64,000 bases of DNA from Bacteroidaceae bacterium (lineage in GTDB: Bacteria; Bacteroidota; Bacteroidia; Bacteroidales; Bacteroidaceae), in assembly GCA_017542145.1 (NCBI GenBank), contig JAFXXQ010000008.1, positions 1 through 64,000 on the forward strand, read 5' to 3'. This document shows, piece after piece, positions 1 through 64,000 of this stretch. Under the pieces are notes generated by a model, which did no database searches, was not told the origin of the DNA, and worked only from the letters and a program-made list of their open reading frames with translations. The stretch's first letter is position 1. Each line of letters starts with the position of its first letter. The translations under genes were made by a program, and so were the position numbers.

Positions 1-70
1 TGTCCTGTATAATTTATTATTTGACGATTCACTATTTGGCTGCGCACTAATTCCTAATTCCCAATTGCGC

Positions 71-121
71 CAAAGCTATTTATTCTTCATTTTTCATTCT
101 TCATTCTTCATTTTTCATTAA
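71..121 (+). repeat. family A repeat arm upstream of argE
   Basis: This T-rich array of 7-base words (CTTCATT and TTTCATT) follows the family A landmark CAAAGCTATTTATTC and ends about 12 bases before the argE start. Only the right arm is present here. The preceding 70 bases contain different AT-rich words (ATTTGACGATT, AATTCCTAATTCCC) that look like debris of other repeat families. Confidence 0.8.
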
Positions 122-133
122 AAAGAATTTTTT

Positions 134-1174
134 ATGATTAACTTGCTCAAATCCCTCATATCCATTCCCTCCTTCAGCCGCGAGGAGGCGGCGGCGTGCG
201 ACTGCCTCGAAGCATGGATGAAGGCACATGGCCTTGATGTCCATCGTAAGGGAAACAACGTATGGGTCGAGCAGCCCGGACGGGGCGACGGCCGCCCTGT
301 CGTCCTCCTCAACGCCCACCTCGACACCGTGCGCCCCGCCGCCGGCTACACCCGCGACCCCTTCACCCCCGTCCTTGAGGGCGACCGCCTCTACGGCCTC
401 GGCAGCAACGACGACGGCGGCTCGCTCGTCGCCCTGCTGGCCGCCTTCATCGAGCTGTCGCGACTGCCCCAGCCCTGCCGCTTCGTCTATAGCGCCACCG
501 CCGAGGAGGAGGTCTGCGGACAAGGAGGCATCGAGAGCATCCTCGACGACATCGGGCCCTTCGACCTCGGCATCATCGGCGAGCCCACCCAGATGCAGAT
601 GGCCGTGGCCGAGCGCGGGCTGATGGTGCTCGACTGCACCGCCCACGGCCGCAGCGGACACGCCGCCCGCGGCGAGGGTGTCAACGCTCTATACGAGGCC
701 ATCGAGGATATCAACTGGTTCCGCACCTACAGATTCCCCCAAACGTCCGACTATCTTGGCGAGGTGAAGATGACCGTCACTATGATCCAATGCGGCACAC
801 AGCACAACGTCGTGCCCGACCGTTGCACCTACGTCGTCGATGTCCGTCCCAACGGCATGTACACCAACCCCGAGATACTTGCCGAGATACAAGCCCACGT
901 CCGTTCGGACGTCGTGCCCCGTTCGCTGCGTCACAGCAGTTCCCACATACCCCTCGCCCACCCCGTCGTGCAGCGAGGACTCAGCCTCGGCCTCACCCCC
1001 TTCGGCTCCCCCACCACCAGCAACCAAACCGTCCTCCCCATGTTTACCACCCTCAAAATCGGCCCTGGCGACTCCGCCCGTTCCCACACCGCCGACGAGT
1101 ACATCCGCCTAAGCGAAATCCAGCAAGGCACAGAAATCTATGTCAAGCTGCTCAATCAGCTTGAAATAGAATGA
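134..1174 (+). CDS. argE: M20 family deacylase, ArgE-like (N-acyl-ornithine/citrulline deacylase)
   Basis: This zinc-dependent M20 amidohydrolase of 346 residues probably removes the N-acyl group in arginine biosynthesis. Metal-site signatures are in order: NAHLDT (about residue 60), GSNDDGG (about 95), the catalytic Glu pair in ATAEEEVCG (about 120), GEPT (about 150) and the C-terminal SHTADEY His (about 319). In Bacteroides the pathway runs through N-succinylated intermediates, so the substrate may be N-succinylcitrulline rather than N-acetylornithine; this is inferred from family knowledge. argH follows 0.5 kb downstream on the same strand, which supports the arginine role. The ATG at 134 fits the family N-terminus. 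The stop codon lies inside the left arm of a family A repeat, so the repeat abuts the reading frame exactly. Confidence 0.85.
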   Translation: MINLLKSLISIPSFSREEAAACDCLEAWMKAHGLDVHRKGNNVWVEQPGRGDGRPVVLLNAHLDTVRPAAGYTRDPFTPVLEGDRLYGLGSNDDGGSLVALLAAFIELSRLPQPCRFVYSATAEEEVCGQGGIESILDDIGPFDLGIIGEPTQMQMAVAERGLMVLDCTAHGRSGHAARGEGVNALYEAIEDINWFRTYRFPQTSDYLGEVKMTVTMIQCGTQHNVVPDRCTYVVDVRPNGMYTNPEILAEIQAHVRSDVVPRSLRHSSSHIPLAHPVVQRGLSLGLTPFGSPTTSNQTVLPMFTTLKIGPGDSARSHTADEYIRLSEIQQGTEIYVKLLNQLEIE

Positions 1175-1624
1175 AAAATGAAAAATGAAGAATGAAAAAT
1201 AAATAGCCCTGAATATGGAAAACGAAGATAATATCGTTTTATCAAAAGCAGAAGCTTATGCCATACGAATCATTAAACTCTATCGTTATTTACAAAAAGA
1301 AAAAAACGAAAAGATAATGTCGAATCAACTCCTCCGATGCGGAACAAGTGTAGGCGCGAACCTGACAGAAAGCAATGATTCTATCAGCCACGCCGAGTTT
1401 ATTGCCAAAACACAGATTGCTTTGAAGGAGTGTTCAGAATCCCTCTACTGGTTAAAATTATTGGTTTCAACAGAATACATCACTCAAATCCAATACGAGT
1501 CCATCTTTTCGGACGGCAAGGATATCCAACGTCTCCTTATAGCCATCCTTAAATCAGCAAAAACCAACCCGCGTAATTGGTAATACATTTTATTTTTCAT
1601 TCTTCATTCTTCATTTTTCATTAA
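1171..1624 (+). repeat. family A inverted-arm element with a four-helix-bundle gene as cargo
   Basis: The left arm (1171-1207, words ATGAAAA and ATGAAGA) and right arm (1588-1622, words TTTCATT and CTTCATT) are near-perfect reverse complements. Other family A copies in this window carry a loop of only about 50 bases between the same arms. Here the loop is replaced by a complete 122-codon gene in the same orientation. The element occupies the whole gap between argE and argH. Confidence 0.8.
1215..1583 (+). CDS. four-helix-bundle protein (23S rRNA intervening-sequence protein family)
   Basis: This 122-residue protein belongs to the small four-helix-bundle family first seen in 23S rRNA intervening sequences. 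Family hallmarks are an N-terminal helix with Y-A-I-R, the core RCGTSVGANLTES (about residues 42-54), then a helix with AKTQIALKECSESLYWLKLL. Its length matches the family norm. Biochemical function is unknown; relatives include Avd, the accessory protein of diversity-generating retroelements, but no reverse transcriptase is present here. It is flanked on both sides by inverted family A arms, as rRNA intervening sequences are flanked by complementary stems. Its codon use is plainer and more AT-rich than that of argE and argH, which suggests independent arrival. Confidence 0.9.
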   Translation: MENEDNIVLSKAEAYAIRIIKLYRYLQKEKNEKIMSNQLLRCGTSVGANLTESNDSISHAEFIAKTQIALKECSESLYWLKLLVSTEYITQIQYESIFSDGKDIQRLLIAILKSAKTNPRNW

Positions 1625-1631
1625 AAAAGTC

Positions 1632-2927
1632 ATGAAATTATGGGACAAAGGCTACGAGCCTGACAAACTGATAGAGAACTTCACCGTAGGTAACGACCGT
1701 GAGCTTGACCTGCAGCTGGCGCGTTACGACGTGCTGGGCAGCATGGCCCACATCCGTATGTTGGAGTCCATCGGGCTGCTCGGCAAGGACGAGCTCCCCC
1801 TGCTGCTCGATGGTCTGCAGGCTATCCTCGATGACATCGATGCCGGACGCTTCACCATCGAGCCCGGTGTCGAAGACGTCCACAGCGAGGTCGAGCAGCT
1901 GCTCACCCAGCGTCTGGGCGACATCGGCAAGAAGATCCACTCCGGCCGCAGCCGCAACGACCAGGTGCTCGTTGACCTCAAGCTCTTCTTCCGCGACCGC
2001 TTGAAGGACACCGCCCGCGACGTCGCCACCCTCTTCCACCGCTTGCAAACCCTCAGCGAGCAGTACAAGGATGTCCTCATGCCCGGCTATACCCATCTGC
2101 AGGTAGCTATGCCCTCGTCGTTCGGCCTGTGGTTTGGTGCCTATGCCGAGACGCTCGTTGACGACGTCCGTCTGCTTGCGGCTGCCTACGCCATAGCCGA
2201 CCAGAACCCGTTAGGTAGTGCTGCCGGCTATGGCTCGTCGTTTCCTCTCAACCGCACCATGACTACGGAGCTACTCGGTTTCTCCACGCTCCACTACAAC
2301 GTCGTCGCTGCCCAGATGAGTCGCGGCAAGACCGAGCGCGCCATCGCCGCTGCCCTCAGCGCCATTGCAGCCACCCTCGGACGCTTCGCTATGGATGTCT
2401 GCCTCTTCATGTGCCAGAACTTCGCCTTCATCTCCTTCCCCGACGAGCTCACTACAGGCAGCAGCATCATGCCCCACAAGAAGAACCCCGATGTCTTTGA
2501 GATTATGCGCGCCAAGTGCAATCGTCTGCAGAGCCTCCCCAACGAAGTCGCCCTTATGACCACCAACCTCCCCCTCGGCTACCAGCGCGACTTCCAGCTG
2601 CTCAAGGACGCCCTCTTCCCCGCCTTCGGCCAGCTTTCCGGCTGTCTGCAGCTCTGCGACTTCATGCTGCAGCACATCCGCGTCCGTCGCGACATCCTCG
2701 ACGACCCTCGCTACGACTACCTCTTTACGGTCGAGGACGTCAACCGCCTCGTCCTCGACGGCACCCCCTTCCGCGAGGCCTACAAGGCTGTCGGCCACGC
2801 CGTTCAGAACGGCACCTATAGCCCCACGCGTACCGTCAGCCATACCCACGAAGGATCCATCGGCAACCTCTGTACCGAAGCCATACGCCAAAAATTCGAC
2901 GATGTCTTCGCCCCCTTCCGGCAATAA
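1632..2927 (+). CDS. argH: argininosuccinate lyase
   Basis: This enzyme cleaves argininosuccinate to arginine and fumarate, the last step of arginine synthesis, in the cytoplasm. The 431 residues begin with the family start (MKLWDKGY), carry HSGRSRNDQ (about residue 107), the TH of GYTHLQVAMP (about 156), and the fumarase/aspartase signature GSSIMPHKKNPD (about 277-288). The length is slightly short for the family (about 450-460) but nothing central is missing. The ATG at 1632 follows the right arm of the family A element by nine bases, so the leader is repeat-derived. It probably functions with the argE-like gene upstream. Confidence 0.97.
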   Translation: MKLWDKGYEPDKLIENFTVGNDRELDLQLARYDVLGSMAHIRMLESIGLLGKDELPLLLDGLQAILDDIDAGRFTIEPGVEDVHSEVEQLLTQRLGDIGKKIHSGRSRNDQVLVDLKLFFRDRLKDTARDVATLFHRLQTLSEQYKDVLMPGYTHLQVAMPSSFGLWFGAYAETLVDDVRLLAAAYAIADQNPLGSAAGYGSSFPLNRTMTTELLGFSTLHYNVVAAQMSRGKTERAIAAALSAIAATLGRFAMDVCLFMCQNFAFISFPDELTTGSSIMPHKKNPDVFEIMRAKCNRLQSLPNEVALMTTNLPLGYQRDFQLLKDALFPAFGQLSGCLQLCDFMLQHIRVRRDILDDPRYDYLFTVEDVNRLVLDGTPFREAYKAVGHAVQNGTYSPTRTVSHTHEGSIGNLCTEAIRQKFDDVFAPFRQ

Positions 2928-2940
2928 CGTGCGCAAGCAT

Positions 2941-2975
2941 TTCAGATTACAAAGGTTAAAGGTTACAAGGTTACG
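2941..2975. repeat. short word array (AAAGGTTA-like) between convergent genes
   Basis: Degenerate copies of an AAGGTTA/ACAAGGTTA word are strung together between argH and the convergent ABC gene. A similar run (AAAGGTTAAGGGTTAAAG) lies at 24009-24026 upstream of the hypD-like gene. Only one arm is visible in each place. Confidence 0.5.
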
Positions 2976-3019
2976 CATTCTCTAATGGCAACCGCGCGCT
3001 AACAGGTCTTCGGCGTAAG

Positions 3020-3673
3020 CTATGCAACGACGCGCCCGTCAACGAGACGTATGGTACGGTCAGTGAGGGCGGCAAGGGTTTCGTCGTGCGTGACGATGAT
3101 GAAGGTTTGGTGGAAGCGTTCGCGAAGGTCGAAGAAAAGCTGATGGAGCTCCTGCTTGTTCTGCGTGTCGAGGCTGCCCGAAGGCTCGTCAGCCAGGATG
3201 ACAGAGGGATGGTTGATGAGGGCACGGGCAACGGCTACACGCTGTTTCTCGCCTCCTGAGAGTTCTGCCGGCTTATGGTCGGCACGGTCGTTGAGACGGA
3301 GGAAGTCCAGCAGTTCACGGGCATCGCGACGGGCATCGTGCATGCTGCGCCCGGCAATGAGGGCGGGCATCATGACATTCTCCTCTGCCGTAAACTCAGG
3401 CAGCAGCTGATGAAACTGAAAGACGAAGCCGATATGCTCGTTGCGATAGGCAGAAAGCTGTTTGTCGCGCAGGCTGAAGACATCAATGCCGTCGATGACG
3501 ACGTTGCCCAAATCAGGACGGTCGAGCGTGCCAATAATCTGCAAAAGCGTGGTCTTGCCTGCTCCGCTGGGACCGACGATGCTGACGATTTCGCTGTCGG
3601 CAACGGTAAGGTCAATGCCCCGCAGCACTTGCAAAGAGCCAAAGGATTTAGTAATATGGGAAAGGGAAATCAT
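3020..3673 (-). CDS. ABC transporter ATP-binding protein, LolD/MacB type
   Basis: This ATPase subunit has 217 residues, counted from the ATG at 3673 ([11 protein letters not shown]). The longer open frame to 3796 is read through repeat DNA and is not the natural start. It has Walker [12 protein letters not shown] (about residues 37-47), signature [15 protein letters not shown] (about 139), Walker [10 protein letters not shown] and the H-loop IIVTHD. Size and motifs fit the LolD/MacB/FtsE branch, which pairs with a separate permease for lipoprotein export, efflux or related extrusion. No permease is adjacent, so the substrate is unknown. A family A repeat ends three bases before the start codon. 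Confidence 0.9.
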
Positions 3674-4007
3674 ACAAATGAAGAATGAAAAATGAAGAAT
3701 AAATAGCTTTGCAAGCGGAGATAGCCGTTGAGGGGAAAAACTGAATACGAAACATTTTAGAATTTGGGGCAATGGTGTCGATGGCATCGACAACAAAATC
3801 GTAAGGAGTATCGAGCAGGGAGGGCACGTCGTCCTCCGTGAGATAGACGGGGAGCGTGTGGAGCGTCAACGCAGGGTTGATGGCAAGCAGACGATCCTGC
3901 ATGACATCGGTTTTCAGACGACCTATAGTGGCATGCGTAGCAGGGAGCAGGCGCTCCATCTTATCGGGGCCAAAAAGCTGTTCTGTCCGTTGCTGCCAGG
4001 AGGTCAT
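3648..4007 (-). pseudogene. tcdA-like (ThiF/E1 family) remnant with internal deletion and repeat-derived tail
   Basis: The first 84 codons (3756-4007) match tRNA threonylcarbamoyladenosine dehydratase: LFGPDKMERL, then LPATHATIGRLKTDVMQDRL, then a DYVVDAIDT-like segment. Normally about 45 residues separate the first two blocks, holding the ATP-binding GxGxxG Rossmann loop; these are missing. After APNSK the frame passes into a family A repeat and encodes [19 protein letters not shown], which resembles the repeat-derived leaders at 15701 and 53307. The C-terminal half of the protein is absent. ATP binding is lost, so I call it a pseudogene. Its start overlaps the stop of the antiporter gene by four bases. 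Confidence 0.75.
3674..3765 (-). repeat. family A element between tcdA remnant and ABC gene
   Basis: Read on the minus strand, this has the family A core (AATGTTTCGTATTC, then CGCTTGCAAAGCTATTTATTC) and the right arm of CTTCATT/TTTCATT words ending at the ABC start. The left arm is missing; in its place the tcdA-like reading frame runs directly into the core. Insertion with loss of flanking sequence would explain the truncated tcdA. Confidence 0.75.
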
Positions 4008-6070
4008 GGGATGGGGTTGGTGAAAGTGGTGGAGAGGGCGTCGCTACGCTGCTCGGGATAGATAATCATCAGGCTGTTGCCCATGAAATACTTCATCAGC
4101 TGGGTGGGCAGATTATCGAAAGAAGGCTGCCACGAGAGGCTGCCACGCCGGGCGCTGACGAGCACGAAGAGATGGTCGAAGCTGAGGTTCTCGGTAGTGG
4201 TGAGCAGGTCGTTCCAGTCAGGCATATCGATAAGCTGGAAGCGCATGTTGGGATGACGGGTACGGATGTAGTCGCTCACCAGACGGAGCGTCTGGGGATG
4301 TCCGTGGAAATCGGCACGGCAGCCCAGCTGCTCGCCGATGTTGCAGAGGCGTTCGAGCCAACGGCAGAAGCCCAACTCGCTCTCCGCCTCCGCCGGAATG
4401 GCCACAACAAGGCGATGGACGACGTTGACGGGCATCAGGTGCTTCACGATGACCACTTGGCGATGGGTACCTTCGACAATATGGTTCAGCGTCGTTCCCA
4501 GGAACGAGTCGGCAAAGTTGCGCTTCTGGTGGAGGCCGAGGATGAGCTCCTTGGCATCAGCCTCCTTGAAGGCATGGAGGATGCTGCCTGCAGGGTTGGT
4601 GCCGAGGCGGTTCTGTGTGACGACGGGCACGTCGGCAGAGGCTCCAATGGCTGCCGCACGGCGCAGGTTCTCGCGTCCCCGCTCCTGCCGGCGCTCAGAG
4701 TCGGCGCCGTCGATGGAGACGTGGAGCGCCACAATCTCACCCGTCGCCTTCGGGCCACGCATGAGGATGGCGGTATTCATCAGATCCTCCACATTATCAG
4801 GATTATTGATAGCCACCATCAGGTTATCGCCCAGAAGGCCCAGCCCCTCCCGCGATGGAGTGGAGCCCTCCCCCTTATGGGGGAGTGGGGAGAGGGTCAT
4901 TTTCGCTGTGCGGAAGGCGGCGTGCTCGGTAGCCACAGAGCTGACGATGCACGAGCCCAGAATCATGGCCACCACGCCATTCAGCACGTTATCGTCCATC
5001 AGGGGCATGCCGTCGGCCTGCATGAGACGCGTGCCCACCATCACCATCGCCAGCGCGCCCGCCGCATGGGCAGAGCTAAGGCCGAACAACATCTCCCGCT
5101 CGTAGCCCTTCAGATGCAGCGATTTCTGCGTCAGCCAAGCCGCAGCCCACTTGGTGGCAAGAGCGGTAATGAGCATCACGGCGATGACAACAATGCCGGC
5201 AAACGACTGCCAAAGGGCAGAGATATTGATGAGCATGCCCACACCTATCAGGAAATAAGGAATGAACAGGGCATTACCGACAAACTCGATGCGGTTCATG
5301 AGGGGCGACACGTGGGGGATATAGCGGTTGAGCACCAGTCCGGCGAGGAAGGCACCCAGCAGCCCCTCCAGCCCAGCAGCATCGGCAAGGGCAGCACTCA
5401 GTATCATCAGCGTCATCACGAAGATGAACTGCGTGATGTTATCGCCATAACGTTTGAAGAACCAGCGTGTCAGCCTCGGATAGCCAAGGAAGATGATGAC
5501 GGCATAGATGCCCGTCCTCACCCCCATCCAGACAAGGAACGAGGGCTCCAGCCGCCCCTCGACACCCGCAGCGATGACCGCCAGGATGACGAGGGCGAGC
5601 AGCAGGGCAATCATGGTGCCGCATACGGCTATGGTGACACAGTCCGTACGCCCCAGTCCGTAGCGTCCTGCGATGGGATAGCTGACCAGCGTGTGCGACG
5701 CCAGTATGCACGACAGCAGCAACGCGGCTGGCAGCCTCAGCCGCAGCACCCACAGCCCCACAGGCAGCCCTACCGCAAAGGGGATAAGGAAGGTGAGGAT
5801 GCCGAAGACGATGCCGCGACGACGGTTCTTGCGGAGGCCCTCCATGTCCAGCTCGAGGCTGGCGAGGAACATGATGTAGTAGAGACCCACCTTGCCGAAG
5901 AGCTCGAAGCTGCTGTCGCGTGCCAACAGCCCCAGCCCGTGCTCGCCCACCAGCACACCCGCCACAATCATCCCCACCAGATGGGGGATGCGCAGCTTGC
6001 GCGACACAAGGGGTACCGTCAGGATGATAGCCAGCACCACCGCGAAGATGAGCGTCGGGTCAGTAATCAT
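4004..6070 (-). CDS. cation:proton antiporter (CPA2/KefB type) with C-terminal universal-stress domains
   Basis: This inner-membrane monovalent cation/proton exchanger has 688 residues from the ATG at 6070. The longer frame would need a TTG at 6085, which overlaps the -7 box. Residues about 1-380 form 12 or so hydrophobic segments with Na/H-exchanger landmarks such as HLVGMIVAGVLVGEHGLG and LEGLLGAFLAGLVLNR. Residues about 410-688 hold UspA-like cytoplasmic domains (NLMVAINNPDN, LILGLHQKRNF, RQVVIVKH). Between the two, residues LSPLPHKGEGSTPSREGLG are encoded by a GC-rich hairpin repeat inserted in frame. Transported ion is unknown. Confidence 0.9.
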   Translation of the reverse strand: MITDPTLIFAVVLAIILTVPLVSRKLRIPHLVGMIVAGVLVGEHGLGLLARDSSFELFGKVGLYYIMFLASLELDMEGLRKNRRRGIVFGILTFLIPFAVGLPVGLWVLRLRLPAALLLSCILASHTLVSYPIAGRYGLGRTDCVTIAVCGTMIALLLALVILAVIAAGVEGRLEPSFLVWMGVRTGIYAVIIFLGYPRLTRWFFKRYGDNITQFIFVMTLMILSAALADAAGLEGLLGAFLAGLVLNRYIPHVSPLMNRIEFVGNALFIPYFLIGVGMLINISALWQSFAGIVVIAVMLITALATKWAAAWLTQKSLHLKGYEREMLFGLSSAHAAGALAMVMVGTRLMQADGMPLMDDNVLNGVVAMILGSCIVSSVATEHAAFRTAKMTLSPLPHKGEGSTPSREGLGLLGDNLMVAINNPDNVEDLMNTAILMRGPKATGEIVALHVSIDGADSERRQERGRENLRRAAAIGASADVPVVTQNRLGTNPAGSILHAFKEADAKELILGLHQKRNFADSFLGTTLNHIVEGTHRQVVIVKHLMPVNVVHRLVVAIPAEAESELGFCRWLERLCNIGEQLGCRADFHGHPQTLRLVSDYIRTRHPNMRFQLIDMPDWNDLLTTTENLSFDHLFVLVSARRGSLSWQPSFDNLPTQLMKYFMGNSLMIIYPEQRSDALSTTFTNPIP
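4828..4905 (-). repeat. GC-rich palindromic element inserted in frame in the antiporter gene
   Basis: CTCCCCCTTATGGGGGAG and flanking C-rich and G-rich runs form an imperfect palindrome. On the coding strand it translates as LSPLPHKGEGSTPSREGLG, exactly at the junction of the membrane and cytoplasmic domains. A smaller relative, AGCCCCCAAAGGGGGATT, lies at 6151-6168 in the adjacent gap. Confidence 0.65.
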
Positions 6071-6082
6071 AATTTCAGGCTG

Positions 6083-6113
6083 CAAAGATAGGTCAAGGCG
6101 AGCGATAATGCAA
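6083..6113 (-). promoter_or_regulatory. Bacteroidetes-type promoter of the antiporter gene
   Basis: On the minus strand the -7 box TATCTTTG (6083-6090) is preceded by TTG (6111-6113) at a 20-base spacing, the standard Bacteroidetes arrangement. It puts transcription start only about 10 bases before the ATG at 6070. Confidence 0.75.
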
Positions 6114-6234
6114 GTTTATTTGCAATTATCCGAGCCGCAGCCTATCTAAAAGCCCCCAAAGGGGGATTAAAGTTACTATTATTTTAAGACACTCGCAAAC
6201 GTTTAGCAAATTTAGCAACGACAACGCCTAACGC

Positions 6235-6323
6235 TGGAAAAATTCCAGCCTGTGGAATTTAAATTCCATTTGATGGAACTTTTTTTCCAGCCTATGGAAC
6301 TTTTTTTCCATTTGATGGAATTC
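6235..6323 (+). repeat. array of four TTCCA-N5-TGGAA palindromes with 21-base period (copy 1)
   Basis: Four 15-base palindromic modules start at 6243, 6264, 6285 and 6306, exactly 21 bases apart. The inner five bases alternate GCCTG, TTTGA, GCCTA, TTTGA; linkers are six bases of T or A. An identical array in inverse orientation lies at 51538-51634, 45 kb away. Confidence 0.95.
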
Positions 6324-6429
6324 TGGGGGAAGCAAGGGCTGTCGGGACTGTCGCTAAAGCGACACGTAGCTGTGCCTTCTTTGTTTGACTGGAATCAAGG
6401 GTGCAGAAAAAAATGTTATTTTCTTCTTT

Positions 6430-6495
6430 CAATCTGTCAATCTGTCAAAGTTATTGATTATGAGCAACGAATGTATGACAGATTGTGACAGATTA
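6430..6495. repeat. AATCTGTC word-arm hairpin
   Basis: AATCTGTCAATCTGTCAA (6430-6447) is inverted as TGACAGATTGTGACAGATT (6476-6494) around a loop of about 28 bases. It has the same arms-of-repeated-words design as families A and B but a different word. Confidence 0.7.
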
Positions 6496-6585
6496 TGAAG
6501 GGAAAAAGGCTTTTCCCACACTTTTCTATATATAGAGGAAGCGGTATTGGCTAAAGACAGGGTGACGAAATGCGGGAGGCACAGG

Positions 6586-7956
6586 TCACTCCGCTGGGAA
6601 GACGGAGAAGTTGCGGATGTGAGGACAGGCTTTCTTGTCATCGACGATGAGGCGCACGGCCTTCACTTCGACGGGGTCGAAGGTGGCGATGTGCTTATGC
6701 CCGATGTTCGTGCCCTCGCAGAGCGGCTGGACGGAGCCGTCGGGGCGTATGCCCTCGATATGCCACGCCAGCACGCGCTCGCCCCGACGGATGTCCTCCT
6801 GTAGGATAATCCTGTCCGTCCGAATGGGTGAGCGGAGGCTCAGCGTCAGTTCGTTACCCTTGCCGGAGGTCTGCGCGGCAGGTGTGCCGTAGCGCTTGCG
6901 GATGGCATCGCCAAAGGCGCTGATACGCTCCACATCGGCATCGGGCACCCGCCCTCGGTTGTCGATGACAATACCCAGCAGCATGTTCGTGTTGCGCCCG
7001 ACACTCGTCTCGTACTTCTTCATCAGCTCATCGACGGAGAACATCATGTGGTCTTGCCCCTCGTGCCAGAACCAGCCGCCCTGGTACGACCAGTTGTAGC
7101 GCAGGGTGAAGTCCGATTCGCCCGGGCACCAGAAGGGGGCGTCGGGTCTGCCATGCAGTCCCTCCACCACGCGCACGCCGTCGGCATTGGTCGTGGAGTC
7201 GGCTGTGGCCCAGCAGGGATAGGGGGCCGTACCAGACTCGTTGCCTACCCAACGGATGAGGTTGTCGTGCCCGTAAGGACCCTGAAAGAGAATGGCATGG
7301 GGCTGCAGCTTCTTGACAAGCGAGAGCACATCGGCACCACCCTCCTTGGGAGAGAGCACGCCTCCGTCGAACCATATTTCGAACAAGTCGCCATAGTTGC
7401 TCCATAGCTCGGTGAGCTGACGGACGACGATGGCGTTGTACTCTTCCTGCGACACGGGTGAGCCGGATTGCACACGGCCTGGATTATCGACGTACAGATA
7501 GCCATTGGCCGTAGTGCTCGCATAGATGCCCGGCCGGATGCCGTACTTCCGGCACGAGGCGATGAAGTCAGCCACGACGTCGCCCTGCCCTCCCTTCCAG
7601 GGGCAGTTCTTCACGCTATAGTCGTGAGCCTCCGTAGGCCACAGGCTGAAACCGCTACAATGCTTGGCCACCAGCACGGCGTACTTCGCCCCAAGGCGCT
7701 GGGCTGTCTTGAGCCATTGGTCGGTATTCAGGTCGGAGGGATTGAATGCGGAGACATCAGGGTGTGTGCCCCAGCGGCGGAAATTATAGGTGTCGTCGAA
7801 CACGGGCATGTCGAAGTGGATGAGCACGCCCACCTCAGCCTCAGCCCAGTCCAGCTGCTGCTTGTTCGGACAGACCACATCGCTGCCCGTCCTGCTGCAG
7901 CCAACCAAAAGCGTCGCTACCACAAAAAGCAGAAAGGGGAATTGTATTCTTTTCAT
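6586..7956 (-). CDS. alpha-L-fucosidase, glycoside hydrolase family 29, lipoprotein
   Basis: This secreted, lipid-anchored exo-fucosidase has 456 residues from the ATG at 7956. The frame extends to 8004, but MKRIQF begins a textbook signal peptide ending LLVGC (Cys20). GH29 landmarks are GVLIHFDM (about 43), AKYAVLVAKHCSGFSLWPT (about 90-108), a region ending in EIWFDGG with the likely nucleophile Asp197, and a C-terminal beta-sandwich-like region (about 350-456). It probably removes terminal fucose from host mucin or plant glycans. It diverges from the lipoprotein regulator at 8216 with a shared 259-base intergenic region. Confidence 0.9.
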   Translation of the reverse strand: MKRIQFPFLLFVVATLLVGCSRTGSDVVCPNKQQLDWAEAEVGVLIHFDMPVFDDTYNFRRWGTHPDVSAFNPSDLNTDQWLKTAQRLGAKYAVLVAKHCSGFSLWPTEAHDYSVKNCPWKGGQGDVVADFIASCRKYGIRPGIYASTTANGYLYVDNPGRVQSGSPVSQEEYNAIVVRQLTELWSNYGDLFEIWFDGGVLSPKEGGADVLSLVKKLQPHAILFQGPYGHDNLIRWVGNESGTAPYPCWATADSTTNADGVRVVEGLHGRPDAPFWCPGESDFTLRYNWSYQGGWFWHEGQDHMMFSVDELMKKYETSVGRNTNMLLGIVIDNRGRVPDADVERISAFGDAIRKRYGTPAAQTSGKGNELTLSLRSPIRTDRIILQEDIRRGERVLAWHIEGIRPDGSVQPLCEGTNIGHKHIATFDPVEVKAVRLIVDDKKACPHIRNFSVFPAE

Positions 7957-8162
7957 CGTCTTCGTGAATGGATGAGACCACTCTGAATGAATAACGTATT
8001 CCACACGTTCTTTATTGTAAAGAATGAGTGAGGAGAGGGTGAATGGTGGCGGTTTTTAGGTGGTTTTCCATCTGGTAGGATGGAAAGAGGGTGGAAAAAA
8101 TGCTTGTGAACGGATGAAAATGAACGCTCGGGGGTGGAAATGCGGTTTTCCACCTCTTTTTG

Positions 8163-8192
8163 TTGGAGAACCGTTTTTTCGGCGTACCTTTG
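8163..8192 (+). promoter_or_regulatory. promoter of the TPR/HTH regulator gene
   Basis: TTG (8163-8165) and TACCTTTG (8185-8192) are separated by 19 bases, and the ATG follows at 8216. Just upstream, GGTGGAAA and TTTTCCACC (about 8132-8153) form an inverted pair, and TTTTCCAT/ATGGAAA (about 8064-8092) forms another. These could be operators or transcript hairpins. Confidence 0.7.
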
Positions 8193-8215
8193 CAGCGTCA
8201 AAAACAAGAACGCGT

Positions 8216-9850
8216 ATGAAAAAAATCCTTTTCCTATCGGCGATGACCGCCATGGTGCTCACCCTTGTCTGCTCGTGCGGAGGGGCGAGGCAGCTCTCCG
8301 ATGCCGAGGCGATGGCCCTCGACGACCCCGACCGCGCAGCCGTCCTGCTGGCGCAGGTCGATACGACGCGCCTGACGGCGGGCAGCCGCGCTCTCTACCA
8401 CCTCACGCGCGCCCTGATCGACGAGGAACGCTGGCAGCGCCGCCATGCCGACACGGCCTCGTGCCTCACGGCCACCGACGACGAGTGGAAGTTCTTTGTG
8501 GATACGAGGGTCGGCGACCGTCACCTCGCCGACGGCGGCTACAAGGTGCCAGCGGCGCTCTACGAGACGTTCAAATATTATGAACGCGCGAGCCTCGGCG
8601 GGACGTCGGGCGACAGGACGGCCCTGCGCCGCTTCGGCCGCATCTGCTACGTGCTGGGCCAGCACTTCAGCGACCAGGACTCGCTGCTGCAAGGCGACCA
8701 GCTGCTCCACCTCGCCATACATTGTGCCGAGGCTGCCGACGACCACGCCACCGCCTATCGCGCCTACGACATGATGGGCCGCCACCAGGACTACGCCCAC
8801 AACGACATGAGCAGCCACTACTGGTGTACGCTTCAGGCGCTTGCGCACTTCGACCAGCAGCGCGACCATCCCCTGTGGCTGCTGATGCTGGTGAACGACT
8901 ACGGACACGCCTTCCTGAAGAAGTCGGGCGTCAATCCCACCCTGTTCCCCCTGCTTGCCCGTGCGGCGGCCATGACGGCCGACCATCGCCAAAGCCCCAT
9001 GACGCTGGCGGAGTACGACGCCGTCTTCCAGCTCATCGACAGCGTCAGGAACGCCCCGGCCGATGTGGCCTTCGCCTATCCCCGCATCAACAGCACGGGC
9101 GCCTTTTCCAACGACAAGGGCGAGCCGCTCTACAAATGGCAGACGGAGGTCGCCGTCCCTATCCCCATGTACGAGGAGGCCAGGGAGATGGCCGAGAAAA
9201 AGGGTGAGTATAGTACTCATCCCGGATGGGCCTTCAAATACGACATCGATGTTGCCGTCAGCAGGTTCCAGTCGCAGCAGCGCACCTACCTTGCGCCGGG
9301 CTATGTGCTGAAGGCGTCGATGCTGCAGCGCCGGCTGCTGATGGCGGTGATCACCATTCTCGTGCTGGCCCTGGTGCTGCTGGTCATCCTCTTCCGGAAC
9401 AGTCGCCAGCAGATGCGCCGCCGCCACGAGGGCGAGCAGGCGGAGCGACGGCGCGAGGCGGAGCGGCTGGCCGAACAGCTCAGGCAGAAGGACGCGCTGA
9501 TAGCCGTCCTGCGCGGGCACATCATCGACAAGAGCGAAATCCTGGAGATGCTGGCGCCCAAGGAGGGCAAGCGCACCCTCATCAACGCCCGCAACTGGCG
9601 CGAGATAGAGATGACGCTCGACATGGCCGACAACTTCGTCGGCCGCCTGCGCAGCGAACACCCCGACTTCAGCGAGGACGACATACGGCTCTGTATGCTG
9701 ACGCGGCTGCGCCTCTCGAACACCGCCCTCTCGGCCATCTACGTCATCTCCGTCTCGGCCGTGCAGCACCGCAAGCAGAAACTCAAGAAGGAGGGCTTCG
9801 GCGTCACCGACCCTACCGTAACGCTCGACCAGCTGATTGCAAACTACTGA
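8216..9850 (+). CDS. TPR-containing membrane-anchored regulator with C-terminal HTH-like domain
   Basis: This 544-residue protein begins with a lipoprotein-like signal (VLTLVCSC) and has a helical TPR-like extracytoplasmic region (about 25-360). A single membrane segment (LLMAVITILVLALVLLVILF, about 373-392) and a charged coiled coil (about 395-440) follow. The last 60 residues (EDDIRLCMLTRLRLSNTALS...SVSAVQHRKQKLKKEGFG) look like a LuxR-type HTH. This architecture is common in Bacteroidetes and is thought to signal from envelope to DNA, but ligand and targets are unknown. The barrel gene starts 159 bases downstream on the same strand and is a plausible target. The natural start is the ATG 24 bases after the promoter, not the longer frame. 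Confidence 0.75.
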   Translation: MKKILFLSAMTAMVLTLVCSCGGARQLSDAEAMALDDPDRAAVLLAQVDTTRLTAGSRALYHLTRALIDEERWQRRHADTASCLTATDDEWKFFVDTRVGDRHLADGGYKVPAALYETFKYYERASLGGTSGDRTALRRFGRICYVLGQHFSDQDSLLQGDQLLHLAIHCAEAADDHATAYRAYDMMGRHQDYAHNDMSSHYWCTLQALAHFDQQRDHPLWLLMLVNDYGHAFLKKSGVNPTLFPLLARAAAMTADHRQSPMTLAEYDAVFQLIDSVRNAPADVAFAYPRINSTGAFSNDKGEPLYKWQTEVAVPIPMYEEAREMAEKKGEYSTHPGWAFKYDIDVAVSRFQSQQRTYLAPGYVLKASMLQRRLLMAVITILVLALVLLVILFRNSRQQMRRRHEGEQAERRREAERLAEQLRQKDALIAVLRGHIIDKSEILEMLAPKEGKRTLINARNWREIEMTLDMADNFVGRLRSEHPDFSEDDIRLCMLTRLRLSNTALSAIYVISVSAVQHRKQKLKKEGFGVTDPTVTLDQLIANY

Positions 9851-9852
9851 AA

Positions 9853-9985
9853 AAGATTTACGATTTGACGATTTACAATTTATTTTTCAATTTAACTATT
9901 TGACGATTTTCCCTGTCCTCCGCTCCCTAAAATCGTAAATCAATCAAATCGTAAATAGTAAATTGTAAAATAGTAAATAAAATTA
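9853..9985. repeat. AT-rich word-arm hairpin (ATTTGACGATTTAC family)
   Basis: Left arm words TTTACGATTTGACGATTTAC (9857-9876) and ATTTGACGATTTT (9898-9910) are inverted as AAAATCGTAAAT and AAATCGTAAATAGTAAATTG (9929-9966) around a GC-rich loop (CCCTGTCCTCCGCTCC). Related words (ATTTGACGATT) occur at 19-29 of the window. It lies between the regulator and the barrel gene. Confidence 0.75.
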
Positions 9986-10008
9986 ATCCTTAAACTCTAA
10001 TTTACAAC

Positions 10009-12735
10009 ATGAAAAAGTGTTTTCGCCGGCGCGGGGCTGTCCGCGCCCTGCACCTCCTATGTCTCTTCGCGGGCGTCGTCCCCACGCAGGCCGACGTCGT
10101 GAAAGGCCGCATCGTCGATGCCGACACGAAAGAACCTGTGCCCGAAGCTACCGTAACCTATGTAATGCGAGAGGAATTCGCTACCAGCAGCTACGGGCTG
10201 ATGACCGACTCGCTGGGCCGCTTCACGGCCCCGCCCATGAGGGGGGTGTGCACGCTGAAGATATCGATGTTCGGCTACAACCCGCGGAACAAGCGGGTGA
10301 TGAACCCTTCGGACAGCCCGAAGGACACCCTCGACGTGGGCGACATAGAGATAAAGCTGTCGCCCTACATGCTGGAGATGGTGGAGGTGGGGGCTCGCAC
10401 GCGCCGCTTCACCGTGCAGGGCGACACCATCGTGTTCCATCCCGAGGCCTTCCACCTGCAGGAGGGTGCGCGCCTCGATGAGCTCATCCTGCAGCTGCCT
10501 GGTGTGCAGGTCGATGAAGGCGGTCAGCTGACGTGGAACGGCAAGCCCGTCCGCATCACCATGGGCGGCGAGAGCCTCTTCGGCGGCGACGACCTCGTGG
10601 GCCAGCTGCCCGCCGAGGCCGTCAAGGACATCAAAGCCTACAACAAAGCCTCGGAGTTCAGCGAGCGGACGGGGCGCGACGACGGCGCGGAGGACATGGT
10701 GCTCGACCTCACCATCAAGCCCGGCTTCCTCGACCGCTGGTACGGCGACGTGACGGCCGGCTACGAGACGCCCAAGCAATACAACGCCGAGCTGCAGATG
10801 AACCGTCTCTCGGAGACCGACCCCGTCCTCGTCTTTGCCAACGCCAACAACACCAACGTGCAGAAACGGCGTTCGATGCGGGGCGGCAGCGCGATGTATT
10901 ATAACGGGGGGCACGGGCAGGAGCAGGGCGGCGCAGGCGGCTATCAGCACAGCTGGAAACGGCAGGAGGGACGCCACGAGCTGCCGAGCTACTGGAACGT
11001 CAGCGGCGGCGTGGTGCACGACGACCGCTGGAGCACCAACGGGAGCGAGACACTCAACTACCTGCCGGGAACGGCGGCAAACAGCGTCACCACGGAGACC
11101 CGCCGCCGTACACACGAGGTCAACCCCTACGTGCGTGCCGACCTCTGGTGGAAGAAAGACACGCTGAACACCTTCCTGGCCAGCATCAGCGCCAACCATA
11201 CGCGGAACCGCTCGGCAAGCACCACCGACACCGGGCAGCGTGACGCGCTCCCCTCGTCGTCCGTGCCGGCCCCGGCCCCCGTCAGCTTGCAGTCCGTCCG
11301 CGACAACGGCGTCGCCCGTCACACCACCCTGGGCGCCGACGCCAGCTGGACACACTACGTCAAGGACGGGTCGCTCGGCGCCAGCATGCAGGTGAAGTAC
11401 AAGGACGACTGGGGCGAGCAATGGACAGACCGCCAGCTGAAAAGGCCCGCCGAAGGACTTGACAGCCTGATAAGCCAGCACGCCCTTTCGCCTTCGAGCA
11501 ACTTCTCCGTCCAGGGCGAGGGCCACTACGGGACCTGGCTGACGGAGAGATGGCTGGTGAACCTCTCGTATCAGGCCGACTACCAGCGCAGCCTGCGCCT
11601 CCGCGCCTTCGAGACGGACGGCGCGGCCGACGCCGCAGACAGCTATCGCGACCTTTACCGCCTCTTCAGCCACAGGCTGGAGCTCAGCTCGACCGTCAAC
11701 CTCGGCCCGCTGCAGCTGATGCCCGCCCTCTCCGTCCGCCTCCGGCGGGAGACGCAGGCCTACCGTCGCGGGCTCTTGGACACGACGGCCGTGCGCCGCC
11801 GCCCGCTCATCGACCCCTCGCTGCGTGCCGAATGGAAGCTGGGCAAGACCACGCGCATAGAAGGCGGCTACCGCTACTCCACCTCGCAGCCCCAGCTGCT
11901 GCAGACGCTCGCCTATCACGACGAGACCGACCCGCTCTTCATCACCGAGGGCAACCCGGCGCTGCAGGACACCCACACGCACGGCGCCTCGGCCAACTTC
12001 TCCACCATGTACTCCCCGTGGCAGCTCTCGCTCACGGCCGGCGCCGGCTATACGCAGACCGACCACGAGACGTGCACCGCCCTCCGCTACGACCCCGCCA
12101 CGGGCGTCTATACCAGCCGCCCCGAGAATGTGCGCGGCAGCCGCACGTGGGACGTCCGCATGGGCTACGACCAGGGCATCGGCGACTACCTCCGCCTGCA
12201 GAACAACCTGCGCGTGTCGGTGGGGAGCCTGTACGGCCTGCTCACCCGCCAGCCGTCCGACGCGGCGTGGACGCTGAACCGCCAGGACGAGCTCCATCCC
12301 CACGACCGGCTCGCGGTCTCCTACGACCGGGACGGGCTGAAGGTCTCCGTCTTTGCAGATATCGACGCACGCCGCCTGCGCTTCTCGGCCTCGCCTGCGC
12401 AGAACACCACGCTCTGGGAGAACAGCTACGGCGCCAACGCCGAGCTGACGCGCGGGCAGTTCGTCTTCGAGACGCGCCTCACCGAGCGCACCCGCCGCGG
12501 CTATGCCGTCAGCGCCATGAACCGCAACAGGTTCGTATGGGACGGAGCCGTCACCTGGAAGATACTGAAGAACAAAGCCCGCGTGAAGCTGGAGCTTGAC
12601 GACATCCTGAACACCGAGGACAGCTACGAGAGCTCCCAGACCGCCTACCAGCAGGTGACACACTGGCACGACCTGCGCCACCACTACCTCGGCCTCACCT
12701 TCACCTACCACCTCGACGCCAAGCAAAGCAAGTAG
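10009..12735 (+). CDS. TonB-dependent-receptor-like outer-membrane beta-barrel protein
   Basis: This 908-residue outer-membrane protein has an N-terminal signal peptide ending near TQA. A carboxypeptidase-regulatory-like domain follows (about 30-115: VVKGRIVDADTKEPVPEATVTYV). A plug-like region with LDELILQLPGVQVDEGGQLTWNGKPV (about 160-185) is next, and then a long barrel of alternating aromatic and polar strands to the C-terminal LGLTFTYHLDAKQSK. It belongs to the Bacteroidetes outer-membrane beta-barrel family related to SusC. No SusD partner is adjacent, so glycan import is not supported. The regulator upstream may control it. The gene is markedly GC-rich. Confidence 0.85.
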   Translation: MKKCFRRRGAVRALHLLCLFAGVVPTQADVVKGRIVDADTKEPVPEATVTYVMREEFATSSYGLMTDSLGRFTAPPMRGVCTLKISMFGYNPRNKRVMNPSDSPKDTLDVGDIEIKLSPYMLEMVEVGARTRRFTVQGDTIVFHPEAFHLQEGARLDELILQLPGVQVDEGGQLTWNGKPVRITMGGESLFGGDDLVGQLPAEAVKDIKAYNKASEFSERTGRDDGAEDMVLDLTIKPGFLDRWYGDVTAGYETPKQYNAELQMNRLSETDPVLVFANANNTNVQKRRSMRGGSAMYYNGGHGQEQGGAGGYQHSWKRQEGRHELPSYWNVSGGVVHDDRWSTNGSETLNYLPGTAANSVTTETRRRTHEVNPYVRADLWWKKDTLNTFLASISANHTRNRSASTTDTGQRDALPSSSVPAPAPVSLQSVRDNGVARHTTLGADASWTHYVKDGSLGASMQVKYKDDWGEQWTDRQLKRPAEGLDSLISQHALSPSSNFSVQGEGHYGTWLTERWLVNLSYQADYQRSLRLRAFETDGAADAADSYRDLYRLFSHRLELSSTVNLGPLQLMPALSVRLRRETQAYRRGLLDTTAVRRRPLIDPSLRAEWKLGKTTRIEGGYRYSTSQPQLLQTLAYHDETDPLFITEGNPALQDTHTHGASANFSTMYSPWQLSLTAGAGYTQTDHETCTALRYDPATGVYTSRPENVRGSRTWDVRMGYDQGIGDYLRLQNNLRVSVGSLYGLLTRQPSDAAWTLNRQDELHPHDRLAVSYDRDGLKVSVFADIDARRLRFSASPAQNTTLWENSYGANAELTRGQFVFETRLTERTRRGYAVSAMNRNRFVWDGAVTWKILKNKARVKLELDDILNTEDSYESSQTAYQQVTHWHDLRHHYLGLTFTYHLDAKQSK

Positions 12736-12755
12736 CGCACACGCGGCACATTTTG

Positions 12756-12780
12756 AAATGAAAAATGAAGAATAAAATAA
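12756..12780 (+). repeat. family A arm remnant
   Basis: ATGAAAAATGAAGAATAAAA matches the family A left arm. No core or right arm follows. It sits just after the barrel gene and before the asd promoter. Confidence 0.6.
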
Positions 12781-12824
12781 AAAGTTTTTTTGGGGGAGGG
12801 CGTACACGTTTCATTTTTTTATGC

Positions 12825-12832
12825 TATCTTCG
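12825..12832 (+). promoter_or_regulatory. -7 box upstream of asd
   Basis: TATCTTCG is a one-base variant of the TAnnTTTG box and lies 36 bases before the asd ATG. A clear TTG at the expected -33 spacing was not seen. Confidence 0.5.
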
Positions 12833-12867
12833 CAGCCGAAATTAGCACATAAATAAGAGAAACCGCA

Positions 12868-13896
12868 ATGAAGATAGCGATAGTGGGCGCCAGCGGCGCT
12901 GTGGGGCAGGAGTTGCTCCGTGTTTTGAGTGAGCGGGAGTTCCCCGTCGATGAACTGCTGCTGTTCGGCAGCGAGCGTAGCGCAGGACGCACATACTCTT
13001 TCCGAGGCAAGGAGGTAACGGTCCGTCTGCTTCAGGATAACGACGATTTCAAGAGCGTCGATTACGCTTTCGTATCGGCCGGAGCGGGGACGTCGCGCAC
13101 GTTTGCCGACACCATCACGCGCCACGGCACCGTGATGATTGACAACAGCAGCGCCTTCCGTATGGACGACGACGTGCCTCTGGTGGTTCCCGAGGTGAAC
13201 GCGGCGGATGCGCTGGTGCGCCCGCGCGGCATCATCGCCAACCCCAACTGCACGACCATACAGATGGTCGTCGCGCTGAAGGCCATCGAAGGGCTGAGCC
13301 ACATCCGCCGCGTCCACGTCAGCACCTACCAGGCGGCCAGCGGCGCCGGCGCACAGGCCATGGCCGAGCTCTATGAGCAGTACCGCCAGGTGCTGGCGGG
13401 CGAGCCGGTGACCGTCAGCAAGTTCGCCTATCAGCTGGCCTTCAACCTCATCCCGCAGATCGACGTCTTCACCGACAACGGTTACACGAAGGAGGAGATG
13501 AAGATGTACAACGAGACGCGCAAGATCATGCACTCGGACATCCGCGTGAGCGCCACGTGCGTGCGCGTGCCCGCCCTCCGCAGCCATAGCGAAGCGCTGT
13601 GGGTGGAGACGGAGCGCCCCATCAGCGTCGCCGAGGCCCGCGAAGCCTTCGCCAAGGGCGAGGGACTGGTGCTGATGGACAACCCGGGGGAGAAGAACCT
13701 TGTGGATGGCGTGCCCGTGGAGTACCCCATGCCGTTGTTCCTGTCCGGAAAAGACCCCGTCTATGTAGGGCGCATCCGCAAGGACCTGACCGACGACTGC
13801 GGCCTCTCGTTCTGGATCGTAGGCGACCAGATTAAGAAGGGCGCCGCCCTCAACGCCGTCCAGATTGCGGAATACCTTTTGAGAGTTAAGAATTAA
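12868..13896 (+). CDS. asd: aspartate-semialdehyde dehydrogenase
   Basis: This 342-residue cytoplasmic enzyme reduces aspartyl phosphate to aspartate semialdehyde for lysine, threonine, methionine and diaminopimelate synthesis. It begins with the NADP-binding motif [13 protein letters not shown] (about 4-16), has the active-site Cys in NPNCTT (about 127-132), GAGAQAM (about 159) and the substrate-binding region [12 protein letters not shown] (about 233-244). Length is normal. The stop is followed within a few bases by a family A repeat and then pruA. Confidence 0.97.
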
Positions 13897-14007
13897 TAAT
13901 GAAGAATGAAAAATGAAAAATAAAATGTTTTGTAATCCGCAAGTCCTTTCCTTTGCTGGCTCTTCCGCTGACAGGCTATTTATTCTTCATTCTTCATTTT
14001 CATTAAG
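13897..14007 (+). repeat. family A element, complete, between asd and pruA
   Basis: The left arm (13897-13925), a loop beginning AATGTTTTGTAATCCGC, and the right arm (13975-14007, CTATTTATTCTTCATTC...) make a full hairpin. The loop, read from its ATG, would give MFCNPQVLSFAGSSADRLF, recognisably the leader peptide of the 15701 and 53307 genes. Here it is not fused to a gene. Confidence 0.85.
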
Positions 14008-14040
14008 AACATCGTCAACCTTATAAAATAATAGTTTCAC

Positions 14041-15666
14041 ATGAAAAATGCCATTGTACAATTCCCTGTTCCGGCTAATGAGCCGGTGAAAGCGTATCTG
14101 AAAGGCTCGCCCGAGCGCATCGCCCTTGAGGCAGAGCTGGAACGTCAGATGAACACCGTCGTTGATATCCCCCTCATCATCGGAGGCAAGGAAATCCGCA
14201 CTGGTAATGTGGCTGAGGTGGTCTGCCCCCACGACCATGGACACGTCCTGGCCCGCTATCACAAGGCCGGCGAGAAGGAGATCCGCATGGCCATCGACGC
14301 CGCCATGGAGGCCCACAAGCAATGGGCCAATACGGACTGGACGGTTCGTGCCGCCATCATCCTGAAGTGTGCCGAACTGCTGGCCACCAAGTACCGTCCC
14401 ATCATGAACGCAGCCACCATGCTCGGCCAGAGCAAGAATATCTATCAGGCAGAAATCGACTCGGCCTGCGAGACCATCGACTTCTTCCGCTACAACGTCC
14501 ACTACGCCTCGAAACTCTATGCCATCCAACCCAAGGACGGCGCAGGCGTCATCGACTCCACCGAATACCGCCCGCTCGAAGGCTTTGTGCTGGCCGTCAC
14601 GCCGTTCAACTTCACGTCCATCGCCTCGAACCTCAACATGACGCCCGTGCTGATGGGCAACACCACCATCTGGAAACCCTCATCGACCGCCACGCTCAGC
14701 AACTACTACCTGATGAAGCTCTACGAGGAAGCCGGCCTGCCCGCAGGCGTCGTCAACTTCCTGCCCGGCCAGGGCTCGCTCATCGGCAAGATCTGCTGCG
14801 CCGACAAGAACCTCGCCGGCATCCACTTCACCGGCTCGACCGGCACGTTCCAGAGCTTGTGGAAGAGCGTGGGCGAGAACATCGCCTCGTACGTCAGCTA
14901 CCCGCGCCTGGTGGGCGAGACGGGCGGCAAGGACTACATCTTCGTCCATCCCTCCAGCCCCGTCAAGGAGGTGGCATGGGCTGCCTTCACCGGCGCCTAC
15001 GAGTTCCAGGGACAGAAGTGCTCGGCCGCCAGCCGTATGTACATCCCCAAGAGCCTCTGGCCCGCCGTGCTGCAGGAGATGAAGCGCATGGCCGGCGAGG
15101 TCAGGATGGGCGACGTGTGCGACCCGATGAACTTCATCAACGCCGTCATCGACGAGGCCTCGTGGAACAACATCGACTCGTATCTCCGCTATGCCGAGGA
15201 GGCTGCTGACGCGAAGATTGTCATGGGCGGAGGACGCGACAAGAGCAAGGGCTACTTCGTTGAGCCTACGGTCATCGAGACAACCAATCCTCACTTCAAG
15301 ACGATGGAAGAGGAGATATTCGGCCCCGTGCTGACCGTCTATCCCTACGACGATGACAAGGTGGACGAGGCTGTCCACCTGCTCGACACCACTTCGCCCT
15401 ACGGATTGACAGGCTCCGTCTTCGGCCGCGACCGTCAGGCCGTGCAGAAGATTGCCGACGACCTCTGCTATACCGCCGGCAACTTCTACATCAACGACCG
15501 TCCAACGGGCGCCGTCGTCGGCATGCAGCCCTTCGGCGGCAGCCGTGCCAGCGGCACCAACGACAAGGCCGGCGGCGAGTTCAACCTCATCCGCTGGGTG
15601 CTGCCCCGCTGCATCAAGGAGACCCTCGTCACCCCGACGGACTACCGGTACACGTATATGAAGTAG
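14041..15666 (+). CDS. pruA: L-glutamate gamma-semialdehyde (1-pyrroline-5-carboxylate) dehydrogenase
   Basis: This 541-residue aldehyde dehydrogenase oxidises glutamate semialdehyde, in equilibrium with pyrroline-5-carboxylate, to glutamate with NAD. The N-terminal extension (AIVQFPVPANEPVKAYLKGSPER) and length match the stand-alone PruA/ALDH4 class. Catalytic features are VGETGGKDY (Glu, about 295), GQKCSAASR (nucleophile Cys, about 328) and EEIFGPVLTVYPY (about 423). No proline dehydrogenase domain is fused or adjacent. The hypD-like gene 8 kb downstream would supply its substrate from hydroxyproline, which is an inferred link. Confidence 0.95.
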   Translation: MKNAIVQFPVPANEPVKAYLKGSPERIALEAELERQMNTVVDIPLIIGGKEIRTGNVAEVVCPHDHGHVLARYHKAGEKEIRMAIDAAMEAHKQWANTDWTVRAAIILKCAELLATKYRPIMNAATMLGQSKNIYQAEIDSACETIDFFRYNVHYASKLYAIQPKDGAGVIDSTEYRPLEGFVLAVTPFNFTSIASNLNMTPVLMGNTTIWKPSSTATLSNYYLMKLYEEAGLPAGVVNFLPGQGSLIGKICCADKNLAGIHFTGSTGTFQSLWKSVGENIASYVSYPRLVGETGGKDYIFVHPSSPVKEVAWAAFTGAYEFQGQKCSAASRMYIPKSLWPAVLQEMKRMAGEVRMGDVCDPMNFINAVIDEASWNNIDSYLRYAEEAADAKIVMGGGRDKSKGYFVEPTVIETTNPHFKTMEEEIFGPVLTVYPYDDDKVDEAVHLLDTTSPYGLTGSVFGRDRQAVQKIADDLCYTAGNFYINDRPTGAVVGMQPFGGSRASGTNDKAGGEFNLIRWVLPRCIKETLVTPTDYRYTYMK

Positions 15667-15678
15667 AGACGTCACTAC

Positions 15679-15815
15679 AATGAAGAATGAAAAATGAAGA
15701 ATGAAAAATAGAATGTTTCGCAAATCAATATCCCAGTTCGCAGGCGTTTCCGTTTGCAAAGCCATTTATTTTTCATTCTTCATTTTTCTTTTTTCATTTT
15801 TATTTGTTTCATGTC
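15679..15815 (+). repeat. family A element forming the leader of the CotH lipoprotein gene
   Basis: The left arm (15679-15710) contains the start codon ATGAAAAATAGA. The loop (15711-15760) has the core AATGTTTCGCAAATC and GTTTGCAAAGCCATTTATT, and the T-rich right arm encodes the hydrophobic stretch FSFFIFLFSFLF. The lipobox cysteine falls immediately after the arm. Confidence 0.85.
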
Positions 15816-17554
15816 GGCCCGAGGAAGAGCCGATTATTGATCCAGACCCTGCGCCAGCCGTCGATTCGGTGAACTACTTTGCCTACGGCCTGGCCGACAT
15901 CGACATCACGACCGACGGCAAGGTGGACGTCGATTCGAAGGACCCCGCCGATTACCGCCCCTGCACCATCACGGTGGCGGGCGGCGAGGTCTTTGACGAC
16001 TACGAGGGGCGCGGGCAGATTCGCGGCCGCGGCAACTCCACGTGGGAGTGGTATCCCAAGAAACCCTACCGCATCAAGCTCGACGAGCCGGCACCCATGC
16101 TCGGCATGGCGCAGAACCGCGACTGGGTGCTGCTGGCCGACTATCGCGACGTGACCCACATGATGAACAACGTGGGCTTCACGCTGGCCCATGTGTTAGG
16201 CCTTCCCTATACCAACCATTCGCGCTATGCTACAGTCAAGTTCAATGGCCGGAACATGGGATTGTATATGGTGACAGAACAAGTGGAACAGGGCGGCAAC
16301 CGCGTAGCCATCGACCCCAATGGCGGATTACTGCTGGCGCTCGACATCAACGACGGGCCGGCCGACGCGCCCTCGGCCACCAACAATTTCTACTCCGAAG
16401 TCATCCGCATGGCCGTAGCCGTGAAATCGCCTGCCAATCCCGATGCCACGCAACTGGAATGGGCCCGCGCCGAGTTCGCCCAGCTGGAGCAGGCCATCGT
16501 CAGCCTCGACTATCCGCGCGTCAGCCAGCTCATGGATGTCGCGTCCATGATAGACTACCTTATTGTGCAGGAGGTGATTGCCAACGTGGAGCTCGACAAC
16601 AACCCTTCGGCCCGAAGTGTCTATATCCACCGCGACCTGGGTGGACGCTGGACGATGGGACCCGTGTGGGACTGCGACGGCGGCTTCTGCTACAACTGGG
16701 GCGACATGTACGACTACTGGGGATGGGGCCACACCTACTTCGAGAGCTACCGCACGCTCATCCTCGGCAGCCAGCCCTTCACGGGCAAGGGCGCCTACGG
16801 CAGCGGACCCTCGCCCTTCTTCTCGTGCATGTTCGGCATGCCCGAGTTCGTGAAGGCCTTCAAGGCCCGTTGGGAGGAGAAGCGCGACGAGATGCTGGAG
16901 ACCGTGCTGACAAACATCGACGCCACGTACCAGGTGATTGCCACGCGGATGCGGGCTGACTGCACCCTTTGGGAAATCAGCAATTACAACCCCGCCGAGC
17001 AGGTCTCGAAGCTGCGCCTCTGGCTGAACGATCGTTTCGACTACCTCGACAGGGTGATTCCTGCCTACGATGAAAATCCGAATGGAGGAGGCATGCCTTC
17101 GCCCCAACCGGACGATGAGGTGACGATAGTGGAGCGAATAGACGTTTCTGCCGAATATCCGCAGGACGGGCATCATCTGGGCATGTACCTCACCCTTCCC
17201 TCCGAGGAGTGCGAAAAGGTGGAGAAAGCATTGGGTATCGAGATATCGCAGATACCTACCCTCCTTGCCGAAGGAACGCTTCGTCTGGCGCACAACCAGG
17301 ACGGCACACTCGACTTCTCTACCAACGCCAGCGATGCCGAGGGCGTAGGATTCTGGTTCGACAGCACAGGACTGCTCTCTCCCTACGGCAACGACAGCTC
17401 AGTCTATGTGGAGCTCGCGTACGATGATTTTTCCTTCATCCTTGGCAAGCACCCCACCCAATGCGCCCCAGGCAAATACGACGTCAACATGGTGCTGGTG
17501 TACGGCAAGCACGCCGTCCAGCTCGACTTCCACATTACCGTCTACGTTCCCTAA
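15701..17554 (+). CDS. CotH-family lipoprotein with C-terminal DUF4859-like domain
   Basis: This surface or periplasmic lipoprotein of 617 residues has its lipobox LFVSC at Cys38. Its leader is unusually long (38 residues) and is encoded wholly by a family A repeat. Residues about 95-440 match the CotH kinase-like fold: RGRGNSTWEWYPKKPYRIKLDEP, NRDWVLLADYRDVTHMMNN, NGRNMGLYMVTEQVEQGGNRVAI and GPVWDCDGGF. CotH proteins in spores are protein kinases; the role of Bacteroidetes homologues is unclear. Residues about 475-617, after a GGGMPSPQPDDE linker, form a beta-rich domain like those in other Bacteroidetes surface proteins. It lies between pruA and the zincin gene on the same strand. Confidence 0.9.
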   Translation: MKNRMFRKSISQFAGVSVCKAIYFSFFIFLFSFLFVSCRPEEEPIIDPDPAPAVDSVNYFAYGLADIDITTDGKVDVDSKDPADYRPCTITVAGGEVFDDYEGRGQIRGRGNSTWEWYPKKPYRIKLDEPAPMLGMAQNRDWVLLADYRDVTHMMNNVGFTLAHVLGLPYTNHSRYATVKFNGRNMGLYMVTEQVEQGGNRVAIDPNGGLLLALDINDGPADAPSATNNFYSEVIRMAVAVKSPANPDATQLEWARAEFAQLEQAIVSLDYPRVSQLMDVASMIDYLIVQEVIANVELDNNPSARSVYIHRDLGGRWTMGPVWDCDGGFCYNWGDMYDYWGWGHTYFESYRTLILGSQPFTGKGAYGSGPSPFFSCMFGMPEFVKAFKARWEEKRDEMLETVLTNIDATYQVIATRMRADCTLWEISNYNPAEQVSKLRLWLNDRFDYLDRVIPAYDENPNGGGMPSPQPDDEVTIVERIDVSAEYPQDGHHLGMYLTLPSEECEKVEKALGIEISQIPTLLAEGTLRLAHNQDGTLDFSTNASDAEGVGFWFDSTGLLSPYGNDSSVYVELAYDDFSFILGKHPTQCAPGKYDVNMVLVYGKHAVQLDFHITVYVP

Positions 17555-17565
17555 CGATGAAATAA

Positions 17566-17650
17566 AATCAAACGCTACGAATTTAGAATCAAACGTTGTG
17601 AAAATAGAATCAAACGTTGTGAGATTAACAGCAAAGTTTTCAAAAACCGG
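17566..17650 (+). repeat. 21-base-period array (AATCAAACGTTGTGA units)
   Basis: Units begin at 17566, 17587 and 17608, exactly 21 bases apart, with a degenerate fourth at 17629. The shared part is AATCAAACGYTRYGA; the last six bases vary. It fills the gap between the CotH and zincin genes. Confidence 0.85.
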
Positions 17651-17697
17651 AACCAGAACTTCAGGAAATCGCTAACGCAAGGAAAAAAGAGAATAAA

Positions 17698-19323
17698 ATG
17701 AGAAAAATCGGCTTTGCCTTCTTTCTTTTGGCAACGATACTGATTATCAGTTGCACGCCACGCAAGACCACCCCGTTTGCCTGGGACGACATCCCTGCGT
17801 GTACCATCACGCCCCCCCCCGCCGAATACGGCTGGCCAGACTTCTACAAGAAGTACGTGAACGTGAACGGCATCCACTTGATGTCCTCCTGGCGCGTACC
17901 CGACAGCTGTCTGGTGCAGGCCTACAAGACGCTCTACGCCATGACGTCGTGCCTCTCGCAGCAGGTGCTCGACTCGATGGTGGCCCATAACACCCGCGTG
18001 GCGGTGATGGCCCGTTATGAAGGGACGACGGACATTCCCGAGCATGCCTATCTACGTGCCGACACATCCATCAACTGGGACTGCCGCGCACGAGGCCTGG
18101 AGGGTACGATGGAGTTACCCCTCACCACCTGCGCCGAAGAGAACATCCTGGCCTATCAGATTGACCAATACCACGCCGAGGACATCCTCATCCACGAGTT
18201 CGCCCACACCATTCATCTGGTGGGCATCAACCTTGTGGATCCTTCCATCGACGGGACGTTACAAAAACTGATGGACCAGGCCATTGCCGAAGGCAAGTAC
18301 CAGAACACCTACGCGCTGGAAAACTTTATCGAGTACTGGGCCGAGGGCGTGCAGGATTGGTTCAACGTCAACGCCGAGGTACCTCGTCCCGACGGCAAGC
18401 ACAACTGGGTGAACACCCGCGAGGACCTGAAGCGTTACGACCCGCGCCTGTACAAACTCATCGAGAAATACTTCCCCGAGATTGACGTCCAGATCAGCAA
18501 ACATCCGAAGGTGAACCTTTACACAGACGATGTGCCGCCTGAGCCGTCCGTCGCAGAGGAAGGCAGCTTCAAGATTCCGCCCTGCACCATCACGACGGTA
18601 CCCAAGGAGAAGGGCTACCCCGATTTTTACAAGAAGTACATCGACTGCAACGGCATCCCCATCATCTCGTCGTGGCGTGTGCCCGACAGCTGTCTGGTGC
18701 AGGCATACCGGACGGTCTATGCCATGACGTCGATGCTGGACAAGCCCGTTCTGGAGGCGATGATCAGCAAGGATGCCCGTCTGGCTGTTATGGCGCGCTA
18801 CGAGGGCACGACGGACATCCCCGAACATGCCGACCTCGCGGCTGACACCACACTCAACTGGAACCTGCGGGCACGCGGACTGGGAGGCGACCTCATGCTG
18901 CCGCTCACCTCGTGCGCTGAGGAGAATGTCCTTGCGTACCAGATTGACAAATACCATGCCGAGGACATCCTCATCCACGAGTTCTCCCATGCCATCCACC
19001 TGATAGGCATCATTCAGGTACATCCCGACATCAACGCCCGCCTGCAGAACCTGCTCGACAAGGCGTTGGCGGAGGGACGATTCGTAAACACCTACGCCTC
19101 GGTGGACATCTACGAATACTGGGCTGAGGGCGTACAGAACTGGTTCAACGTCAATGCCGAGATGCCCCGTCCCGACGGCAAGCACAACTACGTGAACACC
19201 CGCGAGGAGCTGAAGGCATACGACCCTGGCCTTTATGCCCTCATCGCCGAGTACTTCCCCGAAACCGACATTCCTATCAGCAAACACCCGAAAATCAACA
19301 TCTATACAGAAGAGAAAGAGTAA
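17698..19323 (+). CDS. tandem-duplicated zincin-like metallopeptidase lipoprotein
   Basis: This 541-residue lipoprotein (signal ending LIISC) is made of two homologous halves of about 261 residues. Each half has the order DFYKKY, SSWRVPDSCLVQAY, VAVMARYEGTTDIPEHA, ARGL, CAEEN, then a zinc motif and EYWAEGVQ(D/N)WFNVNAE. The zinc motifs are HEFAH at 166-170 and HEFSH at 427-431, and the Glu of EYWAEG is the likely third ligand, so both halves look catalytically complete. The family occurs in planctomycetes and other bacteria as uncharacterised secreted proteins; I infer peptidase activity from the motif alone. The next gene starts 19 bases later behind an AGGAG-like site, so it is probably the first gene of the hydroxyproline operon. 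Confidence 0.75.
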   Translation: MRKIGFAFFLLATILIISCTPRKTTPFAWDDIPACTITPPPAEYGWPDFYKKYVNVNGIHLMSSWRVPDSCLVQAYKTLYAMTSCLSQQVLDSMVAHNTRVAVMARYEGTTDIPEHAYLRADTSINWDCRARGLEGTMELPLTTCAEENILAYQIDQYHAEDILIHEFAHTIHLVGINLVDPSIDGTLQKLMDQAIAEGKYQNTYALENFIEYWAEGVQDWFNVNAEVPRPDGKHNWVNTREDLKRYDPRLYKLIEKYFPEIDVQISKHPKVNLYTDDVPPEPSVAEEGSFKIPPCTITTVPKEKGYPDFYKKYIDCNGIPIISSWRVPDSCLVQAYRTVYAMTSMLDKPVLEAMISKDARLAVMARYEGTTDIPEHADLAADTTLNWNLRARGLGGDLMLPLTSCAEENVLAYQIDKYHAEDILIHEFSHAIHLIGIIQVHPDINARLQNLLDKALAEGRFVNTYASVDIYEYWAEGVQNWFNVNAEMPRPDGKHNYVNTREELKAYDPGLYALIAEYFPETDIPISKHPKINIYTEEKE

Positions 19324-19342
19324 AGAAAGGAGAGAAGATACC

Positions 19343-22300
19343 ATGTATAAAATCACCGAACATCCAATTCTTGATATTCCTCAAGAAGACATTGTTACCT
19401 TCCTGTACAACGGTCAGACCATCAGCGGTCAGCGTGGACGAACAATTGCAGCGGCCCTGCATCAGGCAGGTTTCCCCGTACACACGCATAGCCTCACGGG
19501 ACGCGGGCGTAGTCTGGGCTGCGGTATCGGCAAATGTGGCGCCTGCGAAATGTTGGTTGACGGGGTAGTACGGCGAATATGCATCACGCCCATTGACGGG
19601 GTACGTGAAGTTCGTGAGGTCCCCAAAGACTGGCTACCAACTAACAAGTCAACAAGCCAACAAGACAACAAGTCAACAGGCGAACAAGTAAAGGTTTACA
19701 AGACTTCGGTAGCCATCATCGGGGCAGGACCTGCGGGACTGGCTTGCCGCGAGCAATTGCGGGAGTGGGGCGTGCCCAATCTCGTTGTGGATAGTAACAG
19801 CACCGTTGGTGGACAATTCAACATGCAAACCCACCAGTTCTTTTTCTTTGAAAAGGAGCAGAAATTCGGTGGTATGCGCGGCTTTGACATCGCCCACCAA
19901 CTGGCAGGAGAAAACACGGAGGGAATCTTATTGGATACGGTTGTATGGGACTTATTGGAGGGACGGCGTATTGCCTTGAAGAACGTCCTGACGCAAGAAA
20001 TCAGCTACATCGAAGCAGATTATCTGGTGGTGGCCACGGGTGCTGTACCTTTCATGCCTTGTTTCGAGAATGATGACGTGCCGGGTGTCTATTCGGCTGC
20101 TGTATTCCAAAAGATGATGAACCAAGAGCATACGTTATTGGGAAAACGTGTGCTAACCGTAGGTGCAGGGAACATAGGCTATCTTACCTCTTATCAAGCC
20201 GTACAGGCAGGAGCTACCATAGTGGGAATCCTCGAAGGCATGGACCACGAGGGAGGTTTCCCCGTGCAAGCCAACCGAGTACGCAGATTGGGAATTCCCA
20301 TCCTAACCTCGCACCTGTTGCTAAAGGCTATCCCCAATGCCAACCATACAGGAGTAACGGGCGCTGTGGTCTGCCAATGCAAGAACTTCCAGCCCATTCC
20401 CGGCACAGAGCAGATTATTGATGACATCGACATCATCAATATCTGCACGGGATTACTGCCCGACAACCAACTGCTCACGAAAGGCCGCCAAGTGTTTGGG
20501 GCGAACGTATATGGTTGCGGCGACGCTGTGCGCATCGGAGAAGGAACGAGTGCCGTCCTTCGTGGACGACAAGCCGCCTACGAGGTGGCGCAAGCCATGG
20601 GAATATATACTAATTACGAGGAATACCTCAACGTTTCGCGTGACTACATCGACTCGCAGCAGCGCCCTATCCGTGTATTGCAGGAGCCGCAGCTACCGAC
20701 AACGGAACGCAGGGAAAAGGCACCGTTTGTAGTGGCCGACTGCCTCTATGGCTTTGCCTGCAACCCATGTACCTTCAACTGTCCCCACGGAGCCATCACC
20801 AAGTCTACCACCCACGATGTCCCCATAGTCGATTACGACAAGTGTGTGGGCTGCATGAACTGCGTGACACATTGCCCTGGCCTGGCTATCTTCGGCTACG
20901 ACTTGAACACCAATCGCGTGTTCCTCCCCATCGAAAGAAAAGTGGAGGATGGCGCTACGGGCTGGCTGGTCGATAACGACGGCAAGCCCATCGGCGAGGG
21001 ACGTATTGAGAAGGTCTTCCGAAAAAGCAACAAGACTAACCTGCTTCGCATCCAAGCGACCTCGCCCTGCGGCGAATCCCTGACCAAGGTGAGAGGATTC
21101 ATGGAAAGAGGTCAACAAGTCAACAGGTCAACAAGTCAACAAGTGAAATTAGAAGTAAATCAGCATGTTGACCCGAACAAATCTTTCGTCTGCCATTGCG
21201 AAGATGTGGACATCAAGACTATCCTGAACGTCATCGGCAACAGGAAGTACATCTCTGTGGATGAGTTAAAGCATATCACCCGCATGGGCATGGGTCCCTG
21301 CCGTGGCAAGCGCTGTGTACCCCGAGCCCGCCAGTTGCTTCGTTCCTATGGCATTGAGCTGACAGGTGACTCGTCACCACGCGCGCCACTCGCTACTCAG
21401 GTGACTTTGGGCGAAGTCTATACGGATGGACAGAAGGACGTCTATGTTCTCCCCGAAGGAAACACGCCTGTTCGGGAAGTGTCGGTGCTGATTGCCGGTG
21501 GAGGTATGGCAGGATCGGCAGCGTTCCGCTACATGGCTGAAGCGGGACTAAAGCCCGTGCTCATCAACTATGAGCGGGGTTCATCGTGGCGATGCATCGG
21601 TGGTGGTCGGCCCACCTTCTCGCATCCTGACATTGCCGATATAGCCAACCACAATCTGGAAATCTTCCGTACGATTCAAGCCGACCGCAATATTGACCTG
21701 AAGATGACGCGTTATGTGAATCTCGTCCATGATGACGCCACATATCGCGCCCTCGATGCCTCGCGGGCTTGGGCAACAGATGCCTACATGATTGACCGAA
21801 AAGATTTCAGCCGTGTCATCTCGCCTTACTGGAATCCGAAGGACGATGTCTATAGCGCAGCTCTCATTTCGGGAGGCTGCTGGCAAGCTACACCTGGACG
21901 TACTATTGAGTATGTCCGTCAGGTGGGTATCGGCCATGGCGGCACAGTTATAGAGGACTGCGAGCTAATGCACGTCGAGCGTATAGAGGGTGGACGGACG
22001 CGCGCTTTGGTACGCGAACACGGCGGACACTATGCCTACTACGTCTGCGACCATTTTGTCAATGCCATGGGACCTGGAGCTGAGCGGTTCACCGATATGC
22101 TGGGTATTGACACACAGCTCTACCCTGTGAAGCACCAAGCATTCATCACTCGCCGCTTGCCTCTAATGGGTGTCAGTGGTGACAGCCTGGACATGATTAT
22201 TGACCGCCGCCACTACAAAGGTTTCTCGGCAGTATATGGCCAGCAGTTCCTCCATACGGGACAGATTATCGGCTGCGCCTCGCCCGACTGCGATGCCTAT

Positions 22301-22609
22301 GAAGCACGGCAAAATCTGAAGTACAACAGTCGCGAGTTCCTCGAGATTGTGAGTGAGATGTTTGCAGCGTGGTTGCCCAACTTGAAGAGCGTCAGCTTCC
22401 ATGCAGTCTGGGCAGGCTACTACATGGAACCGCGCTACATCGTTGACCCCGACGTCGGCCTACTCACCGGCCTTCGCGGACACGGCTTTATGCTCAGCCA
22501 GTATCTGGCAAAACTCTATGTTGATAAATACCTCGGACGTTCTGTCCCACGTTACATGGCCGACCTCGCCCTCACGGGCAAAGGCATTAGTGAAAATGCA
22601 TTCAAATAA
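19343..22609 (+). CDS. fused FAD/iron-sulfur dehydrogenase (sarcosine oxidase/D-hydroxyproline dehydrogenase type)
   Basis: This single 1088-residue chain joins what are usually separate subunits. In order: a 2Fe-2S ferredoxin domain (about 1-90, LGCGIGKCGACEMLVDG), a first FAD/NAD-type domain (about 120-460, IIGAGPAGLACR), a 4Fe-4S pair (about 465-520, CVGCMNCVTHCPG), a BFD-like 2Fe-2S domain (about 615-680, FVCHCEDVD, GPCRGKRC) and a DAO/glycine-oxidase-like FAD domain (about 712-1075, VLIAGGGMAGSA). Relatives oxidise sarcosine, glycine, D-proline or D-hydroxyproline. Next to hypD, a proline or hydroxyproline substrate is likely but unproven. Two in-frame octamer arrays encode the linkers NKSTSQQDNKSTGEQ (about 102-116) and QQVNRSTSQQ (about 590-600). 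The ATG at 19343 follows a good ribosome site. Confidence 0.85.
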   Translation: MYKITEHPILDIPQEDIVTFLYNGQTISGQRGRTIAAALHQAGFPVHTHSLTGRGRSLGCGIGKCGACEMLVDGVVRRICITPIDGVREVREVPKDWLPTNKSTSQQDNKSTGEQVKVYKTSVAIIGAGPAGLACREQLREWGVPNLVVDSNSTVGGQFNMQTHQFFFFEKEQKFGGMRGFDIAHQLAGENTEGILLDTVVWDLLEGRRIALKNVLTQEISYIEADYLVVATGAVPFMPCFENDDVPGVYSAAVFQKMMNQEHTLLGKRVLTVGAGNIGYLTSYQAVQAGATIVGILEGMDHEGGFPVQANRVRRLGIPILTSHLLLKAIPNANHTGVTGAVVCQCKNFQPIPGTEQIIDDIDIINICTGLLPDNQLLTKGRQVFGANVYGCGDAVRIGEGTSAVLRGRQAAYEVAQAMGIYTNYEEYLNVSRDYIDSQQRPIRVLQEPQLPTTERREKAPFVVADCLYGFACNPCTFNCPHGAITKSTTHDVPIVDYDKCVGCMNCVTHCPGLAIFGYDLNTNRVFLPIERKVEDGATGWLVDNDGKPIGEGRIEKVFRKSNKTNLLRIQATSPCGESLTKVRGFMERGQQVNRSTSQQVKLEVNQHVDPNKSFVCHCEDVDIKTILNVIGNRKYISVDELKHITRMGMGPCRGKRCVPRARQLLRSYGIELTGDSSPRAPLATQVTLGEVYTDGQKDVYVLPEGNTPVREVSVLIAGGGMAGSAAFRYMAEAGLKPVLINYERGSSWRCIGGGRPTFSHPDIADIANHNLEIFRTIQADRNIDLKMTRYVNLVHDDATYRALDASRAWATDAYMIDRKDFSRVISPYWNPKDDVYSAALISGGCWQATPGRTIEYVRQVGIGHGGTVIEDCELMHVERIEGGRTRALVREHGGHYAYYVCDHFVNAMGPGAERFTDMLGIDTQLYPVKHQAFITRRLPLMGVSGDSLDMIIDRRHYKGFSAVYGQQFLHTGQIIGCASPDCDAYEARQNLKYNSREFLEIVSEMFAAWLPNLKSVSFHAVWAGYYMEPRYIVDPDVGLLTGLRGHGFMLSQYLAKLYVDKYLGRSVPRYMADLALTGKGISENAFK
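19639..19690 (+). repeat. family B octamer array inside the dehydrogenase gene (first)
   Basis: About six degenerate octamers (AACAAGTC, AACAAGCC, AACAAGAC, AACAAGTC, AACAGGCG, AACAAGTA) run in frame between the ferredoxin and first FAD domains. Family members elsewhere use the same octamer GTCAACAR. Confidence 0.85.
21111..21144 (+). repeat. family B octamer array inside the dehydrogenase gene (second)
   Basis: Four exact octamers GTCAACAA/GTCAACAG run in frame between the 4Fe-4S and BFD-like domains. The product is a Ser/Thr/Gln/Asn-rich linker. Confidence 0.9.
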
Positions 22610-22632
22610 ACAGTTAATAATTGAAGAAGATT

Positions 22633-24003
22633 ATGTTTAATAAAGAAACTTATATCCAGCGGCGGCGGATGCTTAAGGAGCGCGTCGGCAGCGGAAGACT
22701 GCTTTTCCTTGGCAATGACCAGGCTCCCATGAATTATGCTGACAATACTTATAGTTTCCGGCAAGACTCGACATTCCTTTACTATTTCGGACTAGATTGC
22801 GAGGGACTAGCTGCCATCATTGACATTGATGACGATCGCGAAATCATCTTCGGCAACGACCCCACAATAGACGACATCGTTTGGATGGGCACGCAACCTC
22901 CACTGGCTGAAAAGGCAGCCCATGTCGGTGTTAGCGAGACCTTACCCCTGAACAAACTGGGAGATTTTTTAAAGGGTCAACAAATTCATTATTTACCGCC
23001 TTATCGCGGGGAGCATCAAGTAAAGCTATTTGAGTGGCTGGGCATTCCCCCTGCTGCTCAGGCTGCGGGAGCTAGTATTTCTTTCATCCGTGCCGTGGTG
23101 GATATGCGTAACCACAAGACGACTGAAGAAATAGCCGAGATTGACAAGGCTGTCGATGTCTCCGTGGCCATGCACGTCGCCATGATGCGTATGGTGCACC
23201 CGGGCATTCACGAAACGGAGGTAAGGGCAGCCGTCACGGCTATTGCTCAACAAAGCGGAGGTGACATCTCTTTCCCCGTTATTGCTACCACCCACGGACA
23301 GACGCTCCACAACCATGGTTATATCCATACTGCACAGGAGGGAGAAATGTTCCTCCTCGATGCCGGTGCAGAGGTGGCAAGCCATTACTGCGGAGACCTA
23401 TCATCGACTTGCCCCGTTGGAAAAAAGTTCGACGAGCGGCAGCGTACGGTGTTTGACATCTGTCTGCGTGCCCACCGAGCAGCAGTGGCGATGCTGGCAC
23501 CAGGCATTCCGTTCCGCGACGTCCATCGCAAGGCTTGTACTACCATTGCTGAAGGCATGAAGAGCATCGGCCTGATGAAAGGCGACACGAGCGATGCCGT
23601 CGAGGCAGGTGCGCATGCTCTATTCTTCCCTTGCGGTGTAGGCCACATGATGGGGCTCGATGTCCATGATATGGAAAACCTCGGTGAAGTATGGGTTGGC
23701 TACGACGGACAACCGAAGAGCACATTGTTCGGTATCAAGTCTCTTCGATTGGCACGGCCTCTTGAACCCGGATTCGTTTTCACTATTGAGCCCGGCATCT
23801 ATTTCATTCCCGAGCTGATTGACCGTTGGCGGGCTGAGGGACGGCACAAGGAATTCCTCTGCTACGATGCTATCGACCGCTGGCGCCACGTAGGCGGACT
23901 ACGCAACGAAGAGGACTACCTCATCACCGCCGACGGTTGCCGACGGCTCGGCACTCAATACAAGCCTATGACCCCCGAAGAAATGGAAGAGATGAGGGGA
24001 TAA
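22633..24003 (+). CDS. Xaa-Pro aminopeptidase/dipeptidase (M24B)
   Basis: This 456-residue metallopeptidase cleaves X-Pro bonds. The creatinase-like N-domain (about 1-165) is followed by the pita-bread domain. Metal ligands are visible as LLDAGAE (Asp), CGDLSST (Asp), GVGHMMGLDVHD (His), FTIEPGIYF (Glu) and RNEEDYL (Glu). No signal peptide is present, so it acts in the cytoplasm on imported peptides. The start is taken as the ATG at 22633; a TTG at 22621 would add four residues. It lies 23 bases after the dehydrogenase gene and 54 before the hypD-like gene. A role in releasing proline or hydroxyproline from short peptides is the natural inference. Confidence 0.9.
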   Translation: MFNKETYIQRRRMLKERVGSGRLLFLGNDQAPMNYADNTYSFRQDSTFLYYFGLDCEGLAAIIDIDDDREIIFGNDPTIDDIVWMGTQPPLAEKAAHVGVSETLPLNKLGDFLKGQQIHYLPPYRGEHQVKLFEWLGIPPAAQAAGASISFIRAVVDMRNHKTTEEIAEIDKAVDVSVAMHVAMMRMVHPGIHETEVRAAVTAIAQQSGGDISFPVIATTHGQTLHNHGYIHTAQEGEMFLLDAGAEVASHYCGDLSSTCPVGKKFDERQRTVFDICLRAHRAAVAMLAPGIPFRDVHRKACTTIAEGMKSIGLMKGDTSDAVEAGAHALFFPCGVGHMMGLDVHDMENLGEVWVGYDGQPKSTLFGIKSLRLARPLEPGFVFTIEPGIYFIPELIDRWRAEGRHKEFLCYDAIDRWRHVGGLRNEEDYLITADGCRRLGTQYKPMTPEEMEEMRG

Positions 24004-24057
24004 AAAGGCAAAGGTTAAGGGTTAAAGATTATAGTTTTTTTCTTCATATTCATTCTT

Positions 24058-26418
24058 ATGAACGATCGCATCCAACGCCTGCACCAGCAGAGTCTTGACA
24101 CTCCGGCTACGCTCACCATCGAACGAGCCCTCATTGAAACGGCTTTCTATAAGGAGAACTACGGCAAGATGCCCAATTGCATCCTTCGTGCTCGTAACTT
24201 CTACGAAATCTGCAAAAAGAAGACCATCTATATCGGTGATGATGAACTTATCGTTGGCGAACGCGGCCCAAAGCCTAAGGCCGTACCTACCTTCCCCGAA
24301 CTGACATGCCATAGCGTAGAGGACCTTCACGTACTCGATACCCGCGAGTTACAGCCCTACCACATCAGCCAGGCCGACATCGACACCTATGAGCGCGAAG
24401 TCATCCCTTACTGGGAGGGACGAACACAACGCGAACGCATCTTCAGTCATGTGTCGAAGGATTGGGAAGAAGCTTATCACGCTGGCGTTTTCACGGAGTT
24501 CATGGAACAACGAGCTGCCGGTCATACTGCTATGGATGGAAAGATGTACCGCACGGGACTGCTCGACGTACGTCGCCACATCGAGGCAAAGATTGCTTCG
24601 CTCGACTATATCAACGACCCCATAGCCACCGACCGCCAGCAGGAGCTGGAGGCTATGGCCATCTCATGTGACGCCGCTATCCTATTCGCAGAGCGTCATG
24701 CAGGACTGGCAGAGAAAATGGCTGCCGATGAGCAAAATCCGCAACGCCATGCTGAATTACTGCAGATAGCTGACGTCTGCCATCATGTCCCTGCCCATGC
24801 CCCGCGCAACCTGTGGGAAGCCATACAAATGTATTGGTTTGTCCACCTCGGTACTGTCACCGAACTTAACGGCTGGGATTCCATGAACCCAGGACACATC
24901 GACCAGCACCTCCGTCCTTTCTACGAACAAGGATTGGCCGACGGCTCCCTCACCCGCGACAAAGCCAAGGAACTCCTCTCGTGCCTCTGGATAAAGTTCA
25001 ACAACCAGCCCGCGCCACCTAAGGTTGGCATCACGGCGCTGGAAAGCGGTACTTACAACGACTTTACCAACATCAACATTGGTGGCATCGACCGTGAGGG
25101 AAAGGACGCCACCAACGAACTTTCCTACATTATTCTGGAGATACAGGAGGAACTGCATGAACTACAACCCGGCCTCTCCATCCACATCAGCCGCGAGACT
25201 CCAGACCGTTTCTTGATTGCCGGCTGCCGCGTCATCCGAAAAGGTTATGGCTACCCTAGTGTCTTCAACCCTGATGTCTATGTACAGGAACTCGTCCGCC
25301 AAGGGAAAAGCCTTGAGGATGCTCGCGAAGGCGGTTGCTCGGGCTGTATCGAAGTCGGCGCTTTCGGCAAGGAAGCCTATCTGCTTACAGGCTATCTGAA
25401 CACCCCGAAAATCCTCGAGATAACGTTACACAATGGTATCGACCCCATCACAGGAAAGAAATTGGGATTGGAAACAGGTAACCCGATAGATTTCAAAAAC
25501 TTCGATGAACTGTACGAAGCTTGGCACAAGCAGATGGTTCACTTCGTCAACATGAAGCTGGCCGTCAACAACTACATCGAACGCATGTTCAGCCTCTATG
25601 CCCCCGCCACGTTCCTCAGCCTCTTCATCGACGACTGCATCGAGAAAGGCATGGACTACTACAGTGGTGGCGCACGTTACAACACACAATACATCCAATG
25701 CACCGGCCTCGGCACCACAACCGACTGCTTCGCCACCCTCCGCAAGCACGTTTTTGAAGAGAGCCGCTATACGATGGACGAGCTTATTCGCGCTATTGAC
25801 ACTGACTTCGAGGGACTGGAGGTCATGCGCCAGTACATCATGAACCATACTCCCTTCTTCGGCAACGACGACGATTATGCCGATGACCTCGCAGTACGTA
25901 TCTACAACGACCTCGTCCGCGCCATTGATGGACATCCCAACACCCGTGGCGGCAAGACGCACCTCAACATGCTCAGCACTACCTGCCACAACTACTTCGG
26001 TTCTGTCTGTAACGCTACGCCCAACGGACGCCGCGCTCGCTTTGCCATCAGCGATGGCACCTCGCCCTCGCATGGTGCTGATACCCACGGCCCGACATCC
26101 GTCATCAAGTCGCTCGGCAAGCTCGACCAGACGATGAGCGGCGGTACATTGCTCAACGTCCGCTTCGTTCCTTCGTTGCTCCGTCGTGAGGAAGACTTAT
26201 GCAAGCTCGCGGCATTCATCCGCAGCTACTTCTCCATGGGAGGCCATCATATCCAGTTCAACATCGTCGATACCCCCACCCTACTCGATGCCCAACAGCA
26301 CCCCGACGATTACAAGGACTTGCTCGTACGTGTAGCGGGTTATTCCGACTACTTCAACGACATGACCACCCAGCTGCAGAACGAAATCATCGCCCGTACC
26401 GAAAACGAAGCGTTCTAA
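24058..26418 (+). CDS. hypD: glycyl radical enzyme, probable trans-4-hydroxy-L-proline dehydratase
   Basis: This 786-residue glycyl radical enzyme is predicted to dehydrate trans-4-hydroxyproline to pyrroline-5-carboxylate. The active-site thiyl loop is GGCSGCIEVGAFGKEAY with Cys430 and Glu432, and the radical glycine is Gly761 in RVAGYSDYF. From memory, Clostridioides difficile HypD has Cys434, Glu436 and Gly765, an offset of four throughout, and the same GCxE-GAFGKEAY context. Pyruvate formate-lyase has a Cys-Cys pair, and diol or choline enzymes have different loops. The activase follows directly (stop and start codons adjacent). The enzyme requires anaerobiosis. Substrate assignment rests on motifs and neighbours. 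Confidence 0.85.
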   Translation: MNDRIQRLHQQSLDTPATLTIERALIETAFYKENYGKMPNCILRARNFYEICKKKTIYIGDDELIVGERGPKPKAVPTFPELTCHSVEDLHVLDTRELQPYHISQADIDTYEREVIPYWEGRTQRERIFSHVSKDWEEAYHAGVFTEFMEQRAAGHTAMDGKMYRTGLLDVRRHIEAKIASLDYINDPIATDRQQELEAMAISCDAAILFAERHAGLAEKMAADEQNPQRHAELLQIADVCHHVPAHAPRNLWEAIQMYWFVHLGTVTELNGWDSMNPGHIDQHLRPFYEQGLADGSLTRDKAKELLSCLWIKFNNQPAPPKVGITALESGTYNDFTNINIGGIDREGKDATNELSYIILEIQEELHELQPGLSIHISRETPDRFLIAGCRVIRKGYGYPSVFNPDVYVQELVRQGKSLEDAREGGCSGCIEVGAFGKEAYLLTGYLNTPKILEITLHNGIDPITGKKLGLETGNPIDFKNFDELYEAWHKQMVHFVNMKLAVNNYIERMFSLYAPATFLSLFIDDCIEKGMDYYSGGARYNTQYIQCTGLGTTTDCFATLRKHVFEESRYTMDELIRAIDTDFEGLEVMRQYIMNHTPFFGNDDDYADDLAVRIYNDLVRAIDGHPNTRGGKTHLNMLSTTCHNYFGSVCNATPNGRRARFAISDGTSPSHGADTHGPTSVIKSLGKLDQTMSGGTLLNVRFVPSLLRREEDLCKLAAFIRSYFSMGGHHIQFNIVDTPTLLDAQQHPDDYKDLLVRVAGYSDYFNDMTTQLQNEIIARTENEAF

Positions 26419-27327
26419 ATGCCACTCATTTTCGACATCAAGCGCTTTGCCCTTAATGATGGGCCAGGAATTCGGACGACGCTATTTCTGAAAGGGTGTC
26501 CGCTGCGATGTGTGTGGTGCCATAACCCCGAAGGACAGCAAGCTGAAGCGCAAAAGCTCTATACGAAGAATAAATGCATCGGCTGCAGGACGTGCGTGGA
26601 TGTCTGTCCGCAAGGTGCTCTGCAACTGACGTCCGATGGCATTCGTACCACCGATAACTCTTGTATTCTTTGCGGAGCTTGCACCGAAGCCTGTCCTACA
26701 ACGGCCTTGAAGATGAGCGGCCGGGCATGGACGATGGACGAGCTGATGGCAGTCGTAGATAAAGAGCGCAAAGTCATGGAGGACAGCGGAGGAGGCGTCA
26801 CCCTCTGCGGAGGCGAACCTCTCATGCATGCTGACTACACTTTGCAGCTTCTTGATGAGCTGGGACGCCGCGGTTTCCATCGTGCTGTGGATACCACTCT
26901 CCATACTACTGCCGATGTCATCCGCCGTGTTGCGCAGCGATGCGAACTCTTCCTTGTCGACCTCAAGCACATGGATAGCGCCATCCACCATCGCTATACT
27001 GGCGTGGGAAATGAGCGCATCCTCGACGGTTTGCGCCTCGTTGCAACACTCGGAGTACCCTATTGGGTACGCATTCCCCTCATCGAGGGTGTCAATGCCG
27101 ATGAGCAGAACATCTGCGCCTCAGCCCGTTTCCTCGCCTCGCTGCCCACGCAGCCCGAGGTGGTGAACCTGCTCATCTACCACGATATCGGCAAGGGCAA
27201 GCACGAAAAGCTCGGCACTACCTACAATCCTGACGGCATTCCCATGTCACCTCCTTCCGATGCAGTCCAGCAACGCAGCCTTGAACTCCTTGCCGCCCAC
27301 GGACTGAAAGCGAGGATTGGGGGGTAG
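26419..27327 (+). CDS. hypE: glycyl-radical enzyme activating protein (radical SAM), HypE-like
   Basis: This 302-residue radical SAM enzyme installs the glycyl radical on the dehydratase upstream. It has the radical SAM cluster in GCPLRCVWCHNPE (CxxxxxCxxC spacing typical of activases with a leading Cys, about 29-38) after DGPGIRTTLF. A ferredoxin-like insert carries two 4Fe-4S motifs (CIGCRTCVDVCP, about 52, and CILCGACTEACP, about 80), and GGVTLCGGEPL follows (about 120). ATG directly follows the hypD stop, so translation is coupled. It is the last gene of the operon; TTTCGGC/GCCGAAA directly after the stop may terminate transcription. Confidence 0.92.
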   Translation: MPLIFDIKRFALNDGPGIRTTLFLKGCPLRCVWCHNPEGQQAEAQKLYTKNKCIGCRTCVDVCPQGALQLTSDGIRTTDNSCILCGACTEACPTTALKMSGRAWTMDELMAVVDKERKVMEDSGGGVTLCGGEPLMHADYTLQLLDELGRRGFHRAVDTTLHTTADVIRRVAQRCELFLVDLKHMDSAIHHRYTGVGNERILDGLRLVATLGVPYWVRIPLIEGVNADEQNICASARFLASLPTQPEVVNLLIYHDIGKGKHEKLGTTYNPDGIPMSPPSDAVQQRSLELLAAHGLKARIGG

Positions 27328-27346
27328 TTTCGGCGGAGCCGAAAAA
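27328..27346 (+). terminator. candidate terminator after hypE
   Basis: TTTCGGC (27328-27334) pairs with GCCGAAA (27338-27344) around a three-base loop. The T tract is weak, so this is tentative. Confidence 0.45.
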
Positions 27347-27431
27347 GTTTAGGGGTTTAGTTTCAACTTCGTTGAAGGTTTAGAAATAAGTAATAGTTGA
27401 CTTTTGGGTTGGCAGAAGTCAGCGGAGGAAT

Positions 27432-27507
27432 AGAATCAGCTTCTGTCGGCGCAGAAGCTGATTCTAATTTTTTAGAAGCTGATTCTGCAATGACAGAATC
27501 AGCTTCT
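27432..27507. repeat. 21-base-period array of AGAATCAGCTTCT in mixed orientation
   Basis: Four exact 13-base units start at 27432, 27453, 27474 and 27495. Orientation is forward, inverse, inverse, forward. The three 8-base spacers differ completely (GTCGGCGC, AATTTTTT, GCAATGAC). It lies in the convergent gap between hypE and the minus-strand peptide gene. Confidence 0.95.
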
Positions 27508-27580
27508 ATGCGCTCGTAGAATAAAACATGGCTTAGACGCAACTACATCAGCGAAGCCGACATCTCAGGGAAAACAATAA

Positions 27581-27603
27581 GGGGGGCAGCTGAGCTGCCC
27601 CCC
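27581..27603 (-). terminator. terminator of the minus-strand exported-protein operon
   Basis: An 11-base-pair perfect stem (GGGGGGCAGCT / AGCTGCCCCCC) with a one-base centre is followed on the minus strand by TTATTGTTTT. It lies 25 bases beyond the stop of the 50-residue peptide gene, so that gene is inside the transcript. Confidence 0.8.
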
Positions 27604-27627
27604 TGAACTTACCGGGTTAACGGTTGA

Positions 27628-27780
27628 TTACCATCTTCTCTGGAAGGGAGATCTGTTACCGGGAAGCGGATCAATGGGATCTTTGTTCTCGGGGTCGCTG
27701 TTGTAACCATCGGAAGCTGCAATCATGCTCACGTTGAGGACTTCAGCGATTTCCATTGAAGGTTTTGAATACTTTTTCAT
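27628..27780 (-). CDS. small 50-residue peptide, MKKYxKP type
   Basis: This short gene starts at the ATG at 27780 with MKKYSKPSMEIAEV and ends SPFQRRW. It follows the 1501-residue gene by 42 bases and precedes a strong terminator, so it is cotranscribed. Sequence in between: hydrophobic N-half up to MIAASDGY, then an acidic proline-rich tail (SDPENKDPIDPLPGN). Short peptides beginning MKKYxKPxxEV are common in Bacteroidales and are usually unannotated. It has no signal peptide or membrane segment. No maturation enzyme or export gene is adjacent, so whether it is a precursor peptide, a chaperone-like partner or something else is unknown. Confidence 0.65.
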   Translation of the reverse strand: MKKYSKPSMEIAEVLNVSMIAASDGYNSDPENKDPIDPLPGNRSPFQRRW

Positions 27781-27822
27781 TTCTCTGTTTTGTTAAACTA
27801 ATTAATACCTATTAATATGTGA

Positions 27823-30800
27823 TTACTTCACAATGAACTTCTGACCGTTCTGGATGTAGATCTGACCCTTAGCAGGCTCGGTGATCTTGCGACCCATCAC
27901 GTCGAACATTTCAGCATTGCTGGTGTTCTCGATGGCCATGTTGTCCACGATCACGGTAGCATCGTCCTCGTCGTAACGGATGCTGATAGAGTAACCAGCG
28001 TTGCCGTTGTTAGCACCGGTGAAGACCAGAGCGCAGTGGAACGGAACGATACCAGAGTGCTTCTCAGGATTGAGGAGGTTCAGCTGATACTTATCATCCT
28101 CAGCATACTCGGCAAGGAGGGTACGATCCAACTTGACGGGGTTGCCCCAGTAGGACGAGTAGCGGCAGATCTCAATCTGGTTGTACTGCTCGAGCTGATA
28201 CTCATAAGCCAGTCTCTCCCAGAAGCTCATCTCGGCAAGATCTTCCTCGGTCATCGTCTCGAAGTACTCAGCACCGATTTCAGCAAACAACTCATAGTCG
28301 TAGATGTAGCGGTAAGAACCGATCATCATACCTTCGGTAAGAGTCTGACCCCAGCTGGAGTTCAGGTCAACAACGACCTCGTTAAGACCACCGGAGTAGG
28401 AATCTTCAGAGTTACGACGCACCATCGTGTTCTCACCAGCGAAGTAGACGTTGAACTCGCTCGTGCCACTGTCACTCCAAACGAGGTAAGGATAGCCGGC
28501 AGAAAGCTCGTTAGAGGGCTCACCGTTTCTCATTTTCTTCGAGAACTTGTAGGTAACCTTGTTGTCGTCGGTCAGGTAGCCAGCGCTGAAGTAGCGGACG
28601 GTAGCAGGAGTCTCGCAAGCCTCATCCTCCCAAGCGGCACCGTTGAACGGGATGACAACCGAACGGTCCTTCTTGTCGAACTTAGCCGTGTAGAGAGCGT
28701 TCAGAGCAAGGAAGTGAATCTCGTTGTAGAATGCATGATACTCCTCTGCGGTTGCATCAAGTTCGGCATCACCGAGCTGGACATCGAAGGCATACGGGAA
28801 GATGGAGGCAAAGTCGCTGAAGTAGTACCCGTAACCGACAGCCTCGAGATACTGGTCGAGAGTGAGCTTGTCAATAACCATGGCAGCACGGGTAACATCG
28901 ACAGGCATGATGGATACGAGATCAGTGGTTTCTGACCAGGGCTTGTCTTCCACGAAGTAGCCGAAGCCGGGGATTGAGAAGTGTTGGACATAGTTGTACT
29001 CATTCGGGAGGTTCGTAACCATGATACCACCATCATATTCATAGTCGTTGTAGATGGCTTGACCCCTAAAGTACTCATCTGCCATCCAGTCGTAGATGTT
29101 GGCGCGATAGACCAGGTTGGAAGCACCGAAGTACTTGGGATCGCTGGCGTTCTCGAAGCCGGGGATGTCGGTCCTTGAGTAAGCGAAGGTGTTGAACAGC
29201 GTGGCCTTTGCCCAGTCTGCAACTTCCCAAGCGGACTTGATGACATACATCTTTGAGTAGATGTTGTACCACCAGTTCTCAATATCCTGCTCGGTTACAG
29301 AAGGATCTTCCTCGTCGAGAACCAGAGGCGAGCGACGGGCGGGTGCAGGTGCAGGTGCAGGTAAGAACGGTTGATCTTCCCCAATATACTCAAAATACTC
29401 ATCCATCAGCTTGTAGAACTCGCCCCACTGAGCTTTCGTCATGTAGAGCATAGGAGCTGCGGTGTAGTAGCGGACATAAGGAACAGGCGTGTGGATAGCG
29501 CGGTCGCTCTCAACATTGATGTTCTCGTAAGCGGTCGTATATTCGCCGTCCTGGATGTAGGCGCTGTAGCCCATATCCCACTTGGCGGGAATCTTCAGAG
29601 TAGTGACATCCAAGTCGACGTTGAGCAGAATCTCAACGGTCTTGAGGGTGTGCGTCTCCTCAACCCACTCGCCAGCCTCGAAATCAAAGAAGCGGTCGGT
29701 GACCTCCTCGGTGCCGTCGGTCTTGACGGGATCGCCATGGTTGACGCCGGGGATCTTCACGAAGAGTTCGTCGTCGTCGTTGCCAGTCAGGAAGCGCAGG
29801 CGAGCGATAATCTGACCCGGAGTCTCGGAGATGGTGTAACGCGGGTGACGGACAACAATGTCGCCAGCAGCGGGAACCTTGACGGTCTTGAACGGATTGT
29901 TGACGCCGTCGGCAAACTGCACCCTACCCTTCATCCAAACGGTGTCGGGTTCCACGTTGCCATCCTCATCAAGAATGTCGCGGATAGCAGCATACTCAAA
30001 CTCGATGTTAGCCTGGTACCAGGTCTCCTCATCGACGTTCGGGAAGAGGAAGCCATCCTCGGGATAGGTGATTTCCGTGTCCTTCAGACCGTTGGTTACG
30101 TCGTCGCCGGGAAGGTCAAGCGGGAGGTCATCCACGGTACGGTAGACCACAGGAGCTTCCACAGGATCGCCAACGGGCACGGGCTTGCCGTCAACGAGCT
30201 TCAGCGTACCATCCTCGTTAGCCTCGAGTTTCTGGAGGCTACCGTAAACCTTATACTCGCCATAGAAACCGGTCAGCTCAATCAGAGGATTGACGTTGAG
30301 TCTCTGAAGCGTGAAGGAAACGGGCTGCTCGATCTCCGTAACCTTTGCCACACCGGCGCGGTTGGGAGCGGAGAACACGTCGGTGACCTCAGCGGTGTAG
30401 TTCACATAGTCGTTACCGTAGACAACGACCTTCACTTCGCAGTAGTTGTCGTAGTCTTTCTTAATAACGCTGGAAGCATCGACGGCAACACGGTTGGTAT
30501 AAGACTTGTTGGTCTTATTAGCATTAAGCTTGAACTGGTTGCGGCCGACCTCAACCCATGAGGGGTTCTGGACGGAATTGTCCTTCATATAGACCACAGC
30601 GGTGATCGTCTTCATGCGCTCGCCGTTGTTGAAGTAGCAGGGACGTTCGAACTCAACCGTGCCGGCATTCTCCTCATCGAGGAACACGCGGACGCCCTTG
30701 ACATATAAGTAGCTCTTGCTACCATCTTCATTCTGAACCATCGGAGAATAAGCCCAGTCCTCGAAGATGGCACCTTCGAATGTCTGCTCGTAGATGTGCG

Positions 30801-32328
30801 GCTCGATAGCGATCACTTCGGGATAGAAGTTGTGGTTCTGCCACTTCTCATAGATGACGTAGTACTCCCATTCAACCCAGACGGAGTCATTCTCAGTCAG
30901 ACCAGCAGCAGGTTCAAGGTCAAGGCCCTCAAGCGAAATCGAGACGTTAGCCTTTGTGTCGGCAGGAGTCTGTGTAGCTTTAGCATTGCCAATCTCCTCA
31001 CCGTCAACCTTGGCACCGAAGGCGATATCCTCGGGATAGTTCGAGCCATCCCAGTAACCGTCGACGATAAGTGAATTGACCAAAGTCTTAACCTTATCCT
31101 GCGTGGTCTTGTTGATGTTCTTGCTTTCGAGAGTGGGGTGACCGTTGCCTTGAGCGTCGGCGTTCCAGCGAGGAACGAAGTTGAAGGCATAGGCATAGGG
31201 ATCGAAGCTGGCGTGAGCGTTGTCGAGCGTAAACTCATAATGCTCGCCTGAAACCCAGAAACCGATCACCAGTCTGAAGTCGAAGCCCTCTTCGGGATAG
31301 TCGAAGACATCGGCATCCTTAACCTTGAGTTCAGAAGCGAGAACGCGGAACTGCTCTTCGTCGGCCTGGATTGCGCGGGAAACGCCATAGACCTCGCTCC
31401 AATCTGTCTCACCCACACGACGGGTCTGGACCTGGATGTCGGCAGAAGTGACGGTAACGGGATGAGGCATACCCTTCACGACGATGTCGTACTGACCTTC
31501 CACTCCGGAGTTAGCGGGAACGACATAAACCCACAGCGGGTTCATTTCATCGGAGCCGAAGCCCTGCGTAGCTTTGCGTGTCAGCGTCTTGCCGTTGTAG
31601 GTGAAAGCAACCTCAGCGACGATGTTGTCGCCGAACACCAGGAATTCGCCCTGAGCGTCTGCGTAGTCGTACGTGACCGCCTGAGTGCCTGCTGACTCGA
31701 CCGTACCCAATTCCTTAGTCTCAGCGAGTCTCTCGTTGGTGAGCGTGGTCGTGAAGGAAGCTTCAGAAAGGACGATGGGCTCGCCAGTGATGGTCTTGAC
31801 CTGCGTCAAGTTAGACACAGTGACCACAGCCTTCTCCTCGAGCAACTTCATCGAAATGATGTTGGGCAGGGGATCTGCGAGGTCGCCCAGGTAGCTGACG
31901 AACGTGCCTTCGGAGGAAGCCACCAACGCACCAGCAACCGTAACTTCTGCACGATAGAAATACTCCGTCTTGGGACGCAGGTAGTCAAGAACCAGGATCT
32001 TGACCGTCACGGGGTCGTTAGCATCTTCTTCGACGATGTACTCGACCTTTTCCTTGTACTGTCTGGCAGGAGTCACAGGGTCCGTCTCTTCGTAATAAAC
32101 CGTGACGACCTTGTCCTCACCTGCGAATTCTCCGATAAACTCGTTACCGAACCTCACGGAAATCTGTTGGTAGATACCCATCGAGCGGGTTCCACCCTCC
32201 ACGAGCTGAAGAGACTCACCGGCTTGCCCCAATGTGGTAGAAAGGGGGTAGATGGTAGGAGCCGCAATTGCTGCTCCTGAGAATAGGAGGGCAATTGCCA
32301 TCATGAGCAAAGTTTTTGTTTTTCTCAT
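27823..32328 (-). CDS. large exported protein (1501 residues) with T9SS-like C-terminal tail
   Basis: I do not recognise the main family. A clear signal peptide (LLMMAIALLFSGAAIAAP) is followed by about 1400 residues rich in beta-strand patterns, acidic residues and aromatic residues. A PAPAPAPAR linker lies near 990. The C-terminus (FDVMGRKITEPAKGQIYIQNGQKFIVK region) matches the Prevotella variant of the type A sorting tail (GRK...G-Y-I-NG-K...K). It is therefore probably secreted by type IX and anchored on the surface. No catalytic motif was identified. Its leader of about 240 bases runs from a TACATTTG box at 32572-32579. It is cotranscribed with the 50-residue peptide. Confidence 0.85.
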   Translation of the reverse strand: MRKTKTLLMMAIALLFSGAAIAAPTIYPLSTTLGQAGESLQLVEGGTRSMGIYQQISVRFGNEFIGEFAGEDKVVTVYYEETDPVTPARQYKEKVEYIVEEDANDPVTVKILVLDYLRPKTEYFYRAEVTVAGALVASSEGTFVSYLGDLADPLPNIISMKLLEEKAVVTVSNLTQVKTITGEPIVLSEASFTTTLTNERLAETKELGTVESAGTQAVTYDYADAQGEFLVFGDNIVAEVAFTYNGKTLTRKATQGFGSDEMNPLWVYVVPANSGVEGQYDIVVKGMPHPVTVTSADIQVQTRRVGETDWSEVYGVSRAIQADEEQFRVLASELKVKDADVFDYPEEGFDFRLVIGFWVSGEHYEFTLDNAHASFDPYAYAFNFVPRWNADAQGNGHPTLESKNINKTTQDKVKTLVNSLIVDGYWDGSNYPEDIAFGAKVDGEEIGNAKATQTPADTKANVSISLEGLDLEPAAGLTENDSVWVEWEYYVIYEKWQNHNFYPEVIAIEPHIYEQTFEGAIFEDWAYSPMVQNEDGSKSYLYVKGVRVFLDEENAGTVEFERPCYFNNGERMKTITAVVYMKDNSVQNPSWVEVGRNQFKLNANKTNKSYTNRVAVDASSVIKKDYDNYCEVKVVVYGNDYVNYTAEVTDVFSAPNRAGVAKVTEIEQPVSFTLQRLNVNPLIELTGFYGEYKVYGSLQKLEANEDGTLKLVDGKPVPVGDPVEAPVVYRTVDDLPLDLPGDDVTNGLKDTEITYPEDGFLFPNVDEETWYQANIEFEYAAIRDILDEDGNVEPDTVWMKGRVQFADGVNNPFKTVKVPAAGDIVVRHPRYTISETPGQIIARLRFLTGNDDDELFVKIPGVNHGDPVKTDGTEEVTDRFFDFEAGEWVEETHTLKTVEILLNVDLDVTTLKIPAKWDMGYSAYIQDGEYTTAYENINVESDRAIHTPVPYVRYYTAAPMLYMTKAQWGEFYKLMDEYFEYIGEDQPFLPAPAPAPARRSPLVLDEEDPSVTEQDIENWWYNIYSKMYVIKSAWEVADWAKATLFNTFAYSRTDIPGFENASDPKYFGASNLVYRANIYDWMADEYFRGQAIYNDYEYDGGIMVTNLPNEYNYVQHFSIPGFGYFVEDKPWSETTDLVSIMPVDVTRAAMVIDKLTLDQYLEAVGYGYYFSDFASIFPYAFDVQLGDAELDATAEEYHAFYNEIHFLALNALYTAKFDKKDRSVVIPFNGAAWEDEACETPATVRYFSAGYLTDDNKVTYKFSKKMRNGEPSNELSAGYPYLVWSDSGTSEFNVYFAGENTMVRRNSEDSYSGGLNEVVVDLNSSWGQTLTEGMMIGSYRYIYDYELFAEIGAEYFETMTEEDLAEMSFWERLAYEYQLEQYNQIEICRYSSYWGNPVKLDRTLLAEYAEDDKYQLNLLNPEKHSGIVPFHCALVFTGANNGNAGYSISIRYDEDDATVIVDNMAIENTSNAEMFDVMGRKITEPAKGQIYIQNGQKFIVK

Positions 32329-33092
32329 AATTTTTTGATTTTAGTTAAACAATAATTAATTAATAATAAGTTAATAAATGAATAAATAATTAAATGATTA
32401 AATGATTTTCTGCTTTTTCAATGATTACATTTTCATAGGCATTAAGATGAGTTAAACAATCATTTCACGTACGCTGGACACGTCTGGCAAAGATTGCCAG
32501 AAGGCCAGGAATCGGGTGTTTTTTGCACTAGTCATAGTATCTGCACTACACAAATTGCCTGCAAATGTAATGCAAACTTTCTTACCAAAATCATTTTTCA
32601 GCAAAAAAAACGCTCAGAAAGACGATATTTAACATTTTTTTAGAATTCGGGCTTTTTGAGAAAGCATTATACCTTATTTATAAATGCATGCGCGCGATGA
32701 TGGTTAGGGGGGGGGGATATGGGGTTCATGGTTAAGGGGGGGAGCGGGGAGGGGGGGGGGGAGCGGTTAAGAGATTAGCGGAGGACGCTATTTCGACGAA
32801 ATTATCGGCTCACCTGCGAAACCCTGTGTTTGAAATATCAGGTTGGACACCTCATCCTCGTCAGATGTATGTATTTGACGCGAGTTTGGTATAAAAATGT
32901 AGTTTGTCGCTGCCTTGGTTGTCGCCTTTTTTAAAAGGTGGGAAAACGCGTTGATCCACATGACCCATTGGGCCAACAAAAAGCTTTGCTTCCTGCAACG
33001 CTCAAAAGGCATCTCCCGAAAGTTGAATTGATGAACAATTCGTGAGGAATTCATGGTAATTCGAGTGAAAAGTAAAAAAGTTCGGATTTTTC
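32329..33092. other. long gap upstream of the 1501-residue gene, no gene supported
   Basis: It contains an AT-rich leader (32340-32410), a minus-strand -7 box TACATTTG (32572-32579), a cluster of G runs (32707-32761) and about 300 bases of low-information sequence. A stretch near 32940-33050, read on the minus strand as FNFREMPFERCRKQSFLLAQ, could be a decayed gene fragment, but I cannot name it. Confidence 0.6.
32707..32761 (+). repeat. cluster of long G homopolymers
   Basis: Runs of G10 (32707-32716), G4 (32721-32724), G7 (32736-32742), G4 (32746-32749) and G11 (32751-32761) lie within 55 bases of otherwise AT-rich DNA. The pattern can form a G-quadruplex and is prone to length change. Confidence 0.9.
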
Positions 33093-33123
33093 TTGTTAGT
33101 CTGCCGAAATGGTAGTATCTTTG
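33093..33123 (+). promoter_or_regulatory. promoter of tRNA-Val
   Basis: TTG (33093-33095) and TATCTTTG (33116-33123) have a 20-base spacing, and the tRNA begins at 33139. Confidence 0.8.
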
Positions 33124-33138
33124 CAGGCGATTTGCGAA

Positions 33139-33213
33139 GGGCGAATAGCGCAGTTGGTTCAGAGCGTCTGCCTTACAAGCAGAAGGTCGGGGGTTCGAAT
33201 CCCTCTTCGCCCA
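33139..33213 (+). tRNA. tRNA-Val (anticodon TAC)
   Basis: A 75-base cloverleaf has acceptor GGGCGAA/TTCGCCC, the anticodon arm TCTGC-CTTACAA-GCAGA with TAC at 33174-33176, and a T arm with GGTTCGAATCC. CCA is not encoded. The long minus-strand frame across it is the familiar artefact of an antisense tRNA. Confidence 0.97.
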
Positions 33214-33225
33214 CCTAAGCAGAAG

Positions 33226-33390
33226 ACAACAAGTCAATAGGTCAACAGGTCAACAAGTCAACAGGAGACTATGCAGTCCGTTCAGAACTTGTTGACCTGT
33301 TGAGCTACGCTCGACCTCCGTCGCGACTCGGGATAATTGGAGTAAACTCCATTTTCCGCTCGCTGCTCCATCGGTTGACTTGTTGACACG
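33226..33390. repeat. family B element (octamer arms plus core) between tRNA-Val and trpS
   Basis: A forward GTCAACAR array (about 33230-33264) is followed by an unrelated loop, an inverted array (33288-33305), the core in minus orientation (33306-33372) and another inverted array (33373-33388). The core includes TGGAGTTTACTCCA and GTCGCGAC on its own plus strand. It is about 96% identical by eye to the copy at 34573-34650. Confidence 0.9.
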
Positions 33391-33417
33391 TCGAACCCAA
33401 AGAAAAGAGAACACCAA

Positions 33418-34404
33418 ATGGAAACAGTATTAAGCGGCATCCGCCCCACAGGCAACCTCCACATCGGCAACTACTACGGCGCAGTCACCAGTTTTGTCAG
33501 ACTGCAGGAAGAGTACAAGTGTTTTTTCTTCATCGCCGACTGGCACTCCCTGACTACCCATCCGAAACCGGAGGACATCCGACGGAGCACACGCACCATA
33601 CTGGCCGAATACCTTGCCTGCGGCATCGACCCCCAGAAGAGCACCATCTACATCCAGAGCGATGTGAAGGAGGTGCTGGAGCTGTACCTTTATTTAAATA
33701 TGAACGCCTATCTGGGCGAGCTGGAGCGCGTAACCTCCTTCAAGGAGAAGGCTCGCAAGCAGCCCGATAACGTCAATGCAGGCCTGCTCACCTACCCCAC
33801 CCTGATGGCTGCCGACATCCTTATCCACCGTGCTAACAAGGTGCCCGTGGGCAAGGATCAGGAACAGAATATGGAAATGGCCCGCCTCTACGCCAACCGT
33901 TTCAACAACAAATACGGCAAGGAGTACTTCCCCATCCCGCAGTCGTTCAGCCTTGTGGGACAGGGTGTGAAGATTCCCGGCCTCGACGGCTCAGGCAAGA
34001 TGGGCAAGAGCGAAGGCAACTGCATCTATCTGTGTGAGGAGCCCTCGTCTATTCGCAAAAAGGTGATGCGTGCCGTTACCGACGCTGGCCCACAGGCGCT
34101 TAACAGCGAGAAGCCCGAAGTCATTCAGAACCTCTTCACGCTGCTGAGCGTTGTTTCCAGCAAGGAGACTTATGACTACTTCGACGAGAAGTGGAACGAC
34201 ATGACACTACGCTACGGCGACCTGAAGAAACAGCTGGCTGAGGACCTCATCAACGCCCTCGCTCCCATCCGCGAACGCATCCTCGACTTCAGCTCCGATG
34301 CCGAGCGCCTCGACCGCATCGCCCTCGAAGGTGCCGAGAAGGCCCGCGAGAGCGCAGCCAAGACCATCCGCGACGTGCGCGAAATCATCGGCTTCCGCGT
34401 CTGA
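33418..34404 (+). CDS. trpS: tryptophanyl-tRNA synthetase
   Basis: This 328-residue class I synthetase charges tRNA-Trp. The HIGH motif appears as [11 protein letters not shown] (about 12-22), with [11 protein letters not shown]-like [13 protein letters not shown] (about 122) and the KMSKS loop as GKMGKSEGN (about 196-204). Length is normal for a bacterial TrpS. The stop overlaps the ATG of the trmN6-like gene (TGATG), indicating translational coupling. The leader lies directly behind a family B repeat. Confidence 0.97.
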
Positions 34405-35275
34405 TGTCCGCCAGCCACTTCTCCTTCAAGCAATTCACTATCCAGCAGGAGCTCTGCGCCATGAAAGTAGGCACCGACGGCGTCCTGCTGGGGGCGTGGG
34501 CGGATGTAAAGTCAACAAGTCAACAAGTCAACAGGTCAACGGGTCAACAGGTCAACAGGTCAACGGGTCAACCGATGGAGCAGCGAGCGGAGAATGGAGT
34601 TTACTCCAATTATCCCGAGTCGCGACAGAGGTCGAGCGAAGCTCAACAAGCATCTTGGATGTAGGTACGGGCACAGGTCTCATCGCCCTGATGGCTGCCC
34701 AACGCAACCCTTCAGCACACATCACAGCTATTGACATCGACCCTGATGCTGTCCGTCAGGCGCAGGAGAATGTCGGCGCTTCTCCTTTTGCCAATCGTAT
34801 CATCGTACGGCAAGCTGATTTCAGAAAGGGAGTTGTAGGATATTTCGATGCCATCCTCTGCAACCCGCCCTATTTCGAAAACGCCCTGCGCTGCCCCGAT
34901 TTCTCTCGCTCCACAGCCCGTCACAGCGATACGCTCTCCTTCGACGACCTTGCTCTGAACGTCTCCTCGCAGCTTCTTCCATTGGGCACCCTTTCTGTCA
35001 TTATTCCTGCTGAACGTCGCATGGATATGATTGCAGCCTGCGCCACACACAATCTGACCCTTGTCCGCGAGACCTACGTCCGTACCCTCCCCACCAAACA
35101 TCCGAAAAGGGTTTTGCTGGAATTTAGACTAGAAGAACTATCCAGTCTAATCAGACCAGGAGGGCTAGAAGAAATAGATAATCCATCCCCCGCCACGCTT
35201 ACTATCGAGGCAACTCCCGGAGTCCCCACGACAGAATTCAAGGCGTTGTTGAAGGAATTCTATCTGAAATTCTGA
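34404..35275 (+). pseudogene. trmN6-like tRNA methyltransferase gene split by a family B repeat insertion
   Basis: Codons from 34404 give a perfect family N-terminus ([30 protein letters not shown]). The frame then enters a family B element (34509-34655) and stops at 34664. The rest of the protein, beginning [18 protein letters not shown] and containing NPPYF (about 34865) and a complete C-terminal half, continues in a different frame to 35275. The insert length is not a multiple of three, so it shifts frame exactly between the substrate-binding N-terminus and SAM motif I. The intact gene would encode an adenine-N6 methyltransferase for tRNA-Val position 37. A reader downstream of the insert finds only an internal Met in the middle of motif I. 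An assembly error in the repeat is possible. Confidence 0.82.
34509..34655 (+). repeat. family B element inserted in the trmN6-like gene
   Basis: Eight tandem octamers (GTCAACAA, GTCAACAG, GTCAACGG) run from 34511 to 34574, followed by the core (34573-34645) and a short terminal TCAACAAG. The core matches the copy at 33306-33372 in inverse orientation with about three differences. Confidence 0.92.
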
Positions 35276-35292
35276 AAAATCATTCCATATAT

Positions 35293-35323
35293 TTGCGAAT
35301 CTGACAAAGACGCCCTATCTTTG
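35293..35323 (+). promoter_or_regulatory. promoter of the GH51 gene
   Basis: TTG (35293-35295) and TATCTTTG (35316-35323) are spaced by 20 bases. The -7 box lies 24 bases before the ATG at 35348. Confidence 0.8.
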
Positions 35324-35347
35324 CCTTCTCCAACATATCGCCTGCTT

Positions 35348-37867
35348 ATGAAAAAGATTCTTTCCCTTGTCTCAGTCGCAGCATTTGCGCTGACAGCTCA
35401 GTCCCAAACAGCTACTCTTACCATAGACGCCACCCAGAAGGGTGTGGACATCAGCCCCACGCTCTACGGCCTCTTCTATGAAGAAATCAACCACGCTGGC
35501 GAAGGCGGCCTCTACGCCGAACTCATCCGAAACCGTTCATTTGAGGAGGTTGATCAGGGTCTGCCTAACCGTCGCTTTGACAACGGACGAGGCGAGCGCT
35601 TCGGCCGCCCCGCCAATCCCAACCTCATCCCCTTCTGGAATGCCGAGGGCGGCGCTGAGATGAATGCGCTCACCGAGGGACTGATGAACGATGCCCAGAC
35701 ACGAGCCCTACGCCTCACGGCAAGTGCTAAAGCCTCAAAAGCCTCTCCCTCAGGAATCAAAAATTCAGGCTTCTGGGGCATCAAAGCAACAAAGGGCGAC
35801 AAATACACGCTCACATTCTGGGCCAAAGCCGATTCCAAGACGAAATTCAGCATCACTACTGGTCTTAAAGCTGATGGTGAATGGAAAGCGCAGAAGACCT
35901 TCGCCAAGACCGTCACGCCCGTCTGGCAAAAATACAAGGTAACCTTCAAGGGTAAGGCTGATGCTGACGAAGCAGAGTTTTTCTTTCTGCTCAACAAGCC
36001 CGGCACGATTTGCCTGGACATGATGAGCCTTTTCCCGCCCACCTATAAGAATCGTCCTAACGGCTGCCGCAAGGATCTGGCCGAAAAACTCGCAGACCTT
36101 CATCCGAAATTCATGCGCTTCCCCGGCGGCTGCTTCGTGGAGGGCATGAGCTGCGAGACGGCCTACGAATGGAAACGCACCATCGGCCCCCTCGAGGAAC
36201 GGCCCGGACACATGAATGCCAACTGGGGCTACCCCTGCACGGACGGTATGGGCTATCACGAATACCTGCAACTGGCCGAGGACCTTGGCGCCGAACCGCT
36301 CTACGTCGTCAACGTGGGCATCTGGCACGGCGGCAACCAGCCCTACGACCAGATTGAAGAATATATCCAGAACGCGCTCGACGCCATCGAGTACGCCAAC
36401 GGCGATGCCTCGACCGCCTGGGGACGCAAGCGCATCGAAAACGGACACAAGAAACCGTTCAACCTGCGCCTCATCGAGGTGGGTAACGAAAACTACCAAG
36501 TGAACCCTAACGAGCAGAGTGACCATTACGCCGAGCGCTACGCCCAGTTCTACAAGGCCATCAAGGCCAAATACCCCTACGTGCAGTTGATTGGCAACGT
36601 CGAGAGCTGGGGCACGGACTCCCCCACTTGGCGTAACGACAACCCCGTGGACCTGCTCGACGAGCATTACTACCGTAGCCCCAGCTGGTTTGCCAGCAAA
36701 TTCCACCACTACGACAGCTACGACCGCCAGGGGCCCAAAATCTACTGCGGCGAGTATGCCGTCACGAGCGACTGCGGCGAGGGAAACCTCAAGGCTGCCT
36801 TGGGCGAGGCAGTTTTCATGATGGGAATGGAGAACAACGGCGATGTGGTCGCTATGGCCAGCTATGCCCCCATCTTCGTCAACGTCCACGACCGCCGCTG
36901 GATGCCCGACATGATTCGCTTCGACGCCGCGCAGAGCTGGGCCAGCCCCAGCTACTACGTGCAGGGACTGATGGCGAAGAACGTCGGCTCGCATACCGTC
37001 AAAACCAGCCTGACGCAGACCAAGCAGTCGAAGCCCGACCGCTTCCGCGTAGGACTCGGTGCTTGGAACACGACGGTGGAGTACAAAGGGCTGCACGTCA
37101 CCACGCCCGACGGCCGCACGCTCTACAAGCAGGTACCACCCATCAGCTCACAATGGCCCGCCGTTGACATCAAGGACTGGGACATCACGGCCGGCACGTG
37201 GGAGTCGGACATCCGCGACAAGGACGGCATCATCCGCCAGACGGCTATCGCAGAACATTGTGTGGCCATCTGCCCCACGGAGATGCAGGCTCGCGACTAC
37301 GACGTCACCGTACAGGCTCGTAAGACGGGCGGCGACGAGGGATTCCTGCTCGTTTTCGACCACACAGGCAAGCGGAACTACCGCTGGTTCAACGTGGCGG
37401 GATGGGGCAACACCCAGCACGCCGTCGAGGACATCTTCAACAGCGGTAAGACGCAGCCTGCCAACGCCCGAGGCCGCATTGACGACAACCGCTGGTACAC
37501 GCTGAAGGTAGAGGTGCGCGGAGAGCATATCGCCACGTTCATCGACGGCGAGAAGGTGCACGACTTCAACGTGGAAGCGCCTGACATCCTCTACGCCAAC
37601 GCTGAGGTGAATGCAAAGAGCGGCGAGCTCATCGTGAAGTTGGTGAACTTCGGTGAAAAAGATGCTCCGGTAAACATCATTTTTGCCGAAGGCAGCCGCT
37701 ACGACTGGAGCAAAGCAAAGCTGACCCTCCTAAAGGGTGACGCCCTCGATGAAAACACCAAACAGGAGCCGGAGAAGGTTATCCCTCAGACGCGTCCCTT
37801 CACTCTTGCCGCTGATGGAAGCTACCTCGCTCCCGCCAACTCCCTGTCAGTAATAAGATTGAAGTAA
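35348..37867 (+). CDS. alpha-L-arabinofuranosidase, glycoside hydrolase family 51
   Basis: This exported 839-residue enzyme releases arabinofuranose from plant arabinans, arabinoxylans or arabinosylated proteins. The signal peptide ends near LTAQSQ. The order is N-terminal GH51 segment (DISPTLYGLFYEEINHAGEGGLYAELIRNRSFE), a carbohydrate-binding insertion (about 120-210), catalytic barrel (FPGGCFVEG, about 255) and C-terminal beta regions. The likely acid/base is Glu381 in VGNENY and the nucleophile Glu469 in CGEYAV. Residues about 610-760 resemble a LamG/DUF1080-type jelly roll, an addition to the basic enzyme. The ATG at 35348 is chosen because it starts the signal peptide and follows the promoter. 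Confidence 0.93.
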   Translation: MKKILSLVSVAAFALTAQSQTATLTIDATQKGVDISPTLYGLFYEEINHAGEGGLYAELIRNRSFEEVDQGLPNRRFDNGRGERFGRPANPNLIPFWNAEGGAEMNALTEGLMNDAQTRALRLTASAKASKASPSGIKNSGFWGIKATKGDKYTLTFWAKADSKTKFSITTGLKADGEWKAQKTFAKTVTPVWQKYKVTFKGKADADEAEFFFLLNKPGTICLDMMSLFPPTYKNRPNGCRKDLAEKLADLHPKFMRFPGGCFVEGMSCETAYEWKRTIGPLEERPGHMNANWGYPCTDGMGYHEYLQLAEDLGAEPLYVVNVGIWHGGNQPYDQIEEYIQNALDAIEYANGDASTAWGRKRIENGHKKPFNLRLIEVGNENYQVNPNEQSDHYAERYAQFYKAIKAKYPYVQLIGNVESWGTDSPTWRNDNPVDLLDEHYYRSPSWFASKFHHYDSYDRQGPKIYCGEYAVTSDCGEGNLKAALGEAVFMMGMENNGDVVAMASYAPIFVNVHDRRWMPDMIRFDAAQSWASPSYYVQGLMAKNVGSHTVKTSLTQTKQSKPDRFRVGLGAWNTTVEYKGLHVTTPDGRTLYKQVPPISSQWPAVDIKDWDITAGTWESDIRDKDGIIRQTAIAEHCVAICPTEMQARDYDVTVQARKTGGDEGFLLVFDHTGKRNYRWFNVAGWGNTQHAVEDIFNSGKTQPANARGRIDDNRWYTLKVEVRGEHIATFIDGEKVHDFNVEAPDILYANAEVNAKSGELIVKLVNFGEKDAPVNIIFAEGSRYDWSKAKLTLLKGDALDENTKQEPEKVIPQTRPFTLAADGSYLAPANSLSVIRLK

Positions 37868-38326
37868 TCAATTTTTCCTAAACCCCATGTATTCCAACTT
37901 TAGGTTCAGGGGTTTTGAAATATCAAGTACGAGTCCAAGGATTCCCCCGTTGGCCTCACCACTTACTTTCACAGGCAGTTTGCCGTAATTATTAAACTCC
38001 ACCTGCGGCTCGCCATAGAGGCCAAACTTCCCTTCGCGCTCGTTGTAGTCCACGCCGCAATCCACCGTGAAACTGCCGAGATCAAACGTGCCCACCTGTT
38101 GGTTCTCAAAGGCCACCCGCAGCCTCAAATTGTCGGGGCTAGTCACCACGGTGTGAGCCGTCCCCACCGTTCCAAGCGAAATTCCGGCTACCTCAGCATC
38201 GAGTTTCCCTTCATATTCACCCTCCACATCGTGAACGCTCAGCGATTCAGCATTACACGAAAAGAGCAGCATCATAGCACACGACAGCACGCACAGGGTA
38301 AAGGATAATTGTTTTTTTGTATTCAT
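37868..38326 (-). CDS. small calycin-like lipoprotein
   Basis: This 152-residue lipoprotein has signal and lipobox MMLLFSC (Cys24 or so). The mature part (VEGEYEGKLDAEVAGISLG, then beta-strand repeats to LKLEYMGFRKN) resembles the calycin/lipocalin-like barrels found in many Bacteroidetes exported proteins. Ligand unknown. It converges end to end with the GH51 gene (stops adjacent) and diverges from spt; a minus-strand -7 box TACCTTTG is at 38374-38381. Confidence 0.65.
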   Translation of the reverse strand: MNTKKQLSFTLCVLSCAMMLLFSCNAESLSVHDVEGEYEGKLDAEVAGISLGTVGTAHTVVTSPDNLRLRVAFENQQVGTFDLGSFTVDCGVDYNEREGKFGLYGEPQVEFNNYGKLPVKVSGEANGGILGLVLDISKPLNLKLEYMGFRKN

Positions 38327-38373
38327 GATTTTTTGTTTTATTTTACGCTATTGATATAATTATTAAGTGAGCA

Positions 38374-38381
38374 CAAAGGTA
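38374..38381 (-). promoter_or_regulatory. -7 box of the calycin-like lipoprotein gene
   Basis: TACCTTTG on the minus strand lies 48 bases before the ATG. No convincing TTG partner was seen. Confidence 0.5.
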
Positions 38382-38496
38382 GGCATTTTTTCCACATTTT
38401 TGCACACTTACACTTGAAAAACGCAGCAATTGATAAAAAAAAGTCATTTTTCAGGAAGAAAAACGGAGAAAACGAGGCAATATTCAACAAAAGCCG

Positions 38497-38504
38497 TATC
38501 TTTG
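38497..38504 (+). promoter_or_regulatory. -7 box of spt
   Basis: TATCTTTG lies 31 bases before the ATG at 38535, within the motif CCGTATCTTTG that also precedes the giant gene at 41766. Confidence 0.6.
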
Positions 38505-38525
38505 CAGATTGAAATAAAAATTTAA

Positions 38526-39728
<1,203 letters not shown>

Positions 39729-39746
39729 TTCTAATTCTATAGCACC

Positions 39747-41429
39747 ATGTTCAAAGGACAACCCAAAGGGCTCTACGCCCTTGCCCTCGCCAACACCGGC
39801 GAACGCTTTGGCTACTACACGATGTTAGCCATTTTCATGCTGTTTCTCCAGGCCAAGTTCGGTTTCCAAGGAGCCACAGCCAGTCAGATTTACTCCATCT
39901 TCCTGGCGCTCGTCTATTTCATGCCCGTCGTAGGTGGCATCCTTGCCGACAAAATCGGCTACGGGAAGTGCGTCGTCACGGGTATCTGCATCATGTTTGC
40001 CGGCTACGTCTGCCTCTCCATCCCTACGGCAGCCAACGGTCTCGGCCTTGCCCTTATGCTGGGAGCCCTTTTCCTCATTTCTGTCGGAACGGGCTTGTTC
40101 AAAGGAAACCTGCAAGTGCTCGTCGGTAACCTCTACGACGATCCCAAGTACTCGGCGAAGCGCGATAGCGCCTTTAGCCTCTTCTACATGGCTATCAACA
40201 TCGGCGCCATGTTCGCCCCCGCTGCCGCCACAGCCATCACCAACCGCTTTCTCTCTAAGGCAGGCCTCATCTACAAGGCCGACATCCCCGCATTGGCCCA
40301 CCAGTACTTGGATGGCACGATTGCAGCAGAGAACACCTCGAAGCTGCAGGAACTCATGGGACAGATGCCTGGCATCAGCGGCATGAACCTCACGGAATTC
40401 TCGAACTACTACATCGAGCACCTCTCCTCTGCCTACAACATGGGCTTTGCCGTGGCCTGCGTCTCGCTGATTGTCTCCATTATTATTTATATGACTACCC
40501 GCAACTGGTTCAAGCATGCTGACGTAACCGCCAAGCAGCAGTCCAAGAACGAAAGCTATGTGGAGCTCACTCCGAAGCAGACCAAGGACCGCATCGTGGC
40601 CCTTTGCCTCGTGTTCGCCGTCGTCATCTTCTTCTGGATGGCATTCCACCAGAACGGCCAGTCGCTCACCTGGTTTGCCCGCGACTACACGATGGCCACC
40701 TGCGGCGGATGGATGAAGATCGGTTTCAACATCTGGGCCCTCGCCCTCATCGCCATCAGCATCTACACGCTGTTTGCCATTTTCCAGTCGGAGACGAAGA
40801 AGGCCAAGATTATCTCCGCCGTTGTCACCCTGGCCTTGTGGGGTGGCGTCTATGCCATCTTTGCCCACATGGACAGCATCATCGACATCTTCCCGCAGCA
40901 GTTCCAGCAGTTCAACCCCTTCTTCGTGGTTGCCCTGACGCCCGTCTCGATGGCCATCTTCAGCTGGCTGGCTAACAAGAAGAGCGCCAAGCACCCCGAC
41001 GGCATGGAACCCTCCGCGCCGAAGAAGATCAGCATCGGTATGTTCGTGGCTGCCGTAGGCTACCTGATTATGGTGCTGGCCTCGCAGGGACAGCAGTCTC
41101 CTGCCGAGCTGGCTGGTACCGTCAGCCCCGACCCCGTTGTTCCCGGCTTCCTTATCAGCACCTACCTTGTGCTGACGTTTGCCGAGCTGCTACTCAGCCC
41201 GATGGGCATCTCGTTCGTCACGAAGGTGGCTCCTCCCAAATACAAGGGCTTGATGATGGGTCTCTGGTTTGCCGCAACAGCTGTGGGCAACTACCTCAGC
41301 TCCATCCCCGGCCTGCTTTGGGAAAAGGTTTCCCTCTGGGCCAACTGGGCTATCCTGATGGGCCTTTGCGTCCTTGCAGGCGCCATCATGCTGGCGATGA
41401 TGAAGAAGATTGAGGCTGCCACAAAGTAA
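39747..41429 (+). CDS. proton-dependent oligopeptide transporter (POT/PTR family)
   Basis: This 560-residue inner-membrane major-facilitator protein imports di- and tripeptides with protons. The N-terminal ANTGERFGYYTMLAIFMLFL holds the family ExxER-like motif (GERFGYY), and GTGLFKGNLQVLVGNLYDD with FSLFYMAINIGAMFAP form the second PTR signature (about 117-155). About 14 hydrophobic segments are visible. It may feed peptides to the Xaa-Pro peptidase elsewhere in the window, a functional guess only. A terminator hairpin follows at 41480. Confidence 0.93.
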   Translation: MFKGQPKGLYALALANTGERFGYYTMLAIFMLFLQAKFGFQGATASQIYSIFLALVYFMPVVGGILADKIGYGKCVVTGICIMFAGYVCLSIPTAANGLGLALMLGALFLISVGTGLFKGNLQVLVGNLYDDPKYSAKRDSAFSLFYMAINIGAMFAPAAATAITNRFLSKAGLIYKADIPALAHQYLDGTIAAENTSKLQELMGQMPGISGMNLTEFSNYYIEHLSSAYNMGFAVACVSLIVSIIIYMTTRNWFKHADVTAKQQSKNESYVELTPKQTKDRIVALCLVFAVVIFFWMAFHQNGQSLTWFARDYTMATCGGWMKIGFNIWALALIAISIYTLFAIFQSETKKAKIISAVVTLALWGGVYAIFAHMDSIIDIFPQQFQQFNPFFVVALTPVSMAIFSWLANKKSAKHPDGMEPSAPKKISIGMFVAAVGYLIMVLASQGQQSPAELAGTVSPDPVVPGFLISTYLVLTFAELLLSPMGISFVTKVAPPKYKGLMMGLWFAATAVGNYLSSIPGLLWEKVSLWANWAILMGLCVLAGAIMLAMMKKIEAATK

Positions 41430-41479
41430 ACGCAGCTCTCATGGCTATAGACGTCACAAGGTGGCGTCTCTCCACTAAC

Positions 41480-41512
41480 GGAGGTTTCTCACATAGGGGA
41501 GCCTCCATTTTT
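41480..41512 (+). terminator. terminator after the POT gene
   Basis: GGAGGTTTCTC pairs with GGGGAGCCTCC, followed by ATTTTT. A second stem, AGACGTCAC/GTGGCGTCT, lies just upstream (41449-41469). Confidence 0.7.
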
Positions 41513-41729
41513 CGCCTCTTCTGTTTCGCCAGCCCATTATTCTAAGTTGTCAATCCCTTATTCTATTCTGCCAGCCCACTATTCTATTTTTCCAGTCCCC
41601 TTTGATCTCTTCTTCTTTCCCTTTTCAGTTTTCCGCTTACCTTTATACATACGTCTGCATCGAAAGAGATTTTTCGCGCGTTTATATACATTTTTTTAGA
41701 AAAAGAGCAGAAAAATAAAAAAGAATCCG
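41513..41729. other. gap upstream of the giant gene
   Basis: No gene is supported. It holds a 21-base-period array (41528-41603) and AT-rich DNA leading to the promoter at 41730. Confidence 0.7.
41528..41603 (+). repeat. 21-base-period array (CCAGCCCATTATTCTA units)
   Basis: Units begin at 41528, 41549 and 41570, with a partial fourth at 41591. The consensus is G-CCAGCCC-NTTATTCTA followed by variable bases. Period is exactly 21. Confidence 0.85.
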
Positions 41730-41737
41730 TATCTTTG
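41730..41737 (+). promoter_or_regulatory. -7 box of the giant exported protein gene
   Basis: TATCTTTG lies 29 bases before the ATG at 41766, preceded by AAAGAATCCG, which also precedes the box at 51807. Confidence 0.6.
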
Positions 41738-41765
41738 TCGTATAATTAGTGTAATTATTGACTTT

Positions 41766-42023
41766 ATGAAAGCAAAACAATCCATTTACCGTATCGCCCT
41801 GAGCGCCGTCCTGCTCGTGGCAAATGCTTTGGGAACATGGTCATATTCCTCCTTCTGGAACTACTCCACTACGGCAAAAGACGAAGGCCGTGAGTCGGAC
41901 GGAGGCAACTACGTCTTCCGCTACGACTTGGAGGCGACCAAAAAAGACATCATGTGCTTTAAGACTTATTACCGCTTCGATGTAACAACAACCAATTCCT
42001 GTGGAATTTCGATCTCAAGGTGA
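41766..42023 (+). CDS. N-terminal piece of the giant exported protein (frameshifted)
   Basis: These 85 codons carry the signal peptide (YRIALSAVLLVANALGTWS) and the first 50 mature residues (WNYSTTAKDEGRESDGGNYVFRYDLEA). The frame ends at 42023 after an out-of-frame tail (TTTNSCGISISR). The correct continuation, NNQFLWNFDLKVNYG, is in the frame of the long gene downstream. The shift must lie between 41963, just after a TAA in the downstream frame, and about 41999. The AACAACAAC run at 41984-41992 is the likely site of a one-base loss. Confidence 0.85.
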   Translation: MKAKQSIYRIALSAVLLVANALGTWSYSSFWNYSTTAKDEGRESDGGNYVFRYDLEATKKDIMCFKTYYRFDVTTTNSCGISISR

Positions 42024-45000
42024 ACTACGGAACGGTTGACAATAACAATACCACCCATGTGTCCGTCACCATCGAGTATGCCGACGGCTACCGCATGCTG
42101 ATAGCCGAAGCCAGTTTCGTAGGCTATCTGGCACCTACTGTGACGACATATAACCGCCCTGTCTATATCAGCCGCATTAAAAGTAGCGGCGATTTCAAGT
42201 ATATGTTTACCCTTGAGTACCAGCCCACAGCCTACGACCTTGAGGAAGGGGTTAAGCGTATCTACATTGAGGGCGTGACAAAATGGGGCAATAACGTCCG
42301 CAACTTCCAGTACGAGCGCGACCTCGACATCTCGTCGTACACAAACATGGCACCCAGCTACAACTGCGAGCTGGACAACGAAGGTAACTACTTGTTCAAC
42401 GTCACCGGCGACAAAGCCATTAACAAGTACAATCATTACCGTGAGAAGTATTTCACAGCCCACACCACCTACGGAATCAGCAACCTCGGCACGGACGAGA
42501 TTACCTTCACCCTCGATGATGAGCATCGCTCGGGCGGCACCGACGAAAACGCCGACTATCAGTTTAAAGTTCCCGTCAGGTCTTACACCCAACCCTTACG
42601 AATCTACAATGTTGATTATACCATTGATGCGAAGCGCCACACCCAGAGCAATAGAAACACGGACCATTATGCCTACACGGTCAAGTCCGCCTCGGGCGAT
42701 GCCTACCGCGAAGGCATCCTCTTCAAGCCCTATACTCGTGTCGACAACCTCAACGTCAGTTTCGACCAATGGACCAAGCAGAACGTCATCCAATGGACGC
42801 GCATCAAGCAGGTGAAGGACTGGATATCGCCGCGCTATATTGACGTCGATTGCCAGACCGACGGCACATGGTACGTCATCCGCTACGAAAAGGGCGAGGA
42901 GCCAACGAGCTATATCGTAATTGGCCAAATCGGCGGAAACAGCACCAACCTGAAGGTCACCGACGACAAAATAGACTATGATAAGGAATACATCTACAGG
43001 GTCGTATTCCTGCCGAAACTTCTGCAAGAGAACTATAAGGACAGGCTGACTAGCCTGCCCGGCGAATCGGATAGCCACACACAGTATGACCTCTGGGAAG
43101 AGACATCGGTGAACACAAAGCTGGATGTCCCCATCACGCTGACCCAGGACCGCAGCGACAACACGGGTATCCGCCTGATATGGGACTACAATGTGCAGAC
43201 CTCTGGCCTCGACTGGCGCATAGACCGCCGTCCGACGGGCGAGACTACCTGGACACAGCTCACCACGTTGCCCGTCGACACCCGTCAGTCCTCAGCCAGC
43301 TACCTGACAGAAGGCACGGTGTGCGACTTCAACGACTATCGCTTAATGATCGTTCTCAACGGCCGTGAGGTCTATTCCAACATCCTGACAGCCAACCTTC
43401 CTGCCGGCAGTTATATCAGCCAAGTCCGTGCAACGGCAGGCACAGAAGAGAATAACGTCATCGTGAAATGGAATATCGCTCGTGCCGACGCCTTCAACGA
43501 CATTTCCTACCGCGTGCTGCGCCGACAGATTGGCACCGATGAATGGACATTGCTTACCGACGAGATTCACGGCACAGCCTCGGAATACACCTACATCGAC
43601 AACCGTGTGATGGCCGGCTCGTACTATGAATACACCGTCGAGGCCTATGATGCCAAGTGCGATGAACAATTAGTTCGCACCGACTCGAAAATCGTTCCCG
43701 GCTTCTCACAAGCCCGCGGCACCATCACCGGCCACGTGGCCTATGGTACTGGAACAGCTGTGGCAGGCGTACAGGTGAACCTGGTGAAATCGTCGTCTGA
43801 CGAATCAACTGACACGCCTCAATACCTCTCACGCTACATCGACGGTCTGGGCAAGGGACTGACATGGAAGGCCGACTCGACCAAATATGCCAACGTGCTC
43901 ACGGGCAGCAAGTCTCTCACGCTACAGCTTTGGGCACGTCCCGTCGTCGGCGACGATACCTCCGTCCAAACCTTGCTCGAGCTGGCCAATGCCCTTGAGC
44001 TGGGCTTTATCAATAGCGGCTCAGGCTGGCACCTATATGCAGTAGATAAATCCACCGGATCCAGCGTCGTGGAGAAACAGGAGTTGGAAGAACTCCCGAT
44101 TGATGTCTACGACTTCAACCATATTGCCGCCGCCTACGCCAAGGGTGAGTGGACTTTTTATGTAGGTAAAGATACGCTGCTCTCCGCCCGGATGTCAGTG
44201 GCGAATTCCGCTTGGAACAGCTGTTCAACCTATTCCGACGGCACCGTATCCGCCACCACGTTCAGCCTCGGCTGCATTACGGGTGAGTTGCAGACTGCCT
44301 TCAAGGGGTATATTGATGATGTACGTCTGTGGAATCGCGCCCTCAGCGCAAAGGAGATTGCCACTAATTACACCCGAATTCTCGGAGGCACCGAGAGCGG
44401 ACTTATCCTCTACTGGCCTATGGACGAAGGGCTCAACGTGGAGAAATACATCTTTGACGTGGCCTGTCAAGATGGCATCTGGCAGCAGAATCATCCGGAA
44501 GTGGGCGTCAATGCCCGTCCCTCTGCTACCGTGCCCCAGCACCTGCGCCTCTACGGCCTGACCGATGCTGAGGGCGACTACATCATCCGCGGCATACCCT
44601 TCCAGCAGGGCGGCACGAACTACAAGGTGGTTCCCCAACTCGGCATTCACGACTTCAACCCTAACTCGTCGTCAATGTTCATCAGCCCCACCAGCCTGAC
44701 GGCCAACAGCGTCAACTTCGAAGACGTATCGAGTTTCCCTATGGAGGGTTACATCTACTATGTTGGCACCAACATCCCCGCCGAGGGCATACAGTTCTAC
44801 GTCGACGGCGAACTGCTAACGGGTAATGGCGAAATCAAGACCACCGATGCCAAAGGATATTACCAGATCTCCGTACCCATCGGCTACCACTACGTCGAGG
44901 CCAAGCTTGACGGTCACACTATGGTGGGCGGCGGACGCTTCCCTACACAGGGCACGTATAATTTCAACCGCGCTCTGACTCACGACTTTGCCGACTCCAC

Positions 45001-48000
45001 GCTGGTGAACTTCGTAGGACGTGTAAGCGGCGGCTTACGCAACGACACCCTCGCCGTAGGCTTCGAAGCCTCAGTAAACAACATCGGTACCGCTACCGTG
45101 CAGCTGAAACTGAATAACGAATCGTTCTCCTTCAACTGCCAGGATGACCACATCAGCGATGCCATCACCCAGCGCACTTGGGAAAGCGACACTGCCAGCA
45201 TCAACAGCACATCCTGGACAGGCACAGGCTACGATGCCCGTTATATCTACATCCGTACCGATCCCCAGACCGGTGAGTTCTCTGCCTTGCTGCCACCGCT
45301 GAAATATATCACCAAAAGCATCAAGGTGGACACGAACGAGGACATCGAGATCTACGACTTGCCCGAGATTGACCTCACCAACGTGCAGAAGGAGATGACC
45401 GACTCGATGCTCATCTACAGCGAAGGCGGCGGAAACAGCTGGGCACGCTACCATTACAACACAAAGATGGTACGCACCTATTTTGCCGAACCGTTGATGG
45501 AAGTCGTGCAGCGTGGCGGCAAGGGAGCCTTTGGCGAACAGGAGCTAAGGGACTACAACGTCAGCAGCACCGAGGTCACCGACATCACCGACATCTGGAC
45601 ACGGCAAGCTGACGGCACCATCAAGTACACCTACGACTTCCCCATCTTCGGCCGTAATGCCGACTATCTTTTCAATATCCGCGCCTACGAGGTGTATGTC
45701 AACCACGACAATGGCACACTCATCGCCGACACCATCCCCCTCAGCGGACAAGTGCTCACCATCCAAAACGAGATGAGCAACGCCCAGACGGTGGTAGCCC
45801 GCGTGATTGACCCCTCGCTGACCGACCTTAAAGAGGGCGACATCTACGACCTCAAGCTTAACCAGATACGACTGGACATTGATGGAAGGAACGAACTAAG
45901 CTTCACCACCGGCCTGCCGAACATCACAGCCCCCTATACCCGCCACTTCGGCATCACCTACGAGAGGAACGGACGTTTCTATAACGGTTTCGAAATGAAT
46001 GCCATCGTATTGGGCGAGCTGACCAACGGCAACAACTTCGTCACCGAAGGTCCCGACGTAGTGTCGATGGTGTTGCGCGACCCTCCGGGGTCGAAGTCCA
46101 AGACCACATGGAAGACTGGCACCATCAAGACCAAGATTGAGAATCGTACCACCGGTGGATATGAGAACGAGACCGTTCAAGCCGAACTGATATGGGGTGC
46201 TGACCTCAGGACCGCTACCGGCGTAGGCGTGATGCTGGTTTCTACAAAAGAAGCTGTTAGCGTTGAAAACGTCGGCGAGCACGGCACGTTGGAAATACTC
46301 ACCAAAAAGGAGAACACATGGGTGTATACCACCGGTGAAAACATCTCCACAAGCACCGGCTCAAAGTACGTCGGTGCTGCGGGCGACGTGTTCATCGGCA
46401 CATCCCACAACCTCATCGTTGGCACCTGCCGCAAGCTCGGTTTCTACCGCGAGGCCGAGGGCATTGTCCTGGGATTGAAGGAGGCCATCAGTCTCTCCGA
46501 CAGCATACGCACCGACTTTGCTTATGCCGCCTACGACATCGAGAACACCATGATCCCGAAGCTCATTGATACCCGCAACGCCATGCTCGAATACAAAGAC
46601 AGCACGGCGGCCGCCAGCTTCGTGAACGCCACCGAGCAGGATGTTTATCTTACTTGGCTTACCCCCGACGACCCACGCTATGGTAAGGATAGCACGTATG
46701 TATGGAAGCAGGGCATCAACGGAAAGTCGCAGGACATGGTACTGAAGTACAATCAAGCCGTGGAACGTTGGCGTGAAGCGTTGCGAACAAACGAGGAAGA
46801 CAAAATTATGGCCTTTGAAGATGCCGCCACCTATTACAAGGAAAACCGCTCGTTTGACGGTGGCACCAGCTACAGTTACAGCGAACGGCACGACACCACA
46901 CACGTTGTCAAGGACGTCGAATCCGTCTCGCTGGGCTTCGTCTTTAACGCCAAAACCCGCATTGGCATATCCTCGGGAGCCTACTTCGGTGCCAACTTCG
47001 AAATGAAGACTGAAACCGGTTATAAGAAAACAACCGAAACTGCCGACTACGACGATAACATAAAGACTTATGCCGAAATAGGCTACGACCTCACCGACGG
47101 CAACCCCGGCACTGACTTTACCGTAGATATCTACCACTCGCCCAGAGGCTGGGGCGATATCTTCCTCCTGCGCGGCGGACAAAGCTATAACCCCTACGAA
47201 GCAGAAGAGAAAACCAAATATTACAAGACAGAAAAGGGATACACCATCTCCTACGGCACAGAGCGTATGGAGCAACCCTTCATCGCCATCAGCACCGACG
47301 GCAGCGTAGGAGCAAAGAGCGCTATGCTGACCGACGTACCGGCAGGACAGATGGGACAGTTTACCCTGCACCTCACCAACGGAACAACAACCAATCAGGA
47401 CGTACCGTTCATCTACAACCTGCAGGTGATGGACTACACGAACACCCATGGACTGGAGATACTGATGGACGGCGTACCCGCTAACGGCCGCAGTATCTAT
47501 ATTCCTGCCGGCGAGACCATCAAGAAAGTCATCACCGTCCGCCAAACCGACCAAAGCGTGCTGGACTACGAAGGAATTGAGCTGTGGCTTAGCTCGCAGT
47601 ACCAGCCGGCAAAGATAAAGGACATTGCCAACCTAAGCGTACACTTCAAGCCCAGCTCAAGTCCCATCAGCCTTGCCGTAACCGAACCGGTAATGAACAT
47701 CGAGACGCTGGAGCGCAATAAGGGCAACCTAGAACTGAAGGTCAGCAACTTCAATCGCCAGTTCCGGGGCATGAAAGAAATAGGCGTGCAGTACCGCTAT
47801 GAGGGCAGCACCACATGGGTCACACCCTTTACCTATTTGGTTGACAGGGCTGACTCCACCCACGTTACCGACAAGATACTGCCCGAGGCGGGCGACCTGC
47901 AGCTGACCCTCAACATGAAGGCCAACACCACTTACCCCGAAGGAAACTACACCTTCCGCGCCTACACCATGACGAAGTATGGACAGGAGAGCGTCTATGT

Positions 48001-51000
48001 CTATTCCGACGAGGTGAAGGTAGTGAAAGACATGACACGTCCGCGCCAGCTCGTCACCCCCACCCCCGCCAGCGGCATATTGGGCGTGGGCGACGACATC
48101 AGCATTGAATTCAACGAAGACATCGTGCCCGGTTATGTGGATGCCAAGAATGTCATCGTCACCGCTAAGCTGAACGACCAGCCTATCAACCACGAGACCG
48201 CTTTAACGCTTATGCCCTATGGTACGGCAGCATGCACGGAAAGCCCCGTGTTCCTTAACGGCGACTTCTCCCTTGAGATGTGGCTGAAATATACACAGGG
48301 CGGTGTCGTCATCCGACAAGGCAAGAGCTTCGGACGGATGGCGCTGAAAATCACCAGCGACGGGCGAGCGACTGTATCGCTCGGCGGAAACGACTATGTC
48401 AGTACTGAACGTCTGCCCAAAGACACATGGATATTCCTTGTATTGAGTTTCAAGTCCAGCGACATGACCTTCTCCATGCTGGGAGAGTACGAAACAACGT
48501 CGGTACTTCTCTTCGACAAAGAACCTGTGACCTTCTCGGCCGTCGATGCCATCAACTATGTCGATGACAACCATCTCTATCTGGGCAGCGGCATTACCGG
48601 CACCATCCATGACTTGGCCCTCTACAACATCTACCGCGACGTCAATGATGCAGCCTCGAAGAAATACGTCTCGAAGGACAACTACACCTACGGCCTCACC
48701 AACTACTGGCACATGAACGAAGGTCACGGAACCGTGGCCGCCGACATGCGCCATACACACGATTTCATCGTGAACAACCGCTGGGAGATTGCAGGTGTGA
48801 ACTATGCACTTAAATTCGATGAAGCCGAAGGTGCAACAGCCGATATTTCGCGCATCAATACCTCAGCGGGCGACAGCTATGCCATCGAATTGTGGACCCT
48901 CGCTTTCAAAAAGGCCTGCACACTCTTCGAAACAGGCAGCGTAGCCTCCAACAAATTGTGCCTGCGCTATGACGAGAATATGAACCTATGGCTCGACTAC
49001 GGAGAACACTCACAAATGGTAGCTAGCCAAGACGACTTTCCCGACAGCAGCAATTGGCACCATCTGGCGCTGAACGTAGTGCGCGGACAGGCAGCCAGTT
49101 TCTACTATGACGGACAGCGAACGGCAGTAATCGCCGAACGTGACGTGCCCATGATAGAAGGCCAACAGATGACCATCGGCGAGGGGCTTAACGGAAACAT
49201 CGATGAAATACGCATTTGGCGAGCAGCTCTGACTGAGAACCGCTTATTGGCAAACAGATACAACTGCATCGATACCGCCGACGTTTATTCACGCGGACTT
49301 GTGGTCTACTATCCCTTTGAAAAAGAGGGAGAGGTCAATGGTGTCAAAACTAAAGTGCCCACTTTGGAGAACATGGCACCTGGCAGTTACACGACATCGC
49401 TCACCCTTGACAACCCTGTCGAGAGTGTTTGGGCATCCTCGACCCCTCCCCTCAAGAGTGCTCCCCGTGAAAACACCCTTATCGCCTCGCCCGTAGCCTC
49501 CAACCGAAAGGTGGTGGTCAATTTGAGCGGAGCAGGCATCAGTCCGCGTGACATCGAGGGCGCCACACTCAACATCACCGTTGATAAGGTATTCGACATG
49601 CACGGCAACCAATCGACCCCCATCCGCTGGACGGCATACGTGCAGCAGAACACGCTGAAGTGGACCCGCGACTCGGTGAACATTTACAAACGTTATGGCG
49701 CCGACCACACCTTCGACGTCAGCATCGAGAACAAGGGCGGCACCACAGAATACTACTCGCTAAAGAATCTGCCCAACTGGCTCACGCCTATCGACAGCGA
49801 GGTGAGCGACAACCTCGCCCCGCTTTCGCAAAAGACACTTCGTTTCAAAGTAGATCCGTTAGTGGCTGTGGGCAACTACGATGTGACCATAGGTCTGCAG
49901 GGCAATGATGAGATAATGGAACCCCTCCGCATCGTCATGAAGGTACGCGGACAGATGCCTGACTGGACGGTTGATCCCACCCAGTATGAGCACCGCATGA
50001 ACGTCATCGGACAAATCTACATCAACGGCACGCTGATGGAGAACGCCGATAGCCGTCTAGCCGCCTTTATCGACGGCGAATGCCGGGGCGTGGCCGCTCC
50101 TGAAGCCGTACGCAGCGCAGCCTACGTGACGATGACCATCTACGGCAACGGCTACGATGATGAGGATGCAGGCGCTCCCATCACCTTCCGCATCTGGGAT
50201 GCCACCAAGGGCATTGCCTATACCGATGCGAACGTCGTGGACAAGAACGGGGCAAAAGTGGATATTACCTTCCAGGTTGACCAAATTATCGGCAACTTCG
50301 ACAACCCAGTCATCCTTACAAAGGGCGACAATATGGAGCAGACTCTATTGCTGAATCCGAACTGGAACTGGATTGCGCTTGGCGTGACGCCACCCGACAA
50401 CCGCCCGGACGTAGTGTTCCCCGACCTCACCACATGGGAAACCGTCATCAAGGACCGCTACAGCTCCACTTACAGCAACGGCTCCCAATGGAAGGGCAAC
50501 CTAACCATCGAGGCCGCCAAGATGTATAAGATGCATCTCACTAAGAGGGAAGAAAGCGACGACATCGCAGCCGGGCTTTCGGTGAAAGGCCGTCAGGTGA
50601 ACCTCAACGACAACCCTGTGACGCTGCAGAAAGAGTGGAACTGGATAGCCTATACCCCCTTGATCTCTATGACGCTCGGCGAAGCCTTAGCCGGTGCCAA
50701 TCCACAGCCAGGCGATTACGTGAAATCGCAGACAGGCTTAGCCATCTACAACTACAATGGCTGGGAGGGTAACCTGAAAGCGCTTGAAAGCGGGCACGGC
50801 TATATGTACTACAGCAACAGTAGCGTGACAAAGCAGTTCGTCTATCCTGAGAAGGATGCCGCCATTTCCTCCATGCGCGCCCCCATCGTTGCCGTCAGGA
50901 GAGCTCCGCTGCAGGTGTTCGAACCTGTTGACCCCACTATCTATCCTGACAACATGACGATGGTCATCCGACTTGTCGAAGGACAAGTGCCCGTCGATAG

Positions 51001-51358
51001 TGCTGAGGTTGCCGCCTTCATCGACGGCGAATGCCGAGGTGCCACTCGTGCCGACGACGGTCTCTACTACCTCATTATAGCAGGTGAAGGAAGCGGACAA
51101 GCGTTAGACATACGGACATGCATTAACGGAGAAATCCTGACCATCGACCGCAACCTCACCTACACCAGCGACAGCAACATCGGTACGCCGTGGGAGCCCT
51201 ACGTCATCGACATCAAGAATGCCACCTCCATTGAAGGAATCCTGAATGGCGGATTGGCAAATGATAAGTCCTTTGACCTTCAGGGCCGCCGCCTTTTGGG
51301 CACGCCAAAGGAGAAAGGCGTCTATATCGTAAACGGACGAAAGGTAGTCGTGAAGTAA
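42020..51358 (+). CDS. giant LamG/FN3 exported protein with T9SS-like tail (main part)
   Basis: This frame of 3112 codons has no signal peptide of its own; its secretion leader is in the 41766 frame. Visible modules include fibronectin-like repeats (about 370-555), a concanavalin/LamG jelly roll (about 607-790), a carboxypeptidase-regulatory-like segment (TTDAKGYYQISVPIGYHYVEAKLDG, about 945), an Ig-like segment (IEFNEDIVPGYVDAKNVIVTA, about 2030), and two further LamG domains (about 2075-2215 and 2260-2415). A repeated AAFIDGECRG module appears twice (about 2680 and 2998). The tail (FDLQGRRLLGTPKEKGVYIVNGRK region) is the type A sorting form. A surface adhesin or glycan-binding role is plausible. 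The GTG at 42020 is only a frame marker, not a real start. Confidence 0.85.
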   Translation: MNYGTVDNNNTTHVSVTIEYADGYRMLIAEASFVGYLAPTVTTYNRPVYISRIKSSGDFKYMFTLEYQPTAYDLEEGVKRIYIEGVTKWGNNVRNFQYERDLDISSYTNMAPSYNCELDNEGNYLFNVTGDKAINKYNHYREKYFTAHTTYGISNLGTDEITFTLDDEHRSGGTDENADYQFKVPVRSYTQPLRIYNVDYTIDAKRHTQSNRNTDHYAYTVKSASGDAYREGILFKPYTRVDNLNVSFDQWTKQNVIQWTRIKQVKDWISPRYIDVDCQTDGTWYVIRYEKGEEPTSYIVIGQIGGNSTNLKVTDDKIDYDKEYIYRVVFLPKLLQENYKDRLTSLPGESDSHTQYDLWEETSVNTKLDVPITLTQDRSDNTGIRLIWDYNVQTSGLDWRIDRRPTGETTWTQLTTLPVDTRQSSASYLTEGTVCDFNDYRLMIVLNGREVYSNILTANLPAGSYISQVRATAGTEENNVIVKWNIARADAFNDISYRVLRRQIGTDEWTLLTDEIHGTASEYTYIDNRVMAGSYYEYTVEAYDAKCDEQLVRTDSKIVPGFSQARGTITGHVAYGTGTAVAGVQVNLVKSSSDESTDTPQYLSRYIDGLGKGLTWKADSTKYANVLTGSKSLTLQLWARPVVGDDTSVQTLLELANALELGFINSGSGWHLYAVDKSTGSSVVEKQELEELPIDVYDFNHIAAAYAKGEWTFYVGKDTLLSARMSVANSAWNSCSTYSDGTVSATTFSLGCITGELQTAFKGYIDDVRLWNRALSAKEIATNYTRILGGTESGLILYWPMDEGLNVEKYIFDVACQDGIWQQNHPEVGVNARPSATVPQHLRLYGLTDAEGDYIIRGIPFQQGGTNYKVVPQLGIHDFNPNSSSMFISPTSLTANSVNFEDVSSFPMEGYIYYVGTNIPAEGIQFYVDGELLTGNGEIKTTDAKGYYQISVPIGYHYVEAKLDGHTMVGGGRFPTQGTYNFNRALTHDFADSTLVNFVGRVSGGLRNDTLAVGFEASVNNIGTATVQLKLNNESFSFNCQDDHISDAITQRTWESDTASINSTSWTGTGYDARYIYIRTDPQTGEFSALLPPLKYITKSIKVDTNEDIEIYDLPEIDLTNVQKEMTDSMLIYSEGGGNSWARYHYNTKMVRTYFAEPLMEVVQRGGKGAFGEQELRDYNVSSTEVTDITDIWTRQADGTIKYTYDFPIFGRNADYLFNIRAYEVYVNHDNGTLIADTIPLSGQVLTIQNEMSNAQTVVARVIDPSLTDLKEGDIYDLKLNQIRLDIDGRNELSFTTGLPNITAPYTRHFGITYERNGRFYNGFEMNAIVLGELTNGNNFVTEGPDVVSMVLRDPPGSKSKTTWKTGTIKTKIENRTTGGYENETVQAELIWGADLRTATGVGVMLVSTKEAVSVENVGEHGTLEILTKKENTWVYTTGENISTSTGSKYVGAAGDVFIGTSHNLIVGTCRKLGFYREAEGIVLGLKEAISLSDSIRTDFAYAAYDIENTMIPKLIDTRNAMLEYKDSTAAASFVNATEQDVYLTWLTPDDPRYGKDSTYVWKQGINGKSQDMVLKYNQAVERWREALRTNEEDKIMAFEDAATYYKENRSFDGGTSYSYSERHDTTHVVKDVESVSLGFVFNAKTRIGISSGAYFGANFEMKTETGYKKTTETADYDDNIKTYAEIGYDLTDGNPGTDFTVDIYHSPRGWGDIFLLRGGQSYNPYEAEEKTKYYKTEKGYTISYGTERMEQPFIAISTDGSVGAKSAMLTDVPAGQMGQFTLHLTNGTTTNQDVPFIYNLQVMDYTNTHGLEILMDGVPANGRSIYIPAGETIKKVITVRQTDQSVLDYEGIELWLSSQYQPAKIKDIANLSVHFKPSSSPISLAVTEPVMNIETLERNKGNLELKVSNFNRQFRGMKEIGVQYRYEGSTTWVTPFTYLVDRADSTHVTDKILPEAGDLQLTLNMKANTTYPEGNYTFRAYTMTKYGQESVYVYSDEVKVVKDMTRPRQLVTPTPASGILGVGDDISIEFNEDIVPGYVDAKNVIVTAKLNDQPINHETALTLMPYGTAACTESPVFLNGDFSLEMWLKYTQGGVVIRQGKSFGRMALKITSDGRATVSLGGNDYVSTERLPKDTWIFLVLSFKSSDMTFSMLGEYETTSVLLFDKEPVTFSAVDAINYVDDNHLYLGSGITGTIHDLALYNIYRDVNDAASKKYVSKDNYTYGLTNYWHMNEGHGTVAADMRHTHDFIVNNRWEIAGVNYALKFDEAEGATADISRINTSAGDSYAIELWTLAFKKACTLFETGSVASNKLCLRYDENMNLWLDYGEHSQMVASQDDFPDSSNWHHLALNVVRGQAASFYYDGQRTAVIAERDVPMIEGQQMTIGEGLNGNIDEIRIWRAALTENRLLANRYNCIDTADVYSRGLVVYYPFEKEGEVNGVKTKVPTLENMAPGSYTTSLTLDNPVESVWASSTPPLKSAPRENTLIASPVASNRKVVVNLSGAGISPRDIEGATLNITVDKVFDMHGNQSTPIRWTAYVQQNTLKWTRDSVNIYKRYGADHTFDVSIENKGGTTEYYSLKNLPNWLTPIDSEVSDNLAPLSQKTLRFKVDPLVAVGNYDVTIGLQGNDEIMEPLRIVMKVRGQMPDWTVDPTQYEHRMNVIGQIYINGTLMENADSRLAAFIDGECRGVAAPEAVRSAAYVTMTIYGNGYDDEDAGAPITFRIWDATKGIAYTDANVVDKNGAKVDITFQVDQIIGNFDNPVILTKGDNMEQTLLLNPNWNWIALGVTPPDNRPDVVFPDLTTWETVIKDRYSSTYSNGSQWKGNLTIEAAKMYKMHLTKREESDDIAAGLSVKGRQVNLNDNPVTLQKEWNWIAYTPLISMTLGEALAGANPQPGDYVKSQTGLAIYNYNGWEGNLKALESGHGYMYYSNSSVTKQFVYPEKDAAISSMRAPIVAVRRAPLQVFEPVDPTIYPDNMTMVIRLVEGQVPVDSAEVAAFIDGECRGATRADDGLYYLIIAGEGSGQALDIRTCINGEILTIDRNLTYTSDSNIGTPWEPYVIDIKNATSIEGILNGGLANDKSFDLQGRRLLGTPKEKGVYIVNGRKVVVK

Positions 51359-51378
51359 CAGACGATTTGTCACTCGGC

Positions 51379-51420
51379 AACCATCGCGATGGCATTACTC
51401 TGGTCATCGCGATGGTTTTT
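51379..51420 (+). terminator. terminator after the giant gene
   Basis: A 13-base stem AACCATCGCGATG (51379-51391) pairs with CATCGCGATGGTT (51405-51417), followed by TTT. It is a strong hairpin 20 bases after the stop. Confidence 0.85.
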
Positions 51421-51806
51421 ATTCTGATTATTCGCCGGAGACATCCCCTACCTTTTTATCCTACGCATTTTGTTTCCACGACAGGTTGCAGGCATCACGT
51501 CAGCCCACTTCATCAACTGTCCAAGCAGAATCAAATTCCGTAAAAATTCCATCAAATGGAAAAAAAGTTCCATAGGCTGGAAAAAAAGTTCCATCAAATG
51601 GAATTTAAATTCCACAGGCTGGAATTTTTCCAGAGTCTGATGTTGCAGCAACCAAGTTTGTCGCTTGCCAGATGGCCATAAAGGATATTATTGCGGAAAT
51701 CAAATAATCTGTATTGGTTCCATACATTTTTCAACGAGAATCTGCTTATAAACCGTCCTTCCCTTAAATTTTACAAAAAAAGTGAAGATAATTCAGAAAG
51801 AATCCG
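51421..51806. other. gap before the PPIase operon
   Basis: No gene is supported. It contains the inverse copy of the TTCCA/TGGAA array and the promoter region. The open frame at 51448-51651 on the minus strand is created by the array. Confidence 0.7.
51537..51634 (-). repeat. array of four TTCCA-N5-TGGAA palindromes with 21-base period (copy 2)
   Basis: The reverse complement is identical to 6235-6320 through all four modules, including linkers. The flanking DNA is unrelated, so the array was copied as a unit or is under constraint. Confidence 0.95.
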
Positions 51807-51814
51807 TACCTTCG
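51807..51814 (+). promoter_or_regulatory. -7 box of the PPIase-mutL operon
   Basis: TACCTTCG, a one-base variant of the consensus, lies 38 bases before the ATG at 51853 within AAAGAATCCGTACC. Confidence 0.5.
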
Positions 51815-51852
51815 CAGCAATTTGTATAAATGTGGTTTTTAAGAAACGAAAA

Positions 51853-53289
51853 ATGAAACAATTTTTGGTTACACTAGCCGTCCTGACGGCTACCTTATGC
51901 ACATCGGCACAGACGAAAGACGACCCTATCGTAATGACAGTAAACGGTGTGGATGTTCCTCGTTCTGAATTTGAGTATTCGTATAACAAGAACAATACCG
52001 AGACCGTGCTCGACCGCAAGTCACTCGACGAGTACGTGGAGCTGTTCATCAACTACAAGCTGAAGGTGGCTGCAGCTGCCGAAGAGCGCATGGACACGTC
52101 GGCAGCCTTCATCAAGGAGCAACAAGAGTACCGCACACAGCAGGCTGAAGCCTATCTGGTGGACTCGACGTTCATTGAGGAACAGGCGCGCGAAGTGTAC
52201 GAGCAGACGGCCCAGCGCATAGGCGAGGACGGGCTGATACTGGTGTCGCACATCCTGCTGCGTCTGTCGCAGGATGCCGACGACGCAGCTCAGGCTGCGG
52301 CCAAGGTGCGTGCCGACTCCATCTACGCCGCCCTGAAGGCAGGTGCCGACTTCGCCGAACTGGCCAGGAAAGTGTCGCAGGATCCTGGCAGCGCCGCAAA
52401 GGGTGGCCAGCTGCCCTGGATTCAGAAGGGGCAGACCATCCCCGACTTCGAGCGCGTGGCCTTCTCACTCCAGCCCGGCGAGCTGTCTGAGCCCGTACTC
52501 TCAGCGGTTGGCTACCACATCATCAAGATGGACGAGCGGAAACAGTTTGAGCCTTATGAGTTCCACCGCAAAAGCATCATCGAATGGCTGAACCAGCGGG
52601 GCATTACCGCAGCAGCCAAGCAGTCGATGGGAAAAAAGCTTGCCGCCCAGATGGGTGGCGACGTCACCCCTCAGGAGGCGCTGGACAAGGCCGAGCAGGA
52701 ACTTGACGCCAAATACCCCGACTTCCACTACCTGATGAAAGAGTTCCACGACGGCAGCATGCTCTACGAAATCAGCAACCGCGAGGTGTGGGACAAGGCC
52801 GCCAAGGACGAGAAAGGGCTTGAGAAATTCTTCAAGAAGCACAAGAAACAGTATGCCTACGACGAACCTGTCTATCGCGGCATCATCGTCAACTGCACCA
52901 CAGCCGACGTACTTGAGAAGGTGAAGAAGAGCGTCAAGGGCAAGAAGGAGGCGGAATGGGTACAGACCATCCGCGAGCAGTTCAACAACGACTCGACGTT
53001 GCAGGTGAAGATTATCCGCGGTCCCTTCAAGGCAGGGAAAAACAAGTATGCCGACTACTACATCTTCAAGACTACGCAGGAGCAGCCCGAGGCCATCGAG
53101 GGCTTCCCCGTCGTGGGCGTCATCGGCAAGCTGCAGAAGAAAGGCCCCGATTCCTACGAGGATGTACGCGGAGCCGTCACCACCGACTACCAGAACTATC
53201 TGGAAAAGGAGTGGGTGAAGGTGCTGCGTCGTAAGTACACCTGGACCGTCTATCCCGATGTGCTGAACACGGTGAACAACCACAAATGA
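51853..53289 (+). CDS. periplasmic parvulin-type peptidylprolyl isomerase (SurA/PpiC/PpiD-like)
   Basis: This 478-residue exported chaperone starts at the ATG beginning MKQFLVTLAVLTATLCTSAQ, a cleavable signal. An N-terminal helical chaperone part (about 20-120) precedes a parvulin domain (about 120-225: VSHILLRLSQDADDAAQ, FAELARKVSQDPGSAAKGGQLPWIQKG, GYHIIKMDERK). The C-terminal 200 residues are SurA/PpiD-like helices. It probably assists outer-membrane protein folding. It is the first of three consecutive PPIase-type genes; the next starts 17 bases later with a family A repeat between. Confidence 0.88.
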   Translation: MKQFLVTLAVLTATLCTSAQTKDDPIVMTVNGVDVPRSEFEYSYNKNNTETVLDRKSLDEYVELFINYKLKVAAAAEERMDTSAAFIKEQQEYRTQQAEAYLVDSTFIEEQAREVYEQTAQRIGEDGLILVSHILLRLSQDADDAAQAAAKVRADSIYAALKAGADFAELARKVSQDPGSAAKGGQLPWIQKGQTIPDFERVAFSLQPGELSEPVLSAVGYHIIKMDERKQFEPYEFHRKSIIEWLNQRGITAAAKQSMGKKLAAQMGGDVTPQEALDKAEQELDAKYPDFHYLMKEFHDGSMLYEISNREVWDKAAKDEKGLEKFFKKHKKQYAYDEPVYRGIIVNCTTADVLEKVKKSVKGKKEAEWVQTIREQFNNDSTLQVKIIRGPFKAGKNKYADYYIFKTTQEQPEAIEGFPVVGVIGKLQKKGPDSYEDVRGAVTTDYQNYLEKEWVKVLRRKYTWTVYPDVLNTVNNHK

Positions 53290-53297
53290 AATTCTAT

Positions 53298-53412
53298 AAG
53301 TGAAGAATGAGAAATAGATTGTTTCGTAAATCAACATCTTTGTCTGCAGGCGTTCCAGCTTGCAGAACTATCTATTTCTCATTCTTCTTTTTTCTTTTTT
53401 CGTTCTTATTAG
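53298..53412 (+). repeat. family A element forming the leader of the SurA-like lipoprotein gene
   Basis: The left arm (53298-53318) contains the start codon ATGAGAAATAGA. The core ATTGTTTCGTAAATC and GCTTGCAGAACTATCTATT follow, then the T-rich right arm to about 53405 encodes FSFFFFLFSFLL. The lipobox cysteine is directly after it. Confidence 0.85.
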
Positions 53413-54236
53413 TTGGCTGCCAACAAAAAGTCTACCACGAGGGGCGACAGCCGATAGCAGAGGTGAACGGGGTTTTCCTCTATGAGGAGGATGTCCATCG
53501 AGCCCTGCCCCTCGACCTTCCTCGCGAAGATAGCATCCAGCTTGCCAATGACTTCATCCGCAACTGGGTGGAGGAGGAACTGCTCTGGCAGCAGGCCGAG
53601 CGCAACGTCCGCAGTACCGAGCGTATCGAGCAAATGGTACAGGCCTACCGCAAGTCGCTCATCATTGAGGACTACCAGCAGCAGCTCGTTACCCAATTCC
53701 TAAGCGAAGAACTCACGGAGGAGGAAATGCTCCGCTTCTACAACGACAACAAGACACTTTTCACCTTGAAAGAGCCTGCCCTGAAAGGCCTTTTCATCAA
53801 AGTGCCTAAGACTGCCCCAGACCTTGCAGACCTTCGCAAATGGTATCGTCTGAGCGACGATGCCACATTGGAGAAAATCGAGAAATACTGCTTCCGCAAT
53901 GCCGTCATTTACGAGTACTTCTACGACCGCTGGATGCCCCTCTCAGACCTTGAAGGTAAGCTGAAGATGACTCCCGGCATGAGAAGCAGCCTGAAAGACC
54001 AGGCAAGCCTGGAGACGACGGACGATGAATTCGTCTATCTGCTGCATGTGGAGGACATCGTGCCCGAGGGCAGCACAAAGCCCTTTGAACTGGCACGCCC
54101 AGAGATTGCCGATTTGCTGGGCAACTACCGGCAGGTTGCTCTCATCCGCCAAGTCCGTCATGACCTTTACGAACACGCAGCCGAAACAGGACGCGTGAAA
54201 CTGAAAACCGATAATACAAACAACAATGAGAAATAA
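53307..54236 (+). CDS. SurA-like periplasmic lipoprotein, non-canonical PPIase
   Basis: This 309-residue lipoprotein has lipobox LLVGC with Cys38. The mature protein has a SurA N-terminal-like helical domain (IAEVNGVFLYEEDVHRAL...NDFIRNWVEEELLWQQAERN) and a degenerate parvulin region (about 155-270) lacking the GxxGGxLG core, so isomerase activity is doubtful. This is the second gene of the conserved trio. The 38-residue leader comes from a family A repeat and matches the CotH leader at 26 of 38 positions. The stop overlaps the next start by 11 bases, indicating coupling. Confidence 0.82.
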   Translation: MRNRLFRKSTSLSAGVPACRTIYFSFFFFLFSFLLVGCQQKVYHEGRQPIAEVNGVFLYEEDVHRALPLDLPREDSIQLANDFIRNWVEEELLWQQAERNVRSTERIEQMVQAYRKSLIIEDYQQQLVTQFLSEELTEEEMLRFYNDNKTLFTLKEPALKGLFIKVPKTAPDLADLRKWYRLSDDATLEKIEKYCFRNAVIYEYFYDRWMPLSDLEGKLKMTPGMRSSLKDQASLETTDDEFVYLLHVEDIVPEGSTKPFELARPEIADLLGNYRQVALIRQVRHDLYEHAAETGRVKLKTDNTNNNEK

Positions 54237-55590
54237 GTTTTTCCTCATCATCTGCCCAATGCTGCTCATGGCAGCCCTCCACGCCACGGCCCAGGACAAT
54301 GTCATCGACGAGGTGGTATGGGTGGTAGGCGATGAAGCTATCCTGAAATCCGACGTCGAGAACACACGTCGAGCCATGATTGAGAGCGGGCAACGCATCG
54401 ACGGTGACCCCTACGCCGTCATCCCCGAACAGATTGCCGTACAGAAACTCTTCCTTCACCAAGCCGCTATCGACAGCATCGATACACAGGTGACCGACGC
54501 CCAGGTGCTGGGCGAGGTGGATAAGGAAATCAATCGACGCATCAGCTCCATCGGCTCGCAGGAGAAACTGGAGCAATACCTCGGCAAAACCATTAAACAG
54601 CAGCGCGATGAGCTGCGCGAACAGATTCGCGACCAGATTATCGTGCAGCTGACACAGCAGTCCATCGTGGGCGACATCAAGCTGACGCCCTCAGAGGTTC
54701 GCCGTCGCTATGATAAGCTGAGCGAGGACGAGATTCCCTACGTCCCTACCGAGGTGGAAGTGCAGATTATCACCCAAGAGCCCGAAGTGCCACAAGAAGA
54801 GATTGACTATGTGAAGCAGAAGCTGCGCGATATCACCGAACGCATCCAGAGTGGCGAAACAACATTTGCCATTCAGGCGCTAATCAACTCGAAGGACGGA
54901 AGCGCCATGAACGGAGGCGAACTACCCTTCTACGGCAAAGCCGAAATGGTTCCCGAGTTTGCCGCCGTAGCCTTCAGCCTCACCGACCCGAACAAAATTT
55001 CCAAAATCGTGGAGACAGAGTTTGGCTACCATATTATACAACTCATCGAGAAGCGCGGCGACCGTGTAAAGGTGCGCCATATCCTCATGAAGCCCACCAT
55101 CCCGCAAGAAAATATCGATGCCACATTAAGCCGCCTCGACAGCATCGCCGACGATATCCGGAACGGCAAATTCTCCTTCGATGAAGGAGCCACAGCCATC
55201 TCAATGGACAAGGATACCCGCGCCAACTTCGGCATCATGTCCAACCCCAACACCTTAGGTTCACGCTTCGAGATGTCTCAACTCCCACAAGAGGTGGCTA
55301 AGGCCATTTATCCCCTCAACGTCGGCGAGATTTCCAAGCCCTTCACGATGGTTGACCAGAAAACAGGCAAGGAGATCTGCGCCATCGTCAAGCTGAAAAC
55401 AAAAGTGAATGGCCACAAAGCCACCGTACAGGAAGATTTCCAGACGCTCAAGGACATGATGATTGCCGAACTCAGCGAGGAGAAACTGGAGAAATGGATC
55501 ATCGAAAAACAAAAGACCACGTATATCCGCATTAACGACAGCTGGAAGAAAAAAGACGAATTCAAATACCCCGGATGGATTAAGGATTGA
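54226..55590 (+). CDS. surA: SurA-like peptidylprolyl isomerase with two parvulin domains
   Basis: This 454-residue periplasmic chaperone has a cleaved signal (FFLIICPMLLMAALHATAQ), an N-terminal chaperone domain (about 22-165), a first parvulin-like domain (about 175-275: VEVQIITQEPEVPQEEI, INSKDGSAMNGGELPFYGKAEM, FGYHIIQLIEKR) and a second (about 283-390: VKVRHILMKPTIP). This layout is SurA. It is expected to deliver unfolded outer-membrane proteins to BAM. It overlaps both neighbours by a few bases, which shows tight operon structure. Confidence 0.9.
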   Translation: MRNKFFLIICPMLLMAALHATAQDNVIDEVVWVVGDEAILKSDVENTRRAMIESGQRIDGDPYAVIPEQIAVQKLFLHQAAIDSIDTQVTDAQVLGEVDKEINRRISSIGSQEKLEQYLGKTIKQQRDELREQIRDQIIVQLTQQSIVGDIKLTPSEVRRRYDKLSEDEIPYVPTEVEVQIITQEPEVPQEEIDYVKQKLRDITERIQSGETTFAIQALINSKDGSAMNGGELPFYGKAEMVPEFAAVAFSLTDPNKISKIVETEFGYHIIQLIEKRGDRVKVRHILMKPTIPQENIDATLSRLDSIADDIRNGKFSFDEGATAISMDKDTRANFGIMSNPNTLGSRFEMSQLPQEVAKAIYPLNVGEISKPFTMVDQKTGKEICAIVKLKTKVNGHKATVQEDFQTLKDMMIAELSEEKLEKWIIEKQKTTYIRINDSWKKKDEFKYPGWIKD

Positions 55591-57494
55591 AGCGATGTTC
55601 ACATACAAAATGGCTCGTCGCATTGCTGACGCTGGCAATGCCGACTCTTGTATTGGCTCAAGGAACGCCAGCCTCCGAAACAGGGAAGAAACGGGAATAC
55701 GTTTATCTCCTTCATGCCAACGAAACTCGTTACAACCAGCGTATCAATGCCGATGCACAAATCTTAATTGGCAATGTGGCCTTCCGCCACGATAGCCTCT
55801 ACATGTACTGCGACAGCGCTTTGTTCTTCGAAGGTAGCAATTCGCTAAAAGCCTACGGAAGAGTACACATGGCCCAAGGCGACACCTTGTTTCTCGATGG
55901 AGAACAACTCTATTACGACGGAGACGCTATGTTAGCAGAAATCCGCTACAACGTCCGCATGAAGGACCCCCGCATGGTGCTCACCACAGACAGTCTGAAC
56001 TACGACCGCACACTAAATCTAGGTTATTACTTCGAGGGCGGCACACTAAAGGATTCCGTCAATACGCTCGTCTCTGACTGGGGGGAATACGACACGAAGA
56101 CCAAGGACGCCATCTTCAACTACAACGTCACCTTAAAGAACGACAACTTTGTTCTGACTTCCGATACACTTGGTTATAACACCAACACCCGCATCGCCGT
56201 CATCACCGGTCCCTCGGAAATCGACAATGGCAACAACCACATTACGTCCACCCTCGGTTACTATTATACAAATGAAGATCAGGCACAGCTGATGGAGCGT
56301 TCCGTCCTTTTTAATGACAACTACCGTATGGTGGGCGACAGTTTGTTCTACGACCGTGCCGGTGGTTACGGTGAAGCCTTCCGTAACGTCATCATGGACA
56401 ACTTCAAAGACCAATGCCGCCTCACGGGAGAATATGCTTATTACAACGAGGTCGCAGATTCAGCCTATGCCACGGGAAAAGCCATTGCTATTGATTACTC
56501 GCAGGGTGACAGCCTCTTCATTCACGCTGATACCCTTGCCCTTACTACGCACCTCATTCCTCCTCCCCCAGAGGAAATAGATAAAGATAAGGTGAAAAAA
56601 AAACCGCCCCTCCACTCGTCCCGTTCTTCTTCCGAGCCACCTCTATTACTACCGGACAGTTTGGTAATCCCACAAGCTCCAGACTCTCTGATAACGGCTG
56701 ATTCCCTTTCTCTCCTCCCCCACGAAAATGACGTCGCGCATCTTATCCATGACTCCATCGCATTACCGCAAGACACTACTTTAGTAACTACTTCAACACT
56801 TTCCCTCCCACAAGATACGGTGCCCCCCGAACCCGCCGACTCTACCTATCGCATCATCAAAGGATACCACAAGGTCAGGATGTATCGCAGCGATATACAA
56901 GCTGTTTGCGATTCTCTTGTTTTCAATACGCTTGACTCCTGTATCACCATGTTTTACGACCCTATTATCTGGAACGGAGGACAACAAGTGCTGGGCGAAA
57001 AAATACTGATTTACTTGAACGACAGCACCATTGACTGGGCGCACATTCAGGAACAAGCTCTTGTCGTTGAACAACTTGACTCCATTCATTTTAACCAAAT
57101 AAGTGGACGCGAGATAAAAGCCTACTTTAAGGATGGCGAAATCGACCACACAGATGTCATAGGCAACGTCCTTGTAGTCTATTATTATCAAGAAGAAGAT
57201 GGGAAAGAGCTTGTAGGCTTGAACACTACCGAAGCAAGCAATCTGACTGCTTATATGGTGGATCGCCAGATGGAGAAACTGCTCATCACCAAGAAATCAA
57301 ATGGGGTTTTCTACCCTATTCTGCAGATTCCCCCAGACAAGATGAAGTTGCCGACGTTTGGATGGTTTAACAAGTTACGCCCATTGAGTCCCTATGACAT
57401 CCTCATATGGAGAGGAAAGAATTCAGAAGATAAATTAAAGAAAACCAGTCGCAGCCCCGTCCCGCTGCCATCATTAAAAGGATTACAGCCATGA
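55587..57494 (+). CDS. OstA/LptA-like outer-membrane biogenesis protein
   Basis: This 635-residue exported protein has repeated OstA-like segments: INADAQILIGNVAFRHDSLYMYCDSALFFEGSNSLKAYGRVHMAQGDTLF and several more to about residue 310, then about 415-520. It probably belongs to lipopolysaccharide transport. The start is a TTG at 55587 (TTGA overlap with the surA stop), because the signal peptide KRCSHTKWLVALLTLAMPTLVLAQ is in this frame and no ATG precedes it. A low-complexity insert rich in Pro, Ser and Leu (about 330-410) splits the OstA repeats and varies from the usual family form. Confidence 0.85.
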   Translation: MKRCSHTKWLVALLTLAMPTLVLAQGTPASETGKKREYVYLLHANETRYNQRINADAQILIGNVAFRHDSLYMYCDSALFFEGSNSLKAYGRVHMAQGDTLFLDGEQLYYDGDAMLAEIRYNVRMKDPRMVLTTDSLNYDRTLNLGYYFEGGTLKDSVNTLVSDWGEYDTKTKDAIFNYNVTLKNDNFVLTSDTLGYNTNTRIAVITGPSEIDNGNNHITSTLGYYYTNEDQAQLMERSVLFNDNYRMVGDSLFYDRAGGYGEAFRNVIMDNFKDQCRLTGEYAYYNEVADSAYATGKAIAIDYSQGDSLFIHADTLALTTHLIPPPPEEIDKDKVKKKPPLHSSRSSSEPPLLLPDSLVIPQAPDSLITADSLSLLPHENDVAHLIHDSIALPQDTTLVTTSTLSLPQDTVPPEPADSTYRIIKGYHKVRMYRSDIQAVCDSLVFNTLDSCITMFYDPIIWNGGQQVLGEKILIYLNDSTIDWAHIQEQALVVEQLDSIHFNQISGREIKAYFKDGEIDHTDVIGNVLVVYYYQEEDGKELVGLNTTEASNLTAYMVDRQMEKLLITKKSNGVFYPILQIPPDKMKLPTFGWFNKLRPLSPYDILIWRGKNSEDKLKKTSRSPVPLPSLKGLQP

Positions 57495-57784
57495 GTTTCT
57501 TTAAGCAAAGAGAACCCAGGAGGTTCCAACATAATTATATTTATTACGACGAGCGTAAGGAGAAACTCCGCAAGATTGAGGAAAAGGCCAAACGTGAATT
57601 GGGACTACTCCCCGAGAAGGAATTTACCCCTGAGGACATCCGAGGTAAATTTGTCGAACAGACCACACACCTCAAACGCTTCAAGGAAGGAAGAGAAGGA
57701 GGCAACGGCCGTCGCCTCTCCGCTTTTGGCATTTTTATGATTATCATCGGTTTACTGCTCATCTGGCGTTTCCTGCTTCAATAG
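57491..57784 (+). CDS. small membrane protein in the mutL operon
   Basis: These 97 residues have a charged N-terminal half (DERKEKLRKIEEKAKRELG) and a single C-terminal membrane helix (FGIFMIIIGLLLIWRFLL). The family is conserved between the OstA-like gene and mutL in Bacteroidales but has no assigned function. It overlaps the previous stop by four bases (ATGA) and ends 12 bases before mutL. Confidence 0.8.
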   Translation: MSFFKQREPRRFQHNYIYYDERKEKLRKIEEKAKRELGLLPEKEFTPEDIRGKFVEQTTHLKRFKEGREGGNGRRLSAFGIFMIIIGLLLIWRFLLQ

Positions 57785-57796
57785 TTTTTCGTATAT

Positions 57797-59587
57797 ATGA
57801 GTGACTTGATACATCTTCTTCCCGACTCCGTTGCCAACCAGATTGCAGCAGGTGAAGTCATCCAACGCCCAGCTTCGGTCGTAAAGGAACTGGTCGAGAA
57901 CTCCATTGATGCAGGGGCAAAGACCATCCACGTTCTTATCTCCGATGCAGGAAAGACGTGTATCCAGGTTATCGACGACGGCAAGGGTATGTCGGAAACA
58001 GATGCCCGAATGGCTTTTGAGCGGCATGCCACATCAAAAATCCAACAAGCCGCTGATCTTTTTGCATTAGGTACATTCGGCTTCCGAGGAGAGGCTCTTC
58101 CCTCCATAGCAGCTGTAGCCCAGATTGAGCTTCATACTCGCACAGAGGATGATGAACTCGGCACAGTCATCTTCTTGGAAGGGTCGAAGGTCGTCCGACA
58201 AGAGGTGGACACATGTGCAAAAGGATGTAACTTTTTAGTCAAGAACCTTTTCTTCAACGTCCCTGCACGGCGGAAGTTTCTGAAATCGGATCAGACAGAA
58301 CTTAGCAATATTATCACCGAAGTGGAGCGTGTTGCCCTCGCCAATAACGATGTAGCTTTTACCTTCCGCCATAATGGTACAGAAATTCTGAATCTGCCGC
58401 AAACAGGACAACGCCAGCGCATCATGCAGCTTTTCGGGAAGAAATCCAACCAAGAACTGCTTGGAATCCATGTGGAAACATCTATTGCCAACATATCTGG
58501 TTTTGTGGGTAATCCCGAGAGTGCACGCAAGAAGGGGAGTCACCAGTTCTTCTTTGTCAACGGACGTTTCATGCGGCATCCATATTTCCATAAGGCCGTT
58601 TTGGAAGCTTTCTCAAAGCTCATACCTGAAAATGAGCAGATCTCCTATTTCATATACATCGATGTTGACCCTTCAAGGATAGATGTCAACATTCATCCCA
58701 CGAAGACTGAAATCAAATTCGAAGACGAACACGCCATCTGGCAAATCCTTGTAGCCTCTATCCGTGAAGTGCTAGGGCGTTCCCATGCTGTCCCTTCCAT
58801 TGACTTTGACACAACGGACAAACCCGACATTCCCGTCATGCCTAGAGAAAGGAACTTTACTCCGCCTCAACCCGAAACCCACCCTGACTATAACCCCTTC
58901 AAGACACACCGCGAACTTCCAGAACGAAAAGCCCCTATTGACTGGGAAAAACTATACGATGCTATCCCTTCCGCCCCAAACGAACAAGCAACAATTTTCA
59001 AGAACGAAGCGGAGAGTCAGAATTCAACCTATGATTGCATACAATTTAACGGACAATATATAGTTACTTCAGTTGGGACAGGATTAATGATTATTGAACA
59101 GCACAGAGCCCACGTCCGCATCCTGCACGACAAGTATTTACGACAGCTACAAGATAAGCATGGCGTGTCCCAAGGAATGCTATTCCCCGAAATGATTCAG
59201 GTTTCTCCGTCAGATGCCATTCAGATGGATTTACTGCTTAGCGACTTTTCCAGTTTGGGATTCGATATTAGCAACATGGGAGGCGGCAGCTTCTCCATCC
59301 AAGGCCTCCCGCCGGGAATAGAAGGACTCGACCCTTGCAAGCTGGTTGCTGAAATGCTCTCATCAGCATTAGAAAAGAAAGATAGTGTCCAATCAGATGT
59401 TTGGGGCAATATGGCTCTGACTATGGCCCGAACAGCTGCCATTGTCGTGGGGCAGGTCCTCTCCAATGAGGAAATGAACGCTGTCGTTTCTGAGCTTTTG
59501 GCATGCCCTATGCCTAATTACACCCCCGATGGTAAAAAAATCATTTCGATTATCGACGAACAAGATTTTTCAAAGATGTTTTCATAG
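57797..59587 (+). CDS. mutL: DNA mismatch repair protein MutL
   Basis: This 596-residue ATPase couples mismatch recognition to strand incision. GHKL motifs are intact: [27 protein letters not shown] (about 14-40), DDGKGM (about 59), RHATSKI and [14 protein letters not shown] (about 92-105). In the C-terminal domain the nuclease motif DQHAxxExxxxE is replaced by [13 protein letters not shown] (434 on), and the later CPHGRP-type metal box is [12 protein letters not shown]. Endonuclease activity is therefore doubtful; this may be a lineage-wide variant. It is the last gene of the operon. Confidence 0.95.
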
Positions 59588-59725
59588 TTTTTCCATGCAG
59601 TTTTCGAACTTCACAAATTACCATAAAAAGCGCTTTTTCCCCTCCGCTATTGAGAAAAATGCACTTTTTAACGTCATTTTAATATATTTTAACAATGCTA
59701 TGTTTCCGCGAAAGAAAAAAACAAC

Positions 59726-59733
59726 TAATTTTG
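59726..59733 (+). promoter_or_regulatory. -7 box upstream of the coiled-coil lipoprotein gene
   Basis: TAATTTTG fits TAnnTTTG and lies 95 bases before the ATG at 59828, implying a leader of about 85 bases. Confidence 0.5.
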
Positions 59734-59827
59734 CACCGATTTGTGAGAGAGTGTATTTTAAGTTCAAAACGTAAATTAAATAAAATTTTATAAATAACTT
59801 AAGTTTCATCATTAAAATCATTTAAAA

Positions 59828-62368
59828 ATGAGAAAGAAAATCATTAATGGATTGCTTTTGGCAGTAGCATTTGTTGCCATGAGCGCATTAGTATCCTGCA
59901 AGGATTACGAATCTGACTACCTTGCTGAACTGCAAGGCCAGATTGACGATCAGAATTATCTTCTGAGCACATTGAAAGCTCAGCAGATTGCAACCTTACA
60001 AGCCCAAGTGAAAGACTTGCAAGACCAGCTGGACAAATTAAGGAACAAAACTACAGCAAGAGAAGACAGCCTTGCTGGAGTCACCGCAAACATTGAAAAG
60101 TTATTAGCCAAGATTAAGAGTTGCGAGTGCAAACCTGTAGATCTTCAAGGCATTCGCGATTCTCTCGCAAATCTCGAGAAGACAAAGGCTAATTTGATAG
60201 ACATGATAGCAGCTGACAATCTGTTGTGGCAGGCTGTTAAGCAACTTCAGGCAAGAGATTCCATCCTTACCGACAGCATGGGCATTGTCAACCAGCAAGC
60301 TCTTGCTGCCACAGCCTTGGCTTCACAGGCCATGGAGCTGTTAAAAGGAAAGGCAGACACCGCAACGGTTAATGCCATCGCCGTAACGGTTGATTCTCTC
60401 CGTGGTGCTGTCATTGATCTCGACAAAAGACTGACAAAAGTCCAGCAGGATGCCGCCGATGCTTTAGCCATGGCTGAACGTGACTCTGTCCGTCTTGATG
60501 TTGCTGAAAAGGGATTAGAAGGAGCTATTGCTCGTCTTGACAAACTCGAGCCCGCATTTGAACAAGCTCAAGAGGACATCGCACAGGCTCAGAAAGACAT
60601 TGAGCAGAACGCAAAAGACCTTGCAGATGCCAAGAAGAAGTATGACAATGCCCTCAAGGTTATCAACGAAGCTCTTGCCAGCCTTCAGGAACAAATCAAC
60701 AACCTCGCCAGCAAAGAGGGCCTGACACTGAAAGAGGTTCAGGAATACCTGACCCCCATTGTCAATGGCCTTGAAAGCAAGATTAAAGCTGTTCAGGATG
60801 AACTAGATGCATTGAAGATACAGTTCAACAAGGCTATTGATGCTTTGGTAAATAAAATCACCAGCATTGAGCTTCAGGGAGCAGAAAGCCCTGTTATTGG
60901 TTACTTCGCTCTTCCCTTCGGCGTCAAGTCTAATATCCTTGCTGCTTATTATGGCGAACCTGCAGCTAATGGCGGCACGGGAGATGTTTACTTCCCCTCT
61001 GACAGAAGCGCAAGCTATGTGTTCAGCAATCAGGTTATCTCCGACAAGGCCTTTACAGTTCTTGGTGGAAAAAATAACATTGTTACCAAGAATACTTATG
61101 GCAAATACATCATGGATGAAAGCGAAGGCAATGCCGGTACTCTTTATCTGACGATTAACCCCGCTGATGTTGACTTCTCTGGTATCACCCCGAAGCTCGT
61201 AAATAGCCGCGATGTAGAATCAGGCATCACTTTGAGCCCAATTGCTCCGAGCAGCAAATTGCTTGATTTCGGCTGGAATAAAAGAGCACCACGCGTACAA
61301 AACGGTTTCTATGAGGCCAAGGCCACTCTCGATCCTGCTAAGGTCGAAGATGTTAAGCCAAACTTTGATGTCAACGATTTGAAACCGCTTGCAAAGCAGA
61401 TTCTCAATGAAAAGGAAATCGACCTCACGAACATCTATTACACCGTTCAAGGTAAGTTGGAGAATGTTCTCGTCTGCAATGGCGTAAAGGTTGAGTGGGA
61501 AGACACTCTTGGCACACATAGTGTCTACTCTACCTACGACATCGCAGCCACGGCGATTCCCGCCCTTTCTTTCAACTTCCTTGCTGAAAAAGAAGGACCG
61601 TCAATCACCCCGCTTGGTGCACTGGACATTGATGTCAAAATGAATCTCTCGTACTCATCCACGGGTACTATTGATTACGAATTAGGTGATATCTACATTG
61701 AGGTTGACGGTAAGAAGTACAACGTTCAGGGTCTTGATGGCCTTAATGGTCTTATTGCCCAATTGAACGACGAACACGCAGACCTTAGTGGTGACATCAA
61801 CAAACTCGTTGATCAAATTAAAGATCAAGTGAACGAGAATGTGGAAGACGCTGAAGATAAGATCAAAAACAATAAGGTCGTCAGCAAAGTTAGCCAATAT
61901 CTTAAGACTATTAACTTCTTCCTCCAGAAGCCTAACAACCTCCTGCAGCCGTTCTTGGCATATGAAAGCGAAGGCGCTTATCACCACATGAGTATGTCTC
62001 CTGCCATTCCTACAGAGTTCAAGACTGGAACAGGAAATGCCATCCAGCTTATCCCCACTTCCTATACAGCAGAAGTACTTGCTCCTGCATTCCAGAAGTT
62101 TATTGCCGTCACTAACGTTATTGCTCCTGACTTCAGCGTCAGCGCTCAAAGTAATGACGGTTCAGACATTTGCAAGACTTGCCAAGACCTTGCCGACTAT
62201 GCTAACAACCCGGGTAACTTCATGAATACGGTTATTCCTGGCAAGCAGACAGGTATTGTATTCGCTCCAGATACTTCAAAGAAAGGCTACATCTACGAGA
62301 TTACCTATGCCGCTGTTGACTACAATGGCTTCAATGTTGCCAGAAAGTTCTATGTTCGCGTTAAATAA
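59828..62368 (+). CDS. coiled-coil surface lipoprotein
   Basis: This 846-residue lipoprotein has its lipobox SALVSC at Cys24. Residues about 30-345 are almost continuous heptad coiled coil rich in Ala, Gln, Lys and Asp (DLQDQLDKL, AQEDIAQAQKDIEQNAKDLADAKKKYD). Residues about 350-846 form a beta-rich domain with a further amphipathic stretch near 650-690. I do not recognise a named family; Bacteroidetes have many such stalk-and-head lipoproteins. The OmpA-family gene follows 58 bases later, which suggests a shared surface-structure role. Confidence 0.8.
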   Translation: MRKKIINGLLLAVAFVAMSALVSCKDYESDYLAELQGQIDDQNYLLSTLKAQQIATLQAQVKDLQDQLDKLRNKTTAREDSLAGVTANIEKLLAKIKSCECKPVDLQGIRDSLANLEKTKANLIDMIAADNLLWQAVKQLQARDSILTDSMGIVNQQALAATALASQAMELLKGKADTATVNAIAVTVDSLRGAVIDLDKRLTKVQQDAADALAMAERDSVRLDVAEKGLEGAIARLDKLEPAFEQAQEDIAQAQKDIEQNAKDLADAKKKYDNALKVINEALASLQEQINNLASKEGLTLKEVQEYLTPIVNGLESKIKAVQDELDALKIQFNKAIDALVNKITSIELQGAESPVIGYFALPFGVKSNILAAYYGEPAANGGTGDVYFPSDRSASYVFSNQVISDKAFTVLGGKNNIVTKNTYGKYIMDESEGNAGTLYLTINPADVDFSGITPKLVNSRDVESGITLSPIAPSSKLLDFGWNKRAPRVQNGFYEAKATLDPAKVEDVKPNFDVNDLKPLAKQILNEKEIDLTNIYYTVQGKLENVLVCNGVKVEWEDTLGTHSVYSTYDIAATAIPALSFNFLAEKEGPSITPLGALDIDVKMNLSYSSTGTIDYELGDIYIEVDGKKYNVQGLDGLNGLIAQLNDEHADLSGDINKLVDQIKDQVNENVEDAEDKIKNNKVVSKVSQYLKTINFFLQKPNNLLQPFLAYESEGAYHHMSMSPAIPTEFKTGTGNAIQLIPTSYTAEVLAPAFQKFIAVTNVIAPDFSVSAQSNDGSDICKTCQDLADYANNPGNFMNTVIPGKQTGIVFAPDTSKKGYIYEITYAAVDYNGFNVARKFYVRVK

Positions 62369-62426
62369 TGACAAACCTTCAGACAGCATTAACGGATTAT
62401 CAACATTTAAATAAATAATAAGGATT

Positions 62427-63548
62427 ATGAAACTCAAAAAAGCTATATTGTACAGCATGATGCTGCTGGGTGCCGTCTCCGTATCCGCTCAGGAAATCGC
62501 TTATGATTTCGCACCGCATTGGTATCTCCAAGGTCAGTTCGGTGGCCAGCACACTCTTGGTGAGGTCAGCTTCGGTGAACTCAACTCTCTTAACGCTCAG
62601 CTGGGTCTCGGCTATCAGTTCACTCCCGTTTTCGGCACTCGCCTTTCCGTCAACGGATGGCAGAGCAAAGGTGGTTCTATTATCAACAACAAGAAAGAGG
62701 TTTGGAAGTGGAACTATGTTGCTCCCGCTCTTGACTTGACTTTTAACCTCAGCAACTTGTTCGGTGGCTACAAGTATGACCGCCTCTGCTCCTTCGGAGT
62801 CTTCGCAGGTCTGGGTGCAAACGTTGGCTTCAAGAATGATGAAGCTGCTAATGCCAAGACGAATCTTACTGCAGCAACGATTAAACAAACAGGTGCAACC
62901 GCAACCTATGATCCCCTTGCTTACCTCTGGAATGGCACGAAGACACGTCTCGTTGGCCGCTTCGGTGGAACTGTGGACTTCCGTCTTAGCGATGCTGTCA
63001 GCCTCGGCATTGAGCTTGCAGCAAATACGCTGAATGACCACTATAACTCCAAGCGAGCTGGCAATGCTGACTGGTATTTCAACGCTCTTGCTGGCGTCAA
63101 GATTAACCTTGGTGGCACCTATACGACTCGCGTCATTGCAGTTCCTGTTCCTGTGACCAATGCAGAAGAGAAGGTTGTTGAAAAGATTGTTGAGAAGCCC
63201 GTCGAGGTCGTCAAGGTCGTTCGCGAACCGATTCGCCGCGACATCTTCTTCAAGATCAACAGCACAGTTATCTCTGAGGTTGAAGGTGTAAAGGTTCAGG
63301 ATGTTGCTGACTACCTGAAGAAGTATCCCGAAGCAAAGGTTTCTCTTGCTGGTTATGCTGATGCCGGTACAGGTAACAACAAGATCAACGATCGTCTGGC
63401 TGCTCAGCGTGCTGAGAAGGTCATGAACGTACTCGTTCAGAAGTATGGCATCTCCGTTGACCGCATCTCTTATGAGAGCCACGGATCACGCGTCCAGCCG
63501 TTCCAGGAGAACGACAAGAACCGTGTTACCATCTGTATTGCTGAGTAA
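62427..63548 (+). CDS. OmpA-family outer-membrane protein
   Basis: This 373-residue protein has a cleaved signal (SMMLLGAVSVSAQ), an eight-strand-like beta-barrel region (about 22-225: WYLQGQFGGQHTLGEVSFGELN...LGLGYQFTPVFGTRLSVNGW), a VEKIVEKPVEVVKVV hinge (about 245-260) and a C-terminal OmpA peptidoglycan-binding domain (about 268-373: FFKINSTVISEVEGVKVQDVADYLKKYPEAKVSLAGYAD). It links outer membrane and cell wall. A terminator hairpin follows. Confidence 0.93.
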   Translation: MKLKKAILYSMMLLGAVSVSAQEIAYDFAPHWYLQGQFGGQHTLGEVSFGELNSLNAQLGLGYQFTPVFGTRLSVNGWQSKGGSIINNKKEVWKWNYVAPALDLTFNLSNLFGGYKYDRLCSFGVFAGLGANVGFKNDEAANAKTNLTAATIKQTGATATYDPLAYLWNGTKTRLVGRFGGTVDFRLSDAVSLGIELAANTLNDHYNSKRAGNADWYFNALAGVKINLGGTYTTRVIAVPVPVTNAEEKVVEKIVEKPVEVVKVVREPIRRDIFFKINSTVISEVEGVKVQDVADYLKKYPEAKVSLAGYADAGTGNNKINDRLAAQRAEKVMNVLVQKYGISVDRISYESHGSRVQPFQENDKNRVTICIAE

Positions 63549-63582
63549 TTCTTATCTAATAGATAAGTCCTAATCATCAACC

Positions 63583-63634
63583 ATTCTGCCCTATTTCCTT
63601 CTATTACTTAGGTAGGGAATAGGGCAGAATTTTT
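63583..63634 (+). terminator. terminator after the OmpA-family gene
   Basis: ATTCTGCCCTATTTCC (63583-63598) pairs with GGGAATAGGGCAGAAT (63615-63630), followed by TTTT. A smaller stem, CTTATCT/AGATAAG, lies at 63551-63567. Confidence 0.85.
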
Positions 63635-63645
63635 AATGAAACTTC

Positions 63646-64000
63646 ATGAGGAAAACTTTACTATTCACCTTACTACTAACGTTTACAATTGCAAGCCATG
63701 CCCAACTGAATGGAGATGGTTTCTACAGGGTACAAAATGTTACCACAGGTAGATATGTACGAATTACAGACAATCGGGGGAGCCTTAACTTTCAGGCAGC
63801 TACTGCCGATTTAGGTGCAATTCGTACTGTAAGAGATTTTAATAATGTAGTTTCAGATCCAGGTACTGTCATTTACATTAAAAAGGTTGGAGTCGGTACC
63901 GACAATACGCCTCGCTATGATTTAAAAGCCCAAGGGACAGGTGTCTATGAAATCATCGGGCACTATGGCCAGATCAAAGAAACGCGCAAGGGTGGTACTT
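63646..64000 (+). CDS. exported protein with ricin-type or similar repeat domain (partial, runs off the window)
   Basis: From the ATG at 63646 the frame is open to the end of the window (118 codons). It starts with a signal peptide (MRKTLLFTLLLTFTIASHAQ) and continues LNGDGFYRVQNVTTGRYVRITDNRG. The phrase FYRVQN-TTGRYV is typical of the N-terminus of Bacteroidetes exported proteins with a beta-trefoil-like domain. The upstream ATG at 63636 is in another frame and encodes no signal peptide. The C-terminus is outside the window, so family and size are unknown. Confidence 0.7.
   Translation, partial: MRKTLLFTLLLTFTIASHAQLNGDGFYRVQNVTTGRYVRITDNRGSLNFQAATADLGAIRTVRDFNNVVSDPGTVIYIKKVGVGTDNTPRYDLKAQGTGVYEIIGHYGQIKETRKGGT

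Follow-up and report, generated by a model that had tools for sequence, protein, structure and literature searches.

Inverted heptamer arms around S23-type four-helix genes suggest a widespread kind of mobile element with gene-less hairpin derivatives

Introduction

A 64,000-nt stretch of a Bacteroidaceae genome (the window; its genome is G000 in our set) holds a small gene of the four-helix family, also called S23 or 23S_rRNA_IVP, between two inverted arrays of a 7-nt word in the gap between an argE-like gene and argH. This locus raises the question of whether the gene and its arms form a mobile unit, and whether the gene-less hairpins of the same word found elsewhere in the window derive from it. 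The original prediction, made from the letters of the window, had proposed both, with the gene-bearing hairpin as the full form and the loop-only copies as non-autonomous derivatives. It had also likened the unit to the hairpin-flanked intervening sequences (IVSs) of 23S rRNA and had set out two comparisons beforehand, i.e., a survey of other family members for inverted arms and a comparison of the argE-argH gap among strains. To our knowledge, this protein family, PF05635, has no assigned function; its structures were solved in 2006-2007. Our results support the proposed interpretation and indicate that it was understated.

Results

The element in the argE-argH gap

The four-helix unit occupies the entire argE-argH gap, from the argE stop codon, on which its left arm begins, to 9 nt before argH (Table 1). 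Both arms are tandem arrays of AATGAA(A/G) with a period of 7, are 34 nt each and 97% complementary, and leave 385 nt between them, in which the S23 gene is the sole ORF. As had been predicted, the gene lies precisely between near-perfect inverted arms of this word family (family A), in the place taken by a short loop in the gene-less hairpins of the same word. The predicted RNA fold of positions 1165 to 1628 pairs the two arms with each other (z = -6.5 versus shuffles).

Table 1. Features of the argE-argH element, its neighbors, and other family-A copies in the window
Feature	Position	Strand	Description
Upstream host gene, argE-like M20 peptidase	134..1174	+	Named from the original prediction and the sequence, not from a family test
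Left (upstream) arm	1170..1203	+	Tandem AATGAA(A/G), period 7, ~5 words; sense strand rich in G; overlap with the argE stop codon
Left inner end, AATAAATAGC	1198..1207	+	Common to gene-less family-A hairpins
Four-helix (S23 / 23S_rRNA_IVP) gene	1215..1583	+	122 aa
Right inner end, AATAAAATGT (inward reading)	1585..1594	-	Common to gene-less family-A hairpins
Right (downstream) arm	1589..1622	-	Left-arm word in reverse complement
Downstream host gene, argH (argininosuccinate lyase)	1632..2927	+	Named from the original prediction and the sequence, not from a family test
Gene-less family-A hairpin	13886..14000	-	48-nt loop; an R end and an L end
Gene-less family-A hairpin	15677..15802	-	54-nt loop; an R end and an L end
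Family-A hairpin copy, decayed	53285..53404		78% identical to the hairpin at 15679 over 130 nt
Solo family-A arm with L end	79..121	-	
Solo family-A arm with L end	3676..3703	+	

Inside the element, we found no transposase, recombinase, or RT, and the window copy has no conspicuous promoter or terminator; no RT, template, or variable repeat (TR/VR pair) was found at the locus. An Rfam search of the window returned a tRNA only and no rRNA at the locus, where the element sits between the argE-like gene and argH. A search of a phage collection was without match, and a megablast search of positions 1 to 2930 against plasmids found none.

The gene product matched PF05635 (81.4 bits, E = 6.6e-23, cut-off 33.8) and TIGR02436 (85.8 bits, E = 2.1e-24, cut-off 24). 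Its AF2 model is a four-helix bundle (pLDDT 94.8), for which the best structure match was 2RLD, the BT_0352 protein (Z = 21.6, 0.7 Å over 112 residues). Further fold matches were 2GSC, the product of XCC0516 (Z = 17.3), and the DGR protein Avd (4DWL/8UB7; Z = 14.5), the latter being a likeness of fold, not of function. A DGR Avd from genome G507 was recognized as bAvd and also passed the PF05635 cut-off; that PF05635 and Avd are homologous was noted earlier (PMC10053308). Where measurable, dN/dS was 0.04 to 0.22 for orthologues and diverged copies, indicating that the S23 protein is under purifying selection.

Inverted arms at four-helix genes across bacteria

Arms were scored by local alignment of the 250 nt preceding a gene to the reverse complement of the 250 nt following it, the best match being counted as arms at a score of at least 14. 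By this measure, 52 of the 61 PF05635 genes in the 19 genomes of the genus had arms, versus 5.9% of mismatched pairings in the same set, which combined the upstream sequence of one element with the downstream sequence of another. All three four-helix genes of G000 had them, with three different words (AATGAAA, GTCAACGG, and AGTTCAT), compared with 10 of 306 other ORFs. The arms around the window gene are more than chance.

Arms were present at 17 of 30 genes in a Bacteroidota-wide set, at 48 of 80 in named GTDB genomes (a set that takes in Acidobacteria, Betaproteobacteria, Clostridia, Fibrobacter, Ignavibacteria, Balneolaceae, Paceibacterota, and Gracilibacteria), at 25 of 27 from seven genomes of other phyla, at 22 of 29 in the Gammaproteobacteria (GTDB usage; the class of the betaproteobacterial genome G216), and at 11 of 12 on cyanobacterial plasmids, where 10.6% of cross pairings passed. 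In the pooled sets, which leave out the cyanobacteria and in which about seven loci were entered twice, arms flanked 164 of 220 four-helix genes (75%) versus 28 of 349 other ORFs of the same loci (8%; odds ratio 34, P = 5e-63). The survey set out beforehand therefore came out in favor of the original prediction, most family members having inverted arms, and inverted word arms at S23 genes are a pan-bacterial phenomenon. The other 56 of the 220 genes were without arms at the threshold; since several genes below it still had period-7 words, 75% is likely an underestimate.

A PF05635 match over the cut-off was found in 153 of 198 sampled Bacteroidota genomes and in 72 of 370 genomes in the class of G216 (Gammaproteobacteria, GTDB usage). 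Longer weak matches (L004, L005, and L022, open frames of >200 aa) were not counted as cassettes, and the multi-copy matches of G507 were set aside as DGR-like cassettes with Avd. In this 1.5-Mb genome, about ten near-identical DGR-like cassettes (L372 to L381), which contain variable-repeat-like sequence, Avd, and an RT start, are clustered around contig ends.

Rules of the arms and their link to the protein

Among 168 distinct elements, the word period was 7 in 121 and 8 in 15 and was weak in 26. On the sense strand of the same elements, the upstream arm had more G than C in 150 and less in 10 (P = 3e-33), and the G-rich upstream arm showed the same direction in every set. The median number of words per arm was 4.7 (quartiles, 4.1 to 6.0). 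Within an element, the two arms match, whereas the word varies from lineage to lineage, and therefore the arms change in concert. Mismatch types were used to test for selection on pairing between the arms in the sense RNA and gave no sign of it, G-U not being preferred over A-C (87 versus 117 cases).

For element pairs at non-syntenic sites, word similarity increased with protein identity (r = 0.44), a value reached in 0 of 500 permutations, none of which exceeded 0.108. The argE-argH element and L061 of genome G017, for instance, have a common word and 83 to 86% protein identity at different sites. Judging from these sequence comparisons, the element appears to move as a whole unit, with word and protein being co-inherited.

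Empty sites and reused sites

Empty sites, sought with the flanks in close relatives, were found for five insertions. L016 of G017 is absent from G001, in which the upstream flank is 98% identical, and from G000, G003, and G016, and the flanking genes nearly abut there. L012 of G001 is absent from G000 and G003; L055 of G017 is absent from G000, G001, G003, and G016, which have short gaps, some with remnants of other words; and L017 of G016 is absent from G001, G017, and G003, with an apparent left arm alone at this site in G000. Where G017 has L045, G000 has overlapping flanking genes, G001 has a left-arm remnant beside another hairpin, and G003 has a solo GATTGAA word array without a gene, which also allows for the insertion of a gene into a pre-existing array. 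No consistent target-site duplication was evident at the insertions compared with empty sites; L045 is compatible with a duplicated ATGA or possibly, instead, with selection keeping stop and start codons.

The argE-argH cassette was found only in G000 and its relative G016. Elsewhere, the gap is a clean 30 nt in G013 and about 60 nt in G003, and it holds a different duplicated unit in G001 and G017. On this comparison, the second of those set out beforehand, the argE-argH insertion is derived. The duplicated unit (L068 in G017 and L069 in G001) is a tandem unit of about 180 nt that includes a copy of approximately the first 57 nt of argH and ends in AATTCTTA words; it resembles a duplication tied to word-repeat insertion.

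Several elements are syntenic among close species. In three cases (L008/L030, L012/L058, and L002/L032), one intergenic site carries different four-helix elements between species, with different words and with unrelated or diverged proteins (24 to 53% identity; 32% for L008 versus L030 and 24% for L012 versus L058). These recurrent sites suggest insertion hot spots or replacement.

Gene-less hairpins and word families

Both ends could be determined in six family-A hairpins, the gene-bearing copy among them, and each of the six paired an L end (AATAAATAGC) with an R end (AATAAAATGT). In 464 kb of G000, 92 word arrays lie outside four-helix elements. The arms of the own genome's four-helix elements were the best match for 40 of these 92 arrays, for 26 of 46 in G011, and for 49 of 113 in G014, with the arms from every other genome matching fewer of them. 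Among the gene-less hairpins, 21 of 25 had the polarity of the gene-bearing elements, from the outside inwards, and the median loop was 48 nt. These sequence likenesses, together with the shared inner ends, support the proposed status of the loop-only copies as non-autonomous derivatives, which may be moved in trans. That the full form of a mobile hairpin carries the four-helix gene is likewise supported by the empty sites; the part of the proposal that falls is the single parent, each word family having its own gene-bearing form. For the G000 families GTTTAACG, AGTTAAG, AGTGAACAGTGATC, and GGAGTTCAG, the gene-bearing form was seen in close relatives only.

A second short hairpin element (CAAATCTTGGAGCAGCGAG...TTCGGTTTTGCCGAG...CAAGATTCAACGG) was observed as an insertion within family-A arms, at one site in each of two species, namely, L092:12609-12882 (G000:C21) and L070 (the left arm of the argE-argH element in G016).

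Genomic context

Of 147 gene-bearing elements, 114 lay between two genes co-directional with them and 11 were antisense to both, the neighbors being called from ORFs, some of which may be wrong. The gene-less family-A copies were antisense at least as often as sense (small sample), and this lack of a sense preference makes selection for read-through expression likelier than an insertion rule. An rRNA motif scan of the retrieved loci found no S23 genes inside rRNA. In G000, an 89%-complete genome, there were 0 matches to Y1_Tnp (PF01797), and no dedicated RT was found, the sole RT detected being of the retron type and on another contig. S23 elements with word arms were also seen within CRISPR-Cas operons, i.e., L302, L305 (cas6-cas4), and L310 (cas10-cmr3), and another (L367) lies in what is apparently, by translation, the nuoM-nuoN gap of a respiratory operon.

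Discussion

The best explanation overall, to which we assign a probability of roughly 0.7, is that the argE-argH element is the gene-bearing and presumably autonomous form of a mobile element, and that the gene-less hairpins are mobilized in trans. That there is a mobile unit with derivatives, considered by itself, is very probable. Such an element would consist of n copies of a heptamer word, a short leader, the S23-type four-helix gene, a short tail, and n copies of the reverse-complement word, and would enter intergenic gaps as a single unit, arms included. Because no promoter is recognizable in the element, the surviving gene-bearing copies would be those read through, in sense, from a host operon. 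The gene-less hairpins, which share the element's word and inner ends, would be derivatives mobilized in trans. We infer that the S23 protein reads the G-rich strand of the word array and brings the two element ends together, with the odds that an S23 ring recognizes the word being about even; speculatively, a five-subunit ring, such as is seen in homologues with solved structures, may take one word per subunit, as compared with the median of ~4.7 words per arm. The ends would then be handed to host enzymes, or to a trans-acting RT as with the relative Avd in DGRs. A DNA-only route with host enzymes and a route with an RNA or cDNA intermediate seem equally likely, each at less than even odds. 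One arm may be copied from the other at each move, which would explain arms that stay matched despite the drift of the word.

The original prediction had likened the unit to IVSs. In Coxiella burnetii, the S23 ORF of the 23S IVS is enclosed by a 28-bp terminal stem and runs in sense relative to the host transcript, and two or three tandem GACAGAT heptamers (variable number) lie just before its start codon (PMC4990558). The IVS sits in helix 45 of 23S rRNA, is excised by RNase III, and has been termed a selfish element, its ORF once being proposed as required for mobility; the solved S23 structure of Xanthomonas is a five-subunit ring (PMC4990558). S23-family genes also occur in rRNA insertions of CPR (PMC11270868). 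The argE-argH element has the same anatomy, with a terminal stem (34 nt, 97%) around its S23 ORF, but the Coxiella IVS is in rRNA, whereas the element lies between protein genes, has dispersed gene-less relatives, and follows a rule, seen across phyla, of two-sided word arms with fixed polarity.

As in REP/RAYT systems and REPINs, inverted units flank the gene and also occur dispersed as gene-less hairpin doublets, but there is no Y1 (HUH) transposase, and the arms are tandem 7- or 8-nt words that vary by element lineage. As in pairs of insertion sequences and MITEs, there are a gene-bearing parent and gene-less derivatives with common ends and terminal inverted repeats, but the element has no transposase, its termini are short-period arrays, and no consistent target duplication was found. 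DGRs provide Avd (4DWL, 8UB7), which has the same fold as, and a detectable sequence relation to, PF05635, but no RT, template, or variable repeat is near the window gene. Being neither an IVS by location, nor REP/RAYT, nor a transposase-bearing IS/MITE pair, nor a DGR, the element would form a class of its own, of which S23-coding IVSs are probably members. The BrickBuilt MITE of P. gingivalis (PMC4596501) was also considered and rejected, as its ends are unrelated and its repeats are 23 nt.

Heptamer repeats have been described in bacteria. PMC4692102 reports GGGAATC heptamers in Xanthomonas, with 70 convergent pairs in Xcc, as generally unlinked to mobile elements, and PMC4679880 reports TAACTGA heptamers in Beggiatoaceae, Cyanobacteria, and a few Bacteroidetes. 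They resemble the arms in their period of 7, their mostly intergenic position, their inverted convergent pairs (Xanthomonas), and their occurrence in Cyanobacteria and Bacteroidetes, and the available parts of both papers make no connection to the S23 gene family. Two gammaproteobacterial loci that we checked for GGGAATC arms had GGGAATA words, not the Xanthomonas word. In the open-access literature, with subscription papers and preprints outside this scope, we found no paper linking heptamer repeats to S23 genes as a mobile-element class.

The word hairpins might instead be an independent class of repeats, grown by slippage or moved otherwise, into which S23 genes insert or inside which they persist. 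This would fit the commonness of gene-less arrays (the 92 in 464 kb of G000), the solo GATTGAA array of G003 where G017 has the gene, and the reuse of sites with unrelated proteins and other words (L008 versus L030 and L012 versus L058). It is nonetheless improbable in our judgment, because the word follows the protein lineage across different genomic sites, the arms keep a fixed polarity with respect to the gene (150 versus 10), arms occur at 75% of S23 genes versus 8% of neighboring ORFs, and several empty sites (L016 and L012) have neither array nor hairpin, with arms and gene appearing together. We find it hardly credible that S23 is an ordinary, immobile host gene, inherited vertically with a long processing or attenuation hairpin: several elements are indeed syntenic in close species and under purifying selection, but empty sites and patchy presence, different proteins at one site, and paralogues with different words in one genome all argue against it. 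Just as little weight is due to a Y1 (HUH) transposase that moves the hairpins in trans, with S23 as a passenger. Such a system would likewise have inverted units both around a gene and scattered as doublets (cf. REPINs, PMC3116915), but the absence of Y1_Tnp from the 89%-complete G000 largely refutes it for this genome, the arms are tandem words rather than REP palindromes, and the word and the S23 protein co-evolve.

In a narrower form of the preferred reading, the unit is a retro-element: RNase III would cut the operon transcript at the hairpin, as it does with 23S IVSs, an RT acting in trans would copy the freed RNA and insert it, and S23 would serve like Avd. The common fold of S23 and Avd (Z = 14.5) and the DGR Avd above the PF05635 cut-off, the excision by RNase III of IVS RNAs of like layout (PMC4990558), the sense orientation in operons (114:11), and the strict strand polarity are consistent with it, but it has no RT partner (one retron-type RT in G000), the arm mismatches have no G-U bias, and the sense bias may come from expression selection, gene-less family-A copies being antisense at least as often (small sample). 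We consider this version doubtful.

The S23 hairpin unit looks like a widespread and largely unrecognized kind of mobile element, one that would account for many scattered heptamer repeats as well. Extending the preferred reading, in which a gene-bearing element mobilizes gene-less hairpins, we lean slightly toward pan-bacterial mobile elements without a known transposase, in which an S23/Avd-type ring would recognize its own word on one strand and diverge together with it, hairpins would be moved in trans, and scattered heptamers and S23 IVSs would be members or descendants. If S23 is a mobile-element protein, PF05635 gains a role, scattered heptamer repeats gain a source, and the origin of S23-coding rRNA intervening sequences becomes testable. 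The IVP genes in cas loci, recorded as a CRISPR-associated function (PMC3936711), would then be passengers, the copy in the cas10-cmr3 gap having word arms. A transposition system that has no recognized catalytic protein and in which end sequence and protein drift together would be new biology.

Two other inverted pairs were observed in the window. The first, 125 nt long and 87% complementary (6207-6331 and 51536-51660), has its copies 45 kb apart and is composed of 21-nt units, TTCCAGCCTGTGGAA / TTCCATTTGATGGAA. The second, 97 nt long and 92% complementary (33298-33394 and 34552-34648), surrounds a 328-aa ORF (33418-34404) and adjoins GTCAACAGG word arrays and a tRNA (33139-33213).
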